NCBI RefSeq assembly: GCF_000013225.1
Contig: NC_007776.1
Coordinates: forward strand, 329,277 to 393,276
Length of the DNA: 64,000 nucleotides
Direction: 5' to 3'
From: Synechococcus sp. JA-2-3B'a(2-13)
GTDB lineage: Bacteria; Cyanobacteriota; Cyanobacteriia; Thermostichales; Thermostichaceae
Shown here: positions 1-64,000 of the stretch, piece by piece
Position numbering within the stretch: the first letter of the stretch is position 1
Layout: every line of letters begins with the position of its first letter
The notes under the pieces: model-generated
What the model saw: the letters and a program-made list of their open reading frames with translations, nothing else
Told to the model about the DNA's origin: nothing
The model's database searches: none
Position numbers and translations under genes: made by a program

Positions 1-179
1 AGGCGATCCGCTTGGCCATTCAGCAGCCGGTAATTGGGCTGGCTTTGGATGCGCACCTCCAAAACCTCTGCCCGATCCAACTGATCCAACAGAAGCTGCC
101 GCGCCGTCTGATCCGCCAGATAGCCCGCTCCTCCTCCCAAGCCCGCCAACAGCCCCAAGAGAACCGCCAGGATCTCCAT
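1..179 (-). CDS. DUF2993 (LmeA-like) protein, N-terminal fragment
   Basis: The gene runs off the left edge, so only about the first 59 residues are visible. They start MEILAVLLGLLAGLGGGAGY, a hydrophobic Gly/Leu-rich membrane anchor or signal segment. The next stretch (DRAEVLEVRIQSQPNYRLL, then NGQADR) matches the start of the cyanobacterial DUF2993 family, whose members are secreted or membrane-associated and probably bind lipid. The function in cyanobacteria is not established. The start is the ATG whose complement lies at 177-179. The assignment rests on a short N-terminal pattern only. Confidence 0.6.
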   Translation of the reverse strand, partial: MEILAVLLGLLAGLGGGAGYLADQTARQLLLDQLDRAEVLEVRIQSQPNYRLLNGQADR

Positions 180-247
180 GCTCACTGCCCTGCTGTGCCC
201 TAACCTAGGTTAGCAAGGGGATCCCTGGCCCCCCTTGGGGATCTGGG

Positions 248-715
248 CTAGCGCAGCACCTTGAGGGGGCTGGCCTCAATGGGTCGGTTGCCCATAAAGG
301 TTTTGGCAATTTTCAGGCCATCGGCCATTATCGGCCGATTGAGCGCGGGGTCATGGATGAATTTGGCGCCAGAGGCAACCGTTGGGCGTCCCTCCCCCCA
401 AGTGTCCACGACTTTGAGAGTTGCAGCAGCAACTGGACGTCCGTCGGCATAGTAATCCACCACTTTCAGGGTCGAAGCCCCAACCGGACGGTGGTCAATC
501 TCAATTTCGCTGAACTTGACAGGGCTGGGAAACACGGGCGGGCCGGATTTCTCCCCCAGCAGTACCGGCATCTGAGCAGCCGCAGAGGCCCCATCAGCAG
601 GCAGGGGAGCCAGGTTTAGAGCGTTACCCGTTTGCGTTAGCGGGAGGGCGTCCTTTCCCATAGAAGAAGCCTCTTGCTCTGGAAGCGTGCCGGAATGACC
701 ATTTGGAACGGCCAT
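248..715 (-). CDS. Hypothetical protein with 17-residue tandem repeats
   Basis: A 155-residue protein I do not recognise. Residues 1-75 are Pro/Ala-rich and low in complexity. Residues 76-155 are four complete 17-residue repeats plus a 12-residue partial, each beginning Arg-Pro, with a core like RPVAAATLKVVD; the last unit ends the protein. There is no signal peptide, membrane segment or cysteine. The regular spacing suggests a small repeat fold (beta-hairpin or solenoid) rather than an enzyme. A copy of the short GC-rich dispersed repeat lies in frame near 628-652. It stands alone, with about 250 bases of non-coding DNA upstream. No function is proposed. Confidence 0.65.
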   Translation of the reverse strand: MAVPNGHSGTLPEQEASSMGKDALPLTQTGNALNLAPLPADGASAAAQMPVLLGEKSGPPVFPSPVKFSEIEIDHRPVGASTLKVVDYYADGRPVAAATLKVVDTWGEGRPTVASGAKFIHDPALNRPIMADGLKIAKTFMGNRPIEASPLKVLR

Positions 716-1042
716 AAGAAACTCCTGAGTTGGTAGAGATAATGAACAAAACAGGACGGGAAAGGGCAGGAAGCTAGATCCCAGTGGAGCGCTGCAGAAG
801 AGGGATATCCTTGGCAGGGCTAAAGGTTGGCCTCCCCAAGTTCAAATGAGTGAGACTGAATCTCGAATCTAAAAATATTCTAAACCAAAGTTTGGCATGG
901 GATCCGCCGGCTGTGACCCAACGGTTCCTGAGACGATGCCGGCCAGTCGCGTTAGCGTTGCGCAGCTATGACGTCCTCTTCGCTTCAGCCACTCCCTGGC
1001 AAAATCCAAAGCGGACGGTACACTAGTGAGTTAGCAAAGTCT

Positions 1043-1408
1043 ATGGCAGGGATCCCCTATTCCTATTGGCGCTGGGCAAGGTGGGCTACACCGGCTCTGT
1101 GGGCGTTGCTGCTTTTGTCTGCTCCTGCGGCTTGGGCTTCTGCCCCGGATGCGCCCCCATTTGACTTGGGTGTCGTCCGCTCCCGTTCTTTGCCGTGGAG
1201 ACATCCTCTCCTTGTTCCCGAGCAGAAGGATCCCATCCCAGCCACTCGCGTTAGCGGGACGGAGTCCTGGGTTGAGGTCGAGGTGACAGAGCATCCCTTT
1301 CTGGAGTTCACCCTTGAAGAAAGCAACGCAGCTATTGCCCTATTCGGCTGTGATTGCCCGGCCCACCTCAACCAGTTGCGGAGACTGCGTGGCCTGCCTT
1401 TGCTGTGA
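1043..1408 (+). CDS. Hypothetical secreted protein
   Basis: The frame is open from 968, but the ATG at 1043 gives a good signal peptide: basic start (YWRWARWATP), hydrophobic core (ALWALLLLSAPAA) and an Ala-x-Ala cleavage region (WASA). I prefer this start. The mature part is about 85 residues with two cysteines (CDC) near the C-terminus. A copy of the dispersed GC-rich repeat (1246-1267) is read through in frame as RVSGTES. No family is recognised. The repeat-rich surroundings leave some doubt that this is a conserved gene. Confidence 0.5.
   Translation: MAGIPYSYWRWARWATPALWALLLLSAPAAWASAPDAPPFDLGVVRSRSLPWRHPLLVPEQKDPIPATRVSGTESWVEVEVTEHPFLEFTLEESNAAIALFGCDCPAHLNQLRRLRGLPLL
1246..1267 (+). 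repeat. Short dispersed GC-rich repeat, coding copy
   Basis: This is one member of a family with two common forms: TCGCGNNAGCGGGACGGAGTCC, and a variant ending GCGGAG plus CAA or TAA. It lies in frame inside a small secreted-protein gene. Related copies are listed separately and in the findings. Confidence 0.8.
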
Positions 1409-1527
1409 AGCATAGCTCCACCAGTAGCCATCCCCGACCAAGAAACACAGGAAGTCATCAAGGCCAAAGATTGGGAGCGAGAGCCATTTCAGCCGGCCTT
1501 GGGCAGAAGGGATCCCTCTGTGCCGAG

Positions 1528-2481
1528 TTAGGGCAGGACAGGGAGTAGCGGCAGGATCTCAATCTCGGTGCGTTGGGTTTGTTCGGGGGATCCGGAGGGC
1601 CAAATGGAGCCGCCGGAGCCGTGGAGTGGAACGGTCTGACCGGCTGGGCTGACCATGCCGTGCTGAATGATGAGCTGGTTGAGGCGGGCAATGCGCTCCG
1701 AGACGGGGGGATGGGTGCGCAGGAACTCTGGCACAGATCCGCGGGATTGCAACTTGGCCAAAAATTGCGGCATGCCCTGCGGGTCAAACCCGGCGCGATA
1801 GGCTGCCCCCAGACCTTTTTCATCGGCGATAAACTCGTTCTCACGGCTCTGCGGGCGCCGTACTCCCAATTCCAGGGCCAGAGCGGCCAGGGTACTGTCG
1901 TTGAGCCCCAACAATTGAGCCCCAAACTGGGCAGTGGCAGCCTGCTGCAGTTGTTGCAGGCCGTGGCGTTCGCCGATGTGAGCCACCTCGTGGGCCAGCA
2001 CGGCGGCAATCTGGTCGTCGTTGTCGGCGGCTGCGAGGGCACCAGTGGTGATGTAGACAAAGCCTCCCAGTGTGGCAAAGGCGTTGATGTCGGGATCTTC
2101 CACCACTTGAAAGGTGTAGGGCAGATGGGGCCGTTCGCTGTGGGCGGCCACCCGTTGGCCAATGCGGTTCACCCGCTCGACCCAGTAGGGATCCGAACTG
2201 AGGCGAAGTTGTCCCCGCGCTTTCAGTTGTCGATCGATCTGGCGGCCTAAGCTCACCTCTTGGGCATCGTTCAACTGGCTCACCTGCAGCCACTGAAGGC
2301 CATGAATCAGCAAACGGCCCAGATCTTGGGCATGGGCAGGGGATCCCATCCCAGATGCCGCAAGAATGCTGAGTAGGGCAATGGCGACCGGTCTCACCGC
2401 GCGAGAACTCCACCCCTTGGAGAGGAGAGGATCCTGTCCTGCTGGCGCGAGCAGCCTGAGGGTGTGGCGAGGTTTCAACAT
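1528..2481 (-). CDS. M48 family zinc metallopeptidase, secreted
   Basis: A 317-residue protein of peptidase family M48 (BepA/LoiP/Oma1-type), probably a periplasmic or membrane-associated quality-control protease. A basic N-terminus and hydrophobic segment ending SPAHAQ (about residue 51) looks like a signal peptide. The zinc site is HEVAH at residues 164-168, and the ENEFIAD motif (residues 214-220) provides the third ligand Glu216 and its partner Asp220. Upstream, the segment INAFATLGGFVYITTG is the usual M48 substrate-strand region. The C-terminal HPPVSERI motif is also typical. It stands alone and faces the small ORF at 1043-1408. The substrate is unknown. Confidence 0.9.
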   Translation of the reverse strand: MLKPRHTLRLLAPAGQDPLLSKGWSSRAVRPVAIALLSILAASGMGSPAHAQDLGRLLIHGLQWLQVSQLNDAQEVSLGRQIDRQLKARGQLRLSSDPYWVERVNRIGQRVAAHSERPHLPYTFQVVEDPDINAFATLGGFVYITTGALAAADNDDQIAAVLAHEVAHIGERHGLQQLQQAATAQFGAQLLGLNDSTLAALALELGVRRPQSRENEFIADEKGLGAAYRAGFDPQGMPQFLAKLQSRGSVPEFLRTHPPVSERIARLNQLIIQHGMVSPAGQTVPLHGSGGSIWPSGSPEQTQRTEIEILPLLPVLP

Positions 2482-2653
2482 CAGGAATTGGCTCCATCAA
2501 GTACCCTCAAGTTAGCGATCCCGAAGCAAGATTGTCCTGCCACCCAAGCGAAACCGCTTTGCTATCAAGGGCAACCGCCGAGAGAGTTTCCCCTGGCTTG
2601 GGGGAATGGAATAGGATAGGGCTCTATATTCAGGCAGACGTTTAAGGGCGGTC

Positions 2654-3388
2654 ATGACGGGATCCCCTACATGGAACCCTGAAATCTCCTCATCTCCAGA
2701 CTCCTGGGCCACGGGCAGCGTTTACTTTCGGTCGGATGCCCAGGGGATCCATCTGCACTTGCCCAGCACCTTGCCTTGGGAGGAGCTTTGGGAAAACCTG
2801 GTTTGGCAGTTGCGCAGCCGCAAACCCTACTGGGCCGGAGTCGCTCCCCTCACCCTCTGGAGCCAGCAGCGAGAGCTGGACATGCCCACCCTACAACTTC
2901 TTGCTGCCCTATTGTCTCAGCATGGACTGCAACTGTGGCGCGTTCAAACTCGATCCCGCTCGACAGCGATTGCAGCAGCGACGTTGGGGTATTCTGTGGA
3001 GCAATCTTCCCTTTTGGAGGCAGTTCCCCTTGCTCCCCCAGACACCACACCTCTGTACCTACGTTCGACAGTGCGCTCTGGCATGTCCGTGCGTCACAGA
3101 GGATCCGTATTCCTGTTGGGGGATCTCAACCCCGGCGGCGAGATCATTGCCGGAGGAGACGTTTGGGTTTGGGGACGCTTGCGGGGCCTGGTTCACGCGG
3201 GGGCCGACGGCGACAAGGGAGCTGTAATTTTGGCTTTGCAGTTGGAGCCCACTCAGTTGCGCATTGCCGATCAAGTGGCCCGTCCGCCAGAAGGTGGATC
3301 CCTGCCCAACACCCCTGAAGTGGTTTACCTGCAGGAGGATGTCATCTGCGTCGCCAGCCTTCAGGATTTTTTGCGGAGAGGAGTATGA
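2654..3388 (+). CDS. minC: Septum site-determining protein MinC
   Basis: MinC blocks FtsZ polymerisation away from mid-cell and is recruited to the membrane by MinD. The 244-residue product has a variable N-terminal domain (about 1-125) and the conserved C-terminal beta-helix. The latter begins near LYLRSTVRSGMSVRHRGSVF and continues LLGDLNPGGEIIAGGDVWVWGRLRGLVHAG, diagnostic of MinC. Its stop codon overlaps the minD start (ATGA at 3385-3388), so the two are translationally coupled. The minC-minD-minE order is the usual one. Confidence 0.97.
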   Translation: MTGSPTWNPEISSSPDSWATGSVYFRSDAQGIHLHLPSTLPWEELWENLVWQLRSRKPYWAGVAPLTLWSQQRELDMPTLQLLAALLSQHGLQLWRVQTRSRSTAIAAATLGYSVEQSSLLEAVPLAPPDTTPLYLRSTVRSGMSVRHRGSVFLLGDLNPGGEIIAGGDVWVWGRLRGLVHAGADGDKGAVILALQLEPTQLRIADQVARPPEGGSLPNTPEVVYLQEDVICVASLQDFLRRGV

Positions 3389-4191
3389 GCCGAGTCATTG
3401 TCATAACCTCTGGTAAAGGTGGAGTCGGCAAAACCACCGTGACGGCCAACCTGGGCACTGCCTTGGCGCGCTTGGGTCGCTCGGTGGTGGTGGTGGATGC
3501 AGACTTTGGCCTGCGCAACCTGGATTTGCTGCTGGGGCTGGAGAATCGGGTGGTGTACACGGCCCTAGAGGTGATTGCCGGGGAGTGCCGCCTCGAGCAG
3601 GCTTTGGTGAAAGACAAGCGCACCCCCAATCTCTCGCTGTTGCCGGCAGCCCAAACCCGCAACAAAACGTCGGTGCATCCGGATCAGATGCGCCAGTTAA
3701 TCGAGAAGCTGGCCAGCAGCCATGACTATGTGCTGATCGATTGTCCTGCTGGGATCGAACAAGGGTTTCGCAATGCCATTGCCGGGGCCAACGAGGCCAT
3801 CATCATCACCACCCCAGAAGTGGCAGCGGTGCGGGATGCAGATCGCGTGGTGGGCCTGCTGGAAGCTGCACAGATTTCATCGACTCAGCTGATTGTTAAC
3901 CGCCTGCGCCCGGACATGGTGGCAGCCGGCCAGATGATGTCGGTGGAAGATGTGGTGGAGGTGCTGGCCATCCCGTTGGTGGGTATCATTCCAGAAGACC
4001 GCGAGGTGATCGTCTCCACCAACAAAGGGGAGCCCCTGGTTCTCTCCGCCAATCCAACTCTGGCTGCTCAGGCCATTCAGCGCATTGCCCGACGGCTGGA
4101 AGGGGAAACAGTGGACTTCCCCAAGATGGCCAGTTTGGGCGAGTCCTTTTGGGAGCGGGCCAAACGGTTTTTAAACCAAAAGGTGCTCTGA
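3385..4191 (+). CDS. minD: Septum site-determining ATPase MinD
   Basis: A 268-residue ParA/MinD-type ATPase that binds the membrane in its ATP form and carries MinC. The deviant Walker A motif is GKGGVGKTT (residues 10-18, with the signature Lys11 and Lys16). Walker B-like DYVLIDCPAGIE and the switch residues in VVVVDADFGLRNLDLLLG are present. The C-terminal amphipathic membrane-targeting helix is plausible (FWERAKRFLNQKVL). The ATG overlaps the minC stop. A gap of about 90 bases separates it from minE. Confidence 0.98.
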   Translation: MSRVIVITSGKGGVGKTTVTANLGTALARLGRSVVVVDADFGLRNLDLLLGLENRVVYTALEVIAGECRLEQALVKDKRTPNLSLLPAAQTRNKTSVHPDQMRQLIEKLASSHDYVLIDCPAGIEQGFRNAIAGANEAIIITTPEVAAVRDADRVVGLLEAAQISSTQLIVNRLRPDMVAAGQMMSVEDVVEVLAIPLVGIIPEDREVIVSTNKGEPLVLSANPTLAAQAIQRIARRLEGETVDFPKMASLGESFWERAKRFLNQKVL

Positions 4192-4282
4192 CGACTGTTC
4201 CATCTCTAATTCATCCAGGTTGCAATGGCAATTTTGACCTGTTTACAACTTTCACAACTGAGTAACAAAGCCAACAAAACCT

Positions 4283-4585
4283 ATGCTCCTCGATTTTTTG
4301 GATCAGCTTTTTTCTCGGCACTCCGGCAACAGCCGCCAGCAAGCCAAGCAACGGTTGAAGCTGATCTTGGCCCATGACCGCGCTGACCTCACCCCGGCGG
4401 CGCTGGAATCAATGCGCCTGGAGATTTTGGGGGTGGTGTCCCGCTATGTGGAGCTGGATTCAGAAGGGATGCAGTTTCACTTGGCCACGGAAGGGGGAAC
4501 GACTGCTCTTATTGCCAATCTGCCTATCCGTCGCGTTAAGCCCTTAGAGACCGGTCTCAGCCGCTCAGAAGGCGAGAAAGCCTAG
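4283..4585 (+). CDS. minE: Cell division topological specificity factor MinE
   Basis: A 100-residue MinE. The N-terminal membrane and MinD-binding part reads MLLDFLDQLFSR, followed by AKQRLKLILAHDRADLTP, the anti-MinCD region that stimulates MinD ATPase activity. The remainder is the dimerisation domain. It is the third gene of the min cluster and gives the system its positional information. Confidence 0.96.
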   Translation: MLLDFLDQLFSRHSGNSRQQAKQRLKLILAHDRADLTPAALESMRLEILGVVSRYVELDSEGMQFHLATEGGTTALIANLPIRRVKPLETGLSRSEGEKA

Positions 4586-4982
4586 AAGGGGAGATTTCTG
4601 GCAGCATGTTAATTGGCCTTCATTCCAACAGGGCTCCCAATGCCAGAGTGGTCGTCAAGCTCGCTCTGTGATAGGTTGAGGTAAGTCGTGTGTACTGTAG
4701 AAAGAGTGGAGCTGGGTGTAGCTTTTGCAACTTTATGGAGCCAGCACACAGAGGTTAACTAAATGTTAACTCTGCATGTTCGAGCTCATGAACTGCTGAC
4801 GTGATGGGCAGAGCCACCTTGACGATTGGAGACTTTCCAGCAGTCTGTATTGGCGTTAGCGTTGCGGAGTAATAACGACGTTAACGATGGAAACAAAACG
4901 ATGGAAACAATGAGAGGGTTGGCGTTCAGTAGCTGGAAAGGTAAGGGCTCCGTCCCGCTATTGCGTTCGGTTAAGCCTCAAT
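4586..4982. other. 397-base intergenic region with repeats
   Basis: No convincing gene is seen. The region holds an inverted repeat (GTTAAC-N5-GTTAAC near 4755-4771), a dispersed GC-rich repeat at 4853-4877 that ends GCGGAGTAATAACG, and an inverted version of the same family near 4945-4975 (GGCTCCGTCCCGCTATTGCG). The promoter of the downstream antiporter gene must lie here, but no clear -35/-10 pair could be chosen. Confidence 0.6.
4853..4877 (+). repeat. Short dispersed GC-rich repeat, intergenic copy
   Basis: GCGTTAGCGTTGCGGAGTAA followed by TAACG. This is the form ending GCGGAG plus TAA; the same form recurs near 7683-7702 and 60519-60543. Confidence 0.75.
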
Positions 4983-7337
4983 ATGCAAGATTCATTTGAG
5001 CTGACGATCCTGTTTACGCTAGCCCTGGTGGCTGGGATCGCTGCTCAGGTGCTGGCCAATTTTGTCAAAGTGCCCAGCATTGTATTCCTGCTGCTGTTTG
5101 GCCTGTTGCTGGGACCAGATGGTTTGGGCTGGGTTCATCCCCAAGTCATGGGATCCGGGCTGGAAGCGCTGGTGTCGTTGGCGGTGGCTCTGATCTTGTT
5201 TGAGGGGGGACTGAACCTGCGGCTGCAACGTCTCAATCCGGTATCCGATAGCCTGCGCAATTTGGTTTTGTTGGGATCCCTGCTGACCCTGGTGGGGGGA
5301 GCGGCAGCAGCTCACTATCTGGGGGAGTTTCCCTGGCGGCTGGCTTTTTTGTTTGGATCCCTGGTGGTGGTGACGGGGCCGACGGTGATCAACCCTATCC
5401 TGAAGCGGGTACGAGTCGATTCGGCAGTCAGCACCCTCCTGGAAGGAGAAGGGGTGCTCATCGATCCCATCGGGGCCATTTTGGCGGTGGTGGTGCTGCA
5501 GGTGGTGCTCTCTGGCCATCCCAGTTTTCTCATGGCCTTGGAACAGTTGTCCAGCCGTCTGGCCATCGGGTCGGCGGTGGGAGCGCTGGGGGGCTGGCTG
5601 ATGGGATCCTTCCTGCTTTGGTCGCGGCAGTTTTTAACCGAGGAGCTGCGCAACTCGGTGGTGATGGCGGGGGCCCTGGGGGTGTTTGCCTTGGCCCAGT
5701 CGCTGCGATCGGAGGCGGGGCTGATGGCAGTGGTGATGGCGGGCCTGGTGGTGCGGCAGAAGGCGGCCATTGCCGAGCGGGGTGTGCGGCAGTTTCACGG
5801 CCAGTTGGTGGTGTTGGCCATCTCGGTGATCTTTATTTTGCTTACCGCCACGCTCTCCCTCAAGGCGGTGTTTGCCCTGGGCTGGGGATCCCTGGCCACA
5901 GTGCTGTGTTTGATGCTGGTCATCCGTCCCTTGAGTGTGTGGCTGTGTACCTGGCGCAGCGACCTGAATTGGCGGCAGAAGCTGTTTGTGGCTTGGCTGG
6001 CTCCTCGGGGCATTGTGGCGGCTTCGGTGGCCTCCTTGTTTGCCATTCTGCTGACAGAACGGGGCATTACCGGGGGAGATGCCCTCAAGGCGCTGGTGTT
6101 TTTGACCATCTCGGTGACGGTGACGGTACAGGGGCTGACCGCGGCTTGGGTGGCCCGTTGGCTGGGTCTGGATCAGGGCAGTTCCACCATAATCATCGGC
6201 GATCATCCCCTCACCAACCAATTGGCCCAGTTGATGCGCTCGCTCAACCAGACGGTCGAGGTGATCCCGTTGGTTTCTGGGTCTTCCAAAAATGGGCACG
6301 GCAGCTACAAAGCTCCCCACCCAACAGACGGTAAGGACTCCATCCCGCCATCCCGTAAGTCCTCCACATCCCTGTCAGGAACGCCGAAGCGTCGTCCAGC
6401 AGATGGCTTGCCCCCACAACTTCATTCCTCTGACGGCAACGGCACCCACAAGTCTGCCCCAAGCCAGGAAGTCGGCAAGCCAGAAGCCATCCCCGGATCC
6501 CTGCAGGAAGCTGTACTGAACGAGTCTGCTTTGTTGAAGGCCGATATCGACCATGCGGAAACTCTGTTGATCCTGACTCTGGATCCGCAGGTGAACTGGG
6601 CCATTGCCGAGTTGATGGTGAAACTCTCGGTTTCGGCCACCATCTGGACGGTGTTGCTGCCGGATATGCCCATCTCAGAAGGGATCCGCACCTTGCAGCC
6701 TTCCTTCCCCCAACTGCAGCGCTGGGCCGGCTATCTGGAGGCCAATCGGGCCGAGCTGCGCTCGATCACCCTACCCACGTTGGCAGACCTGGGCCTGCCT
6801 CTCCCTTTATCGCTACGTGACGCTTCTGCGAATGCGGCCTCAACCCTGCCGGAGGCAGTGCGGAGCAATAGAGCTGATGTCTTGACGGCTCAAGAGTCGT
6901 TCCCGACAGCGGTGCGGAGCGCTTTTTCAGCACCAGCGCTGCCCAATCCCTTCCTGGCCCAGATGGGACTGGAGGATCCCACCCTTGAACGGCTGCGGGA
7001 TCAGTTTGCCTATCGAATCAAAGCCGATCTATGCCTGCCCTTGTTGTTGGTGCGCCCGCAGCGGCTGAGGAGCGGCTCATCTCGACCGGGTCGGCTCTTC
7101 TACCTGCCTGAGCCAGACATTTGGCGACGCGGGGATCGCATCTACTACCTGGAGCGCGTTTCCAGCCCTGTGGATGCTGGTGTTCTCTCCGCCAAAGAGC
7201 CTGATTCCCAAGAATGGGATCCGTCCGCAGCCGTTCACACTCGCGTTCGCGACAGTGGTGCGGAGCACAACAGTGGGATAGAGTCTTTGTTGCCGCCCCA
7301 GTATGTTGAGGGCGTCAAGCTCCACTTTGATCTCTAA
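4983..7337 (+). CDS. CPA1-type cation/proton antiporter with cytoplasmic RCK-like tail
   Basis: A 784-residue NhaP-type sodium (or potassium)/proton antiporter. Residues 1 to about 395 are the membrane domain, with many hydrophobic segments and family motifs such as ALILFEGGLNLRL and WLAPRGIVAASVASLFA. The cytoplasmic tail (about 396-784) begins like an RCK/TrkA-N domain (SSTIIIGDHPLTNQLAQLM). That domain is broken by a Ser/Pro/Lys-rich stretch (about 433-500) and resumes at LLKADIDHAETLLILTLDPQ. Several dispersed GC-rich repeats are read in frame in the tail (for example 7241-7268). The last 23 bases overlap the convergent GGCT-fold gene. Ion specificity cannot be read from the sequence. Confidence 0.88.
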   Translation: MQDSFELTILFTLALVAGIAAQVLANFVKVPSIVFLLLFGLLLGPDGLGWVHPQVMGSGLEALVSLAVALILFEGGLNLRLQRLNPVSDSLRNLVLLGSLLTLVGGAAAAHYLGEFPWRLAFLFGSLVVVTGPTVINPILKRVRVDSAVSTLLEGEGVLIDPIGAILAVVVLQVVLSGHPSFLMALEQLSSRLAIGSAVGALGGWLMGSFLLWSRQFLTEELRNSVVMAGALGVFALAQSLRSEAGLMAVVMAGLVVRQKAAIAERGVRQFHGQLVVLAISVIFILLTATLSLKAVFALGWGSLATVLCLMLVIRPLSVWLCTWRSDLNWRQKLFVAWLAPRGIVAASVASLFAILLTERGITGGDALKALVFLTISVTVTVQGLTAAWVARWLGLDQGSSTIIIGDHPLTNQLAQLMRSLNQTVEVIPLVSGSSKNGHGSYKAPHPTDGKDSIPPSRKSSTSLSGTPKRRPADGLPPQLHSSDGNGTHKSAPSQEVGKPEAIPGSLQEAVLNESALLKADIDHAETLLILTLDPQVNWAIAELMVKLSVSATIWTVLLPDMPISEGIRTLQPSFPQLQRWAGYLEANRAELRSITLPTLADLGLPLPLSLRDASANAASTLPEAVRSNRADVLTAQESFPTAVRSAFSAPALPNPFLAQMGLEDPTLERLRDQFAYRIKADLCLPLLLVRPQRLRSGSSRPGRLFYLPEPDIWRRGDRIYYLERVSSPVDAGVLSAKEPDSQEWDPSAAVHTRVRDSGAEHNSGIESLLPPQYVEGVKLHFDL
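7241..7268 (+). repeat. Short dispersed GC-rich repeat inside antiporter gene
   Basis: Begins TCGCGTTCGCGACAG and ends GGTGCGGAGCAC. It is read in frame as RVRDSGAEH in the hydrophilic tail, where an insertion is easily tolerated. Confidence 0.75.
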
Positions 7338-7683
7338 CCAGCCAGCGGCCACTGGGGATGAGCGAGCACCCTTGCACCTGCTCAGGCCGACCCAGATAAA
7401 CCCAAGCAAAGGTGCCGCTATCCAGTTGCACCCACTGCCGTTCGTACACCCGCGGGTGGTCTTCCAGTTCGTCCAATCGGGGCAATAGACTCAAGGGGAT
7501 GCGGTAGCACTCGCCGTAGAGCCGGTTTCGGCCACGAACTGCCATCGGGTAGGGGCCGAGACTGTAAAGATCAATGTGGTTGAGGCTGTCTGTCCCCAAA
7601 AATTCTGCCCCCTGCAGCAAGCTGTGGTATTGGCCGCCCCGCAGCAGGGATCCGTAGACAAAAACCACTGTGGTCGGTTGCAT
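7315..7683 (-). CDS. Gamma-glutamylcyclotransferase-fold (AIG2-like) protein
   Basis: A 122-residue small protein of the GGCT/AIG2 superfamily. The N-terminal substrate-binding motif VFVYGSLLRGG (residues 7-17) and the acidic segment LDELEDHP, with the likely catalytic Glu, are both present, as is the typical spacing through LYSLGPYPMAV. Members cleave gamma-glutamyl amino acids, or act as gamma-glutamylamine cyclotransferases; the substrate is not predictable. Its 3' end overlaps the convergent antiporter gene. A dispersed GC-rich repeat sits at its start (7683-7702). Confidence 0.85.
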   Translation of the reverse strand: MQPTTVVFVYGSLLRGGQYHSLLQGAEFLGTDSLNHIDLYSLGPYPMAVRGRNRLYGECYRIPLSLLPRLDELEDHPRVYERQWVQLDSGTFAWVYLGRPEQVQGCSLIPSGRWLVRDQSGA

Positions 7684-7725
7684 AGCGTTGCGGAGTAATA
7701 CAGCTGCTTCACAGTGCCTTGAAAA

Positions 7726-8337
7726 TTAGGGAGATTGCGTCCATTTTTGGCCAATGCGCGGCTCCGACCCGGCCAGTAGGCGCTCGATGTTGCGCCGATG
7801 AGCACCGATCACATACACCCCGCCCGCCAACGCAAACAACAAATAGGGCAAAGGTTGAGCTGTTGCCCACATCACCACCGGAGCCGCCACTGCCGCCAGC
7901 AGGGAGCTGAAGGAAACGATGCGGGTGAGGGCGAGCCCCAGCAGCCAGACGCCGAAAGTTGTCAGGGCTACTGGCCAAGCCATAGCCAACAAGATCCCCA
8001 GGCTGGTGGCCACCGATTTGCCCCCCCTGAAGCCCAGCCAGCAGGAACGGCTATGGCCGATCACCGCGAACAATGCCGCCAAAACCACCCACCACGCGGA
8101 TCCCAAGGCCGATCCCAGAGCCACTGCTGCTGCCCCCTTGGCAGCATCCACCAGCAACACCAGCAGGGCGGGCCCCTTGCCCAACGTCCGCAACACATTG
8201 GTCGCTCCGGTAGAGCCGGATCCCTGTTGGCGAATATCGATCCCCCCCCACCAACGGCCTACCCAATAGCCGGTTGGAATGGATCCCAGGAGATAGCCCC
8301 CCAGCACCGCAAGAAGAGCCGTAAGCAATGCAGGCAT
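7726..8337 (-). CDS. plsY: Glycerol-3-phosphate acyltransferase PlsY
   Basis: A 203-residue integral membrane enzyme that transfers an acyl group from acyl phosphate to sn-glycerol 3-phosphate, the first step of phospholipid synthesis. Conserved PlsY blocks are GSIPTGYWVGRW, then IRQQGSGSTGATNVLRTLGK (phosphate-binding Ser/Asn/Arg region) and LGFRGGKSVATSLG. Several transmembrane segments are evident. It lies in the same direction as gyrB but is separated by 202 bases holding a dispersed repeat. Confidence 0.96.
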   Translation of the reverse strand: MPALLTALLAVLGGYLLGSIPTGYWVGRWWGGIDIRQQGSGSTGATNVLRTLGKGPALLVLLVDAAKGAAAVALGSALGSAWWVVLAALFAVIGHSRSCWLGFRGGKSVATSLGILLAMAWPVALTTFGVWLLGLALTRIVSFSSLLAAVAAPVVMWATAQPLPYLLFALAGGVYVIGAHRRNIERLLAGSEPRIGQKWTQSP

Positions 8338-8450
8338 AGCAGGATCTGGAACGCTCTTCCCTCACTTTGCCACAGGGTCTGGGCTGCAACTGGGATCTTG
8401 CCCCGTCCGGGAGCTTTTGGCTGCTCGCGGCCTCGTCTGCAACACCGTTA

Positions 8451-8478
8451 CGTTCGCGCCAGCGGTGCGGAGCACTTT
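8451..8478 (+). repeat. Short dispersed GC-rich repeat between plsY and gyrB
   Basis: Starts CGTTCGCGCCAGCGG and continues TGCGGAGCACTTT. The same first half occurs in the 118-bp tandem repeat near menG, joined there to the other 3' form (GGACGGAGTCCTT). Confidence 0.8.
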
Positions 8479-8539
8479 CCCCCTGCCGTGGGCCCCGAAG
8501 AGGCGGGACAGAGTTCTCTCCACCCAATATCGAGAGTCG

Positions 8540-10531
<1,992 letters not shown>

Positions 10532-10669
10532 TTAAAGGCCAGGAATCAGCTTATCATCAAAAAACTGTCCCCATGATAGCACAAAAGGCTAGAACGGCCA
10601 CACAGACGCTTCTGAGGGCCAAGTTCAGGATGGGATGCAGGTACGGAAGTCAGGCCGTCTTGCCGAACT

Positions 10670-11209
10670 CTAACCCAGAAAGCTCTCCACCAGCCCCGGC
10701 GGCGGCTGCACGTGAAGCGCGCCTTTTTCCAAGTCCACGACAGGCACCAGGGCTTTCACAAAGGGTATCAACACCTGCCGATGGTCAGAGGTCGTTATCT
10801 CCAGCACATCCTGGCCGGCTGCCAAAATCCCCGAAACCTGTCCCAGCAGCTCCCCTTGGTGATAGACGGCCAAGCCGATGAGATCGCGGTAGTGGTACTC
10901 TTCCGGCTGCAAGGGCAAGCGGTGGGAAGCCGGTACCAGCAGCCTAGCCCCCACCCAGGTCTCAGCCACCGTTCGATTGGGGATCCCTTCCAGTCGCACC
11001 AAATAAAGACCCTTAGCCGGGAAAAACTGCCCCTCGATCAAGGGGTGCAGCAGGGGCTCGGGATCCGTATCCCGCTGCAACCAGCGTGGTCCAGGCTCTG
11101 TGAAGCGCTCTGGAAAATCCGACCAGCACCTAACCCGCAGCCAGCCCCGCAAGCCGTGGGCCGCCACCACCTGTCCCACCAGCAGCCAATCGGGATCCCG
11201 GGCCATCAT
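10670..11209 (-). CDS. rimM: Ribosome maturation factor RimM
   Basis: A 179-residue protein that binds the 30S head and helps process 16S rRNA. The N-terminal RimM barrel is recognised by LLVGQVVAAHGLRGWLRVRC. The C-terminal PRC-barrel contains YHYRDLIGLAVYHQ and GQDVLEITTSDHRQVLIPFV. Two adjacent ATG codons mark the start, so the exact first residue is uncertain by one codon. It lies 12 bases downstream of the band-7 gene in the same direction and is probably cotranscribed with it. Confidence 0.96.
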   Translation of the reverse strand: MMARDPDWLLVGQVVAAHGLRGWLRVRCWSDFPERFTEPGPRWLQRDTDPEPLLHPLIEGQFFPAKGLYLVRLEGIPNRTVAETWVGARLLVPASHRLPLQPEEYHYRDLIGLAVYHQGELLGQVSGILAAGQDVLEITTSDHRQVLIPFVKALVPVVDLEKGALHVQPPPGLVESFLG

Positions 11210-11221
11210 GGTCGGTCAAAC

Positions 11222-12187
11222 TCAGTCGAGCCGCGGAAAGTCCACTTCGGTTGGGAAAGAAGCCGGGGTACGCAGCTTCTGAGAGGCCGCCGCGCGAGAT
11301 CCTTCCCCACCCTTGGCCACGTCCACCATGGAGAGCAGCCCTTGCAGGGTGCCAGGGATCGAATTGGGATCCATGAAGATTACCTTGGCGCTGGGACTGC
11401 TGCCTACCTTGAAGCCCATGTCGATATAGTTTTGCGCCATCAGGTATTGCAACGCATTGGCTGCCTCTGGATTCTCTTGCAAAGTGGCGGCGATGGTCTT
11501 GATGGCTTCAGCCGTGCCCTCAGCCAACAGCAGCCGCTCCCGTTTCTCCGCTTCTGCCCGCAATAGCTGCGCCTTGGCGGCCCCAGCCGCTTGGTTGATG
11601 CTGGCCTGCTGCTCCCCTTCTGATTTCAGAATGGCGGCCCGCTTCTCCCGCTCGGCAGCCATCTGCTTTTCCATCGAGTCTTGCACAGTCTTAGAGGGTT
11701 GAATGTCCCTGACTTCCACGCGGGTGATCTTGATCCCCCAGGGATCTGTGGCCTCGTCCAGCTCTGTCAAAAGGCGGGCGTTGATCTCGGCGCGGGAGGA
11801 AAAGGTTTGATCCAAATCCATGCGGCCAATTTCTGCCCGCAGAGCCGTCAGCACCAGGTTAACCAAAGCCCGCTGCACGTCCTCCACCGCATAGCGGGCC
11901 TTGATCATGTCGGTGATGCGCCAATAGACCACCGCATCGGCCATCAAAGAGACGTTGTCGCTGGTGATGCACTGCTGAGGAGGCACGTCCAACACCTTCT
12001 CGCGGATGGTTTCCTGGAACACAATCCTATCGATAGGGGGAAGAATAAAGTGCAATCCTGGGGTCAGCTTGCGATGAAACCTGCCCAAACGCTCCACCAA
12101 TGCCTCATACCCCTGGCTGATGATTTTGACCGAGTTGAACAGGTAGCCGACAAAGATCAGGGCAATGGCCGCTAAGATACCTGGCAT
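11222..12187 (-). CDS. Band-7/SPFH (stomatin-like) membrane protein
   Basis: A 321-residue SPFH-family protein. It has one N-terminal membrane segment ([19 protein letters not shown]), then the band-7 domain from [20 protein letters not shown] to about residue 180. A long Ala/Glu/Lys-rich coiled coil follows ([20 protein letters not shown] to about residue 245). It ends in a short tail. Such proteins form large membrane cages and influence FtsH protease or membrane microdomains. The closest known cyanobacterial type is the Synechocystis Slr1106 prohibitin/stomatin homologue, recalled rather than aligned. It is upstream of rimM in the same direction. Confidence 0.9.
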
Positions 12188-12393
12188 AGGGCTTTTCTCC
12201 TAAGGGGGAGTTCAGTCCCCATTCTAGACGGTTGCTGGGACTGCTCCCTTAGCTCGATCACATCTCAACAGAAACGCGATGGACCAAGTATGATCTGCAG
12301 CTCTGCGGAACGTCTGGAGCTTCTTAAGATTTTTCGGGCCGCAACCGACAACTTGAGGCCACCCAGCAGAAGTCTGGTGAGGGGATCCCGTCT

Positions 12394-13416
12394 ATGAAAC
12401 TGAGCAGCAGGAATCTAGAAGTTGCTTTGAACAAAATCTATGACGTGATTGTGGCCGGAGGGGGAGCAGGGGGGTTGTCGGCGGCAATCTATCTGGCCCG
12501 TTACGGACTGAGTTGCCTGGTGGTGGAGAAGGGCAGAGGCCGCTCTTTTTGGATGCAGGATTTGCGCAATTATCTGGGATTGCCTCCGACCACTCCCGGA
12601 CGAGAGCTGTTGCGACAGGGAACAGAGCATGCCCTCAGCTTGGGGGTAGATTACCTGCGCGGTTTTGTGGAAGATGCCACCGATGAGGGAGACCTCTTTG
12701 CGGTCAAAGTCAAGGTGGGAAAAATGAACAGCCTCTACCCCGTTTTTCGGAGCAAATATTTGATCGCGGCAACCGGCATTATGGACGAGCTGCCTCAGTT
12801 GTCGGATATGCAGAATGTTTACGACTACGCGGGCTATTCACTGCATGTCTGTATGATCTGCGACGGCTATGAAATGCGGGATCAAAAGTCAGTGTTGATC
12901 GTCAATTCGGAAGATCGGATCAATACAGCTTTTGTCCTCAACTGGTTTACACCCTATATCTCGGTGTTGACCCACGGCCTCTGCTCGGTCGGCCCCGACA
13001 TGCGCAAAAAACTGGCGGATCATGGCTACCCCCTCTACGAATCTCCTATTCGCCGCTTTCTTGGAGAAAACCATCAATTGCAGGGTGTGGAGTTGGAAGA
13101 TGGCACTTACATCGAAGCAACTACCGGCTTGGTGGCGATGGGCGCCAGATACCACAATGCCTATTTGAAAGGGATCCCCGGCTTGAAATGGCAAGGGGAA
13201 AACCTGCTAACCGACGAGTGGTGTCGCACTGATCATCCGCGGCTGTTTGCGCTGGGCGATTTGAAGCAGGGCCTGAACCAAGTGTCGATTGCGGTTGCCG
13301 ATGGTACCTTAGCTGCCACAGCCATTTGGCGGGACATCCGACGGGCCTCGCCTGCACGTAAATGGGAAGAGCGGCTGCTCTCGGCACCCAGAAGCCCAGC
13401 AGGGCCTTCCGGTTAA
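12394..13416 (+). CDS. Thioredoxin-reductase-like flavoprotein with degenerate pyridine-nucleotide motif
   Basis: A 340-residue flavoprotein. The FAD dinucleotide-binding motif is VAGGGAGGLSAAIYLARYG (from residue 20). A redox-active pair C153-M-I-C156 lies in the position of the TrxR CATC motif (HVCMICDGYEM). The C-terminal FAD motif reads LFALGDLKQGLNQVSIAVADG. The second Rossmann fold, which binds NADPH in normal TrxR, reads SVLIVNSEDRINTAFVL and lacks the GxGxxA signature. That resembles the cyanobacterial DDOR/Slr0600-type disulfide oxidoreductases, reported not to use NADPH. This assignment is inferred, and the electron donor is unknown. Confidence 0.85.
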   Translation: MKLSSRNLEVALNKIYDVIVAGGGAGGLSAAIYLARYGLSCLVVEKGRGRSFWMQDLRNYLGLPPTTPGRELLRQGTEHALSLGVDYLRGFVEDATDEGDLFAVKVKVGKMNSLYPVFRSKYLIAATGIMDELPQLSDMQNVYDYAGYSLHVCMICDGYEMRDQKSVLIVNSEDRINTAFVLNWFTPYISVLTHGLCSVGPDMRKKLADHGYPLYESPIRRFLGENHQLQGVELEDGTYIEATTGLVAMGARYHNAYLKGIPGLKWQGENLLTDEWCRTDHPRLFALGDLKQGLNQVSIAVADGTLAATAIWRDIRRASPARKWEERLLSAPRSPAGPSG

Positions 13417-13487
13417 ATTGATGGGCTCTATCGAGCTCAGGTAGCTTCTGTCCTATAAAATTGGTTGCGAAGGCTTAAGCCATTCCT

Positions 13488-14588
13488 ATGCACTCTCTGA
13501 AAGCGTTGAAAGCGTTGATATTTTGCCTAGCCTTCCTACTGGTTGGACTGATCTACTACTGCACGGTAGAGGCCCAGCCTCTTTTTGAGCTGAACCTGAC
13601 GGCCACCTCGGAATACAACCTCATTCTCCCCATCGAAAGCATTCGGGTGGTGCGCGGCGCCAATCCCCAAGATTTGCTCATTTATCTATCAGCTCCTTCT
13701 GCAGCCTGGATCCATCAAGAAGAGGTGAACGGGCACTATTTGATTGACATCCCCTACGGAGTCATTACCCGTACAACAACCGTCGAGATTGCCTCGGATC
13801 TGCCCTATCGACTGAGCTGGGGCAACCAAAATGAGCAGACGGGGCGACTGTTGATTACCCCTGCTCCCCCTCGTGTGGAGGTGTTTCTGCAGCATAGCTG
13901 GATCCCGGATCCCGACTTTCTCGATCCGGCAGAAAATACTCAACCTTTGCAACTGCCCTTGGAAGAAATGCTGGGGCCTTTACTGGAGGTGCCGCCTCGT
14001 TCTGCCTTTCTGACCATTGACGATGGCCCCTGGCCTCAGTCTACCCCCCGACTTTTACAGGTTTTGGATGATCTTCAGATCCCGGCCACTTTCTTTGTTA
14101 TCGGCACCCACGTTTCCCGATTTCCTGAATTGGCTCAATTGATCCAGGCCCATCACCACACCATAGCCAATCACACTTTTACCCACGATTATCAACGTCT
14201 CTACGGAAGCAACGAGCTGTTTTATGCTGAGGTGGATCAGACAACCCAACTGCTCAAAACGCTGAACTTGGATCCCCAACTGGTTGTTCGCCCACCGGGA
14301 GGTTTTCGCCTAGATTCTGCTTTGCGTCGCTCTCTGGAGCAGGCAGGATATCGAGTTCTTTACTGGAACATGAGCCCGGAAGATGCTTACGCGGGCCAAA
14401 GCGCAGCCCAACTTTTGGAGCGTGTTCGAGCTCAGTTGCCGGCGATCCAGGCTTCCGATCAGCCCCTGGTTTTGCTGCTCCACGATCGCTGGCCCCACAC
14501 TGCAGAGGCCCTGCCGGATATCGTCGCCGCCATTGAAGGGGCGGGCTATCGCTTTTTGCCTTGGCCGGCCTTCAGGGATCCCGTTTGA
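13488..14588 (+). CDS. Secreted polysaccharide deacetylase (NodB domain)
   Basis: A 366-residue protein with an N-terminal hydrophobic anchor or signal (LIFCLAFLLVGLIYYC), a domain of unknown fold at about 30-165 that could be carbohydrate-binding, and a NodB catalytic domain at about 172-360. Catalytic motifs are FLTIDDGPWPQS (Asp178 and Asp179), ANHTFTHDY (metal-binding His229 and His233), RPPGGFRLD and LLLHDRWPHT. Enzymes of this family remove N-acetyl groups from peptidoglycan or extracellular polysaccharide. A TATAAA-type sequence about 40 bases upstream of the ATG may be part of its promoter. Confidence 0.92.
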   Translation: MHSLKALKALIFCLAFLLVGLIYYCTVEAQPLFELNLTATSEYNLILPIESIRVVRGANPQDLLIYLSAPSAAWIHQEEVNGHYLIDIPYGVITRTTTVEIASDLPYRLSWGNQNEQTGRLLITPAPPRVEVFLQHSWIPDPDFLDPAENTQPLQLPLEEMLGPLLEVPPRSAFLTIDDGPWPQSTPRLLQVLDDLQIPATFFVIGTHVSRFPELAQLIQAHHHTIANHTFTHDYQRLYGSNELFYAEVDQTTQLLKTLNLDPQLVVRPPGGFRLDSALRRSLEQAGYRVLYWNMSPEDAYAGQSAAQLLERVRAQLPAIQASDQPLVLLLHDRWPHTAEALPDIVAAIEGAGYRFLPWPAFRDPV

Positions 14589-14777
14589 AGGGCTGGCAAC
14601 AGGTTTTCTGGCTTGAGGACTCCGACCCGCCTTTGCCGGCTGGGGATGTTCAAAGAAGGGCTGCATCTCGCTCAGCTCAGCAGCGTTGCCCAGAGATAAC
14701 GGAGGCCTGTGCCTTGACAAGCTTTTCCCCAAGTAGCACATTGAAAGTTTACAGGACTTGGCTGCGGGCCGAGAAAG

Positions 14778-16181
14778 ATGAGCGAGAGGACATTATTCGA
14801 TAAGGTGTGGGATGCCCATACGGTGCGGATTTTGCCCTCTGGGCAGACGCAGTTGTTCATCGGCCTGCACCTGATCCACGAGGTGACCAGCCCGCAGGCT
14901 TTTGCCATGCTGCGGGAGCGTCATCTGCCGGTTCTGTTTCCCGAGCGGACGGTGGCCACCGTGGATCACATCATTCCCACCGACAACCGGGCACGGCCTT
15001 TTGCGGATCCCTTGGCAGAGGAGATGATCCAGGAATTGGAGCGCAATTGCCGGCAATACGGCATCCGCTTCTACAACAGCGGCTCCGGTCGGCAGGGGAT
15101 CGTGCATGTGATTGCCCCGGAGCAAGGGTTAACTCTGCCGGGGATGACCATCGCCTGTGGGGACAGCCACACCTCTACCCACGGGGCCTTTGGGGCCATT
15201 GCTTTTGGGATCGGCACCAGCCAGGTGCGAGACGTATTGGCCACCCAAACTTTGGCTTTGTCCAAGCTCAAGGTGCGCCGCATTGAGATCCACGGCAAGT
15301 TGGGGCCGGGAGTTTACGCTAAGGATGTAATTCTGCACATCATCCGCAAGCTGGGGGTCAAAGGCGGGGTGGGCTACGCCTACGAGTATGGGGGCAGCGC
15401 CATTGAAGCCATGAGCATGGAAGAGCGCATGACCCTCTGCAACATGTCCATCGAGGGAGGGGCCCGCTGCGGCTACGTCAACCCCGATGCGGTGACCTTT
15501 GAGTATTTGCGGGGGCGAGAGTTTGCCCCCCAGGGATCCGATTGGGAAGAGGCGGTAGCCTGGTGGAAAAGTCTGGCCAGCGACGGCAATGCCCGCTACG
15601 ACGACGTGGTGGTATTCCAAGCCGCAGACATTGCGCCGACGGTTACTTGGGGGATCACCCCCGGCCAAGGGATTGGGGTGGATGAGCGGATCCCTGCCCC
15701 AGAAGATCTGCCGGAAAGCGAGCGGGAACTGGCCAAAGAGGCCTATGCCTACATGGACTTGCAGCCGGGGGATCCCATTGTAGGGACACCGGTGGATGTC
15801 TGCTTCATCGGCAGTTGCACCAATGGCCGCTTGAGCGACCTGCGGGAGGCAGCCAAGATTGCCAAGGGGCGGCGGGTGGCCCCAGGGGTGAAGGCGTTTG
15901 TGGTGCCCGGCTCAGAACGGGTAAAGCAGGAGGCAGAACAGGAGGGCTTGCGGGAGATCTTCGAGGCGGCAGGGTTTGAGTGGCGGGATCCCGGTTGCTC
16001 CATGTGTTTGGCGATGAACCCGGATCGGCTGGTGGGGCGCCAGATCAGCGCCTCTTCTTCCAACCGCAACTTCAAGGGCCGCCAGGGATCCCCCAGCGGG
16101 CGCACTCTGCTCATGAGCCCGGCCATGGTGGCAGCAGCGGCAGTCAGCGGCAAGGTGGTGGATGTGCGGACACTGCTTTAA
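14778..16181 (+). CDS. leuC: 3-isopropylmalate dehydratase large subunit
   Basis: LeuC, 467 residues, catalyses the isomerisation of 2- to 3-isopropylmalate in leucine synthesis together with LeuD. Aconitase-family marks are [20 protein letters not shown], the 4Fe-4S ligands in [14 protein letters not shown] and CSMCLAMN, and the substrate-binding run [11 protein letters not shown]. It starts [16 protein letters not shown], as in bacterial LeuC. The leuD partner is not adjacent; the next feature is a tRNA on the other strand. Confidence 0.98.
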
Positions 16182-16199
16182 CCAACCGTCTCTCAGGCA

Positions 16200-16273
<74 letters not shown>

Positions 16274-16286
16274 GCGCTTTTCTAGC

Positions 16287-16448
16287 CTAGCTTGTCCTCC
16301 GGCTAACCGGCAAGCCTACACCTTGAGTTTCGCCGGGCATTCTCTTCGGGGATCCCCGTCGCACCTGGATGAGCTGGGCGGTGATGCTGATGGCAATCTC
16401 GGCGGGGGTTTCGGCGTGGATCTCCAGGCCAATGGGGGCAAAGAGCCG
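16287..16448 (-). pseudogene. Severed C-terminal end of xdhC
   Basis: Read on the minus strand from 16448, these 53 codons and a TAG encode RLFAPIGLEIHAETPAEIAI followed by SITAQLIQVRRG and a short tail. That is the conserved C-terminus of XdhC/CoxI proteins (the API-GL-I-A-TP-EIA motif). The frame continues exactly from the last codon of the upstream part at 17722, with the TnpB element 16449-17721 in between. The fragment has no start signal of its own, so it is very unlikely to be expressed alone. Confidence 0.92.
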
Positions 16449-17721
16449 AGTAAACTACCCGACCCTGACTGCTTCGCAGTACAGGGCGAGCTTTCGGTAG
16501 CCCTGCAGTTGGCAAGCCAACCACGAACCTCTAGGCTGGTTTACAGCAGCCCCCAAAAGCGCAATCACATTCGCACCATTCAAATCCGCATCCCCTTCCC
16601 ATCCACAGTGTCCACACTTAAACTTCTTTCCACTGCGATAGGATTGCGTAGGATCGGGATGGATGTGCAAACACCGGTGGCAGGTCTGCGACGTGTAGGC
16701 AGGCGGAGCCAGCACCACAGGTACTCCGGCAATGGCAGCCTTGTAGACCACGAACATCCTAAGCTGGTAGAATGCCCAGTTATTGGTTCTGCGGCGCTCA
16801 GCTTTGCTGCGTGGCTGTTGATTGACCCTTTCCCGGATCCCTGTCAAGTCTTCCAGAGCAATAGCGCTGTTTGTGGTCTTTGCCCTAGAGACAATAGCTT
16901 TGGAGATGCGATGATTGACCCACGCCTGAAAGCGCCTCTCCTTGCCAGACAGCCGTTGCAACAGTTCTCTGCATCTGCGCCGCGAACTGCGGGTGCCCTT
17001 ACTGGCTTTGCGTTGGAGTGCCGCCCTCAACCGCGAGTGATGGTCTCGGACTTTGTTCAACTGCTGTCCATTCCAGTTATCTCCTTCCGATGTATGAGCA
17101 ATATCCGTCCTTCCCAAATCCACGCCCAGCACTCTATCCGTGCCTTGCGGTGGGGATGGCTCCGTTTCCACACAGATTTGAATGGAGTAGGAGCCATCTT
17201 TGCGCTTGACCAGAGTGGCAGATTTGGGATTGGAGCCTGCCAACTGTTCTCTCTGGTAACGGCCAATCGCCAGCTCAAAGCGCTCTCGACCCCCAACCGT
17301 GGTCAGCGACACCGTCCAGTCTTTCTCGCGAAACGAAAAGATACGGGCATCGTAGGTCGCAAAGCCTCTCTTGAACGCTTTGACCGGACGGTTTTTCTGT
17401 CGGGCAACTTTACGGGCACCGGCCAGCCGTCTGCAGACCTGCTGAGCCAAGTTACTGGACAAGCCAAACCGAGCGCGAATCTGGTAATAGCAAAGGGACT
17501 GGAGTTTGACTGCGTTGACTACTTTTTCTGGTGTGTTTTGGTTGACCCAGTTCAACGCCTGCACAAAGGCATCCATTGTCGCATCCAACTTTGCGGCTTG
17601 CGACTGGGACACCTTGAGCTTGCAGGGGACGGTCAGGACTTGGGTCATGGTTCTATCATAACTTCCGCATTCCTCCCGACACTGACCCTACGGGTACAGT
17701 GCGGGGCTCCTGCGATTTCTA
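16449..17721 (-). mobile_element. IS200/IS605-type element with tnpB only (1273 bp)
   Basis: Boundaries come from comparison with the 228-bp copy at 28966-29193 and from the host gene, which becomes continuous when this segment is removed. On the minus strand the left end starts TAGAAATCGCAGGAGCC and carries a hairpin (CACTG-T-ACCC-GTA-GGGT-CAGTG). The right end carries a hairpin of the same design (CCCTG-T-ACTGC-GAA-GCAGT-CAGGG) near 16461-16484. The element sits immediately 3' of TCAGC (complement at 17722-17726), with no target duplication, as expected for this class. There is no tnpA here, so movement would need one in trans. Confidence 0.9.
16455..17648 (-). CDS. tnpB: TnpB, RNA-guided nuclease of IS200/IS605 element
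   Basis: A 397-residue TnpB. The RuvC-like active site is complete: Asp177 (GVDLGRTD), Glu266 (IALEDLTG) and Asp355 (GDADLNGANVIA). A CxxC...CxxC zinc ribbon lies between them (Cys323/326 and Cys345/348). The C-terminal tail (LACQLQGYRKLALYCEAVRV) overlaps the element's right end, where the guide (omega) RNA scaffold is normally encoded. Known TnpB proteins cut DNA complementary to the flanking guide next to the element's target motif and so favour retention of the element. Whether this copy is active cannot be told from sequence, but no key residue is missing. Confidence 0.93.
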   Translation of the reverse strand: MTQVLTVPCKLKVSQSQAAKLDATMDAFVQALNWVNQNTPEKVVNAVKLQSLCYYQIRARFGLSSNLAQQVCRRLAGARKVARQKNRPVKAFKRGFATYDARIFSFREKDWTVSLTTVGGRERFELAIGRYQREQLAGSNPKSATLVKRKDGSYSIQICVETEPSPPQGTDRVLGVDLGRTDIAHTSEGDNWNGQQLNKVRDHHSRLRAALQRKASKGTRSSRRRCRELLQRLSGKERRFQAWVNHRISKAIVSRAKTTNSAIALEDLTGIRERVNQQPRSKAERRRTNNWAFYQLRMFVVYKAAIAGVPVVLAPPAYTSQTCHRCLHIHPDPTQSYRSGKKFKCGHCGWEGDADLNGANVIALLGAAVNQPRGSWLACQLQGYRKLALYCEAVRVG

Positions 17722-18615
17722 GCTGACGGCGGTCTCCGGGATCCCTTCCTGGGCCAGGGTTCGCAGTACGGTTTGCACCCGCTTGCGGCTGCCGATCATC
17801 CCCAGGTAGTGGGGGGTCAGGCCGGAGTGGTAGATGGCCCGCAGGATTTGGCAATCGAGGCTGTAGCTGCGGGTCACAAGAGCGATGTAGAGCTGCGGGA
17901 TCCTGTGCAGATGGGGGATAAGTTGGGCAAAGGGTTCTGAGCACAGCCGCTCGGCAACGGGAAAGCGCTGAGGGGTTACCCAGTCCGGGCGATCGTCCTG
18001 AACCCAAATGCGAAAGCCGGCCAAATGGGCGATCTGGGCCAGGGACAGGCCGCAGTGGCCCGCTCCGACGATCAGCAGGGTGGGGGAAGGGAGGAGGGGC
18101 TCGACCCAGGATCCCGCGAGGAGCTGTGGGCGGGATGGCAGGGAGGCAAAGTGCTCCACATTGCTGTCGCCAAGCCTGAGGTAGGGGAACCCCTGGGGAT
18201 CGAGGGGGGTGATCAGCCAAGCCCTTGGCCCTTGGGTCAGAGCCTGGAGGATCTGGGCCACCAACGTTTGGGCAAGGGATCCCTGCCATCGCTGTAGCCA
18301 AATGTGCATCCGTCCCCCGCAAACGCCCAGGGGAGGGCTGTTGAGGTCAAGGGAAACTTGCATCCCAGCCGGCGAGGACTCCCCATCGCCATCGCCAACG
18401 GGAACAGCGGTCTGCAAAAGGGTTTGCGCTCGGGCAATGACTTCCGCTTCGGCAGCTCCACCGCCAATGGTGCCCAACAGGGTGCCATCAGATCCCACGG
18501 CCAGTTTTGCCCCCGCCTGGTGAGGCACAGATCCCTGGGTGCGGACCACCGTGGCCACCACCAGCGGCCCGCGGGAGAGCATGTCTGCCAACTGTCGGTA
18601 AAAGGTCTCGTCCAC
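17719..18615 (-). pseudogene. XdhC/CoxI-family protein, N-terminal part cut by insertion element
   Basis: Encodes 298 residues from a GTG start (VDETFYRQLADMLSRGPLVV), then stops at a TAG contributed by the insertion element. XdhC proteins insert or protect molybdenum cofactor in xanthine-dehydrogenase-type enzymes. Present are the N-terminal XdhC/CoxI domain (about 1-100, with TIGGGAAEAEVI) and the Rossmann domain (LLIVGAGHCGLSLAQIA at about 190). The last conserved block is lost and lies at 16287-16448. The residue order ETAVS / RLFAPIGLEI is exactly in frame across the gap. The truncated product may still be made. The window also has mobA, a gene of the same cofactor pathway. Confidence 0.9.
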
Positions 18616-18670
18616 CTCAGCCTCGGTTATGCCTACGGCACCCTAGCGGGAACGGTCAGGGACTCAATGA

Positions 18671-19822
18671 TCAAGAAAGCCCCTCTAGGATGGCCTGATG
18701 GAAGGCAACCCGGAAAGCCTGGAACCCGTTCTCCTGCCGACTGTGGTAGACGGCGTTGGTGAGCAGCGTCACCACCAGCTCCCGCTCTGGATCGATCCAC
18801 AGAGAGGTTCCGGTGAAGCCGGTGTGGCCGAAGGCGCTGGGGCTGAACGGGGAGCTGCTGGCCAAGGGATCCGGAGAGCGCAAGGCAAACCCCAAACCCC
18901 GGCGCTCGTGACAGCGGTGGGCATCCCCTTGCTGAGGCAACTGCTCGCGGGTCATTTCCCTCACCGTCTGCGGCTGCAACAGGGATCCCGTCAAAAAACT
19001 CTCTCCGAAAGCGGCTACTTCCTCTGCCGTGGCAAACAGTCCGGCATGGCCGGCGATCCCGCCCAGGCGGGCGGCATTTTCGTCGTGAACCTGCCCCTGC
19101 AGGCGGCGCTTTCGCCAAGGACACAGCTCGGTGGGGGCACAAGAGCCAGAGACAGAGGATGGGTCAAAGGGATCCCCTGGATAAAACTGAGTTTGGCTCA
19201 GGCCCAGAGGCCGCAAGATCCGGGCATGCAAGATCTGATCCAGAGGGGTTCCGCTCAGACGTTCCAAAGCCAGCCCCAGCAGGATCAATCCAAGATCGCT
19301 GTAGACTCTGCGGGATCCCGGCCTGTAGGCCAAAAAGGTGTGCAGGGCCATGTGCCGGGCCGATTCGGCATCGGGCTGTCGAAACAGGGGCCGCCAGGCG
19401 GGCAAACCGGCGGTGTGGGCCAGCAACTGTCGCACCGTCACCTGTTCTGTTGCAACAAGCTGGCCTAAGGATTCCGGTTCCACAGCAATCCATTTCCCCG
19501 GCTGCAGAGGATCTTCATAGGGGGCAATGGGGCGGGATCCCTGAAACTCCGGCAACAGGAGACTGACCGGTTGATCCAGCAGCAACGCTCCGGCTTCCAC
19601 CAGGGCCATGCAGGCGGTGGCGGTGTACAGCTTGGTCAGCGAGGCCAGGTCAAAACGGGTGGCCGAGGTTGTCGGTTGGCGCCGGGTCTCAGGGTCGAGA
19701 TGGCCTGCCGCCCTTGAGTAGATACACCTTCCCTTGTGGCGGATGACCACCTGGGCAGCGGGGAAAAGGTGGGGAATGGCGGAGTTGAGCAGCCCCTCCA
19801 GCAAGGCTGGATCCCAACCCAT
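18671..19822 (-). CDS. Serine hydrolase, class C beta-lactamase/PBP-like
   Basis: About 383 residues from the ATG at 19822 (MGWDPALLEGLLNSAIPHLF); the open frame extends 13 codons further. The active-site SxxK is in DLASLTKLYTA, a Tyr motif occurs in RRVYSDLGLILLG, and the third box is HTGFTGTSLW. These fit the COG1680 beta-lactamase/esterase family, with roles from peptidoglycan peptidase to esterase. No signal peptide is evident, arguing for a cytoplasmic or peripheral location. It is transcribed away from the LysR gene at 19947, so the pair may share a regulatory region. Confidence 0.88.
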   Translation of the reverse strand: MGWDPALLEGLLNSAIPHLFPAAQVVIRHKGRCIYSRAAGHLDPETRRQPTTSATRFDLASLTKLYTATACMALVEAGALLLDQPVSLLLPEFQGSRPIAPYEDPLQPGKWIAVEPESLGQLVATEQVTVRQLLAHTAGLPAWRPLFRQPDAESARHMALHTFLAYRPGSRRVYSDLGLILLGLALERLSGTPLDQILHARILRPLGLSQTQFYPGDPFDPSSVSGSCAPTELCPWRKRRLQGQVHDENAARLGGIAGHAGLFATAEEVAAFGESFLTGSLLQPQTVREMTREQLPQQGDAHRCHERRGLGFALRSPDPLASSSPFSPSAFGHTGFTGTSLWIDPERELVVTLLTNAVYHSRQENGFQAFRVAFHQAILEGLS

Positions 19823-19946
19823 CTGCTTCTCCTCCTGGCTTGGGGATCCCCAGTCCAACAAACAACTTGTAACGGTGTTTACAAAAGCCTACCGCTTCCC
19901 CAGCTAGGATGCCACCACGGCAGGCTACATCATCAAGGGATCCCAG

Positions 19947-20912
19947 GTGCGGCTGGAGTTGTTGCAAGCCTTTTTGAACGTGGTGGAAACGGGCAGCTTT
20001 TTGGCCGCTGCTCGCCTCAGCGGTCTGACCCAATCGGCTATTAGCCGCCAGATCCAGGCCCTGGAAGAAGCGGTGGGCGCTCCGCTGTTGCATCGCAAAA
20101 GCCCGGTGGCTCTAACCGTAGCTGGGGAACGGCTTTTGCCCCATGCCCGTCGCATCTGTCAAGAATGGCAGCGGGCTCAGGAAAGCATTCGAGAATGGCT
20201 GCAGGGCCAGCAAACCGAGCTCTGCATTGCTGGGATCCATTCTCTGATCGCCCATCAACTGCCGCCGGTGCTGCAACAGTTTTGCCGGGAGTATCCAGAG
20301 GTGCAGTTGCGGGTTACCGCTCTGGGCAGCGACCGCGCCTTAAAGGTGCTCAGGGATGGGCTGGTGGATGTGGCCCTGGTGATGGAGAACCCCCTGATGA
20401 CGCGGGGGGCAGAGCTGGTGGTGGAGCCACTGTACTCCGAGCCAATTCAAGTATTGATGCCCGCCACCCATCCCCTCAGCCGCTACGAGCGGATCCCCTG
20501 GAAGGTGCTGGCGGAGTATCCCCAGGCTGTGTTCAAGGATGGCTATGCCATGCGCTCCTTGGTGGGATCCCATCTGGCCCGGCAGGGGCTTCCCCTGAAA
20601 GCAGCCCTGGAACTGAACACCTTGGATGCCTTTCGGGGGGTGGTGCGACAGGGGCAGCTCATTGCCCTCCTGCCGGAGTCGGCCCTGGTGGACTGCTGCG
20701 CCGATCCGGATTTGCAGGTGCGACCCACCGAGCCCCCCCTCTTGAGGCGACAGGTGGTTATGGTTACCACCAGCGATCGCTATCGGATCCCTCCCATTCG
20801 CCGGTTTTTGCAGTTGGCCGCCCAGCTTATCAGGCAGTCTGAGGTTGAGCCTGCTTCCGGTACAGATCCCCATTTCCCTCAGCCCTCTGCCGGGCTGTTG
20901 TCAGTTCTGTAG
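19947..20912 (+). CDS. LysR-family transcriptional regulator
   Basis: A 321-residue LysR regulator starting at GTG. The N-terminal winged helix-turn-helix is clear: LELLQAFLNVVETGSFLAAA, RLSGLTQSAISRQIQALEEA, VGAPLLHRKS. The C-terminal part (about 90-300) is the usual effector-binding domain. It is divergent from the serine hydrolase gene with a 124-base gap, the arrangement in which LysR proteins often control the neighbour; that link is only inferred. The effector is unknown. Confidence 0.92.
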   Translation: MRLELLQAFLNVVETGSFLAAARLSGLTQSAISRQIQALEEAVGAPLLHRKSPVALTVAGERLLPHARRICQEWQRAQESIREWLQGQQTELCIAGIHSLIAHQLPPVLQQFCREYPEVQLRVTALGSDRALKVLRDGLVDVALVMENPLMTRGAELVVEPLYSEPIQVLMPATHPLSRYERIPWKVLAEYPQAVFKDGYAMRSLVGSHLARQGLPLKAALELNTLDAFRGVVRQGQLIALLPESALVDCCADPDLQVRPTEPPLLRRQVVMVTTSDRYRIPPIRRFLQLAAQLIRQSEVEPASGTDPHFPQPSAGLLSVL

Positions 20913-21025
20913 GGATTTTTTGTAGAAATTTCTGTAAGTTGTCAAATACCTGTATCGGTAGTTGCAAGTGTTCCGCCGTTATCTCCCCCTACTTGGGTAG
21001 CCCAGCGCTCCCGACCGCCGATGCT

Positions 21026-22066
21026 ATGAGCCAAGAGTTTCGCGAGCTGTTGAAAAAAATCGGCAGCGGCACCCACACCCACCAGGATCTCAGCCGGGCA
21101 GAGGCCGCCAGCGCTGCTCGAATGCTCCTGCGGGGGGAGGCCACTCCCGCCCAGATCGGGGCTTTTTTAATTGCCCACCGCATCAAGCGCCCCACTGCCG
21201 AAGAGCTGGCCGGTATGTTGGATGCCTACGCAGAAGACGGCCCTCTTCTGCCCCAACGGGATTTGCCCCATCCCTTGATCATCTTTGGCCATCCCTACGA
21301 TGGCCGCTCGCGGACTGCGCCGCTGGGGGTGCTGGTGGCTTTGCTGCTGGCGGCGGCAGGGTCAGCCGTTTTGCTGCATGGCTCTGGCTTCTGTCCCACC
21401 AAGTATGGGCTGCCCTTGGAAGCGGTGTGGCGGAGCTTGGGGGTGGATTGGCGAGGGCTATCCCTGGAGCGGGTGGGGCAACTGCTGGAACAAACCGGGC
21501 TGGGATTTTTGTATTTGCCCACCTGTTTTCCCCAGGCTCAGGCTCTGATGGACTACCGGGATCAAATCGGCAAGCGCCCCCCCTTGGCCACCTTGGAACT
21601 GGTCTGGACGCCCTACCAAGGCCCCTTTCACCTGGTGGCCGGCTATGTGCATCCTCCCACCGAGGCCACGATGCTGGAGCTGTTTGCCCTGCGGGAGATC
21701 CGGCAATTTACCACCGTCAAAGGTTTGGAAGGCAGTTGCGACCTGCCGCGGGAACGGGCGGCCATTCTCAACCAGGGCGGGAAACGGCTGCTCTTGAAGG
21801 CCAGAGATTGCCACTTGGCAGGCCCGGAGATTCCCTTCTCCGGCGAGAAAGAGCTGCTCCAACAGATGCAGCAGGTGCTCAGCGGGGATCCCTGTGAACT
21901 CACCCCAGCCGTTCTCTGGAATGGGGGTAGCTATCTGTGGCTCCTCGGCCACGCCCCATCCTTGCCAGAAGGGATCCAACAGGCGGAAGACCTGCTTCGC
22001 TCTGGACGGGTGATGGAGAAGCTGAAACAACTGATCCGGGTGATCGACCTGATACATTTACGCTGA
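21026..22066 (+). CDS. Anthranilate phosphoribosyltransferase-like (TrpD2-type) protein
   Basis: About 346 residues from the ATG at 21026 (MSQEFRELLKKIGSGTHTHQ); the frame is open from 20939 but the family begins here. It has the N-terminal helical domain with LLRGEATPAQIGAFLIAHRI and the phosphoribosyltransferase domain. The PRPP site, normally GTGGD in TrpD, reads GHPYDGRSRTAP, so it is a diverged paralogue of the YbiB/TrpD2 kind rather than the tryptophan enzyme. The last four codons and the stop (LIHLR region) lie inside the 283-bp repeat that begins at 22049. The true substrate is unknown. Confidence 0.85.
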   Translation: MSQEFRELLKKIGSGTHTHQDLSRAEAASAARMLLRGEATPAQIGAFLIAHRIKRPTAEELAGMLDAYAEDGPLLPQRDLPHPLIIFGHPYDGRSRTAPLGVLVALLLAAAGSAVLLHGSGFCPTKYGLPLEAVWRSLGVDWRGLSLERVGQLLEQTGLGFLYLPTCFPQAQALMDYRDQIGKRPPLATLELVWTPYQGPFHLVAGYVHPPTEATMLELFALREIRQFTTVKGLEGSCDLPRERAAILNQGGKRLLLKARDCHLAGPEIPFSGEKELLQQMQQVLSGDPCELTPAVLWNGGSYLWLLGHAPSLPEGIQQAEDLLRSGRVMEKLKQLIRVIDLIHLR

Positions 22067-22331
22067 ACACTGCTGAACATCACTGTTCAACTATGCAGCG
22101 ATAGCATTCTGTTTGTTTCCAAACAGAATGGCGGTATCCCGCAAAGCTTTGAGTAGAATACCCAAAGCGCAGTTTCCGTGTCGTCTTACTACCAATTTTC
22201 TGCTTTGCTTTGGCTACCATGTTGGCAGACTCGAAAGTAAACAGAAAGATCAACTGGTAGTAATCCGTACTGAACATATTATACATTATTTTCAGTATAG
22301 TTGAGCTTATTATTGACTAGAGTCATGCTCT
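22049..22331 (+). repeat. 283-bp structured repeat, copy A
   Basis: Nearly identical to copy B at 34392-34674, which is on the opposite strand, and related to the diverged copy C at 54914-55185. It begins CTGATACATTTACGCTGAAC and ends AGTCATGCTCT. It contains two strong hairpins (TGAACA-TCAC-TGTTCA and an 11-bp stem around 22104-22130), then the exactly conserved box GGCGGTATCCCGCAAAGC. No protein is convincing in it; a 68-codon frame on the other strand is a by-product. It may be a miniature transposable element, a structured RNA, or both. Confidence 0.88.
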
Positions 22332-22385
22332 CCTAGGACTGGCATCCCCTGTTTTGATGGCTGGAGTCAAGCTCTCCAGCCCAGG

Positions 22386-22416
22386 GAAAAAAGCCCCCCG
22401 GCCAGCTCCAGGGGGC
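22386..22416 (-). terminator. Rho-independent terminator of the DUF4912 gene
   Basis: On the minus strand GCCCCC, a loop of about 11 bases, then GGGGGGC is followed by TTTTTT. It lies 23 bases after the stop codon of the DUF4912 gene. Confidence 0.88.
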
Positions 22417-22438
22417 AAGAAGGGAAAGGTTGGATCCT

Positions 22439-23719
22439 TCAGGGCAACAACTCTTCGATGGCCTCTTCTTTGGTGTTGGTGCGGCGGGAGAGGGTGCGGC
22501 GGTCGAAGGTCATGTGGATCTCCCGGTTTTGCTCGCCATCGGCAGCCACCGCAAAGATGGGGAAGTCGATGTTGCCGTCTGGGAAAGCCATGTGGAAGCG
22601 GAAGGTGCCATCGGGGTTGAGCTGGATCTTGCGCCCGCCAATGGTAACGGTGGCATCCGGCTCTGTGGCCCCATAGACAATCAGCTCGGCATCGGCCACC
22701 AACCAGAACTTGCGAGAGCGCTGCGGCAGCACTTCGGAAGCCCCCGAGAACAGGCCCAGGCCGGATCCTGAAGCCATCCAGGGAGCAGCGGGCACCTCCG
22801 CCATGGCCATCCCCATCATGCCCACACCCGAGGGGATGATAAACGAGCTGATGGCCTGCTCGGGCACCAATTGGCGGCTGCCCATCTGGTGGCTGCCAAA
22901 CAGGGATCCCGCCACCCGCATCGCCTCAAAGCCACCCACCATTTCCAGGAAGGGATCGACCGTGGCACCCTGCTGCGGCTCATCGCCTTTGTAGTCCACC
23001 ACGCCCATGCCGGTGGCGCTGCGCTTGTAGGGCTCGCTGAGCTGGTAAAGGGTGCGGCCCTGCAGAGCCATGTCGAAGGGCACTGTCAGGAAGTGCTCTT
23101 CAAACCAGTCGGAGGGAAAGACTGGCGGCACCATCACCGCCGCCGAGCGGGCCAACATCAGCCAGCGGCCATCTGCCGTCCGGTAGCCAATTTCCACAAT
23201 GTAGGAACGATCGCTCACCGGGATCGGCAAATACCACTCCCGCGCCAACTCGTCACAGGGGTACTCCTGCATGCTGTGGGCCGGCTGGTAGCTGAAATCG
23301 ATATCCGTCACATCGTAGAGGCGCAGCGCCAACTGTTGGCCGCCCTCGCGGCGCTTGCTTTCTTTAGCCTCGTTGGGCACATCCCAATAGGCGTAGGCCC
23401 ACTGGGGATCCCGCGGCAGCAAAACGATGCGGCTTTCCCCATAGCCCTCCGGCAGATCCCCCAGCCCTTTGTCCACATCGGCCAGATCCGTCTTGCCGGC
23501 AACCTCTTGACCCCTAAACTTCGTTTGGGTGACCGATTCTTGCCCCTTGGGCTCCGGCATGGCATCGACAGGGCGGCCAGCTTTGACTTGGGCCTCTCGA
23601 ATGGCCTCAATCAGCTGGTCTTTGGTCATGCGGCTGTACTTGGGGATCTGATAGCGGGCAGCTTCTTCCCGCAACTGCCGGATGGTCATTTCTTCCAACG
23701 GGATCCGCTCTTGTGGCAT
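22439..23719 (-). CDS. DUF4912 protein with Rho-N/SAP-like N-terminus
   Basis: A 426-residue protein. Residues about 8-48 (MTIRQLREEAARYQIPKYSR, MTKDQLIEAIREAQ) form a Rho-N/SAP-like helical motif that may bind nucleic acid. DUF4912 follows at about 85-250, including RIVLLPRDPQWAYAYWDVPN and DRSYIVEIGYRTADGRWLML. The C-terminal part holds a short beta-domain with VYGATEPDATVTIGGRKI and a Gly/Ala-rich linker. It ends with an acidic tail and a good terminator. DUF4912 has no settled function; some members accompany glycogen-branching or cell-envelope genes, which is not the case here. Confidence 0.88.
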   Translation of the reverse strand: MPQERIPLEEMTIRQLREEAARYQIPKYSRMTKDQLIEAIREAQVKAGRPVDAMPEPKGQESVTQTKFRGQEVAGKTDLADVDKGLGDLPEGYGESRIVLLPRDPQWAYAYWDVPNEAKESKRREGGQQLALRLYDVTDIDFSYQPAHSMQEYPCDELAREWYLPIPVSDRSYIVEIGYRTADGRWLMLARSAAVMVPPVFPSDWFEEHFLTVPFDMALQGRTLYQLSEPYKRSATGMGVVDYKGDEPQQGATVDPFLEMVGGFEAMRVAGSLFGSHQMGSRQLVPEQAISSFIIPSGVGMMGMAMAEVPAAPWMASGSGLGLFSGASEVLPQRSRKFWLVADAELIVYGATEPDATVTIGGRKIQLNPDGTFRFHMAFPDGNIDFPIFAVAADGEQNREIHMTFDRRTLSRRTNTKEEAIEELLP

Positions 23720-24070
23720 GGTCGGGGTCTCCTGTCTTCGACAAATCGGGCTTCGTGCAATGCTCCAGCTTTTGTCCTATGGGCCGATCCCAGCTTGTGG
23801 TTCTGAGGACAACTTGAACCTGCTGATGTATCGGCTTGCCTCGGGCTCTCCAGCCGCTGATGACCACAGGTGGGGATCAACGGGGATCATCAAGAATGAT
23901 GAACCCATGTTTGCGTATTTTTGCCTGTCGGTCAAGACCCTGGGGATCGCTGGGGATCAATCTCTTGTTCTCCGACCCACCTTTAGGGAGAGGCCAGGAG
24001 CCCCAGCTGCTCTCAAGCCAAGGGGAAGACTGCGCGGGATCCCCTGCCGAACCGGCCCTGCCTGGGTAGC
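23720..24070. other. 351-base intergenic region
   Basis: No gene is recognised. The stretch is rich in GGGGATC-type motifs (for example around 23870-23890 and 23940-23965), close relatives of the GGGATCCC palindrome. The promoters for the divergent DUF4912 and secreted-protein genes should lie here, but no convincing boxes were identified. Confidence 0.5.
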
Positions 24071-24130
24071 ATGAGGGAGGATGAGCGGTTGCCGAGCGGG
24101 CCGCAGGTTTTGAGGCCAAGAGGTGTGGGC

Positions 24131-24979
24131 ATGAGGTGGTGGAAGTATAGGATTCAAGGCATACGGATCCAAGTGAGCTGGGCAGCACTGGGGATCCTGC
24201 TGGCGGGGCCGGTCTTGCCGGTGGAAGCTGTGGATGCCCAAACGCTGTTTCCTCCCCTTTACCGCTTGCAAGGGGGATCCCCTACCCTGCCCGCTTCTGA
24301 AGCAACGCCCTGGCGTCCAGTAACCCAGGATTCTGTTCCGCTCCCACAAACAGATCAAGCCGATCCAAAAGTCCAGCCGGCCCAACCCGGCCATGGAGAA
24401 GTGGCAGAAGGCCCGGTTTTCGATCTGGATCTGTTGCGGCAGTTCGGCACCAGCCCTGGCGGCAGTGGCTCTGGATCCCGGCAGGGGGAAGTGATCGGGC
24501 CGGGCAGCGGCCAGAGTGGGGTGCGCGGAGCCAGTCCTGGCTCAGGGGTGGGCACAGGCCAAGGGCCAGGGGGCGGAACGGGTCTGGAGGCGGGATCCCA
24601 GCGGCGGGAACCGCAAGTGACAGGGTTGATTGTGGATGCACGAGGCTTGGATTTCTTGCCTAGCCAGTCAATGCGCTTGTTTGATCCCGATGGCAATCAA
24701 GTCTATACCCCCGTTACTCTTGGCCAAGACCTCAACGCGGCTTTTGTGGGCAGCGAGGGCACAGCTGCCTATGCCACCTCGGAAGAGCAGGCCCGCTCAC
24801 TGGTGAACCGCATCGGGGAACGGCCTCACCGCATTCGTGCCATCCGCACCCTGGGCTACGACCTGGTGATTTCCGCCGAAGATGCTTTTAGTCTGCGCCA
24901 GATGAATGCGACAGATGGCTTTCTGGATCGCTTTGCTGTGGTGGTCATCTGGGATGGCAGCCAAGCCAGTCTCCCCTGA
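24131..24979 (+). CDS. Hypothetical secreted protein with Gly-rich linker
   Basis: About 282 residues from the ATG at 24131, which gives a signal peptide (MRWWKYRIQGIRIQVSWAAL, then GILLAGPVLPVEAVDA). The frame is open from 24071. The middle (about 85-175) is a Gly/Ser/Gln-rich linker (SPGGSGSGSRQGEVIGPGSG). The C-terminal 110 residues form a compact domain (TGLIVDARGLDFLPSQSMRL to RFAVVVIWDG). It loosely resembles secreted proteins of the LPP20/FlgO type, which I cannot confirm. It is followed by the GT9 gene on the same strand. Confidence 0.7.
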   Translation: MRWWKYRIQGIRIQVSWAALGILLAGPVLPVEAVDAQTLFPPLYRLQGGSPTLPASEATPWRPVTQDSVPLPQTDQADPKVQPAQPGHGEVAEGPVFDLDLLRQFGTSPGGSGSGSRQGEVIGPGSGQSGVRGASPGSGVGTGQGPGGGTGLEAGSQRREPQVTGLIVDARGLDFLPSQSMRLFDPDGNQVYTPVTLGQDLNAAFVGSEGTAAYATSEEQARSLVNRIGERPHRIRAIRTLGYDLVISAEDAFSLRQMNATDGFLDRFAVVVIWDGSQASLP

Positions 24980-25106
24980 GGCCCAGGGATCCCAGCATGG
25001 CCATCAAAGCACAGGACAGAGGAATGCTAGCCTAGCAAAAGTGCTCTGTCTGCACCACCCGCACCACCTCCAGCGGGGTTGATATCTTCCTGGGGATCCC
25101 AGCCTT

Positions 25107-26228
25107 ATGCAACGGTTTGCCAACCAACCTCTGCGGGAACATCCCCACCTGGCGGTGTTTTCCTCCAGCAAGGTGGGCAATTTTGTGGTTACCATCCCGC
25201 TGTTGCGGGGCCTCAAGGAAAAATACCCCGGCTGTGTGCTGGATTTTTTTGGCAGCGAGATTACCCGCGACTTTGAGCTCCACTGCCCCTACATCGACTT
25301 CAGCTTTCCTCTCTACAGCCGTCGTCCCGATTACCTCGAGGCCCTGACCGCTGCTGTGCGAGAACGGGTGACCCAGGCCGGCCCCTACGACTTGGCCATC
25401 AATTGCGACGAGTTTAGCGAGCTCAACCTGGTGGCGGTAACGGCCCTGCGCCCCCAGTACATTGCCGGGGCCGGCTTGACTCTGGATTTTCGCCGCAAGT
25501 TGGACCCCGGCTCCGACCCGGTACAGCGCATGCTCCAGGATGACGACTGGAACGGCCTGGAGTTTCTGCAGCGCTACAAAGGGATCCTCACCAGCAACTA
25601 CATCGCCGAAATCTTCTGTCGCCTGGCGTACGTGGAGACGGATTTTTTCCGCCTGGAGCTGCCCAGCCGGGATCCCGGTTTTCCGGTGCCAGAGGTTTTG
25701 GTGCACATCACCACTACCCGCCGCGCCAAGATGTGGCCTCTGGAGTACTGGCGGCAGGTGATCCAGTGGTGCCAAGGCCAGGGCCTGCAGGTGGGGCTAA
25801 TCGGCAGCGCGCCGGAGCTGCAGCGATCCCTCTACCACGGCGGCAGCAGCGAAGACGAACTGCTGGCCCAAACGGGAATGGTTGACCTGCGGGGCAAAAC
25901 CAGCCTCATGGAGCTGGCGGGGGCCCTGAAGCGGGCGCGGGTGTGTATCTCCGTGGATGCGGGGCCGATGCACATCGCGGCGGCAGTGGGCTGTCCCACC
26001 ATTGCCCTGTTTGGCAACGATGCCGATGGGGATGGGGCCAGCCCGGTGCGACTGTGGGCTCCTCGTCTGCCCCACGTCTATCTCACCCAAACCGCCTACA
26101 AGTGCCGGGTCTGCGCAGAGAACAAGTTCAAAAACGAAACCTGCCTGGTGGAGGGTCATCCCTGTATGGCCCATCTCAAGCCGGAAACGGTCATCGGCTA
26201 CTTGAAAGAGATTCTCAAGCAAACCTAG
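25107..26228 (+). CDS. Glycosyltransferase family 9 (heptosyltransferase-like)
   Basis: A 373-residue GT-B enzyme of family GT9, the ADP-heptose:LPS heptosyltransferase group. The N-terminal half has VFSSSKVGNFVVTIPLLRGL (acceptor side). The C-terminal half has the donor-binding signature LMELAGALKRARVCISVDAG, followed by PMHIAAAVGCPTIALFG. Several cysteines near the C-terminus (KCRVCAENK, CLVEGHPCMAH) are also common in the family. It probably acts on lipopolysaccharide or another cell-surface glycan at the cytoplasmic membrane face. The sugar is not predictable. Confidence 0.9.
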   Translation: MQRFANQPLREHPHLAVFSSSKVGNFVVTIPLLRGLKEKYPGCVLDFFGSEITRDFELHCPYIDFSFPLYSRRPDYLEALTAAVRERVTQAGPYDLAINCDEFSELNLVAVTALRPQYIAGAGLTLDFRRKLDPGSDPVQRMLQDDDWNGLEFLQRYKGILTSNYIAEIFCRLAYVETDFFRLELPSRDPGFPVPEVLVHITTTRRAKMWPLEYWRQVIQWCQGQGLQVGLIGSAPELQRSLYHGGSSEDELLAQTGMVDLRGKTSLMELAGALKRARVCISVDAGPMHIAAAVGCPTIALFGNDADGDGASPVRLWAPRLPHVYLTQTAYKCRVCAENKFKNETCLVEGHPCMAHLKPETVIGYLKEILKQT

Positions 26229-26235
26229 AGGTTCC

Positions 26236-26275
26236 ACGCCCTCACCCCCAGCCCCTCTCCCAAAGAGAGAGGGGA
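26236..26275. repeat. Palindromic intergenic repeat after the GT9 gene
   Basis: GCCCCTCTCCC, a short loop, then GAGAGAGGGGAGC form a hairpin of about 8 bp just after the GT9 stop codon, preceded by CCTCACCCCCA. This motif is a common cyanobacterial intergenic repeat and may act as a transcript end, although no T-run follows. Confidence 0.6.
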
Positions 26276-26476
26276 GCTATGGAGCGACGGGGTGAGTTGT
26301 TTCATGGCTACTTGAAATGGCCATGTCTTGGGATCCCCATCTTTTTCCCCCTGGGAATCAGGGGGGCCGGTGGGCAGCAAGGAGTGCCCAGGGGCGCAGT
26401 TCGGATCCCTGGAAGTCCGTTTAAGCTGAGAGTTCAAGGCTGAAAACTTAGTGCCTAAACCATTTGGGTGTGAGCT

Positions 26477-27418
26477 GTGACTTTGGAGATGTGGTATCGC
26501 CACCAGCTGAGCCGCTTTGCAGAGTGGGGAAAAATAAGGCTCTGGCAAGGAGTTGCCCTGAAGCTGCTGGCCACTGCTTGCTTTGCCTGTTTAGGCGCGA
26601 TCATCCGGCTCAACACTCCCGCCCTTCACCCCTTTCAGATTGTGTTTTTGCGCAACCTATTCGGGTTTCTCGCCCTGTCGCCGCTGGTGTTGCGGGCTGG
26701 GATCCAGTCTCTGCACACCGCCAAGATGGAGTTTTACCTCCTGCGCTCGGCGATCAGCACGGTGGGGATGTTGCTCTCCTTTTGGGCAGCCAGCCTGTTG
26801 CCTCTGGCAGAAGCTACGGCGCTGAGCTTTGTTCAACTTTTGTTTGCCGGCACGATGGCGGTATGGGTGTTGGGCGAGCAGATGCGCTCGTCCCGCTGGC
26901 TGGGATTGGGCCTGGGGTTTGCCGGGGCTTTGGTGATGTTGAGGCCAGGCTTCCGAGAGTTTTCTCTGGGAACAGGGCTGGCCTTGGGGGCGGCAGCACT
27001 CTTTGCCTGGGTGACCATCGTGCTCAAGATCCTCTCCCGCACCGAGTCCAGCCTCACGATTACGGCCTACATGGGCCTGCTGCAGACCCCCCTTTCCTTT
27101 CTGGCTGCCGTCTGGGTTTGGACCTGGCCTTCTCCTGAGCAGTGGCTGTGGATGGTGGCCATGGGGCTACTGGGCAGCATTGGCCAGGTGGCCCTCGCCC
27201 AGGCCTACAAGCTGGCTGAGGTGACGATGCTGCTGCCTCTGGATTTCTCCCGTCTGCTCTGGGCCAGCCTAATCGGGTTTTGGGTGTTTGCCGAGATCCC
27301 GGATGGGTGGACTTGGATGGGCGGAGCCTTGATCTTGGTGGGCGCCACCTCTGGAGCCTACGGCGAAGCCCGCCTGCCCACAATGCCGACCCAGGCCCGT
27401 ACCGGCGGAGTTGGATAG
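26477..27418 (+). CDS. DMT-superfamily (EamA) membrane transporter
   Basis: About 313 residues with ten hydrophobic segments in two EamA halves (about 28-165 and 172-300). The first half has LKLLATACFACLGAIIRLNT and ISTVGMLLSFWAASLLPLAE; the second has LGSIGQVALAQAYKLAEVTM. The frame opens with GTG at 26477; an ATG four codons on is equally possible. Members export or import amino acids, nucleobases or drugs; the substrate cannot be inferred. It is convergent with the GldA-like gene. Confidence 0.9.
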   Translation: MTLEMWYRHQLSRFAEWGKIRLWQGVALKLLATACFACLGAIIRLNTPALHPFQIVFLRNLFGFLALSPLVLRAGIQSLHTAKMEFYLLRSAISTVGMLLSFWAASLLPLAEATALSFVQLLFAGTMAVWVLGEQMRSSRWLGLGLGFAGALVMLRPGFREFSLGTGLALGAAALFAWVTIVLKILSRTESSLTITAYMGLLQTPLSFLAAVWVWTWPSPEQWLWMVAMGLLGSIGQVALAQAYKLAEVTMLLPLDFSRLLWASLIGFWVFAEIPDGWTWMGGALILVGATSGAYGEARLPTMPTQARTGGVG

Positions 27419-27442
27419 CAGACAGATATCCTCTGCCAGGAC

Positions 27443-28570
27443 TTACAGCCGAGGGAGAACAGGGCTGGAGCTGGTCAGGTCTGTGGTGGTAAGGGCCACC
27501 AACAGGGCTTCTGGACTGACGGGGAAGGGCAGGTGGTGGATGTCGGATCCTGGCTGGCAGGCCACTTGGGCAGCATGCAGCAGGTCGGCGGATCCCAAGT
27601 GACCTAGCTTGAGATCCCGCAAGTTGAGGGGCAGCCCCACCTGGCGGTAGAACTCCAGCAACTGGGTACGTGCTGCCAGCGCCAACTGGCTTCCCTGCAG
27701 GATCTCTTCTAGGCGGAGCTGGGCCAAAATGCCGAAAGCCACCTTCTCGCCGTGCAGGGTGGCCCGGTGCCCCGACAAGTGGGTTAGCCCGTTGTGGACA
27801 GCGTGGGCGGCCACGGTGCGACACTTAGCCCCACCCATGCCGCCGACGATCCCCGCCAGGCAGATGCAGGCATCCACCACCTGCTTCCAAGCGGTTCCGC
27901 CCGGCTCCCTCAAGGCCGCCGCCGATTGCTGGAGGAGCAAATCCCGCAGGACGCGGGCCTGCTGCACAGCGCCAATCACCAGGGCATCTTCTGAACTGCC
28001 GCTGCTGACGGAAGACTCGTACCACTTAGCCAAGGCATCTCCGATCCCGGCTACCAAGGTGCGAGGGGGAGCCTGACGAATGAGGTCGTAGTCCAAGATC
28101 AAGGCGGCTGGGGCCTGATCCAAGGCCACATCCCGCTGAAAAGCGCCGCTGTTGGAGTAGATATTGGATAGGGCACTCCAGGCGGCACAGGTGGCAGCAG
28201 AGGTGGGCACGGTAACCACGGGGATCCGCAGCCGGTGGGCCACCAGCTTGGCCGTATCCAGAGCCTTGCCCCCGCCTACCCCCAAGATGCCGGTTGTGGA
28301 CTCCGCCATGGCTAGCGCCTGCAAACGCGCCAGCTCCGACTCGCTGCAATCTACCCCGTAGGTAGTCCAGTGAACTTGGAGGGCGGGATCCCGCGCGAAA
28401 TTGCGCTGCAGAGGGGACTCAACCACAGCCAAGGAGCGTTCCCCCCCGATCACCAGCACACGGGATCCCAGTACCGCAAGGGGCACAGCTTCCAGAATGC
28501 CGCTGCCGCGGTACAGCCGACCTGGGGCCGGAATGGCAAGATCCAATTGGCAAGGAGAGGCGCTTAGCAT
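27443..28570 (-). CDS. GldA-like iron/zinc alcohol dehydrogenase
   Basis: A 375-residue member of the glycerol-dehydrogenase branch of the iron-containing alcohol dehydrogenases. NAD binding is indicated by GILGVGGGKALDTAKLVAHR and VVTVPTSAATCAAWSALSNI. Metal ligands are likely the Asp in VAGIGDALAKWYE and two His in HAVHNGLTHLSGH and RATLHGEKVAFG. Related cyanobacterial proteins are often annotated as glycerol dehydrogenase, but the sn-glycerol-1-phosphate dehydrogenase group shares these motifs. The substrate stays open. Confidence 0.88.
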   Translation of the reverse strand: MLSASPCQLDLAIPAPGRLYRGSGILEAVPLAVLGSRVLVIGGERSLAVVESPLQRNFARDPALQVHWTTYGVDCSESELARLQALAMAESTTGILGVGGGKALDTAKLVAHRLRIPVVTVPTSAATCAAWSALSNIYSNSGAFQRDVALDQAPAALILDYDLIRQAPPRTLVAGIGDALAKWYESSVSSGSSEDALVIGAVQQARVLRDLLLQQSAAALREPGGTAWKQVVDACICLAGIVGGMGGAKCRTVAAHAVHNGLTHLSGHRATLHGEKVAFGILAQLRLEEILQGSQLALAARTQLLEFYRQVGLPLNLRDLKLGHLGSADLLHAAQVACQPGSDIHHLPFPVSPEALLVALTTTDLTSSSPVLPRL

Positions 28571-28819
28571 TGCAAGAATGGGCGAGAAAAAGGACTCCGT
28601 CCCGCTATCGCGGTAGCTCAGTGTCCGTGAATACAGATAACGATCCTAGCCGCAAAAAGGGCTGCGCACCGCTGGCGCGAACGCAGATGGCTCACCCAAG
28701 GTCTGGCTATAGTTAAGCTGTTCATCCCCTCAACTCTGCAGCCTCTAAGGTCTCTGGCCCCCTGACACGTTCGCAGAAGTGTCGCGTAGCGACAACAGTT
28801 CTCAGCAAGGGATCCCACC

Positions 28820-28965
28820 ATGAACCCCACAACTCAACATCAGCTCATGCTCAAAATTGTGGCCGGCTCTGCTTGGGCCGATGGGCATTTGGAACCCCAG
28901 GAATTGGCCTACTTGGGATCCCTGCTGCGCCGCTATGGTTTGGAGCACGATACCGAGCTGCGAGA
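28820..28965 (+). pseudogene. TerB-like gene, 5' part, cut by mini-element
   Basis: The first 48 codons (MNPTTQHQLMLKIVAGSAWA, DGHLEPQELAYLGSLLRRYG, then LEHDTELRE) belong to a TerB-like helical domain of the tellurite-resistance/DUF533 type. At 28966 the frame enters the 228-bp element and soon leaves the family. The rest of the gene continues, in the same reading frame, at 29194. Removing the element gives an intact protein of about 139 residues. TerB-like domains are linked to membrane and metal-stress functions, but no role is known here. Confidence 0.9.
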
Positions 28966-29193
28966 AGTAAACTACCCGACCCTGACCTTCGCAGTACAGG
29001 GCGGGCTTTCGGTAGCCCTGCAGTTGGCAAGCCAACCACGAGCCTCTGGGGTGGTTTACAGCACCCCCAATCGACCGTTACCAGTGCCTTAAACAACCGT
29101 TTCTGGTGTCCGCAGTACAATTATAACCATGGAGGCGGACTTTCCTCTCGACACCGACCCTACGGGTACAGTGCGGGGCTCCTGCGATTTCTA
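28966..29193 (-). mobile_element. 228-bp internally deleted copy of the TnpB element
   Basis: The first ~105 bases match the right end and tnpB 3' region of the 16449-17721 element. The last ~55 bases match its left end, including CCCTACGGGTACAGTGCGGG and GATTTCTA. Most of tnpB is missing and replaced by about 70 bases that do not match. It sits 3' of the same TCAGC motif (complement at 29194-29198). The omega-RNA region and both terminal hairpins are kept, so it is a miniature, non-autonomous derivative. Confidence 0.9.
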
Positions 29194-29467
29194 GCTGATC
29201 CAAGAGCCCATCCCGATGGAGCAAACCGAGCGCTGGATGGCCGATTATCTAGCCCAGGCCAGCGAAACCGAGCGCATGCAACTTTTGGGAGCAATCGGCA
29301 ACCTGATGATGGCCGACAACACGGTCTCTCCAGAAGAGCACACCCTCTTGGATGACTACTACACCCTCATGGCAGGGATCCCGGCTCGTCCAGAAGCTGC
29401 ACCTAACCTGGTGAAGGGCGTTGGGCAATTTTTCCGGCGCGTGGCCAAGGCTGTGGGGGGCAGGTGA
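29194..29467 (+). pseudogene. TerB-like gene, 3' part
   Basis: Continues the severed TerB-like gene: two leftover bases from the 5' part plus GCTGATCC restore the residues ELIQEPIP, then MEQTERWMADYLAQASETER, LMMADNTVSPEEHTLLDDYY and a basic tail GQFFRRVAKAVGG. An in-frame ATG at 29216 could give a separate 83-residue product, and this part keeps one full helical repeat with its acidic MADNTVSPEE loop. Whether it is translated is unknown. Confidence 0.88.
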
Positions 29468-29490
29468 GCGGGAAATCTGCGCTCTGGGCT

Positions 29491-30780
29491 TCAAGGATCC
29501 ATGCTTTTGGAGAGCTCCTTCCCTTGCTGCTCCGCACCGCTGGCGCAAGAGTGTATCAGTCTGTACAGTTGTTCCCCAATGGTCTGGATCCCACTGACAA
29601 TGCGCTCCTCGGGTTGATAGCTGAAGGCCAGGCGCAGAGCATGGTCTCCTTGGCCGTCGGCAAAGCAGTGGGTGCCCGGCAGGAAGGTGACCCCCAGGGC
29701 ACGGGTAGCCTGCAACAAGGTGCTGGCGCTTAGGAAAGGGGGTAGCTCACACCAAACGAAAAATCCACCCCCAGGGGCCTCCACCTTGACTTCGGGCGGA
29801 AAATATTGAGCGATGGCCTCCAGCATCACCTGGCACTTTTCTCGGTAGCGACGGGTGAGGAGTTGAATGTGGCTTTGCAGACGGCCCTCCCCGCAATAGC
29901 GGGCCACCACCCGGCCCAGAAAGGGCCCCAGGGATCCCTCGCTGCGAAACATCTCCAAGCGGCGGATGATCTCAGGGTGACCACAGGCCCAGCCCACCCG
30001 TACTCCCGGCACCACAATCTTGGAGAAGGTGCCCACGTGCAGAACCCAGCCTTCCCGATCCAGCGCAGCCAAACTGGGCAAGGGATCCCCGGCAAAGCGC
30101 AGGTCGTAGTAGGCCTCGTCCTCCACCACCACCACACCGTACTCAGCTGCCAACTGCACCAATTTCTGCCGCCGTGGCCCAGAGAGGGTGCAGCCTTTGG
30201 GGTTTTGGAAGGTGGGAATGGTATAGACAAATCGGGGGCGGATCCCTTGGCGAGCCAGATCGCGCAGCACCTCTTCCAGGCGATCCACCACCATGCCTTC
30301 CCCATCTACCGGAATCGAGATCAGACGCGCTCCTGCCGCCGCAAAACGGCTGACAGCCCCCATGAAGGTGGGCCCTTCCACAATGACTACATCCCCCGGC
30401 TCCACGAAGACCTGAGGCAACAGGCCGAGGATCTGCCCAGAGCCATAGCCGATCAGTAGGTTTTCCGGCTGGGCCTCTACCCCTCTATCCCGCATCAACT
30501 GCAGCACCACGTCGATCAGCCCGGCAAACGTGCCGCCGTAATTGAGGGCATTGTCCCCATCCTCTGCCAACACCTCCGCCGTGGCCCGCGCCAAGTCGGC
30601 CTTGGGAAACAGGCGCGGATCCGCCAGCCCAAAGGTAAAACTGGTAACCACTGGCACCGCCCCTGGGATCTCCGCCCCGAAAGGAGAAGGGATCACAGCC
30701 TGAGCCCGTTGGGCAAAAAGGGTTTGCAACAAGGGCCGCGAAGTGCTACGCGGTGCCGATGCGGACGAGGTCTGGGTCAT
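29491..30780 (-). CDS. PLP-dependent class I/II aminotransferase
   Basis: About 429 residues from the ATG at 30780 (MTQTSSASAPRSTSRPLLQT). Fold-type I features: YTIPTFQNPKGCTLSGPRR, VVVVEDEAYYDLRFAGDPLP and the PLP-lysine segment HVGTFSKIVVPGVRVGWACG. The C-terminal domain has APGGGFFVWCELPPF. It resembles the 2-aminoadipate/MocR-like aminotransferases (LysN type) rather than AspC. The extreme C-terminus (SCASGAEQQG) is encoded by an inverted copy of the dispersed GC-rich repeat. The amino acid substrate is unknown. Confidence 0.92.
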   Translation of the reverse strand: MTQTSSASAPRSTSRPLLQTLFAQRAQAVIPSPFGAEIPGAVPVVTSFTFGLADPRLFPKADLARATAEVLAEDGDNALNYGGTFAGLIDVVLQLMRDRGVEAQPENLLIGYGSGQILGLLPQVFVEPGDVVIVEGPTFMGAVSRFAAAGARLISIPVDGEGMVVDRLEEVLRDLARQGIRPRFVYTIPTFQNPKGCTLSGPRRQKLVQLAAEYGVVVVEDEAYYDLRFAGDPLPSLAALDREGWVLHVGTFSKIVVPGVRVGWACGHPEIIRRLEMFRSEGSLGPFLGRVVARYCGEGRLQSHIQLLTRRYREKCQVMLEAIAQYFPPEVKVEAPGGGFFVWCELPPFLSASTLLQATRALGVTFLPGTHCFADGQGDHALRLAFSYQPEERIVSGIQTIGEQLYRLIHSCASGAEQQGKELSKSMDP

Positions 30781-30802
30781 GGCAAGCAAGAGAAAGAATA
30801 CC

Positions 30803-31924
30803 TTAGGCCAATGCCTGCCACGATAACAAGAAAGAACTGCCCAGGAGTAGGGATCCCAAAACCCGCCGCCAGCTCCGGTAGGGGATCTCAGCCAAGACGC
30901 CGCCGGCGCTCAGGCATAGGAAGGGGAGCACCACCAAACCCCAGCGAGCACTTTGCTGCAGGGTGTTCACTTGGGGATCCCAAAACACTGCTGCCAGCAC
31001 TCCCACCCAGAGGACATGGCCCAAGCCGGCCAAGCTGAGCAGGGCTTGTTGCCGTTCCGCCCAAGGCCAGCCCAGCCGCACCAAGCTCAACCCCAAGGGC
31101 AGCATCAAAGTAGCCAAAACGGCCAAGCCACCTTGGGAGCTGAGAGGATGGGGAATCACCTCAGCAGAGGTAGCCGGCAAATTAAACCGTCCCAGCCAGG
31201 AAAGCCCCATCACCAGCAGCAGCAAAAGCAGTCCTGATATTCCGAGCCGCTGACGCGAACGCAACGGTTGCCGTGGCCACTGCTGGCTCGTCCACAGCCC
31301 CGCCCAGAGCAGAGCCAAGGGCCAAACCTTATAAGACAGGGCACAAGCTAAGGCCAGACCCCACCAGCGCAAGGTGGATCCCGGCCCAACACCACAACTG
31401 CAAAGCAAAACCAGGCTGCCCAAAATCTCGCTGCCTGGCTCCAACCCTTGGGTCAACACCCAGGGGCTGAGTCCCCATAGACCGGCACTCCAGAAGTTGC
31501 CCCAGCTCCAGCACAACAGCAGAATGGCCAAGCAGGCCATAGCTGAGAAGATGTGCAGGATCCCTTCAGCCGAGATCCCGGTTCCCTGAGCCAACCAGGG
31601 CAGTAGCCCGTCTGCAAAAGTGCTCCGCACCACTGACGCGAACGAGTGGTAGAGAGGCAGTTCCGGTTGGACAAAAGTCAGGGATCCCTCAGAACTGCTC
31701 ACCGGCAAAACGCGCCACCACTGCAGAGGAGCCGGTTGCCCCCAAGAGCGGAGTCGCTGCCCCAAAAGAAGGCCCATCCCTCCCCATAGCAGCCAGTGGC
31801 CCATGAAACCAAAACCAACCAAACGCCGACGGCGATGGTTGTCCCTGTTGGACGACCCCAGGTGGGGAAATGAGCCGCGGGGCAGCCGCCTGCCCGGGCG
31901 GGGTGTGGCGGGGGGAAACTTCAT
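30803..31924 (-). CDS. Polytopic membrane protein, unknown
   Basis: A 373-residue very hydrophobic protein with about eight to ten membrane segments (for example FSAMACLAILLLCWSWGNFW and LGISGLLLLLLVMGLSWLG). The pattern is reminiscent of GT-C glycosyltransferase-type membrane proteins, but no catalytic motif is clear. The first 40 residues are Pro/Arg-rich, so translation may begin at MGHWLLWGGMGLLL. A dispersed GC-rich repeat (31621-31644) is read in frame as SFASVVRSTF. It is 22 bases downstream of the aminotransferase start on the same strand direction and may be separately transcribed. Confidence 0.7.
   Translation of the reverse strand: MKFPPATPRPGRRLPRGSFPHLGSSNRDNHRRRRLVGFGFMGHWLLWGGMGLLLGQRLRSWGQPAPLQWWRVLPVSSSEGSLTFVQPELPLYHSFASVVRSTFADGLLPWLAQGTGISAEGILHIFSAMACLAILLLCWSWGNFWSAGLWGLSPWVLTQGLEPGSEILGSLVLLCSCGVGPGSTLRWWGLALACALSYKVWPLALLWAGLWTSQQWPRQPLRSRQRLGISGLLLLLLVMGLSWLGRFNLPATSAEVIPHPLSSQGGLAVLATLMLPLGLSLVRLGWPWAERQQALLSLAGLGHVLWVGVLAAVFWDPQVNTLQQSARWGLVVLPFLCLSAGGVLAEIPYRSWRRVLGSLLLGSSFLLSWQALA
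31621..31644 (-). repeat. Short dispersed GC-rich repeat inside membrane-protein gene
   Basis: On the plus strand TGCTCCGCACCACTGACGCG then AACG; on the coding strand it is the GCGTCAGTGGTGCGGAGCA form. It falls in the loop after a membrane segment. Confidence 0.75.
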
Positions 31925-32080
31925 GGGTACACCCTAGCCTGTTCGCATGAGCAGTGCAGAGCACTATCCCTACACGGGGTGGGCCCTCGACCGGCAGCAG
32001 AACATCCGACGCCCTCTACTCTTGGCCGGTTGGGGAGAAAAAGTGCCCCTTCGTTACTTCCAAAAGAGAATCTCCCCGCG

Positions 32081-32141
32081 TGACATACTCCCGCACTCAT
32101 GCTGACGCAAAGCGCTCCGCGCCGCTAGAGAGAAGGTCTAG
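32081..32141 (+). repeat. Insertion-element end remnant, copy 1
   Basis: TGACATACTCCCGCACTCAT, followed by GCTGACGCA and a diverged GC-rich part ending GGTCTAG. The same ~60-base arrangement occurs at 63779-63835. The layout resembles the ends of IS200/IS605-like elements, but no transposase is present here. Confidence 0.7.
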
Positions 32142-32799
32142 TCAACTCTAGATCGCCCGTCAAGGGGCAACCCGACTGTTGCCAGCGGCGGATGGCCTGG
32201 GCAGTGAGTCCATTCGTGACATCGCGAATGGGGATCCCCGATCCGGTTACCTGCAGACGCACCAACCGCCAGGGATCCCCAGGGTTAGCCCGCAGGACAT
32301 AAGCCTCGTAGGCCAGTTGCAGAGTTTCGCTACGCCGACCGGCCAAGGGGTTGGCGCTGCTTTCCGCAGGGGTTGCCAAGACCAAGCGGCGCTCCAACGT
32401 GGTGAAATACAGCCGAAAAGCTTCTGGAGAAGCAGTTGCGGTGTCCGGCAAAACCGGAGCCAGCTCCTGTTGGCGTAAGCGGGCCGGAGACCCTGGAGAG
32501 AGCATTTCAACCTCCGGCTTCCCCACCAGCACAACCTGAAACTCAGAGCGGGAGCGGCTCAAGGCCAGATTGAGAAACAAAGGCAACTGCTCCGTTAGAG
32601 CCTCAGCCCAAACCTGAGGAGCAGCCAGGCAAGTTTCCCCTCTTGCCGGAACGAAATGCTCCGCACCCCTAACGCGCCCAGGAGTGCTGACCAGGCCCAA
32701 AACCACCGACAAACCGACTCCTAGCCAACGCCTCCTGCCGGATCCAGCCGGCCTTTTTTCAGGGATCCACCGGACAAGCCTATGGTATCGTTGCATCAC
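32125..32799 (-). CDS. Hypothetical protein with signal/anchor
   Basis: A 224-residue protein. The basic N-terminus RPAGSGRRRWLGVGLSVVLG, then LVSTPGRVRGA, looks like a signal peptide, so it is probably secreted or periplasmic. The mature part has two cysteines (GETCLAAPQV and QQSGCPLTG) that could form a disulfide. The conserved-looking block AYEAYVLRANPGDPWRLVRL and the C-terminal AIRRWQQSGCPLTGDLELTR suggest a domain seen in cyanobacterial secreted proteins, but I do not recognise it. It is 44 bases downstream of the pyrF stop on the same strand. Confidence 0.7.
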   Translation of the reverse strand: MMQRYHRLVRWIPEKRPAGSGRRRWLGVGLSVVLGLVSTPGRVRGAEHFVPARGETCLAAPQVWAEALTEQLPLFLNLALSRSRSEFQVVLVGKPEVEMLSPGSPARLRQQELAPVLPDTATASPEAFRLYFTTLERRLVLATPAESSANPLAGRRSETLQLAYEAYVLRANPGDPWRLVRLQVTGSGIPIRDVTNGLTAQAIRRWQQSGCPLTGDLELTRPSL

Positions 32800-32843
32800 A
32801 GAACCACCAGGACAACATCAGGCCAAACCATCTCCCCACCCTC

Positions 32844-33551
32844 TCAGCTAGCAGCATCCCACAAGGCTTGGAAGCGCCGCAAGGCGGCCACGGGATCGGG
32901 AGAAGCGGTGATGGGGCGGCCCACCACCAGATAATCGGCTCCTGCCCGCAGAGCTTCGTCGGGCGTGCAGATGCGCTGTTGATCCTCGTCTCCATCCCCC
33001 GCCTTGGCTTGGCCCAGACGGATCCCGGGAGTAACCAGCAAAACCTCCGGCCCCAAAGCTTGGCGCAACCGCGAGACCTCCTGAGGAGAGCAAACCAGTC
33101 CAGTAAAGCCTTGAGCTTGAGCCAGCCGGGCCAAATGCAACACATAGTCGGCGGGATCCATCTCGATGCCCAGTTCCTGTCGCACCTGCGGGGGGCTGAT
33201 GCTGGTTAAGAGGGTAACCGCCAACAGCCGACAAGAACTGCCCTGGGCGGCTGCCACGGCTGAGCGCAACATAGCACTGCCACCGGCGGCATGGACGGTG
33301 AGCAGATCCACTCCATAGCCGACGGCCACCTCCGTAGCCCTCCCCACCGTGTGGGGAATGTCGTGCAGCTTCAAATCCAGGAAAATGCGCTTGCCCCTTT
33401 CCTTGAGAGCCTGCAGGATGGAAGAACCCGCAGCAGTGAACAACTCCAGACCCACCTTCCACCACAGCACCTGCGGCAAGGAGTCCACCCACTCCAAAGC
33501 CTGCTCTTGAGAAGGAGTATCCAGCGCAACAATCAGGCGGTCACCCTTCAT
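32844..33551 (-). CDS. pyrF: Orotidine 5'-phosphate decarboxylase
   Basis: A 235-residue TIM-barrel enzyme making UMP in the last step of pyrimidine synthesis. It starts [20 protein letters not shown]. The catalytic Asp-Lys-Asp set is in [20 protein letters not shown], and the phosphate-binding end is [20 protein letters not shown]. The start codon overlaps the end of the DUF6464 gene (ATGA, 33548-33551), showing translational coupling. Confidence 0.97.
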
Positions 33552-33976
33552 CGGGGCTCATTCCGAGGCTCGTAGTGGGGACAGCCCTCACAGGGGCCGC
33601 AGGGGTTGACGGCGCAGCGCAACTCTGGAGAATGGGCATTGTAGCGGCAGGTGGGATCCCCGATGTATTCTGGCGGCGAAGCCACGTAAGTGTAAACAAC
33701 CACACCCCCAAATCCTATCGGGCTGACGAAGAAACGACTGGTGGTGAAAGATTCGCCAGAAGGGTTGAGGGTTTCCTCAAAGGGTTCTGGCTCAGGCTCC
33801 AGCTCCACTTCCTCCTCCAGATTCCAGAGGGCTTCCCACTGCCTAAGGGTTTCCTGTAAAGGCACAGCCAAGTGCTCTGCCAGCTCCATCAGGGCAGTCT
33901 CCAAAGAGGCCAAACTTTCTTCGGCCACTTGGGCAAAGGCTGCAACCCATTCCTCCAAAAGTTTCTCAAAATCCAT
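33548..33976 (-). CDS. DUF6464 cysteine-rich protein
   Basis: About 142 residues from the ATG at 33976 ([20 protein letters not shown]); the open frame extends farther upstream without family support. The N-terminal part (about 1-75) is a highly acidic helix ([16 protein letters not shown]). The C-terminal part carries the cysteine pattern [32 protein letters not shown], typical of the cyanobacterial DUF6464 family. The five conserved cysteines suggest a metal or Fe-S site, which is unproven. It is coupled to pyrF. Confidence 0.85.
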
Positions 33977-34029
33977 GCAGCAGCGACCTAGAGGCTCCTT
34001 CTTCACCTTACCGCCAGCCTGGGCAACCT

Positions 34030-34371
34030 TTAACTTCCTCCCCGGCAAACGGCATCCACTAGAGCTTGATTCACCAATGGAAACAGCTCCGCCAGTTCTT
34101 CTGTGGAGAGGTTTCCGGTGCAGACATTGGCGCGAATATGCCACTCTGCCCACATTTGCGCCGAAGGAGCAGCAGGATCCCGGCCCTCCTCAGAACCTGA
34201 ACCGCCCACAGGTACCCGAGGGAGGCTGCGTCCCGACCCAAGGTTCAGTTGCAGTACGCTGTCACGGTTGATGCCAGTCAGCGAGGTTTGAGCGTTAGCC
34301 TCCTCAAGGAAAGCGAGAGAGAAAGCCAAAGCCATCCCAGCTAATCCCCAGAAAACAGCGCGGTAAACCAT
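34030..34371 (-). CDS. Hypothetical small secreted protein
   Basis: The likely start is the ATG at 34371, giving a signal peptide (MVYRAVFWGLAGMALAFSLA, then FLEEANAQ). The open frame begins 17 codons upstream in DNA belonging to repeat copy B. The mature part of about 85 residues has the acidic C-terminus STEELAELFPLVNQALVDAV and two cysteines (VCTGN, VCRGG). No family is recognised. Copy B begins 20 bases upstream, so it may supply this gene's promoter. Confidence 0.65.
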   Translation of the reverse strand: MVYRAVFWGLAGMALAFSLAFLEEANAQTSLTGINRDSVLQLNLGSGRSLPRVPVGGSGSEEGRDPAAPSAQMWAEWHIRANVCTGNLSTEELAELFPLVNQALVDAVCRGGS

Positions 34372-34391
34372 GGGATCTCCAGTAGTTAGAT

Positions 34392-34674
34392 AGAGCATGA
34401 CTCTAGTCAATAATAAGCTCAACTATACTGAAAATAATGTATAATATGTTCAGTACGGATTACTACCAGTTGATCTTTCTGTTTACTTTCGAGTCTGCCA
34501 ACATGGTAGCCAAAGCAAAGCAGAAAATTGGTAGTAAGATGACACGGAAACTGCGCTTTGGGTGTTCTACTCAAAGCTTTGCGGGATACCGCCATTCTGT
34601 TTGGAAACAAACAGAATGCTATCGCTGCATAGTTGAACGGTGATGTTCAGCAGTGTTCAGCGTAAATGTATCAG
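34392..34674 (-). repeat. 283-bp structured repeat, copy B
   Basis: The inverted, nearly identical partner of copy A (22049-22331); only a handful of bases differ, for example a C-T change in the first hairpin loop and two in the middle. It lies after pgeF (stop at 34741) on the same strand, with 66 bases between. The copies face each other about 12 kb apart. Confidence 0.9.
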
Positions 34675-34740
34675 CCCTGTCTTGAGCGCAATTATAGCCA
34701 CTACTTCCCGTTCCTCCGGGCAGAACTGGGTCAAGTCTGC

Positions 34741-35541
34741 CTACGACCGCAGGCCGATTCCCGACCACTGCACGCAATGACGGCCCTGCTCATCCTTCAG
34801 GGATCCATCGCGGCGGTAGGAAAAGAAATCTTGGGGTTGGCTGAGGGTGCAATGGGGGCTGACGGCAATGTGTTCAGGGGGGATCCCTTTGGCTTGGGCT
34901 TGGGCACCGTTGACCCAGCGCAGATCCAGGCGAACCTTGCCAGGCAGAGGATCGGGCAACAGGGCGGCGCGGGCATCCAGCCCCGGGGGTAAACTGTTCA
35001 GCACCAGCTCCGCCACCGCTTCTGACACCTGATAGACCGACCCCGAAATGGAAGGCCCGATGGCCACGCGGATCCCAGCAGCAGGGATCCCCGCCTGTAA
35101 AAACTCCTGCAGCACCTTGGACAAGATCCCCGCAGCAGTGCCTCTCCACCCGGCGTGAATGGCCGCCACCCATTCTCGACTGGCCACCAAAATCGGCACA
35201 CAGTCAGCGGTGCAGACCCAGGCAGAATCTCCTTGGCGGCGGGCAATGACCGCATCTGCCTGAGAACGGGTAGAGATCTCTTGACCAACAGAGCAGTCCT
35301 GCTCTCGTTTGTGTCCAAAGGTTTCGGTGATCCCATCTGCCCAAACCCAGTTGCAGCCATGCACCTGATGGCCCCACGCGGCCTGTTCAGGGGGCAGTTG
35401 CAGCCGGGCGGCCAACTGAGACGGGGGATGGGGATGACCTTGGCGAGAGCCAAAAGCGTGAGGCCACTCCGCCAAAAGCTGACACTCCAGCCAGCGCCAT
35501 CTCTCTGCCTGCTGCCAAACCCACAAGGCGGAGCCACTCAT
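34741..35541 (-). CDS. pgeF: Purine nucleoside phosphorylase / laccase-like YfiH family protein (PgeF)
   Basis: A 266-residue YfiH/PgeF (multicopper-polyphenol-oxidase-like) protein. Metal-binding motifs are QADAVIARRQGDSAWVCTAD, then CVP, and AAIHAGWRGTAAGILSKVLQ, with a conserved His in HQVHGCNW. Family members have been described both as enzymes of purine nucleosides and as factors that correct peptidoglycan composition. Either fits. The product starts MSGSALWVWQQAERWRW. It overlaps the DUF3119 gene by 4 bases, so the two are coupled. Confidence 0.92.
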   Translation of the reverse strand: MSGSALWVWQQAERWRWLECQLLAEWPHAFGSRQGHPHPPSQLAARLQLPPEQAAWGHQVHGCNWVWADGITETFGHKREQDCSVGQEISTRSQADAVIARRQGDSAWVCTADCVPILVASREWVAAIHAGWRGTAAGILSKVLQEFLQAGIPAAGIRVAIGPSISGSVYQVSEAVAELVLNSLPPGLDARAALLPDPLPGKVRLDLRWVNGAQAQAKGIPPEHIAVSPHCTLSQPQDFFSYRRDGSLKDEQGRHCVQWSGIGLRS

Positions 35542-35969
35542 CGGCGGGAGCTACCCGGACCAGCAATCGGCGGGGATCCTTGAGACCGATGTTGGGCGTG
35601 GAGATGACCCACCCGCTCTTCCAAACACATCTTTAGCTCGGCAGGGTTAAACAGCATCGGCAAAAAATGAATGCTTTTGGTTTCTCGGAAAAAGAACAAC
35701 ACCGGCAGCGGCGGCCAGAAAATTTGCCAATCCTGCCACTCGCTGTAGGGAAACTCGCGGATGCGCTTGGAGCCGCTGTAGACCTGCAGCGCCGTCCTGG
35801 TAAAGGCCAGACCGATCAGAGAGGTCTGCACCATCAAAAACAGGCCAAACAGGCCCACCCCTAGCCCCGCCCAAAACGAAAGCCAGAACAGCGGCACCGC
35901 CAAAGCCAACACCGACAGGCTGAGGCGAAAATCCGGAGTCAATAGATGGGCAGAATTGGGCCTGATCAT
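35538..35969 (-). CDS. DUF3119 membrane protein
   Basis: A 143-residue protein with two adjacent membrane segments (LSLSVLALAVPLFWLSFWA and LGVGLFGLFLMVQTSLIGLA). A PH-like soluble part follows (RTALQVYSGSKRIREFPYSE, WQDWQIFWPPLPVLFFFRET, KSIHFLPMLFNPAELK). This is the DUF3119 family of cyanobacteria and plastids. The role is unknown. It overlaps pgeF. Confidence 0.88.
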   Translation of the reverse strand: MIRPNSAHLLTPDFRLSLSVLALAVPLFWLSFWAGLGVGLFGLFLMVQTSLIGLAFTRTALQVYSGSKRIREFPYSEWQDWQIFWPPLPVLFFFRETKSIHFLPMLFNPAELKMCLEERVGHLHAQHRSQGSPPIAGPGSSRR

Positions 35970-36361
35970 GCCCCACTCCTCCTCTCAGGGATCCCAGACC
36001 CATTCTAGGCCGCCTCGGCAACTCTTCAGAAGTCAGAGGATCTGTAGGACATAGAGGAGAGAGCCTCTTCTCGAAATCAGGGAACGAGGGGCAAACCGAA
36101 CCCGTTTTTTGAGTTATCCCGAAAAATACTTGGGATCCTGGGGAAATTGGGGTTTGCCATTGAGCTTCTTCCCACAGCTGGCCGATACAACCGCGCAGGC
36201 GGGATGGAATCCTCGCGTAGCTCTCAACTGAGGGCCTCACCGCGTGCGATGGTATACGATAAACTCCAGAGTTCCGCAAGTTTACAGATCAGAACCGGCG
36301 AGACATCCCTCGCTCACCCAAACACGGCCTGGGGAAAACCGACATAATACGGATATAACGA
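35970..36361. other. 392-base divergent intergenic region
   Basis: No gene is recognised. It separates the leftward DUF3119 gene from the rightward FHA-GGDEF gene and should hold promoters for both. TATAACG and TAATACGG-type sequences near 36345-36360, close to the FHA-GGDEF start, could be a -10 box, but no -35 box was convincing. Confidence 0.5.
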
Positions 36362-37312
36362 GTGCTTACTGCTAACCCGCACAATTCGTTGGGCCTCTCC
36401 ATGCCTCTCGACCCTCTCTCTCAGTTGCCAGAGGAGCCAACCACTCAGATCCCCTTGGAGTTTTACGAGCGCAGACCCCAGCCTGAGGCAACTGCGGCCT
36501 TTCTGACGGTGCTCAGCGGCGCCAATGTGGGCATGACGTTTCCCTTGGCGAGGGGTGGAGTTTTGGGGCGCAGCCACCGCGCGGACATTCAGCTCTTGGA
36601 TCACGCCGTCTCCCGGCAGCACTGTCGGCTGGAAAGAGAAAGTGAGGGTTATGTCCTCACCGACCTGGAGAGCCTCAACGGCACATATGTTAACGGCGAG
36701 CGCGTCAGCCGCGTTCTCCTGAAGGATGGAGATCGCATTCAAGTGGGGGCCAGCACCCTCAAGTTTGCCTACTACGACGCGGCAGAAGAAGCCTTCTTTT
36801 TGCAAATGGCCACTGCTGCCCTCTATGACCCGCTAACCGGTCTGTATAACCGACGTTTTTTCCTGAAGCAACTGGAGCTGGAGATCCCCTTTGCCCTTCG
36901 CCATCGCATTCCCCTCCACGTGCTCTATCTGGATTTGGATGGGTTTAAGCAAATCAACGACCGCTGGGGGCACTGGGCTGGGGATCAAACCTTAATCCAG
37001 GTGGCGCGGCGATTGCAAGCTCACGTTCGCCAAGACGATCTGGTGGCCCGCTTGGGGGGCGATGAGTTTGCCCTGCTGGTGCGCGGGATCCCGAACTCGC
37101 AGATCCTAGGGCTGGCAGAACGCTTGCGGCAGGCTGTCCAGACCCTGTTGGTGCAGGCGGGGACGGAGACCATCTCCCTAAGCTGCAGTGTGGGCATCGC
37201 CTCTCTGCTGGAGCTGGGAGAGGGAACTGACCCACAAAGTCTGCTGGCTGCTGCCGACAAGGCCCTCTACCAAGCCAAAGCTGAGGGGGGTAACCGAGAG
37301 ACTTTGCTGTAG
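36362..37312 (+). CDS. FHA-GGDEF diguanylate cyclase
   Basis: A 316-residue signalling enzyme. Residues about 45-140 are a forkhead-associated domain (GRSHRADIQLLDHAVSRQHC and LESLNGTYVNGERVSR) that binds phosphothreonine. Residues about 150-310 are a GGDEF domain (YDPLTGLYNRRFFLKQLE, RLGGDEFALLVRG) that makes cyclic di-GMP from GTP. The product-inhibition site R-x-x-D (HVRQDD) lies five residues before GGDEF, so feedback control is likely. The frame opens at GTG 36362; the ATG at 36401 (MPLDPLSQLPEE) is an alternative. There is no membrane segment. Confidence 0.93.
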   Translation: MLTANPHNSLGLSMPLDPLSQLPEEPTTQIPLEFYERRPQPEATAAFLTVLSGANVGMTFPLARGGVLGRSHRADIQLLDHAVSRQHCRLERESEGYVLTDLESLNGTYVNGERVSRVLLKDGDRIQVGASTLKFAYYDAAEEAFFLQMATAALYDPLTGLYNRRFFLKQLELEIPFALRHRIPLHVLYLDLDGFKQINDRWGHWAGDQTLIQVARRLQAHVRQDDLVARLGGDEFALLVRGIPNSQILGLAERLRQAVQTLLVQAGTETISLSCSVGIASLLELGEGTDPQSLLAAADKALYQAKAEGGNRETLL

Positions 37313-37333
37313 TTCAGGGCCAACTGCTGGAGT

Positions 37334-37723
37334 TTAGGATCCCTCTACCAAGCTGGCATAGGCTTCGGCACTCATGGTGTCTTCCAAGTCTTCGGGGTTG
37401 GCAATGCGCACCTTGATCAGCCAGCCATCGCCATAGGGATCGTCGGCAAGGCTTTCGGGGCTCTCCACCACCGCTGTATTCACGGCCACCACCTCTCCAG
37501 AAAGAGGGGCATAGAGATCTTCGACGGCTTTGACCGATTCCACCGAGCCAAAGCTTTCCCCTTTTTCAATCTCTGTCCCTTCTTCGGGCAAGCCCACGAA
37601 AACGATATCCCCCAGTTGATCGACGGCATAAGCCGTGATCCCAATCACCGCAATATCATCCTCAACATGGATGTACTCGTGGGTGTCCACGTAGCGCAGA
37701 TGGGATGGATACTCCAGGGCCAT
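37334..37723 (-). CDS. gcvH: Glycine cleavage system H protein
   Basis: A 129-residue lipoyl carrier protein of the glycine decarboxylase complex, needed for photorespiration in cyanobacteria. The lipoyl-lysine is Lys65 in FGSVESVKAVEDLYAPLSGE. The start LEYPSHLRYVDTHEYIHVED and the motif IVFVGLPEEGTEIEKGESFG are family-typical. The other subunits (P, T, L) are not nearby. Confidence 0.97.
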   Translation of the reverse strand: MALEYPSHLRYVDTHEYIHVEDDIAVIGITAYAVDQLGDIVFVGLPEEGTEIEKGESFGSVESVKAVEDLYAPLSGEVVAVNTAVVESPESLADDPYGDGWLIKVRIANPEDLEDTMSAEAYASLVEGS

Positions 37724-37804
37724 GCCGGTTCTCCCATAAACTCAGTGGATTATTCTAGGGTCAACCCTTGAAGATGGTAAAGAGCGGATCCCAAGCCCGG
37801 CCCG

Positions 37805-38749
37805 CTAGAGAAACTCCATCAGCAGCCGATTGACCGTTTGCGGAGCTTCCTGCTGCGCCCAATGGCCGCATTCGGGGATGTACTCCTTGCGCAGGCCGTT
37901 GGGGAAAAAGGGATCCATCCCCTCGGTTAGCTCGCGGCTGAGGGCAAAGTCTTCTTCTCCCCAAATCAGCAGGGTGGGGGCGAGGATCTGCCGCATGGGC
38001 TGCAAAAACAGGTTCTGCAAGGTGGGCAGGTTAAACAGCTGGCGGTAGTAGTTGAGGGCAGAGGTGAGAACCTTGGGTTTGGAGAGGGCCTCTTGGTAGA
38101 GCTTGAGGTCGTGGCGGGTGAAGGCGCTTTTGCGCACCGAGGTTTCCTGGAAAATGCGGCGCACCCAATCTCCCAAATCCCACTGCAGCACCCACTCTGG
38201 CAGCCAAGGCAATTGAAAAAAGAACAGGTACCAACTGCGGCGCAGTTGATCCAAGTTGCTCAAGAATTCACGGCGAAAGCAGGCCGGATGGGGAGAATTG
38301 AGGACGGCCAGCTTGCGAATCTCCTCAGGAAAAAATTGCGCCCAGTGCCAGGCAATGGCTCCCCCCCAATCGTGGGCTACGACCACCGCTCTTCGGGCCC
38401 CAAAGTGGCTCAGCAAGCCGCGAATATCCTCGGTAAGGGTATCCAGGTCATAGCCGTGATCCGGTTTGTCGGAATCGTTGTAGCCGCGCATATCGGGTGC
38501 CACCACGCGAAACCGCTGCGCCAACACCGGAATCTGATGCCGCCAGGAGTACCAAAACTCCGGGAAACCGTGCAACAAGATCGCCAGCTCCCCTTCCCCT
38601 TGGGTGACGTAGTGCAGTTGAATGCCATTGGTAAGGGCATACCCGTGCTGCCAGGTTCCCATCTTGGCGGCTACCTCAGGAGGAAGGCGGGGGATCCCTG
38701 CTTCTGCCATGTCGTCTGCTCTCGAGCTAACCCATGATTTGGTATCCAC
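37805..38749 (-). CDS. Alpha/beta hydrolase, epoxide-hydrolase type
   Basis: A 314-residue alpha/beta-hydrolase. The oxyanion-hole motif is LLHGFPEFWYSWRHQIPVLA, the nucleophile elbow is VVVAHDWGGAIAWHW (Asp nucleophile), and a late His is in EYIPECGHWAQQEAPQTV. A DMRGYNDSDKP segment and two cap-region tyrosines fit soluble epoxide hydrolases rather than esterases. The frame starts MDTKSWVSSRADDMAEAG; MGTWQHGYALTNG is an alternative start. Confidence 0.9.
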   Translation of the reverse strand: MDTKSWVSSRADDMAEAGIPRLPPEVAAKMGTWQHGYALTNGIQLHYVTQGEGELAILLHGFPEFWYSWRHQIPVLAQRFRVVAPDMRGYNDSDKPDHGYDLDTLTEDIRGLLSHFGARRAVVVAHDWGGAIAWHWAQFFPEEIRKLAVLNSPHPACFRREFLSNLDQLRRSWYLFFFQLPWLPEWVLQWDLGDWVRRIFQETSVRKSAFTRHDLKLYQEALSKPKVLTSALNYYRQLFNLPTLQNLFLQPMRQILAPTLLIWGEEDFALSRELTEGMDPFFPNGLRKEYIPECGHWAQQEAPQTVNRLLMEFL

Positions 38750-38852
38750 CCATACTAACCTTTGTCGCCGGTCTTCCCTTTGCCGGCGCAGGCTTTTTGA
38801 GAGGCATCCTACGAAGAAAGCTTAAGAGAAAGTCTGCGGGTGAACAGATTAG

Positions 38853-39800
38853 ATGAACACTAGCGCAGAAGGCCAAAGCCCAACATCCCCGCAAAGCGTT
38901 GCCATTTTGGGAGCCGGGGCTTGGGGAAGTACCCTGGCGATGCTGGCTCAGGGGCAAGGGCACCGGGTGCGGGTTTGGAATCGCCGCAAGGGCCTGGATT
39001 TGGCAGAAGTGCTCCAGGGATCCCAAATCCTCATCTCAGCCGTCTCTATGGCGGGGGTACGCCCTGTGGTGGAAGCGGTGCGCCAGGTGGGGATCCCACC
39101 GCAGGCAATTTTGGTCTCGGCCACCAAAGGGTTGGATCCACTGCAGCTTCTGACCCCTACCCAAATCTGGGGGGCCACTTTCCCGGAGCAGCCTCTGGTA
39201 GTGCTTTCGGGGCCTAATCTTTCGGCGGAGATCCGCCAAGGCTTGCCGGCAGCGGCAGTGGTGGCCAGCCGGGATCCCTGGGCCGCTGTGCAGGTGCAGT
39301 ATGCCCTTTCCTCGGAGCGGTTCCGCCTCTATACCAGCAGCGATCCGCTGGGAGTGGAGCTAGGCGGCACCCTGAAAAATGTTATCGCCATCGCTGTTGG
39401 CGTGTGTGATGGCTTGCAACTGGGGGCCAATGCCCGTGCGGCTCTGGTTACCCGCGGCCTGGCAGAGATGATCCGGGTGGGATCCAAGCTGGGGGCACGG
39501 GCAGAAACCTTCAACGGCCTGTCGGGGTTGGGGGATCTGCTGGCCACCTGCCACAGCCGCTTGAGCCGCAACTACCGAGTGGGCTACGGGCTAGGCCAGG
39601 GCCAACCCTTGTCGCAGATTTTGGCGGAGATCGAGGGCACCGCCGAAGGGGTTTACACCGCTCCCGTCGTGGTCGAGATCGCTGCCCAGCACGGCATTCA
39701 GGTGCCCATCACCCAGGAAGTGCATCTGTTGTTGCAAGGGCAGACCACCCCCACCGCCGCCCTCACCCGCCTGATGGAACGTCAACTGACTTCGGAATAG
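38853..39800 (+). CDS. gpsA: Glycerol-3-phosphate dehydrogenase [NAD(P)+]
   Basis: A 315-residue enzyme that reduces dihydroxyacetone phosphate to sn-glycerol 3-phosphate for lipid synthesis, feeding PlsY encoded at 7.7 kb. The nucleotide-binding motif is VAILGAGAWGSTLAMLAQGQ (about residues 17-36). The active-site lysine segment is GTLKNVIAIAVGVCDGLQLG and the substrate region is FNGLSGLGDLLATCHSRLSR. Start and length agree with the family. Confidence 0.97.
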   Translation: MNTSAEGQSPTSPQSVAILGAGAWGSTLAMLAQGQGHRVRVWNRRKGLDLAEVLQGSQILISAVSMAGVRPVVEAVRQVGIPPQAILVSATKGLDPLQLLTPTQIWGATFPEQPLVVLSGPNLSAEIRQGLPAAAVVASRDPWAAVQVQYALSSERFRLYTSSDPLGVELGGTLKNVIAIAVGVCDGLQLGANARAALVTRGLAEMIRVGSKLGARAETFNGLSGLGDLLATCHSRLSRNYRVGYGLGQGQPLSQILAEIEGTAEGVYTAPVVVEIAAQHGIQVPITQEVHLLLQGQTTPTAALTRLMERQLTSE

Positions 39801-40076
39801 GCTGCCTTCACTTCTCCCAAAGGAGGAGGGGGGTTTCTGGCATAACCGCAAATCTGCGGATGAGGAAAGTTGTTCCGCACTCTATCAGGATTTTTGCAGA
39901 GCAGGGAGATCCCAGAATGAGCGATTTGGCGGAGTTTTTTTTTCCAGAGTTTCCCTATGCTGCAGCTGTAGTTCTTCGACTTGTTCTTGCATCAACTCGG
40001 ATCTCTCTGGCTCCGGGAAGGCGGACAGTAGGCCCGACAGGTTGGGCCAGGTCTTTGTTTAATTTTTTACAAAGTT

Positions 40077-40442
40077 ATGTCCAAACGCATCCTGGTGATT
40101 GAAGACGAACCCTCCATCCGTACCTACCTGCAGAAGGTGTTGCAAAGAGCGGGGTACGACACGGTGGCGGCCACCGATGGAGAAGAGGGCTTGCAGATGG
40201 TGCGCACCCTGATGCCCGACTTGGTGTTGTGCGATGTGGTGATGCCCAAGCTGAACGGCTATGGGGTGCTGGATGCCCTGAGATGGGATCAGTCTACAGC
40301 TCACATCCCCTTCGTCTTTCTCTCCTCGAAAATCTCTCCCGAAGAGATTGAACAGGGGCTATGTTTTGGCTCCGATGCCTATCTGACGAAGCCCGTTGAC
40401 CAGAAACGCCTGCTGAAAGCCGTTGCTGCCCAATTGTCTTGA
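40077..40442 (+). CDS. Single-domain response regulator
   Basis: A 121-residue receiver domain without an output domain, like PatA/CheY-type or Rcp-type regulators. The phosphorylation site is Asp53 (LVLCDVVMPKLNG), with the acidic pair Asp10-Glu11, Ser83 and Lys105 (AYLTKPVDQKRLL). The stop codon is two bases before the left end of a TnpB element. A partial receiver-domain tail lies beyond that element (41980-42104), which suggests a second regulator was damaged there. The partner kinase is not in view. Confidence 0.93.
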   Translation: MSKRILVIEDEPSIRTYLQKVLQRAGYDTVAATDGEEGLQMVRTLMPDLVLCDVVMPKLNGYGVLDALRWDQSTAHIPFVFLSSKISPEEIEQGLCFGSDAYLTKPVDQKRLLKAVAAQLS

Positions 40443-40582
40443 GTTGACCAAAAGGCGCGGCAAGCCCCGTCCTTCAGGGCAGGGAAGGATAGCGCCGACC
40501 ATAGCCGACGCCCTTTAAAAACGCAGTGCCGGCCATGTGAATATCGTTGTCATCACGCATAGGTCAAGAATACGATTGAGCG

Positions 40583-41944
40583 GTGCAACGACTTCAAGCC
40601 TTCAAGTACGAATTGCTGCCCAACAGCCAGCAGGAACGGCAGATGCGCCGCTTTGCTGGCTCCTGCCGGTTCGTCTACAACAAAGCACTGGCGTTGCAGA
40701 AGGAGCGTCACGAGCAAGGCCAGAAAAAGCTAGGCTATGCGGGCTTGTGCCAGCTGCTCACCGCGTGGCGCCACAGCGCAGATACGGCGTGGCTGGCGGA
40801 TGCGCCGGTGCATCCGCTGCAACAGGCGCTCCAGGATTTGGAGCGAGCCCACAGCCACTTCTTCGCCCAGCGCGCCGGCTTCCCGAAGTTCAAGAAAAAA
40901 GGCCGGTCGGACAGTTTCCGTTATCCCGACCCCAAGCAAATCCAGCTGGACCAGGCCAACAGCCGCATCTTTCTGCCCAAACTTGGCTGGCTGCGTTATC
41001 GCAACAGCCGCGACGTGGTGGGCAAGGTCAAGAACGTCACCGTATCCAAGCACGCTGGCAAGTGGTTCGTGTCGATCCAGACCGAGCAGGAGGTTAATTG
41101 GCCTATTCCGCAGGGGGGCGCAGTGGGCATGGACATGGGCATTGCCCGCTTGGCTACCCTCTCGGACGGCACGTTCTACGCGCCCCTCAACAGCTTCAAG
41201 CGGCACGAGGCGCGCTTGCGCAAGGCCCAGCAAGCGCTCTCCCGCAAAGTCAAGTTCAGCAACAACTGGAAGAAGGCAAAAGCCCGCCTCCAGCGTATTC
41301 ATTCTCAGATGGCCAACGCCCGCCGCGACTTCCTGCACAAGGTCTCGACCGCGATTAGCAAAAGCCAGGCAATCGTGTGCATCGAGGACTTGCGGGTGCG
41401 GAATATGTCCAAGTTGGCGGCAGGGACGGCAGATGCTCCTGGGAAGAACGTCCGCGCCAAGTCAGCGTTAAACAAAGCCATTCTCGACCAGGGGTGGTAT
41501 GAGTTCCGCTGCATGCTGGAGTACAAGCTGGCCTGGAAAGGCGGCAGGCTCATTGTCGTGCCGCCGCAGAACCCGAGCCGCACCTGTCCATGTTGCGGCC
41601 ATGTTTCATCAGACAACCGCCAGACCCAAGCCTGGTTCGAGTGCGTGGCGTGCGGCTATGAGAATAACGCCGATCGCGGCAGCGGGCCGGAGGCCTTTCG
41701 CGGCAGCGGGCCGGAGGCCTTTCGCGGCAGCGGGCCGGAGGCCTTTCTGGTCGGTGCCATCAACATCCTTGCTCGCGGGATACAGCTGTTGCGAGACGAA
41801 GGGCAGGACACGGCCGACGCTGCGGTCGGGATGCGGGTGGATCAACCACCCGTGTCAGCCCGGATGGCCTGTGGATCGAACTGCACGGGCGGTCGGAAGC
41901 AGGAACCCGCCGAGACGACTGCGCAAGGAGCCATCCATGCGTAG
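40583..41944 (+). CDS. tnpB: TnpB with three in-frame octapeptide repeats
   Basis: A 453-residue TnpB starting at GTG (MQRLQAFKYELLPNSQQERQ). RuvC residues: Asp184 (VGMDMGIARL), Glu268 (VCIEDLRV) and Asp364 (NNAD). The zinc ribbon uses Cys335/338 (CPCC) and Cys354/357 (CVAC). Directly after Asp364 come three exact copies of RGSGPEAF (residues 365-388), and then the normal LVGAINILARG resumes. Removing these 24 residues restores the usual NADLVGAINILARG motif. The 41-residue tail carries Cys and Gly but no known motif. Activity is doubtful because the repeats lie beside the catalytic Asp. Confidence 0.9.
   Translation: MQRLQAFKYELLPNSQQERQMRRFAGSCRFVYNKALALQKERHEQGQKKLGYAGLCQLLTAWRHSADTAWLADAPVHPLQQALQDLERAHSHFFAQRAGFPKFKKKGRSDSFRYPDPKQIQLDQANSRIFLPKLGWLRYRNSRDVVGKVKNVTVSKHAGKWFVSIQTEQEVNWPIPQGGAVGMDMGIARLATLSDGTFYAPLNSFKRHEARLRKAQQALSRKVKFSNNWKKAKARLQRIHSQMANARRDFLHKVSTAISKSQAIVCIEDLRVRNMSKLAAGTADAPGKNVRAKSALNKAILDQGWYEFRCMLEYKLAWKGGRLIVVPPQNPSRTCPCCGHVSSDNRQTQAWFECVACGYENNADRGSGPEAFRGSGPEAFRGSGPEAFLVGAINILARGIQLLRDEGQDTADAAVGMRVDQPPVSARMACGSNCTGGRKQEPAETTAQGAIHA
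41675..41746 (+). repeat. Three tandem 24-bp repeats inside tnpB
   Basis: Three exact copies of CGCGGCAGCGGGCCGGAGGC plus CTTT (24 bases, 8 codons) at 41675-41698, 41699-41722 and 41723-41746. The unit belongs to the dispersed GC-rich repeat family. Confidence 0.97.
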
Positions 41945-41979
41945 CGTGGTAGGAATCTCCGGCCTAAAGGCCGGGGAGG

Positions 41980-42104
41980 ATGTCAATTTCCCAGTTTCAC
42001 CCTCCTCTCTGGCTCAGCTTGGAGCCAATGGCCTCATCGGCAAACCCTTCAACGCCGCCACCCTGGCTGCGGACATCTGTGCTCTGCTGGGCTGGGATCC
42101 CTGA
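41980..42104 (+). pseudogene. Orphan receiver-domain tail downstream of TnpB element
   Basis: In one open frame, SSLAQLGANGLIGKPFNAAT, then LAADICALLGWDP and a stop. This is the C-terminal third of a response-regulator receiver domain, with the conserved Lys of the GLIGKPF loop. No matching N-terminal part exists upstream: the only receiver domain there (40077-40442) is complete and has its own Lys. The rest of this gene was probably lost when the element inserted or when the region rearranged. Confidence 0.8.
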
Positions 42105-42273
42105 CTCAACCCTGAACCCGCCCCAAAGACCCCTGGGATCCCACCGATATCCGCCAAATCGCGTAGAAGAAACGTACAAATTGCCTACGCAAATCCTCGA
42201 TGTTTCTCTGTACTTCCACTGATCTCGAGGCTATGATAGGGGCATGAACGTTAGAAATACGGAGGAAAAACAG

Positions 42274-42480
42274 ATGCAAGTCAGTGAAGATCTAACCCTG
42301 GACTACCGTACTTACCGCATAGCAGCCCTATTGAGCGAGAGCTTCTCTTTGGGAGCACTGCTGGGAGTATCCCTCAAGTGGCAGAACGATGTCTCCTCCG
42401 TGAATGAGCCGCGGCCCAGGGCTTCCCATCTTTCCCTGCAGGACATCGAGCAGCGCTACCTCACCTCTTGGCAAAGATAG
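42274..42480 (+). CDS. Small hypothetical protein
   Basis: A 68-residue protein. GGAGG eight bases before the ATG at 42274 (CAGATGCAAG) fixes the start (MQVSEDLTLDYRTYRIAALL); an upstream in-frame ATG at 42244 has no such site. The C-terminal part SHLSLQDIEQRYLTSWQR looks helical. No family is recognised, but a clear ribosome site supports a real gene. It is followed by a second small gene 40 bases on. Confidence 0.65.
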   Translation: MQVSEDLTLDYRTYRIAALLSESFSLGALLGVSLKWQNDVSSVNEPRPRASHLSLQDIEQRYLTSWQR

Positions 42481-42520
42481 TCTTCTCCCTTCAAAAACCA
42501 TCTCTCAAACAGAACCAGCC

Positions 42521-42748
42521 ATGAATACAAGTCTTGACTCTGTTACTCTGCCCTCCAGCATCCAAGAAATCGTGGAGCAGGTGTTCCGCAGCAGCTTCCT
42601 CAGCTTGGGCCAAGAGAACCGCATCAATGAGCTGCTCTTTCAGCGGCGCTACTCTGAGGCTGACCTGGAACTGTTGGACTGCCTAAGCTTGGCGTTGCTG
42701 AACCATCAAATTGAGACGGAAAAACGTTCTGCGGCAAAAGCTGCCTGA
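42521..42748 (+). CDS. Small hypothetical helical protein
   Basis: A 75-residue protein from the ATG at 42521 (MNTSLDSVTLPSSIQEIVEQ). The rest is predicted helical and amphipathic (VFRSSFLSLGQENRINELLF, QRRYSEADLELLDCLSLALL). The pattern resembles small cyanobacterial regulators or adaptor proteins, but no family can be named. It is probably cotranscribed with the 42274-42480 gene and ends before a strong hairpin terminator. Confidence 0.68.
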   Translation: MNTSLDSVTLPSSIQEIVEQVFRSSFLSLGQENRINELLFQRRYSEADLELLDCLSLALLNHQIETEKRSAAKAA

Positions 42749-42779
42749 CCCCCAAAACGCATCAAGTTCCTCCAAAGCA

Positions 42780-42811
42780 AAAGGGGATCCCAGCTGGATC
42801 CCCTTATTTGT
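42780..42811 (+). terminator. Rho-independent terminator after the two small genes
   Basis: AAGGGGATCC, loop CAGCT, GGATCCCCTT, then ATTTG: a perfect 10-bp stem. It follows the stop at 42748 by about 32 bases and may also terminate the convergent aldolase transcript. The stem contains two copies of the GGATCC core. Confidence 0.8.
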
Positions 42812-42901
42812 CCAATCTGAGTCCAGTGACCTAGCTGATCTCCAAGGAAAACCCTGGAAGCGCCCCGGCAAGCATTCTAGAGTTCTTGCAGGATGTGGGG
42901 A

Positions 42902-43981
42902 CTAGACCGCAACGGTCTTCTTCACCTGAGCCGCCAAAGCTCCAGAAGCATACTTGGCTGCCATCTCATCCAAGGTAACCACCGGAACTTTGGTGCCATG
43001 GCCAGCACAGCCGAAGGCAATGTAGCGCTCAGCACAGACTTTTTGCATTTCCTTGATGGAAGGCTTGAGGAAGTGGCGGGGGTCAAACTCTTTCGGATTC
43101 TCGGCCAGAGCGCGGCGCACGGCAGCTGTGATGGCCAGGCGGTTGTCGGTGTCGATGTTTACTTTGCGCACTCCATTTTGGATGCCCCGCTGAATTTCTT
43201 CCAGCGGCACACCGTAAGTCTCGGGAATGGAGCCGCCGTATTCGTTGATGATGTCGATCAGCTCCTTGGGCACCGAGGAGGAACCGTGCATCACCAGGTG
43301 CGTGTTGGGCAGGCGGCGGTGGATCTCAGCAATGCGCTCCATGTCGAGGATGTCACCAGTGGGCTTCCGGGAGAACTTGTAGGCGCCATGGCTGGTACCA
43401 ATGGCTACGGCCAGCGCATCCACCTGAGTTCGCTCCACAAAGTCCACCGCTTGGTCGGGGTCGGTGAGGAGTTGGTCATGGCTGAGCGCCTCTTCCGCGC
43501 CGTGGCCATCTTCCGCTTCCCCACGGCCCGTCTCCAGGGATCCCAGGCAGCCCAGTTCCCCTTCCACACTCACCCCGATTGCATGAGCCACTTTCACCAC
43601 CTCGGAGGTAACGGCCACGTTGTACTCGTAGCTGGCCGGGGTTTTGGCATCTTCCTTGAGGGATCCATCCATCATGACGCTGGTGAAGCCGTTGCGGATG
43701 GCGGAATAGCAGGTAGCCGGGCTATTGCCGTGGTCTTGGTGCATGGCGACGGGGATGTGGGGGTAGGTCTCCACTGCCGCCAGGATCAGGTGCCGCAGAA
43801 AGTTCTCGCCCGCATACTTGCGTGCCCCTCGAGAGGCTTGCAGGATAACGGGGCTGTTGGTTTCATGGGCTGCCTGCATGATTGCTTGGATCTGCTCCAT
43901 GTTGTTGACGTTGAAGGCAGGAATGCCGTAGCCATGTTCGGCGGCATGATCCAGTAGCGTCCGCATTGCAACGAGAGCCAT
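42902..43981 (-). CDS. fbaA: Class II fructose-bisphosphate aldolase
   Basis: A 359-residue zinc-dependent aldolase of the Calvin cycle and glycolysis, cleaving or forming fructose 1,6-bisphosphate (and sedoheptulose bisphosphate). Zinc and catalytic residues are in [11 protein letters not shown] (His81, Asp83, His84). Other blocks are [40 protein letters not shown] and [14 protein letters not shown]. It starts [26 protein letters not shown]-type ribosome site (GGAGGTAACC on the coding strand) precedes the start. Confidence 0.97.
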
Positions 43982-44293
43982 CGGTTACCTCCTGAGGTGC
44001 TGACCTAGTGGGTATGAGATTTGCTTACCGTTGATCTTAAGATACTTTTTACGTTTTGGCGGATAAGCCGCCGGGGATCTGCGTATCTTGCCGAGGGATC
44101 CTTGCAGCTATTGGCCGTGATGCTCGCGCTCAGGCGCAACAGGCGCACCGACATCTTCAGATACAGTGGGGAAGGGCAAGACTGTTGGGCGCTTGCATCG
44201 AGGATGGTTCTGCCCATGCCCGCTCAATTTATCTCTTAGTCTCTCTAATTCTACTGTGGTGTTTTTGTGTTGTTTGCCCGGAGGAATGGGAAC
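43982..44293. other. 312-base divergent intergenic region
   Basis: Promoters for the leftward aldolase gene and the rightward secreted-protein gene must lie here. AT-rich boxes near 44036-44055 (AAGATACTTTTTACG) are candidates for the aldolase promoter. No gene and no repeat family member was identified. Confidence 0.5.
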
Positions 44294-44950
44294 GTGCGTT
44301 GCAATCGCTGGCCGGTCTTGGGTGTAAAGCCAACAAGGGCTCTCTGGGGTAGTTGGGTGCAAGGAACCGGTTTGGCAATGGCCTGTTGGGCGACGGGCCT
44401 TCAGTTGGCAGCTTGGGGGATCCCTGGGCAATCTCCGGATCAGGTGGCGGCCTGGGTGAGGGACAATCCTGTGCTGCGGCCCCGTCCGGGCGAAACCCTG
44501 AACATCAACCGAGTGGAGCCGGATGGATCCCGTTTTACGTTCTTGGCCTCGGTGGCTCCGCCAGGACGGATCATCAACCCGCTGGATCGGGAGACGATTC
44601 GCTCGGAGCGGATGACGTTCTTTCGCCCCCAAGGACTGACAGCAGAGGATCTCTTTCGAGCCATTCGCGACGTTTATGGGCCGGAGATCGCCGCCGATCT
44701 GGATCAGGCGGTGGAGGTGATTCGCTACCCGTCCCCAGAAGCTCTGGCAAGCAGTCCGGGCTATACCTTGGCCCTTGCCATCCAAGGGGTGGTGCTGCGG
44801 GGAAACCAATTTATGTACTGGCTGGAGCTGACGCAAAACCCCGATGGCCGCGTGCAGCAGGGGCAGGTGTGGGTGTTCCAAGAGGAATGGCTTCCCAAAG
44901 TGGAGGGGGAGCTGGCGGAGCGCTTCCCCTTGCAGGTGATGACCCGTTGA
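44294..44950 (+). CDS. Hypothetical secreted protein
   Basis: About 218 residues from GTG 44294 (MRCNRWPVLGVKPTRALWGS). The start is chosen because GGAGG lies nine bases upstream; the frame is open from 44267. The hydrophobic run VQGTGLAMACWATGLQLAAW looks like a signal or anchor. The mature part is dominated by a beta-rich domain (EPDGSRFTFLASVAPPGRII to the VWVFQEEWLPKVEG end). No family is recognised. It is convergent with murI. Confidence 0.7.
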   Translation: MRCNRWPVLGVKPTRALWGSWVQGTGLAMACWATGLQLAAWGIPGQSPDQVAAWVRDNPVLRPRPGETLNINRVEPDGSRFTFLASVAPPGRIINPLDRETIRSERMTFFRPQGLTAEDLFRAIRDVYGPEIAADLDQAVEVIRYPSPEALASSPGYTLALAIQGVVLRGNQFMYWLELTQNPDGRVQQGQVWVFQEEWLPKVEGELAERFPLQVMTR

Positions 44951-44985
44951 GGGGCCCCCAATCTTTTCCCCAAGAAGAGAGGCGT

Positions 44986-45849
44986 TCAGGGACGGAGGAA
45001 AGCCGGCAATTCCACCCGCTCTACCTGGGGCCGAAAGCCCAACCAAGGAGTGGCCAACTGGGCAAATCGCTCTGGATCCCCGCTCACACAGAAACGGTGG
45101 GGTTCCTCCTGGGCAGCGGTCGAGGGGCGGCGCAAGCCCCATAAGCTCAATTCGCGGGCCAGGGATCCCACCAGCGCCATCCCTGGATCTACCCGTTTGA
45201 CCGAGGACGGCAGCAAAGGCTTCAGGATTGGATCCAGCAGGGGGTAGTGAGTACAGCCATAGACAAGAGTATCGATCCCCTGTTGCAACAGCGGTTGCAG
45301 GTAGCGTTCAGCCGCCTGTCGCAGAGCAGGGCTATCCAGCCATCCGGCTTCAATGAGAGGGACGAACTCAGGGCAGGCCTGCTCCCAACAGTAAACGGGG
45401 TACGGAAAACGTTTGGGATCCAGAGCGCTGTACTCTTGAATGGCTCTTGAGTAAGCGCGACTCTTGACCGTGGCCACCGTGGCGAGCACCCCAATGCGGG
45501 ATCCTTGGGCCAGTGCTGCCTGGGCGCCGGGTAGGATCAACCCCAGAACGGGCAGGGCAAACTCCTGCCGCACGTGGTCCAGAGCCAAGGCCGAGCTGGT
45601 ATTGCAGGCCATCACCACCAGCTTCACCGGCTGTGCCTGCATCCATGTCAGAATTTGCCGCACAAAGGCCAGGATCTCCTCTGGCGAGCGTTCCCCATAG
45701 GGCAACCGCGCTGTGTCGCCGAAGTAGATGAGCCGTTCCTGGGGGAGCCGGCGGCGTAAGGCTCGCCAAACCGTCAGCCCGCCCAAGCCGCTGTCAAACA
45801 CCCCAATTGGCCAACTGGGATCTGGCTCTGATTTCCACTCCCACTGCAT
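44986..45849 (-). CDS. murI: Glutamate racemase
   Basis: A 287-residue enzyme supplying D-glutamate for peptidoglycan. The two catalytic cysteines are in VVMACNTSSALALDH and TLVYGCTHYPLLDPIL. The N-terminal substrate loop is GVFDSGLGGLTVWRALR. It starts MQWEWKSEPDPSWPIGVFDS. Confidence 0.96.
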   Translation of the reverse strand: MQWEWKSEPDPSWPIGVFDSGLGGLTVWRALRRRLPQERLIYFGDTARLPYGERSPEEILAFVRQILTWMQAQPVKLVVMACNTSSALALDHVRQEFALPVLGLILPGAQAALAQGSRIGVLATVATVKSRAYSRAIQEYSALDPKRFPYPVYCWEQACPEFVPLIEAGWLDSPALRQAAERYLQPLLQQGIDTLVYGCTHYPLLDPILKPLLPSSVKRVDPGMALVGSLARELSLWGLRRPSTAAQEEPHRFCVSGDPERFAQLATPWLGFRPQVERVELPAFLRP

Positions 45850-46031
45850 GCTCCGTTCTCCTCAACACCTTGGCCTAAGCTGCTGTATCCTACCCTGCTT
45901 TCGAGAATCTCGGCGACAGATTCCCTGCCTTCCCTCTGAGATCAACTGGGCCAACTGGATCGTCAATTCGATCAATTTCAATTAAGGATCAATTGAGAGA
46001 TCCGATAGACATGAACAAGCTCAGCCAACGG

Positions 46032-47888
46032 CTAGCGACTGCGCAAGAAAGTCTCAATGCCATCGGCAATGGCCCGCGCCAAGAGAGCCTGATATTCGGC
46101 AGTAGCCAATTTTCGCCCTTCGGTTGGGTTGGTTACGTATCCCAACTCCAGCAGCACGGAGGGCATACCCACAGGTGTTTCCCGCACCACAAAAAAGCGG
46201 GCTCGTCTCACCCCCCGGTCAGCAGCACCGGTGGCCCTGACCAAGCTGCGGTGCAAGATGGCGGCCAGCTCGGCGCTATCGGGTCGCAGGTAATAGGTCT
46301 CGATGCCGTGAATGCCGGAGCGATCCAGGGCGTTGGCATGAATGCTCACCAGCAGGGCAGCATTGGCCTGAACGGCCATATCCACCCGCGGTTGCAGCAG
46401 CACTTCCCGGTCATCGGTGCGGGTCATCACCACCCCGTACCCCCGCTCCTGCAGCAGTCGTTGCACCTGGTGGGCAACGGAGAGCACGATGTCCTTCTCC
46501 TGGATCCCATCTACCCCGATGGCACCGGGATCCCGTCCCCCGTGGCCGGGGTCGATGGCAATGACCGTCCGGTTCAGAGATTGGGGGGTGGAAGGGGAGG
46601 CAGGGCCGGGCGTCTGCGGCTGAGGTATTGGTGGAGGAGCATTCAGAGGTCGCAGCTCCAAGGTAATGCGGCGGGATCCCTGGCCGGGGTTGGGCTCGAA
46701 GACATTGAACTCCTCGGCGGGCTGCACCAGAATGCTGACCGTGCGGGCATCTTCCTGGACAAAGCGGATCCGCTCCACCGGCCCTCCAACCGGCAAGCCG
46801 GGATCCGGCATAGACTGGGGCAGGCGCGCCGGCGCCACATTGATGCGGTAGCCGCCACTCTCGGGATCCCAGCCGGCCCGGTAGAACATGAATCCATCGG
46901 CGCTGATGATCAACTGGTTGCCCTGGAGCTGAACCGATTGCAACGTGGCCAGCGGCCCACTGCTGTTGACAGAGCTGACCTCGGGCAAAAGGCTGGCCTG
47001 GGCAGCACCCCCGGCAGGCTGGATCCAGATCCCACCTCGCTGTGGGTCGTAGCGGGCTTCCCAGTCGCCACCGGAGGAATCCACATCCAGCACTACCCGA
47101 GCAACGGTGGGCTCAAACTGCCCGATACGCAGCCGCGAAACCCCCAGACGGTTGATGACATAAGCTCGCTGGGTGAGGGCAGGGCTGAGGGTGGTGTTGA
47201 GAAAATCCACCACTACCCGATCCGGATCGAGGATGCGCCGCACCGTAGTGGAGGGGCTGCCTTGGGTACGGATAAAAAAGCCTTCTGCTTGCGGGGATAC
47301 CTCTAAAATTTGATGGCCGGAGCGAGGAGATGGGGTGGGTGCCGGGCGTCGGGGAGGCAGTGTCGGCAAAGGCGGGGACGGCGGGAAGGGATCCCTGGAA
47401 CCTCCCAATAAGCCGACAGATGAAGGGGGAGAAGAAGAGAGAGATCCGGCCTGGGTGAGTTGAACAGCCCAGCGGGAGGGGCCGGCAGTGAGCAGTTGCA
47501 GTTGGTTGAGGCTGAGAGGCTGATCCGGCTGCAGATACAGCACAAAGCGGGTAATGGTATCCGTAAGCTGGCTAATCTGCAGAGAGGTGACACGGCCTGC
47601 AAAGGTCTGGGTCTGGGGCTCCCGTCCGAAGCGGGTGTTGGGAAAATCCAGCACAACCCGAGGCGGATTCTGCAGCACGAACAGAAAAGGCCGCACCTCG
47701 CCCTGGGTGTTAACTTCCAGCCGCCCCTGCTGGGGGTCGTAGTACCAACGCTCAATGCGCGATAAACCTGGGGCTGTAATCGCCTGAGCCTGGACAGATT
47801 CCGGGGGAAACAGCCCTGCCCCCGCCAAGCTCAACAGCAGCATCGCCCCCCATATCTGCCTTGACCCCGGCTTGCCAAATTCGGGCAT
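46032..47888 (-). CDS. N-acetylmuramoyl-L-alanine amidase with AMIN domains
   Basis: About 618 residues from the ATG at 47888, which gives a signal peptide (MPEFGKPGSRQIWGAMLLLS, then LAGAGLFPPESVQAQA). The longer frame to 48311 would put a Pro/Gly-rich stretch before the signal. It has two AMIN domains (for example RPFLFVLQNPPRVVLDFPNT and IGQFEPTVARVVLDVDSS), which bind peptidoglycan, then a linker. An Amidase_3 domain follows at about 430-615 (VIAIDPGHGGRDPGAIGVDG, LLVSIHANALDRSG, SVLLELGYVTNPTEG), with the zinc His/Glu/His set. It fits AmiC, which splits daughter-cell walls during division. Confidence 0.95.
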   Translation of the reverse strand: MPEFGKPGSRQIWGAMLLLSLAGAGLFPPESVQAQAITAPGLSRIERWYYDPQQGRLEVNTQGEVRPFLFVLQNPPRVVLDFPNTRFGREPQTQTFAGRVTSLQISQLTDTITRFVLYLQPDQPLSLNQLQLLTAGPSRWAVQLTQAGSLSSSPPSSVGLLGGSRDPFPPSPPLPTLPPRRPAPTPSPRSGHQILEVSPQAEGFFIRTQGSPSTTVRRILDPDRVVVDFLNTTLSPALTQRAYVINRLGVSRLRIGQFEPTVARVVLDVDSSGGDWEARYDPQRGGIWIQPAGGAAQASLLPEVSSVNSSGPLATLQSVQLQGNQLIISADGFMFYRAGWDPESGGYRINVAPARLPQSMPDPGLPVGGPVERIRFVQEDARTVSILVQPAEEFNVFEPNPGQGSRRITLELRPLNAPPPIPQPQTPGPASPSTPQSLNRTVIAIDPGHGGRDPGAIGVDGIQEKDIVLSVAHQVQRLLQERGYGVVMTRTDDREVLLQPRVDMAVQANAALLVSIHANALDRSGIHGIETYYLRPDSAELAAILHRSLVRATGAADRGVRRARFFVVRETPVGMPSVLLELGYVTNPTEGRKLATAEYQALLARAIADGIETFLRSR

Positions 47889-48046
47889 GACCTTCCATCC
47901 ACTCCCCACACCTGCAACTATACCAACCTGCTTTCGGAGCAGCCTGGGAAGGAGCGCAATTCCGCTCTTGCCTGCAGGGCTGGGGGATGATGGGTAGAGG
48001 CTCGCCCCTTCTTCTTCCTGCTTGTTCTCCGGCGAGGTATCTTGGG

Positions 48047-49174
48047 ATGCCCAGGCCACCGGATCTCCTAACCCTGGCCCGAGCTGGACACGCCCAGTCG
48101 ATTGTGCAGGTTGTGCGGATGGAGCTGCTGCGGCGTCGCTGGTGTGCCCGAGTAGACTTTGCCGACGAGACCCTGCACGTCCACCTGCTGGGATCCCTGT
48201 ACCAGCCTGCGCTCTCCCCCCAAGTTGCTGCTGCCCAACTGTTTCTGATCTTGAAGCAACTGCGGATCCCACGGCTGGATCAAGTGGAGATTTGCGCTTT
48301 CCGCGGCTCACGCTTGCTCTGGCGGCAGAGCCTAAAGCTGGGATCCCGGCAGCGTTGGGATCGGTTTTCCTTCGATAACTGGGCAGTCAACGCCTGGGCT
48401 TACCCGGCTGCGTTTGCGGTGGCCCTGATGGTGAACAACATAGGCTTGTTGCAGTTGTTGCATTTGCCTCTTCACATTTGGATCCACGAATTTGGCCATG
48501 CCACCGTCGCCTGGTGGAGCGGGTATCGGGCTTTGCCTCTGCCCATCGGCTGGACAAGCGTTAGCTCGCAGAGGGATCCCTTTGTGTATTTTGGAATCCT
48601 CTTTTTACTGATTCTACTCTTCTGGTCAGCCCGCAAGGAGCGGATTGGGTGGCTGCAGGTGCTGGCCATCTTTCTTGCTCTATTGCAGTTTTACATGACC
48701 TGGCTGATGCCCAATCGCACCTGGGAGATGTTGTTTGTCTTTAGCGGCGTTGGAGGAGAATTTTATCTCAGCACCTTTTTGATGGCCAGCTTTTATTTTC
48801 CCCTGCCAGATCGTTGGCGATGGGACTCTTTGCGATTTGTCGTGCTGGGGATCGCGAGCAGCAACCTGTGGAGAAGCTTTTGGGAATGGCACAGCATCAG
48901 ACTGGGATTGGCCGAGGTTCCCTGGGGAACTTTGTTGGGCGGCCAAGGAGATGCCAGGGGGGATATGAACCGCCTAAACTACGACTTTGGCTGGAGCACC
49001 GATCAAATCATCCAAACCTACACTTTTTTAGGAAACCTGTGTGTCTTATTCGCATTGAGCCTATACGTCCTATTCCTGTTGCGAGCAAACGATGAGACTT
49101 GGCTGTATCTGCGAGCAAGGTTTATTCTTTGGATGAATGGTTTGATAAGCTCCAGTTCAAGCAAACCTCCTTAA
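48047..49174 (+). CDS. Membrane protein with HEFGHA zinc-protease-like motif
   Basis: About 375 residues from the ATG at 48047; the open frame begins 20 codons earlier. The N-terminal ~110 residues form a soluble domain (VRMELLRRRWCARVDFADET, LHVHLLGSLYQPALSPQVAA). About seven membrane segments follow. A helix contains HIWIHEFGHATVAWWSGY, with His147-Glu148 and His151 in the HExxH order of membrane-embedded M50 or Oma1-like metalloproteases. A third ligand (an NxxPxxD-type motif in M50) was not found. It is unrecognised and could be a divergent protease or an inactive relative. Confidence 0.75.
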   Translation: MPRPPDLLTLARAGHAQSIVQVVRMELLRRRWCARVDFADETLHVHLLGSLYQPALSPQVAAAQLFLILKQLRIPRLDQVEICAFRGSRLLWRQSLKLGSRQRWDRFSFDNWAVNAWAYPAAFAVALMVNNIGLLQLLHLPLHIWIHEFGHATVAWWSGYRALPLPIGWTSVSSQRDPFVYFGILFLLILLFWSARKERIGWLQVLAIFLALLQFYMTWLMPNRTWEMLFVFSGVGGEFYLSTFLMASFYFPLPDRWRWDSLRFVVLGIASSNLWRSFWEWHSIRLGLAEVPWGTLLGGQGDARGDMNRLNYDFGWSTDQIIQTYTFLGNLCVLFALSLYVLFLLRANDETWLYLRARFILWMNGLISSSSSKPP

Positions 49175-49527
49175 GATCCTCCTATAGCGATCATTATCCC
49201 AACCACAGCTTTTTTCGGCAGCGCCAGCTACATCCAGTGCAAAACTAGCTCTCGGGTAACAGGGATCCCGCTTGTCTCCAGAACTTCCCTAGTGTCCAAC
49301 TCGATTCCTCAAGGGGGCAGGATCATTTTGGTTTTGGACTGCAGCTTTGCCGGTTGGGAATTGCTCCAACCACTCCGTTGAGCTCAGAGGGCGTTTGTGG
49401 TGCCCATCTGGGCAATGACTGGGCGGGAGAAGCGGCACCCCTATCAGGTTGGAGATGGCCTGTTGAGCATTCGCTCTATGCTGAGGGATATGTATAGACA
49501 AACTTCCTCTGCAACGGTACTTTACCC
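49175..49527. other. 353-base intergenic region upstream of cbiT
   Basis: No gene, repeat family member or structural RNA is recognised. The cbiT promoter should be here; no confident boxes could be chosen. No cobalamin-riboswitch signature was recognised by eye. Confidence 0.45.
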
Positions 49528-50133
49528 ATGTCAGCCGCCTTCTCTTGGCCCTACCGCACCCCAGGGATCCCAGACTCTGCCTTTGAACGCATCCCAGGGA
49601 TCCCGATGAGCCCTCGTGAGGTGCGCGTGTTGGTGCTAAGCCAGTTGCGCCTGGGAGAGAACCACTGCCTGTGGGATATCGGCGCCGGAACCGGCACAAT
49701 TGCCATTGAAGCGGCTGTTCTATGCCCCAAAGCTCGCGTGATTGCCATCGAGCGAGATGCCGAGGTAGTCAGCCTAATCGAGAGCAATTGCGAGAAATTT
49801 GGCCTCACCAACGTGCAGGTGATTCAAGGTACTGCCCCCGATTGTCTGCAACACCTTTCTCCGGCACCGGATCGCATCTGCATTGAGGGAGGCCACCCCC
49901 TACGCGAGATCTTGGAAGCCTGCTGGAGCCATCTCAGCCCCAACGGGCGGGTCGTGGCGACGACCAACTCTTTGGATGGGCTCTACGGCCTTTCTGCCGG
50001 CCTGGCCGCTGTGCGGGCTCATCATGTGGAGGTGATTCAATCGGCGGTGAACCGCCTGGAACACCGCGGTCGGACTCAAATGCTGCTGGCACTGGATCCC
50101 ACCTTTGTTTTGAGCGGAGAAAAAATGGGCTAA
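49528..50133 (+). CDS. cbiT: Precorrin-6Y C5,15-methyltransferase, decarboxylating subunit (CbiT)
   Basis: A 201-residue SAM-dependent enzyme of anaerobic cobalamin synthesis, combining C15 methylation with decarboxylation of the C12 acetate. The SAM-binding motif is LWDIGAGTGTIAIEAAVLCP (from about residue 48). The family pattern runs from GIPDSAFERIPGIPMSPREV to RICIEGGHPLREILEACW and LDGLYGLSAGLAAVR. It stands alone in the window; cobU, another cobalamin gene, is about 3 kb away. Confidence 0.94.
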   Translation: MSAAFSWPYRTPGIPDSAFERIPGIPMSPREVRVLVLSQLRLGENHCLWDIGAGTGTIAIEAAVLCPKARVIAIERDAEVVSLIESNCEKFGLTNVQVIQGTAPDCLQHLSPAPDRICIEGGHPLREILEACWSHLSPNGRVVATTNSLDGLYGLSAGLAAVRAHHVEVIQSAVNRLEHRGRTQMLLALDPTFVLSGEKMG

Positions 50134-50330
50134 GTTTTGTGTAAACTGTTTACATTTTTTGGTAAATCTTTTCCTAAGGTGATGGATAAAAGTGGATTGA
50201 TTTATCTCGGCTGTCTTAGAACCAGCAGAAAAGATTGGGTCACCCAAACCTTAAGCTATACTGATATTTCTCGATCCCAAACTCAAATCTGCTTTTATAC
50301 CAGATAAGAGAGCTGGGAAACCCAATAGCT

Positions 50331-50549
50331 ATGGATCAATTCCAACACCCCTTTCAGGAGTCACGGGAAGTCAAACTGCGGCAACTGTTGATTCGGGAGC
50401 GCTGGCCGGAAATGCTGAAAGGCTGCCGGGCTTGCATCCATTGGGACGACTTCAAGCGACCGGAATGCTGTGGTGATTGCGGCATCGGGGATCGACGCAG
50501 GCAAGCAGTAGCCGAAGAAAGCCCACCCAGCAAGTCCCCAGGCATTTAG
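50331..50549 (+). CDS. Small cysteine-rich protein
   Basis: A 72-residue protein (MDQFQHPFQESREVKLRQLL then IRERWPEMLKGCRACIHWDD and FKRPECCGDCGIGDRRRQ). The five cysteines in CRAC-x9-CCGDC form a likely metal or Fe-S site. The N-terminal 30 residues are amphipathic and helical. No named family can be given. A possible weak terminator palindrome (GTAAACTGTTTAC then T-rich) lies in the preceding gap, near 50151-50165. Confidence 0.6.
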   Translation: MDQFQHPFQESREVKLRQLLIRERWPEMLKGCRACIHWDDFKRPECCGDCGIGDRRRQAVAEESPPSKSPGI

Positions 50550-51166
50550 GGTTCGCAAGCTTCCCAAATTGGGATCCCAGCTCCTGCAGTAACTTTGGTA
50601 GTTTCTATTGAGAACTTTTACTCAGGGAGTTTTACCTAAAAACCGGGTCTCAAGCCCGGTCTTCATACCTGCCTGCGGCGGAAGCAAGCTGGCAAAGTGG
50701 GGAGGCAACGAGCGCCTCTCCCAAGATTGCTATGTCGTCGCTCCCTAGCCTCTCATCTTGCCCTCATTGGCCCCCTGCTTCCGCTTCTCAGAGGCAGCTC
50801 CCCAGCAACCTCAAGGGGGGCAGGAGGATCCATATCAATTTCTACACCAACCCAGTTAGCGACAGGGTCGGCGACAAGCCTCAAACCCTGATTCTTCCGT
50901 TGACCCGGTCGATCCCGCTCTGGGCAAGGGTTTCAGGCCCCTCGGCGGAGAAAAATAAGGGGAAATTGCAGCCGTTCGCGCCAGCGGGACGGAGTCCTTA
51001 AACGAGACCCTGTCGATCTAGGCCCCTGGATCCCGCTCTGGACAAGGGTTTCAGGCCCCTCGGCGGAGAAAAATAAGGGGAAATTGCAGCCGTTCGCGCC
51101 AGCGGGACGGAGTCCTTAAACGAGACCCTGTCGATCTAGGCCCCTGGATCCCGCTCTGGACAAGGG
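50550..51166. other. 617-base intergenic region with tandem repeat
   Basis: No gene is supported. It contains a hairpin (ACCGGG-N7-CCCGGT type) near 50641-50660 and two 118-bp tandem repeats plus a fragment (50911-51168). It also has further members of the dispersed GC-rich family. A 64-codon open frame (50697-50891) shows no protein features and is rejected. Confidence 0.6.
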
Positions 51167-51168
51167 TT
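50911..51168. repeat. 118-bp tandem repeat, 2.2 copies
   Basis: Units at 50911-51028 and 51029-51146, then the first ~22 bases of a third ending at menG (51147-51168). The copies are almost identical (one or two base changes, for example TGGGCAAGG against TGGACAAGG). Each unit begins GATCCCGCTCTGG, contains a hairpin-forming CCCCTCGGCGG...AGGGG and one dispersed GC-rich repeat (CGTTCGCGCCAGCGGGACGG plus AGTCCTT), and ends GGCCCCTG. The third fragment includes part of the menG stop codon. Confidence 0.95.
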
Positions 51169-51943
51169 ATAATCGGGGAGAGTCGCTTCCCTTCGGGGAA
51201 GTGGAATTAATGGAATTAATGGAAACAATACGAAACTTCTCAATCACCAGTACCCCCATCATGCCCCACGCTAGGGGGTAGAACTTGGCACTGGCAAACC
51301 CTGCCTGCAGGGCCATTTGTCGTTGCTCTTCTCCAGAGGGAAAGCGATCTAGGCTGGGATCAATGTAGGCATATTCGGATCCCAGTCCCAAAGTTTTGGC
51401 CTGGGCGACCACCTGAGTGTTCAAGTACCAGCGCTGAAATTGTTCGCAAAGAGGGATCCCTGTGGGGCGGTGAAAATCCAAAATGGCGGCACGACGTCCT
51501 GGCTTCAGTACTCGCCTAATCTCTCGCAAGGCTTGGGGAATATCGGTTACATTGCGCAAGCCGTAGCCCATGGTAATGGCATCGAAGCTACTGTCGGGAA
51601 AAGGTAAGGCCAAGGCATCTCCCAAAACCCACTCCAGGGAGTAGCCAGGGAAGAGCCGGGAGCGACGCCGGGCAATCGCCAGCATGGCGGGAGAGAAATC
51701 TAGGCCCACCACATGTCCCCTTCGTCCTACTCGGCGGGCCAACTGCAGAGCCAGATCACCGGTTCCACAGCACAGATCCAGCACATATCCTCCTGAGCTG
51801 GCGCCCGACCAACGCACGGCCATACGCTTCCAAACCTGATGGAGGCCCAGGCTCAAGGTTTGGTTGAGGGAGTCATAGTGGGGAGCAATGCGGTCAAAAA
51901 GCGCTCGGATTTCCTCAGGCTGTTCAAAGGTTGGGCTAGGCAC
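51167..51943 (-). CDS. menG: Phylloquinone/menaquinone methyltransferase (MenG/UbiE type)
   Basis: A 258-residue SAM-dependent methyltransferase of the UbiE family, which in cyanobacteria methylates 2-phytyl-1,4-naphthoquinone to phylloquinone, the photosystem I quinone. The SAM motif is VLDLCCGTGDLALQLARRV. Family blocks are FDRIAPHYDSLNQTLSLGLH, FDAITMGYGLRNVTDIPQAL and KTLGLGSEYAYIDPSLDRFP. The last ~20 residues (INSTSPKGSDSPRL) are an unusual tail, and the stop lies at the border of the 118-bp repeat, so the tail may have been reshaped by repeat expansion. Confidence 0.93.
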   Translation of the reverse strand: MPSPTFEQPEEIRALFDRIAPHYDSLNQTLSLGLHQVWKRMAVRWSGASSGGYVLDLCCGTGDLALQLARRVGRRGHVVGLDFSPAMLAIARRRSRLFPGYSLEWVLGDALALPFPDSSFDAITMGYGLRNVTDIPQALREIRRVLKPGRRAAILDFHRPTGIPLCEQFQRWYLNTQVVAQAKTLGLGSEYAYIDPSLDRFPSGEEQRQMALQAGFASAKFYPLAWGMMGVLVIEKFRIVSINSINSTSPKGSDSPRL

Positions 51944-52049
51944 CTCTTCTCAACTCCACCTCATGTTCCCCGTACAAACTTTGTTGCTCCTGTTGCTCCG
52001 CAACGCTACGTGACCGGATCTGTGGTCTGAAGCTAAAGGAAGAGGGGTG

Positions 52050-52853
52050 TTACGGCGGCACTGGGATCCCACTGGCTCCCACTCGGTGGCGGCGGCTGGG
52101 GTAATCAGCCAAACTCAGGGACAGGGATCGGGATCCGGCTAGGCTCGAGGCTGGGATGCGGATGGTTCCCTGGAAGACTTGGCTATTGGGGGGCAGCTCC
52201 CCCGGCAAACCTTGGGTGAGCGCGTTGATTGACCGTCCATTGTCGTCAGTAATGTTCAGGAAGCTATAGAGAAAGCGCACCGTCTCTGCCGAGTTGTTTT
52301 GCATAGCTACATTCAGAACCACTTGGCTTCCCTCGCGACGAACCGAAAGCACCTGCATAGAGACCTGTCCACTGGCGGCAATTGGTAGGGGGGGCGGAGG
52401 TGGTGTGGGCGCCGGCGGGGCAGGAACTCCGTCCTGCTGACGCGGACGGGGAGCTGGAGGAGATGGAGTGGCGGGGCGAGGAGTTGGCGACGGGGCCGCC
52501 GCCAATTCAGGAGACAATCTGGGGGTGGGTGTTGGAGTGGGAGTTGCAACCGGCGTGGGTGCTGGGGTAAAGAGGGGGGTGGGAGTTGGGGACGGACGAA
52601 GGCTGGCTTCGGCTGCTGCAATTACCTCAGCCTCGTTCAGCAAAGGCACAGTACGGGGATCCCGAACTTCGCGGGAAGGAGAAGCCCGACCGGCGCCGGT
52701 GGCGGGAGAAGAAACCCCCGATAGAGCTCGCTGACCAAATAGGTAGCCCAGACAAGCACTCAACACCGTTGTGAAGAGAAACGCGCTCAGCCAGAACAGC
52801 ACCCCCGAGAATGTGGAGGCGAACTCCTGAGACGGTTTGGCCGGTCTACGCAA
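52050..52853 (-). CDS. Hypothetical proline-rich membrane protein
   Basis: A 267-residue protein. One N-terminal membrane segment (FSGVLFWLSAFLFTTVLSAC, then LGYLFG) is followed by a long Pro/Thr/Ala-rich linker (about 85-165, with PTPTPTPRL-type repeats). The C-terminal ~100 residues (SMQVLSVRREGSQVVLNVAM, QNNSAETVRFLYSFLNITDD) form a beta-sandwich-like domain similar to DUF4352/FxLYD-type domains. It is probably anchored in the membrane with the C-terminal domain in the periplasm. No function is known. Confidence 0.72.
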   Translation of the reverse strand: MRRPAKPSQEFASTFSGVLFWLSAFLFTTVLSACLGYLFGQRALSGVSSPATGAGRASPSREVRDPRTVPLLNEAEVIAAAEASLRPSPTPTPLFTPAPTPVATPTPTPTPRLSPELAAAPSPTPRPATPSPPAPRPRQQDGVPAPPAPTPPPPPLPIAASGQVSMQVLSVRREGSQVVLNVAMQNNSAETVRFLYSFLNITDDNGRSINALTQGLPGELPPNSQVFQGTIRIPASSLAGSRSLSLSLADYPSRRHRVGASGIPVPP

Positions 52854-52910
52854 AGGCTGTTAACTCCTGCTGCTAGTTCGCTTTCCTATGATACGAAAGT
52901 GACAGAGAAG

Positions 52911-53189
52911 CTAGGGGTTCTCGACCGGGGCAGAGTTTTTGCGTTGTTGCTCATGGGCCTGTAGCGGGGCGCTGTCTAAGTTGGGCAGCCGCTCCCCCAG
53001 CCACCAACCCGGATCTTCCCAGCTCAGGGATCCCAGCCATTTCCCGGCCCGATCTGCCAAGACCAAGCCCAACAAAACGGGAGCAGTGGTGATCCCCAGC
53101 GCTAGGCTGAGCCAGAGCGGTTGAGCAGATCGAAAAGAGGCCGAAGCAGCCTTTTGTTCAGGCGGAGATATCGGCTTGGGATCTGTCAT
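52911..53189 (-). CDS. Small hypothetical membrane protein
   Basis: About 92 residues from the ATG at 53189 (MTDPKPISPPEQKAASASFR). One membrane segment (LWLSLALGITTAPVLLGLVL) is followed by a C-terminal soluble part with WEDPGWWLGERLPNLDSAPL. The longer frame to 53489 overlaps cobU and is not supported. It is divergent from cobU. No family is recognised. Confidence 0.6.
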   Translation of the reverse strand: MTDPKPISPPEQKAASASFRSAQPLWLSLALGITTAPVLLGLVLADRAGKWLGSLSWEDPGWWLGERLPNLDSAPLQAHEQQRKNSAPVENP

Positions 53190-53264
53190 GGTCGAGCTTT
53201 TGAGCCTGAAGTTCAAGTGCGCTGTTGTTAGGTTAATCTCAAGCGTCAGTGGATTTCCAGCGTA

Positions 53265-53822
53265 ATGTCGATTGTGCTGATCTGTGGCCCTGTGCGCTCT
53301 GGCAAAAGCCGGCTGGCAGAGGGTTTGGCTGCGGCTTCGGGCTTGCCGGTTATCTACCTGGCTACCGGGCCGAAACCCGATCCCAAGACGGATCCAGAAT
53401 GGGCAGAGCGCGTTCAACAGCACCGGCAACGGCGGCCTTCCAGTTGGCAAACTTGGGAAACCGGGAGGGACTTGGGGGCAGAACTGCAAAAGTTGCCCCA
53501 GCCCTGTTGTGCGCTGGTGGATTCGCTGGGGGGATGGGTGGCGCAGGGCCTAGACTGTCCCTCTTCAGAATGGGATCCCTTGGTGCAATCCTTCTTGGCA
53601 ACCTTGCAAAGCCATAGAGGGGAGATCCTCCTGGTGTCTGAAGAAGTGGGCTGGGGGGTGGTGCCCGCTTACCCACTGGGGCGGCGGTTTCGGGATCGGA
53701 TGGGGGAACTGACCCAAAGGCTGGCTCCCCTGGCCGACCAAGTGTTTTTGGTAACGGCAGGTTTTGCCCTCGATCTCACCCGCCTGGGGATCCCGGTGGC
53801 AGGCAAGATGGAACAGAGCTGA
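53265..53822 (+). CDS. cobU: Adenosylcobinamide kinase / guanylyltransferase
   Basis: A 185-residue CobU/CobP that phosphorylates adenosylcobinamide and transfers GMP in cobalamin assembly. The P-loop is GPVRSGKS (residues 8-15), one residue different from the usual GxxRSGKS pattern. The GMP-linking histidine region is ERVQQHRQRRPSSWQTWETG. Conserved are SEEVGWGVVPAYPLGRRFRD and VTAGFALDLTRLG near the C-terminus. It is followed 37 bases later by the CRR6-like gene; the cobalamin link is to cbiT at 49.5 kb. Confidence 0.95.
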   Translation: MSIVLICGPVRSGKSRLAEGLAAASGLPVIYLATGPKPDPKTDPEWAERVQQHRQRRPSSWQTWETGRDLGAELQKLPQPCCALVDSLGGWVAQGLDCPSSEWDPLVQSFLATLQSHRGEILLVSEEVGWGVVPAYPLGRRFRDRMGELTQRLAPLADQVFLVTAGFALDLTRLGIPVAGKMEQS

Positions 53823-53859
53823 GATAAGCTGCATTTGCAAGCCAGATAGCTGTGTTGCC

Positions 53860-54339
53860 GTGCCGATTACCCTCTACCTTCCTGCCAAGGCCATTCAAAC
53901 TCTGGATCTCACCCCCGGCCATGAGCTGGTGAAAACCTTGATGGCCGATCCCGTGCGTGCTGCCCAGCAGGTGCAATGCGCCATCGATTGGCCGCGCAGC
54001 CCTGAGGATCCACGGGAGCTGTCCGAGATCCCGGAGGTGCGCCTGTGGTTTATTCGTTGGGATACAGTCTACCCCTGGATGCCCTACTTTCTCAATTGGC
54101 GCCAAGGAGAACTCGCCCGTTACGCGGCTATGATGGTGCCCCACCAATTCAACCCTCGGGAGGGTATTGTTTACAACCCAGAAGCGTTGGAGATCTTTGT
54201 CTATCAGAAGATCTTTGTGTTGATGCGGTGGTTTAAGCAGCAGAACCTGGGATCCGTTTCCATGCTGCGGGATATGGCTTTGGTGTTTGGCTTCGAGATC
54301 CAGCCGGAGTTTCTCGCCCTATGGGAGGCAGAGCCATGA
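53860..54339 (+). CDS. CRR6-family NdhI maturation factor
   Basis: About 160 residues from GTG 53860 (VPITLYLPAKAIQTLDLTPG). It matches the CRR6/DUF1817 family: VRLWFIRWDTVYPWMPYFLN, YAAMMVPHQFNPREGIVYNP, EALEIFVYQKIFVLMRWFKQ. In plants CRR6 is needed to assemble the NdhI subunit of the NDH-1 complex; cyanobacterial members are thought to do likewise. Its stop overlaps the start of the BioD-like gene (ATGA, 54336-54339), showing tight coupling. Confidence 0.88.
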   Translation: MPITLYLPAKAIQTLDLTPGHELVKTLMADPVRAAQQVQCAIDWPRSPEDPRELSEIPEVRLWFIRWDTVYPWMPYFLNWRQGELARYAAMMVPHQFNPREGIVYNPEALEIFVYQKIFVLMRWFKQQNLGSVSMLRDMALVFGFEIQPEFLALWEAEP

Positions 54340-54878
54340 AGGTGATGGTGGCCAACACCTGGCCGGGGATCCCAGGAGCTACGGCAGTGGCCGACGCTTG
54401 GCAGCAGGTGGTTCAACGCCCTTGGGGCCGGCTCAGTGTGGATCCCACCCCTTCGGAAGCTCAGCTCAAGGCTCTCTGGCAACAGATCTCCGAGTGGGCA
54501 GGAGAGAGAGATCCCCTACTGGTTTTGCCGGGCAGCGTTGCCGATCCCATAGGGCCAGGCCAAACTTGGGCGGATCTGGCCCATGCGTGGGGGTTGAGCT
54601 TGCTGCTGACGCTGCAGCGGGAGACCGCTCTGAGCCAAGCTGCTGCTTTTGCCGCCCTGTTACGCCAAGCCAGGGCCCGTGGTTTGGGATGGGTGCTGGT
54701 TGGATCCCTGACCGAAACTAGGGATCCCCAAGCCTTGGAAAAGCTGGATGCAACTTTGATCCCGCGCCTGGAAGCCCAAGTAGGAATGCCGGTGTTGGGG
54801 AGAATGGCTCTTGATGGGCAGATCCTTTGGGATCCAGATGCCCTGCTGCTCTGCAATGCTGCCCAACCAAGGAACTGA
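54336..54878 (+). CDS. BioD-like protein without P-loop
   Basis: About 180 residues from the ATG at 54336 (MKVMVANTWPGIPGATAVAD). The middle and C-terminal parts match dethiobiotin synthetase (LLVLPGSVADPIGPGQTWAD, LAHAWGLSLLLTLQRETALS, GLGWVLVGSLTETRDP, VGMPVLGRMALDG). The N-terminal nucleotide-binding P-loop (GTDTGVGKT in BioD) is absent, so ATP use as in BioD is unlikely. It could be a degenerate paralogue or a non-catalytic partner. It is coupled to the CRR6-like gene. Repeat copy C begins 36 bases downstream. Confidence 0.75.
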   Translation: MKVMVANTWPGIPGATAVADAWQQVVQRPWGRLSVDPTPSEAQLKALWQQISEWAGERDPLLVLPGSVADPIGPGQTWADLAHAWGLSLLLTLQRETALSQAAAFAALLRQARARGLGWVLVGSLTETRDPQALEKLDATLIPRLEAQVGMPVLGRMALDGQILWDPDALLLCNAAQPRN

Positions 54879-54913
54879 GCGCCACCCACTGATCCCTGCG
54901 GCTCGAACCGTTC

Positions 54914-55185
54914 CTGATACATTCACGCTGAACTCTCCTGAACATGGTTCAGGAAAGAAGCGATCGCATCCTGCCTATCTCTGAGCAGGAAGGCGGTATC
55001 CCGCAAAGCCCTGAGGAATACCCCCCGAGCGCTTTCCCCCTTCACTTCCCGGCAACCGTTGCGGTGGACTCAAGGATCAGGGGGAAACTTGGTCTACTAT
55101 ATCCCTCTCAATGACTTTTGCCAAACCGCCTAAAGCTCAGTAAATTCAGCAAAGTTCAGGGTTTTGGGGGTTAGAGGCATGCTCT
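54914..55185 (+). repeat. Structured repeat, diverged copy C (272 bp)
   Basis: It begins CTGATACATTCACGCTGAAC and ends GAGGCATGCTCT, like copies A and B. The 18-base box GGCGGTATCCCGCAAAGC is identical. The first hairpin is rebuilt with different bases (TCCTGAAC-ATG-GTTCAGGA instead of TGAACA-TCAC-TGTTCA). The second has the stem TCCTGC-N10-GCAGGA instead of the long AT-rich stem. The region after the box is largely different. The retained structure with changed bases suggests selection for RNA or DNA folding. Confidence 0.82.
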
Positions 55186-55233
55186 TCACTTGGAGGGTAG
55201 GCGAAACTTCATTCTTGTTGCTAGGGAAACCAC

Positions 55234-55263
55234 AAAAAAATCCCCCAGACCAAGCTGGGGGAT
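55234..55263 (-). terminator. Rho-independent terminator of psbA
   Basis: On the minus strand ATCCCCCAGC, loop TTG, GTCTGGGGGA, then TTTTTTT: a strong stem of about 8 bp followed by seven T. It lies about 35 bases after the psbA stop codon. Confidence 0.92.
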
Positions 55264-55296
55264 CCACCAATGCTGTTGAAGCGTCAGGTCAGGCCA

Positions 55297-56400
<1,104 letters not shown>

Positions 56401-56403
56401 CTA

Positions 56404-56432
56404 AACTTAAAACATCCGTTAAGTTTCGTCAA
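56404..56432 (-). promoter_or_regulatory. psbA promoter
   Basis: On the minus strand TTGACG, 17 bases, TAAGTT, a sigma-70-type pair with ideal spacing. Transcription would start near 56397, leaving a leader of about 35 bases before the ATG at 56361. The -35 box is close to consensus; the -10 box is weaker. Confidence 0.7.
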
Positions 56433-56468
56433 CTACCTGCCTCAAAAATGAGGAGGGGATCCCTTTCT

Positions 56469-59012
56469 CTATCGGCTGCCCCTCGGCAGAAAGAGGGCTT
56501 CTAAGGCCTGGCCGAGAGTCGGTTCCATCACCACCCGGTCTTCGTAGGCAGCGATCACCCGGGTGAGCTGAGGCAAGCGGCCCTGTTCTGCTTCGATGTA
56601 AAGGGGCTGAACATAGAGCAAAGAAGTCTCGATAGGAATGACCAGCAGCGTGCCCAGGTTCACCCGCGACCCATGCTGGTTCCAGAGGGAAATTTGCTCG
56701 GAGATTAAGGGATCCTGATTGACCCGTGCTTCCACCTGTTCCGGGCCATAGATGAGCCGTTGCTTGGAAAACTCGTACACCAGGAGCTTGCCGTAGTTTT
56801 CCCCGTCGCAGCGGGCCGCTATCCAAGCCACCATGTTCTGCTTGTTAACAGGGGCATAGGGGGAGAGGAGGACGAACTCAGGAGTGTGGTTTGCAACCCC
56901 TTGGGGATCCCTCGGCAAGGTGAGAATGAGATACTGCGGCTGCATGGGAATGCGCCGTCGATTGCGGAACTGGCCGGGGATCTGCCATTGATCCTCGCGG
57001 TTGTAGAAGAGGCGGGGATCCGTCATGTGGTAGGTGGCAAACTGCTGCGCTTGCAGGCGGAAGAGGTCTTGGGGATAGCGGATGTGTTGCCGCAGCGGCT
57101 CCGGCATTGCCTCCAGAGGCTTGAAGAGGGTGGGGTAGATGCGGGCGTAGGCTTGGATGAGGGGATCCCGAGGGTCGGCAATGTACCAATCGATGCTGCC
57201 GTTGTAGGCGTCCATCACCGCCTTGACCGAGTTGCGGATGTAGTTGAAGGGAAAGCCGGGCAGGTGCTCCGAGTAGGGGTAGCGGCTGCTGGTGGTATAG
57301 GCATCGAAAAACCAGTAGAGCTTGCCGCCTTGAATGACCAGGTAGGGATCCCGGTCGTAGAGCAAAAAGGGCATCACCCGACGGATGCGCTCGCGGATTT
57401 GGCGGCGATAGAGAAAGCGGGTGGCAGAAGATAGCTCGCGGCTGAGAAGGATGCGCAGATCGCCAAAATGCCAGGCGTAGAGAAACCGCTGCCAGAGGTG
57501 GGGAATGGGCACGCCACCGCTGCCCCGGTAGCTGCTGTACACATAGCGCTCTGCTGCAGGGTAGTCCAACTCCCGCGCCTCAGCGCCCACGAAAACATCG
57601 GTGGTGGTCAGCTCGCCATAGTAGAGGGCCGGCTGCTCCACCCGCAAGACGGAGGCCACCTCAGGGTAGCGGGGAGAAACCCGCGGCGGGATATCCGATA
57701 GGAAAAAATCCGGCAGGCCTTCAGGGGTCACCACATTCACCGGGCTGAGGGTGAGGCCATAGCCGTGGGTGTAGAAAAACCGCCGGTTAACCCAGGTTTG
57801 GGCGGCGGGGGGTACCTGGGCAAAGTCCAGCTCGCGGGCGGCATGCATAACTTGGCGCAATTCTCCCCCAATGCGGTAGCGATCCACATTCACATAGGGA
57901 AATTGGTAGTAGGGGCGGATTTCTTGCAGTTGGCGGTAGGTGGCCAATAGGGGATCCGCATCCCAGAGGCGCACGTTGCTCAGGGTGGATTGATTCTGCT
58001 GCAGGATCTCCCAGGTGAGGGCTCCCCCTTCCGGGAAGGGTTGGACTTCGACATCGGCCAGGCCAAAGCCAGCACGGGTAAAACGGATGTTGTCCTCGAT
58101 GTAGGGGCGCTCCAGCTCCAGCTCGTTGGGGGTGACCAAGAAAGTTTGCACCAGTTGGGGATAAAGTTGGGTGGTTAGCAGCCCAAACCCCAGGTAGGCC
58201 CCCCAGAGGATGGCCGGCGCCAGGAGAGAGCTGGCCCAGGAAGGGCACCAGGACTTGAGGAAAGGAAGGTTGAGGCGGATCCCCTGGCGAGCCAAAGCCC
58301 AGAATCCCACCGCCGTCAGGCCTGCCACCCCGCTCATCAAGGTCGTGGCCGGCAAGGTTGCATGCACATCGGCAAAACCGGCCCCAAACACAACGCCGCG
58401 GGTGGAATAGAGCAGCTCGTAGCGCTCCAGCCAATGGCCCCAGGCGCGAATGAGAAACAGGGATCCCCCCAGGATCAGCAAGTGCCGCTGGGCATAGAGA
58501 GAAAGGGCCAAGGTCAGCCGTTGCTCGGAAAGCCCCAGCTCTACCAAGTAGATGAGGACAACGGCAATCAAGGTGAGCAGCACCAGGTTGAAGCACCAAT
58601 GCTGCAGCGTCTCCCAGAAAGGCAGGCTGAAGAGAAAAAAGCCGAGATCGCGGTTGAAAATGGGATCCGACTCCCCGACGGGCCCCTGGTTCAGCCAGAG
58701 CAACAGCGTGAACCAGTGATTGGAAAGAGACCCAGCAAAGAAAACACTCAAACCTGTGGCAATCGCCCAGGCCCCAGCCAAGGTTGCCCCCCGCCAGCAG
58801 GAGCAGATGTTGGATCCCGTCACCGCCAGGGCAAAGAGGAAAGCGCCCAGGCCCAGCCCCCAGCGGGCAATTACCCGCGTCCACAGTACCGGCAGAGCAT
58901 GCAGCTCGGCAAACCAAGCCAGATCTACGTAGAAAGCCGCCAAGCCCGTGATGGCCAGGATCCCCAGCCCCACCCCCAGCAGCAGAAACAATCCTCGCCG
59001 CAACCTCTGCAT
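56469..59012 (-). CDS. UPF0182 family large membrane protein
   Basis: An 847-residue member of the COG1615/UPF0182 family. The first ~300 residues contain about seven membrane segments (LFLLLGVGLGILAITGLAAF to SSLLAPAILWGAYLGFGLLT). A soluble domain follows (ELERPYIEDNIRFTRAGFGL, SYRGSGGVPIPHLWQRFLYA, YWFFDAYTTSSRYPYSEHLP, LLSPYAPVNKQNMVAWIAAR). No enzymatic role is known. Start codon ATG 59012, four bases after the DUF512 gene stop, implies translational coupling. It is followed by psbA. Confidence 0.92.
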   Translation of the reverse strand: MQRLRRGLFLLLGVGLGILAITGLAAFYVDLAWFAELHALPVLWTRVIARWGLGLGAFLFALAVTGSNICSCWRGATLAGAWAIATGLSVFFAGSLSNHWFTLLLWLNQGPVGESDPIFNRDLGFFLFSLPFWETLQHWCFNLVLLTLIAVVLIYLVELGLSEQRLTLALSLYAQRHLLILGGSLFLIRAWGHWLERYELLYSTRGVVFGAGFADVHATLPATTLMSGVAGLTAVGFWALARQGIRLNLPFLKSWCPSWASSLLAPAILWGAYLGFGLLTTQLYPQLVQTFLVTPNELELERPYIEDNIRFTRAGFGLADVEVQPFPEGGALTWEILQQNQSTLSNVRLWDADPLLATYRQLQEIRPYYQFPYVNVDRYRIGGELRQVMHAARELDFAQVPPAAQTWVNRRFFYTHGYGLTLSPVNVVTPEGLPDFFLSDIPPRVSPRYPEVASVLRVEQPALYYGELTTTDVFVGAEARELDYPAAERYVYSSYRGSGGVPIPHLWQRFLYAWHFGDLRILLSRELSSATRFLYRRQIRERIRRVMPFLLYDRDPYLVIQGGKLYWFFDAYTTSSRYPYSEHLPGFPFNYIRNSVKAVMDAYNGSIDWYIADPRDPLIQAYARIYPTLFKPLEAMPEPLRQHIRYPQDLFRLQAQQFATYHMTDPRLFYNREDQWQIPGQFRNRRRIPMQPQYLILTLPRDPQGVANHTPEFVLLSPYAPVNKQNMVAWIAARCDGENYGKLLVYEFSKQRLIYGPEQVEARVNQDPLISEQISLWNQHGSRVNLGTLLVIPIETSLLYVQPLYIEAEQGRLPQLTRVIAAYEDRVVMEPTLGQALEALFLPRGSR

Positions 59013-59016
59013 CGCC

Positions 59017-60459
59017 TCAGGATCCTCGGCTCAAAGCTGTTCTTGGTCGCGTCAGCGGTGCAGTTTCCCTTCGCCCGAGCGTTGCGGAACAACACAGGGT
59101 GCCGTAGGCATAGCCCTGTTCTAGCTGTTGCACCGCCTGCACCAAGCCTGCCGGCCCGCCGTCCACCCGCACCACCGGGATCCCCACCTGGGCCTGCACC
59201 TCTTGCCAGGTCAGATCGTCCAAAAAGCGCTCCCCGTCCTTGAGGGCGATCTGGGGTAGCAATAGCCCATCATAGTCCGCCAAGTTTTCCACAGACTTCA
59301 GGGCATCCAAGATATCCTGCCCCGTCAGCAGCCCGGTTACCGTCAGGGTTTGTCCCCAAAATTGGCTGGCAATAGGCAAAAGATCCAACTGCAGCCCGCG
59401 GATGCGGTTCATCTGCTCCACCACAGGCTGGAAGGCTTGCTCTACGGCATTGCCCACCACCCACAGAACCTTGAGGGGAGAAGGGAGCTCAGGCGGCAGT
59501 TTGAGCTGCTCGAACTGGCTGAGGAAAAGCCGCAGGGAGCCTACCCCGTTCCCCAGCTGCGGGTAATCTTCATAGTGCTCTGCCGGTGGCAGTTCCCGCC
59601 CGGCCAGCAGATACCACTCATCGGCCAGCCAGGCAAAGGTGGATCCCAATGTTTGCCGAAACCCGACCTGCAAAGTTTCCACCTGCCGGATCACTTCTCG
59701 GGCCTTGGCCGCATCGACAGGAACCAGCTCATCACCAGGGGGGCGAAAGCGCGTCAACCCCACCGGCACCACTGCTGCCGAGAGGACGGTGGGGATCCCG
59801 TCTACGGGCCGGCGAAAGGCGGCCAAATCGAGGAGTGTGCGGGTGAGGTGATCCCCATCGTTCCAGCCTGGGCAGACCACCACCTGTGCGTGCAGTTGCA
59901 AGCGATGCTGGCGAAACCAGGCCAACTGCTCCAAAATCAGGCCAGCCCGCGGGTTTTTGAGCAAGCGGCTGCGCAGCTCCGGGTCGGTAGCATGCACTGA
60001 CACGTAGAGGGGAGAAAGGCGCAGGCGAGCGATGCGCTCCCATTCGGCAGCAGGCAAGTTGGTGAGGGTGAGGTAGCTGCCGTAGAGAAAGCTGAGGCGG
60101 TAGTCGTCGTCCTTGAGGTGCAGCGTTGCCCGCATTTCCGGAGGTTGTTGGTCGATGAAGCAAAAGGGACAAGCGTTGGCGCATTGGATCAGGCCATCGA
60201 ACAGGGCCGTTTCAAACTCCAGCCCCAGATCCTCGTCGATCCCCTTCTCCAGCTCAACTGTGCGCGGGATCCCTTGGCTATTCAAGATCTCCAGGCTTAC
60301 ACACTCCTCAGCGATCAGGAAGCGGTAGTCGATGAGATCGCGGGGGCGTTCGCCGTTGATGCTGACCAGGGCCTCTCCAGGTTGGATGCCCACTTCTGCT
60401 GCCAGGGATCCCGGCAAAACAGCGCTGATACGGGCGGGCTTGAGACTAGCACGAGACAT
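59017..60459 (-). CDS. DUF512 Fe-S protein, PDZ plus radical-SAM-like (TIGR03279)
   Basis: A 480-residue protein. It has an N-terminal PDZ-like domain (about 8-70: ISAVLPGSLAAEVGIQPGEA). A Fe-S motif C93-x3-C97-x2-C100 (LIQCANACPFCFIDQQP) has the radical-SAM spacing. DUF512 segments with RLSPLYVSVHATDPELRSRL and YEDYPQLGNGVGSLRLFLSQ follow. Cyanobacterial members are named as putative Fe-S oxidoreductases. The last ~20 residues (RRETAPLTRPRTALSRGS) are encoded by two inverted dispersed GC-rich repeats, so the end of the protein is repeat-derived. The gene is coupled to UPF0182. Confidence 0.9.
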   Translation of the reverse strand: MSRASLKPARISAVLPGSLAAEVGIQPGEALVSINGERPRDLIDYRFLIAEECVSLEILNSQGIPRTVELEKGIDEDLGLEFETALFDGLIQCANACPFCFIDQQPPEMRATLHLKDDDYRLSFLYGSYLTLTNLPAAEWERIARLRLSPLYVSVHATDPELRSRLLKNPRAGLILEQLAWFRQHRLQLHAQVVVCPGWNDGDHLTRTLLDLAAFRRPVDGIPTVLSAAVVPVGLTRFRPPGDELVPVDAAKAREVIRQVETLQVGFRQTLGSTFAWLADEWYLLAGRELPPAEHYEDYPQLGNGVGSLRLFLSQFEQLKLPPELPSPLKVLWVVGNAVEQAFQPVVEQMNRIRGLQLDLLPIASQFWGQTLTVTGLLTGQDILDALKSVENLADYDGLLLPQIALKDGERFLDDLTWQEVQAQVGIPVVRVDGGPAGLVQAVQQLEQGYAYGTLCCSATLGRRETAPLTRPRTALSRGS

Positions 60460-60518
60460 AGCTAACTCATCCTCAACTGATGTGCCATTTGCCCCAGCAG
60501 GACGAAGTTCTGGGTCGG

Positions 60519-60543
60519 GACAGCGTTGCGGAGCAATAACGAG
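60519..60543 (+). repeat. Short dispersed GC-rich repeat, intergenic copy
   Basis: GACAGCGTTGCGGAGCAATA then ACGAG. It lies between the DUF512 start (60459) and the DUF2103 gene. A sister copy is inside mobA at 61171-61196. Confidence 0.75.
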
Positions 60544-60567
60544 GCTCGGTTGACTACAAACAGTTGA

Positions 60568-60852
60568 CTACAAACAGCGGAGAATAGCCGCCTCTAGCTC
60601 GGTTTGGCTGAGATCCGTTACCACAAACACCTCTTGCACGCTGCTTCCCTTGCGGGCCACCAGCTTGTACCCGCCCCGGATCGGCACCGAAACCCGCAAC
60701 TGCAACTGGGGGATCCGCCCACGGCTGCAGGACAGAGCGCCCGGCGTCACGGTTTTAATGCCCGCCTGCCGGGTCAGGCGTTCCAAAACAGGGATCAACC
60801 CTGAGATATGGGTAGAGTGGTTCCAAACCAGACGACCAGAGGGCTCAGACAT
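60568..60852 (-). CDS. DUF2103 predicted metal-binding protein
   Basis: About 94 residues from ATG 60852 (MSEPSGRLVWNHSTHISGLI, PVLERLTRQAGIKTVTPGAL). It matches DUF2103, with the characteristic NHSTHI-GLIPVLERL block and the C-terminal YKLVARKGSSVQEVFVVTDL. The family was predicted to bind metal; the function is unknown. It is divergent from mobA. Confidence 0.85.
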   Translation of the reverse strand: MSEPSGRLVWNHSTHISGLIPVLERLTRQAGIKTVTPGALSCSRGRIPQLQLRVSVPIRGGYKLVARKGSSVQEVFVVTDLSQTELEAAILRCL

Positions 60853-60917
60853 AGCGGCCAAAGTGAGGAGAGGATGGGATCCCTATCCTATTCCTCCACA
60901 AATACCTGCTGCTCGTT

Positions 60918-61607
60918 GTGGAAAACTGGATGTCCAAAATGCCTGAAGATTCCCCGCCTGCGGTCGTGGCTCTGATCTTGGCCGGGGGCAACAGCCGCCG
61001 CATGGGATCCGACAAAGCCCTGGTGCTTTGGGATGGGATCCCCCTGCTGCGACGGGTGGCTCAGGTGGCAGCAGCCTGCGCCGACGCGGTTTACATCCTC
61101 ACCCCCTGGCCGGAGCGCTATGCGCCGGTGGTGGATCCCGGTTGGCACCTCTGGCGGGAAAACGTTCACAGCCGCGACAGCGTTGCAGAGCAACACCGAG
61201 GCCCGCTGCTGGCCTTTCAAGAGGGGATCCGGCGGCTACAAACCTTGGCTGCTCCCCCGGAGTGGATCCTGCTGCTGGCCTGCGATCTGCCCTGCTTGCA
61301 GGAGCAGGTTCTTGGGGATTGGCGACAGCGCCTTGCCACCCTGCCCCCTCAGACGGTGGCCGCCCTGCCCAAAAGTCAGCGGGGCTGGGAGCCCCTGTGT
61401 GGCTTCTATCGCCTGGCGCAGCTAGGTTCTCTGGAGAGTTTCTTGCAGGCAGGAGGAAGATCCTTTCAGGGCTGGTTGTCCCAGGTGCCAACAGCCATCC
61501 TGCCCCTGACCGTTCCCGACAGCGGGACGGAGTCCCTTGAGAGGATGCTCACCAATTGCAACACCCCTGCAGATCTGCAGCTGGGGGGAAACCTGGGTAG
61601 GGGGTGA
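60918..61607 (+). CDS. mobA: Molybdenum cofactor guanylyltransferase
   Basis: A 229-residue MobA that joins GMP to molybdopterin. The nucleotide-binding motif is VALILAGGNSRRMGSDKALV. The second part has WILLLACDLPCLQEQVLGDW and WEPLCGFYRLAQLGSLESFL. The frame opens with GTG 60918; the in-frame ATG at 60930 (MSKMPEDSPPAVVAL) is also possible. Two dispersed GC-rich repeats lie in frame (61171-61196 as RDSVAEQ; 61513-61538 as DSGTES). Its end overlaps the next gene by a few bases. It is functionally linked to xdhC. Confidence 0.93.
   Translation: MENWMSKMPEDSPPAVVALILAGGNSRRMGSDKALVLWDGIPLLRRVAQVAAACADAVYILTPWPERYAPVVDPGWHLWRENVHSRDSVAEQHRGPLLAFQEGIRRLQTLAAPPEWILLLACDLPCLQEQVLGDWRQRLATLPPQTVAALPKSQRGWEPLCGFYRLAQLGSLESFLQAGGRSFQGWLSQVPTAILPLTVPDSGTESLERMLTNCNTPADLQLGGNLGRG
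61171..61196 (+). repeat. Short dispersed GC-rich repeat, mobA copy
   Basis: GCCGCGACAGCGTTGCAGAG then CAACAC. It is read in frame as RDSVAEQH within a surface loop of MobA. A second, differently ended copy (GACAGCGGGACGGAGTCC) is at 61513-61538. Confidence 0.75.
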
Positions 61608-61639
61608 TCCCTGGGATCGGCAAAGGGAGGGATCCCCTC

Positions 61640-63781
61640 ATGTCACAATGGGTAAAGATTTGCTCGGTTTCTTATCTCGGCGCCGTGCTTACTTCCCTTT
61701 ACTACCGCGAGATCCCTTGCCCCGATAGTGCTCAAGTGCTGCGCTGGCTACAGGAGTGTATCCCCCTGCCCCAAGGCAGCCAGAAGGTTCTTACCCCCAC
61801 GGGCCTGCGCCTACAGGGATCCGGCGCTGAGCTGGCCCTTTTCTTGTGGTCGGGGCTGAACACTACCTATCTCAAGGTGTTCCAGTGGTCGGAACAGCCC
61901 TTCCCCCGCCAAGCTCGCTGGCTGGGAGAGCTGGAACAGGCCATCCAAAGCCAATTTCCCCACCGCTACCCGCAGTTGCCCCAGATCGACCTGAACCGGG
62001 GATCCATCTTCGATCAGCTTGAGCCTTTCTACCCGCAAACGGTGAAGTATTTTCGGCGGATCCCCAATGGAGAATTTGACCTGCAGCGGGTGTACTGGTG
62101 GGAAAAGCGCTGGCGGGAAGAAGTGCAACATTGCCACGCAGCCCACCGCCCTGCTCAGCCGGTCTTGTTTCGCCAGCCTGGCCCTGAGCCGGCCCCGGTG
62201 GAGTGGGATCTGGCCATCGTGGGAGGAGCGCTGGGAGCCATCTATGGAGCGGCCATGGCTCGCTTGGGCTACCGCGTGGCCTTGGTGGAGCGACTCCCTT
62301 TTGGCCGCATGAACCGCGAGTGGAACATCTCCCGGCGGGAGCTGCAAACCCTGGTGGATTTGGGCCTTTTGAGCGCCGAGCAGATGGAGAGCTTGATCCT
62401 GCGGGAATACACGGATGGGTTCAACAAGTTTTTTGACGGCAATAGCCCGGTTCGCGCTCCCGTTTTGCACACGCCGACGGTACTCAATCTGGCCATTGAC
62501 GCGGAAAAGCTATTGCAGCTCTGTGGCCAAATTCTCACTTCCTGCGGGGGAGCTATCTACGAGCGCACCGAGTTTCAGCGGGCCTATGTTGGCGAACAAG
62601 GCGTCACGCTGGTTTTGAAGGATTTGCCCACCGGCGAGGAGTTTCGGCTGGGATCCCGCCTTGTGGTGGATGCTATGGGAACAGTCTCTCCCATTGCCCA
62701 GCAGCTTTACCGCCATCGGGCTTTTGATAGCGTCTGCCCCACGGTGGGGGCTACCATTGCGGGGGGGTTTGAGCCAGGGGTATGGGATCCCCAGTTTGGG
62801 GACATTCTGGCCAGCCACGGGGACATCAGCCGCGGTCGGCAACTCATTTGGGAGCTGTTCCCCGGCCCAGGCGAAGATCTTACCTTTTATCTGTTCCACT
62901 ACCACCAGGTGCATCCGGAAAACCCCGGATCCCTGCTGGAACTGTACGAAGATTTTTTCACCATTCTGCCGGAATACCGCCGCTGCGACCCGGAGCGCCT
63001 GCAGTGGAAAAAAGCGACCTTCGGCTATATCCCCGGACGATTTGGCCAGCCCCGGCACCCTGTTCGCGGCAGCGGGGCGGAGTCTTCGGAACCCTTTGAC
63101 CGGATACTGCTCATAGGGGATGCGGCGGCTATGCAATCGCCCCTTAGCTTTACCGGCTTTGGATCCCTGGTGCGCAACTGCCCCCGCCTGTGCGATCTGC
63201 TGGATACGGCGCTGCGCCACGACCTGCTCAGGGCTGCAGACTTAGCCCAGATCCGGGCCTACCAGGGCAACTCCGCCGTCACCTGGCTCTTCTCGCGGGG
63301 GATGATGGTGCCCACCGGCAAGGTGCTGCCCCCCGAGCGCATCAATGCCACTCTCAACAGCTTTTTCGGCATTCTCGCCACCGAGCCGCCGGAGGTGGTG
63401 GACGATTTCATCAAAGACCGGGCTGGCTGGCTGGCCTTTAACCGCATGGCCATCAAAGCTGCCCTGCAAAACCCACGGCTGCTGCTGTGGATCTGGGAGG
63501 CCGTAGGGGCCAAAGGCTTTGCCCAGTGGCTACCCACCTACCTCAGCTATACCGGCCTGGCCTTGACCTCTGCTTTGCTCAGGGGCTGGCTTCCAAATCT
63601 GCTGCGTCGCCTGCAGCCCTGGCTAGAAGCGCGTTACCCCCGCCTGTGGCTGCGCTGCCTGCAGTGGAGCTACACCCTCACCTATGGGGTAGGGCAGCCG
63701 CGCATCCAGTTTCAACTCCCCCCCACTCAAGAAAAGACCCAAGACGCAATACCGACTTGGGTAGGATCCCTGCAGCAGTGA
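61640..63781 (+). CDS. Flavoprotein, candidate CruA/CruP-type lycopene cyclase
   Basis: About 713 residues from ATG 61640 (MSQWVKICSVSYLGAVLTSL); the frame is open from 61604. The N-terminal ~190 residues are a separate domain. The FAD-binding motif is WDLAIVGGALGAIYGAAMAR (about 199). Later blocks (AAMQSPLSFTGFGSLVRNCP, AVTWLFSRGMMVPTGKVLPP) and the C-terminal membrane-associated part fit the cyanobacterial CruA/CruP family, which cyclises lycopene ends in carotenoid synthesis. No heterologous CrtL-type cyclase is seen in this window. A dispersed repeat (63062-63086, RGSGAES) lies in frame. Product specificity is not inferred. Confidence 0.78.
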   Translation: MSQWVKICSVSYLGAVLTSLYYREIPCPDSAQVLRWLQECIPLPQGSQKVLTPTGLRLQGSGAELALFLWSGLNTTYLKVFQWSEQPFPRQARWLGELEQAIQSQFPHRYPQLPQIDLNRGSIFDQLEPFYPQTVKYFRRIPNGEFDLQRVYWWEKRWREEVQHCHAAHRPAQPVLFRQPGPEPAPVEWDLAIVGGALGAIYGAAMARLGYRVALVERLPFGRMNREWNISRRELQTLVDLGLLSAEQMESLILREYTDGFNKFFDGNSPVRAPVLHTPTVLNLAIDAEKLLQLCGQILTSCGGAIYERTEFQRAYVGEQGVTLVLKDLPTGEEFRLGSRLVVDAMGTVSPIAQQLYRHRAFDSVCPTVGATIAGGFEPGVWDPQFGDILASHGDISRGRQLIWELFPGPGEDLTFYLFHYHQVHPENPGSLLELYEDFFTILPEYRRCDPERLQWKKATFGYIPGRFGQPRHPVRGSGAESSEPFDRILLIGDAAAMQSPLSFTGFGSLVRNCPRLCDLLDTALRHDLLRAADLAQIRAYQGNSAVTWLFSRGMMVPTGKVLPPERINATLNSFFGILATEPPEVVDDFIKDRAGWLAFNRMAIKAALQNPRLLLWIWEAVGAKGFAQWLPTYLSYTGLALTSALLRGWLPNLLRRLQPWLEARYPRLWLRCLQWSYTLTYGVGQPRIQFQLPPTQEKTQDAIPTWVGSLQQ
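63062..63086 (+). repeat. Short dispersed GC-rich repeat inside lycopene-cyclase candidate
   Basis: GTTCGCGGCAGCGGGGCGGA then GTCTT. Read in frame as VRGSGAES, very similar to the RGSGPEAF units inside the second TnpB. Confidence 0.8.
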
Positions 63782-63835
63782 CATACTCCCGCACTCACGC
63801 TGATGCACAGAGGGCGGGGCTCCCCGGCGGTCTAG
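63779..63835 (+). repeat. Insertion-element end remnant, copy 2
   Basis: TGACATACTCCCGCACTCAC, GCTGATGCA and a GC-rich part ending CGGTCTAG. Copy 1 is at 32081-32141. The first three bases are the stop codon of the lycopene-cyclase candidate, so the element end has defined or replaced the gene's 3' end. The 165 bases after it contain another GC-rich repeat fragment and no gene. Confidence 0.7.
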
Positions 63836-64000
63836 CTAAATGCACCGGACACCAAGGCAATAGCGCTGTCGCCGTGATCCCTCAATAAGGTCTCTATCTG
63901 CCGCTCGCGTCAGCAGGGCAGCGTTTTTTCCGGCTTGGCAGCTTGCCCAAGTTGGGTATAATCAATGCCTAATCAGAGATCGACGGCAGTTGGGAAGGGA

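Follow-up and report, generated by a model that had tools for sequence, protein, structure and literature searches.

A tandem repeat at the end of menG in Synechococcus sp. JA-2-3B'a(2-13) reads as a doubled part of a CRISPR leader, with a MenG tail probably acquired by chromosomal exchange

CRISPR arrays of the Synechococcus strains OS-A and OS-B', some of them located away from cas genes, were described by Heidelberg et al. 2009 (PMC2612747), together with a syntenic site at which one repeat is left. Table 1 of that paper holds six OS-B' arrays with repeats of types I and II; the repeat and leader at the end of menG are absent from it, no array is placed there at these positions, and the word "leader" does not appear in the main text. 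Within the bounds of that published table, the locus described below adds a repeat family and its leader to those on record for this strain, a hot-spring cyanobacterium.

Rearrangements associated with CRISPR have been reported earlier. In Thermotoga, large CRISPR-associated inversions were reportedly found by DeBoy and colleagues in 2006; the likeness to our locus lies in a chromosome rearrangement bounded by CRISPR sequence, whereas at menG a relic CRISPR is involved, with a break inside a coding sequence, which the relic now terminates. A second point of comparison is type III-D CRISPR-Cas, the gene set of which stands behind a further copy of the same leader and repeat at 591 kb, the menG site being without a spacer. 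Small dispersed repeats of cyanobacteria, on which Elhai and co-workers are said to have reported, are a candidate likeness for a GC-rich family of ~25 bp that has dozens of copies, one of them in the leader unit. A literature search by title, in one library, found no paper describing a CRISPR relic at a menG end, and it is unusual for a gene to take its last residues and its stop codon from the repeat and leader of a CRISPR.

The window, i.e., the whole stretch of 64,000 nucleotides that was analysed, belongs to a genome of one contig (C1; 3,046,682 bp). Very probably, the tandem array beside menG (Table 1) is the doubled leader part of a decayed CRISPR locus, and the MenG tail came from a chromosomal exchange. 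An earlier note on this DNA had described two near-perfect 118-bp units and a truncated third ending in the menG stop codon; tandem-repeat detection with TRF agrees, there is a single mismatch between the units, and the third copy ends within the stop because the minus-strand stop codon occupies 51167-51169. Exact self-matches in an 800-bp stretch reach 126 bp, and none above 10 bp arose in 40 mononucleotide shuffles of that stretch; the array is thus non-random, far beyond chance. The unit also contains the member of a dispersed GC-rich family that had been proposed, as 44 of its 49 matches in the own genome are short and fall at unit positions ~57-99; from sequence comparison, this family behaves like a tiny mobile repeat. 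The hairpin ascribed to the unit is unexceptional, with a 118-nt fold of z = +0.86 and 157 of 200 shuffles folding equally well or better; when folds were compared with 200 shuffles, the significant hairpin was that of the CRISPR repeat, just outside the array. The sole Rfam match in 50100-52000, to mir-1910, fell short of the gathering score (27.8 bits, where 70 is required) and was taken as chance.

Table 1. Features at the menG end, in positions of the window
Feature	Position	Strand	Remarks
Remnant: 3' end of vanW-like gene and DNA behind it	50704..50825	+	Same context as before the 591-kb leader; common to G004 contigs C71 and C23
Upstream block of CRISPR leader	50826..50910	+	Matches the 2471-kb and 591-kb leaders and two G004 leaders
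Tandem array	50911-51168	+	TRF: period 118, 2.2 copies, 99% matches
Leader interval, array unit 1	50911..51028	+	TRF and unit comparison
GC-rich family member in unit 1	50972..51002	+	Second copy in unit 2, 51090-51120
Leader interval, array unit 2 (extra copy)	51029..51146	+	Differs from unit 1 only at unit position 14
22-bp direct repeat, last copy	51147..51168	+	Partial third unit; repeat-proximal end of leader
Leader TATAAT	51168..51173	+	Overlaps menG stop codon
Single CRISPR repeat, 36 nt plus 9-nt internal duplication	51182..51226	+	Antisense gives MenG residues 240-254, VSINSINSTSPKGSD
Junction filler, 10 bp	51227..51236	.	Gives FRI and third base of the preceding lysine codon
menG	51167..51943	-	258 aa; homology to relatives from 51237; residues 237-258 new

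The 36-nt repeat that follows the array, GTCGCTTCCCTTCGGGGAAGTGGAATTAATGGAAAC, was found in 7 of 96 genomes (own genome counted, up to 3 mismatches) in a comparison set of one genome per species. At the same tolerance, one same-genus relative (G005) has 134 matches, 133 of them on one strand, with a spacing of 71-78 bp (about 72) among the matches listed, up to C19:52963; a stricter core finds 111 copies at 70-84 bp, save for one gap of 1102 bp at which the copies end GGAAAA. A further genome, G041, has 38 matches, including 33 exact-check copies in an array that Cas1 and Cas10 adjoin; beside the G005 array, the one flank present on the contig gave no cas match in the three ORFs tested. The repeat is a partial palindrome whose consensus folds as a hairpin (z = -3.5, 0 of 200 shuffles as good), the menG copy reaching z = -2.4 (6 of 200). 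By these marks, namely spaced arrays in relatives, cas adjacency in G041, and the hairpin, the 36-nt sequence is a CRISPR repeat. Near-identical, regularly spaced repeats with unique spacers are found in G005 and G041 and not at menG, where a single repeat stands with no spacer; an array takes two or more repeats with a spacer. We treat the menG site as a relic rather than an array because there is just one repeat.

Elsewhere in the genome, the 118-bp unit occurs at C1:591227 and C1:2471359, in one copy each; these two and menG unit 1 are identical, unit 2 being the one that deviates. The same order is found at each locus: a common block of ~85 bp, the unit, a 22-bp copy, TATAATCGG, and a copy of the 36-nt repeat. 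In our leader alignment, the sequence preceding the repeat is homologous at these three loci, at two loci of the closest relative (G004, a draft MAG with a MenG match of 95%), in G002, and in G006 and G007, both of other genera; leader homology spans three genera. A leader is expected to stand immediately before the first repeat and to be conserved, among several loci as well as in relatives; the alignment shows just this, and by it the 118-bp unit is a duplicated part of a leader. The occurrence of the same block in three dispersed copies would also be explained if a MITE-like transposable element with a 118-bp unit had inserted at the menG end, an account to which we give almost no credence: the copies run on into the CRISPR repeat, the leader has homology with other genera, and the flanks were exchanged (see below), not just parted by an insertion. 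Moreover, terminal inverted repeats, the mark of a MITE or insertion sequence, were not found around the unit, the only inverted pair in 50500-51300 lying outside it.

In its long form, the leader has an interval of 96 bp between two 22-bp direct repeats. G006 and G007 carry this long form, with two diverged 22-mers, because of which it is probably old; the idea that the unit is an insertion new to the present strain was rejected on the same ground. In G004, the interval is missing from both leaders (0 and 0 units), and the present genome has one unit at each of two leader loci (591 kb and 2471 kb) and two at menG. Unit number thus differs between copies, as in a variable tandem repeat, and the lability predicted in the earlier note is borne out between loci and between species (0,0 versus 1,1,2). 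These counts mark the 22-mers as the site of both loss and gain, and 22-bp direct repeats flanking the interval are long enough for slippage or unequal exchange.

MenG itself has a complete domain of the MenG/UbiE methyltransferase family. NF001244 covers residues 5-236 at 314.9 bits (cut-off 216; profile positions 3-235 of 236), and PF01209 also matches; the menG product has a role in making a vitamin-K-like molecule. Of the 22 new residues beyond the domain, 18 come from the filler and the CRISPR repeat, which lie outside the array, and four from the leader end: the 45-nt repeat, read antisense, gives exactly 15 codons, and the 15 nt that follow it, from the leader end, encode SPRL and the stop. 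In five of five same-genus relatives, MenG ends 0 to 14 residues past the same point, each differently. The combination of a constant copy number with the same MenG tail in all relatives, which the earlier note had named as its own refutation, was looked for and not seen. Being outside the family domain and not conserved, the new tail is probably a neutral patch, and its strangeness would be explained without invoking function.

The origin of this tail is traced by comparison with G004, in which contig C13 has the grxD side joined to an intact menG with no CRISPR between (the names grxD and menB were assigned by eye from translations). The flanks that meet there within 2 bp stand at ~2,471,185 and 380,513 in the present genome. 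Here menG breaks off at about residue 236, and its severed last codons lie beside grxD, 2.09 Mb away, where they can be read as ENLSAQPREKCRAC plus stop, matching KNPSVWPWGECQAG plus stop in G004. Since the severed menG tail adjoins grxD in the present genome, the G004-like menG-grxD order is the older. The earlier note had suggested that the terminal residues SPKGSDSPRL may stem from a change in unit number; a slippage-prone minisatellite that extended or frameshifted menG in this way would fit an array that terminates within the menG stop codon and a unit number that varies by locus and species. Yet 18 of the 22 residues derive from outside the array, and the former menG end is still to be found elsewhere in the genome. 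That severed end refutes a slippage origin of the tail, and we regard the minisatellite account as exceedingly improbable; the tail is instead read as CRISPR repeat plus leader end on a menG cut by exchange.

The other partner of the exchange can also be followed. The DNA flanking the menG array on the left (hereafter X; 4.8 kb, 88.6% versus G004 contig C23) is continued on C23 by a leader, one repeat, and tilS. In the present genome, X leads to menG, and tilS stands behind the 2471-kb leader, the partners being swapped with respect to G004; two adjacencies were exchanged, and leader plus repeat are present at each new junction. The 591-kb locus keeps its order in G004 (vanW-like gene, leader, repeat, type III-D genes), and the vanW-like remnant beside the menG array matches it at 86.5% over 371 aligned columns, leader included. 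Apart from small gaps and the ends of contigs, ~20 kb of aligned flanks around the two junctions showed no further break. Junctions that coincide with repeats invite the suspicion that the present genome was misjoined there, but we consider an assembly error very unlikely: tail, filler, and repeat form a single open frame, unique DNA lies directly beside the repeat at each junction, the entire array is only 258 bp, and a comparable CRISPR-derived TilS end is found in an independent genome.

How the leader would have reached both junctions is less direct. The 2471-kb leader is identical to the 591-kb leader at 105 of 106 positions and to the menG leader at 100 of 106, and the two junctions are in the same orientation. 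Owing to this shared orientation, one inversion is insufficient and more rearrangements must be assumed; a lone crossover between two loci does not account for everything either, given the leader similarities. The 2471-kb leader is separated from the severed menG tail by 88 bp (C1 ~2471186-2471273) for which comparison with the loci examined gave no match >17 bp except their own copies. In the terminal repeats at menG and at tilS, the repeat end is partially duplicated, a shared feature suggestive of a tilS-side CRISPR end as the source of the menG junction.

We infer the following order of events. The repeat family, which forms real arrays in related cyanobacteria, would have decayed in the present strain to leader-plus-repeat relics and solo repeats; in the ancestor the menG end adjoined grxD. 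An exchange would then have severed menG after ~codon 236 and fused the remaining gene with the trailing end of a relic of leader plus repeat that had X as its left flank, with the other half, i.e., the old last codons of menG and grxD, being joined to another leader copy leading to tilS. Translation of menG now passes antisense through the repeat for 15 codons and through the leader end for four, stopping inside the leader TATAAT. Unequal exchange or slippage between the 22-bp repeats may have removed the interval in G004 and added the second unit at menG. As the agent of the exchange, recombination or break repair among the near-identical leader and repeat copies is probable. Relic CRISPR DNA at a chromosome break could in this manner become coding sequence, in a case where the severed gene end is recovered 2.09 Mb away; the locus also offers concrete junctions for following recombination at CRISPR leaders in mat populations.

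With a 30-nt part of the repeat as query and up to 3 mismatches, seven repeat copies were counted in the own genome: at menG, at 591 kb, three at 2471-2474 kb, and solo copies at 574,996 and 1,692,612; an eighth, more diverged, lies at ~592.15 kb. Behind the 591-kb leader and repeat, PADLOC and NCBIfam identify Csx10, Csm2, several Csm3-like proteins, Cas10, Cas6, and a CARF protein; this copy thus has the Cas10, Csx10, Csm2, and Csm3-like genes adjoining a repeat that characterize type III-D, and its Cas10 carries a GGDD motif. At C1:591385-592180, the first and last repeats of a lost array remain, ~765 bp apart, and between them is a stretch of 43% GC with a 167-aa ORF without PADLOC match.

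The junction might conceivably act as a cis-acting self-guide: the leader would transcribe the repeat and then antisense menG, and an RNA cut by Cas6 at the repeat would serve the type III-D complex as a crRNA-like guide that fully matches the menG message. In type III systems, pairing with the repeat-derived tag marks "self". The menG mRNA would pair with that tag because the menG frame runs through the repeat, and, if this were true, the III-D complex could cut menG mRNA without raising alarm; taken with the solo repeat before groES (see below), it would mean that a decayed CRISPR family was re-used in gene control. The orientation (leader, repeat, antisense menG) fits such a guide, the repeat hairpin is intact, and Cas10 with its GGDD motif, Cas6, and effector genes are present in the genome. 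Against this, a scan of 50550-51400 for sigma-70 promoters and terminators found no full consensus promoter and no terminator, the menG repeat bears the 9-nt duplication, and the arrangement is seen in one strain only. We give this function a slim chance.

Several further observations concern the dispersed copies. At the 2471-kb locus (C1 ~2471548-2474049; L031:7549-10050), a 2.5-kb insert of 42% GC, with flanks of 58-59%, lies between CRISPR repeats; in addition to an ACR3 arsenite efflux gene and an arsC-like gene, it holds a fragment whose secretion tail is of Bacteroidetes type, and it looks like foreign arsenic-resistance DNA inside a CRISPR array. At the end of TilS (L031:10161-10173), the codons for VCFH and the stop come from the end of a CRISPR repeat, in G004 too.

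The solo repeat at C1:574996 follows immediately upon the menB stop codon, and seven of the eight relatives searched align only from the repeat end onward; it therefore marks a synteny break. The other solo repeat, at C1:1692612 on the minus strand, sits between a CIRCE element and groES, where it replaces ~37 bp relative to G004 with length unchanged and gives the groESL leader a hairpin of Cas6 type; five of five same-genus relatives have unrelated DNA at this site. As for the GC-rich family, a copy precedes the 591-kb leader, G004 contig C71 being without a copy there, and the family reads as SGTES when it lies in proteins. A perfect 24-bp tandem repeat of 3.1 copies at 41674-41747 of the window resembles this GC-rich family.
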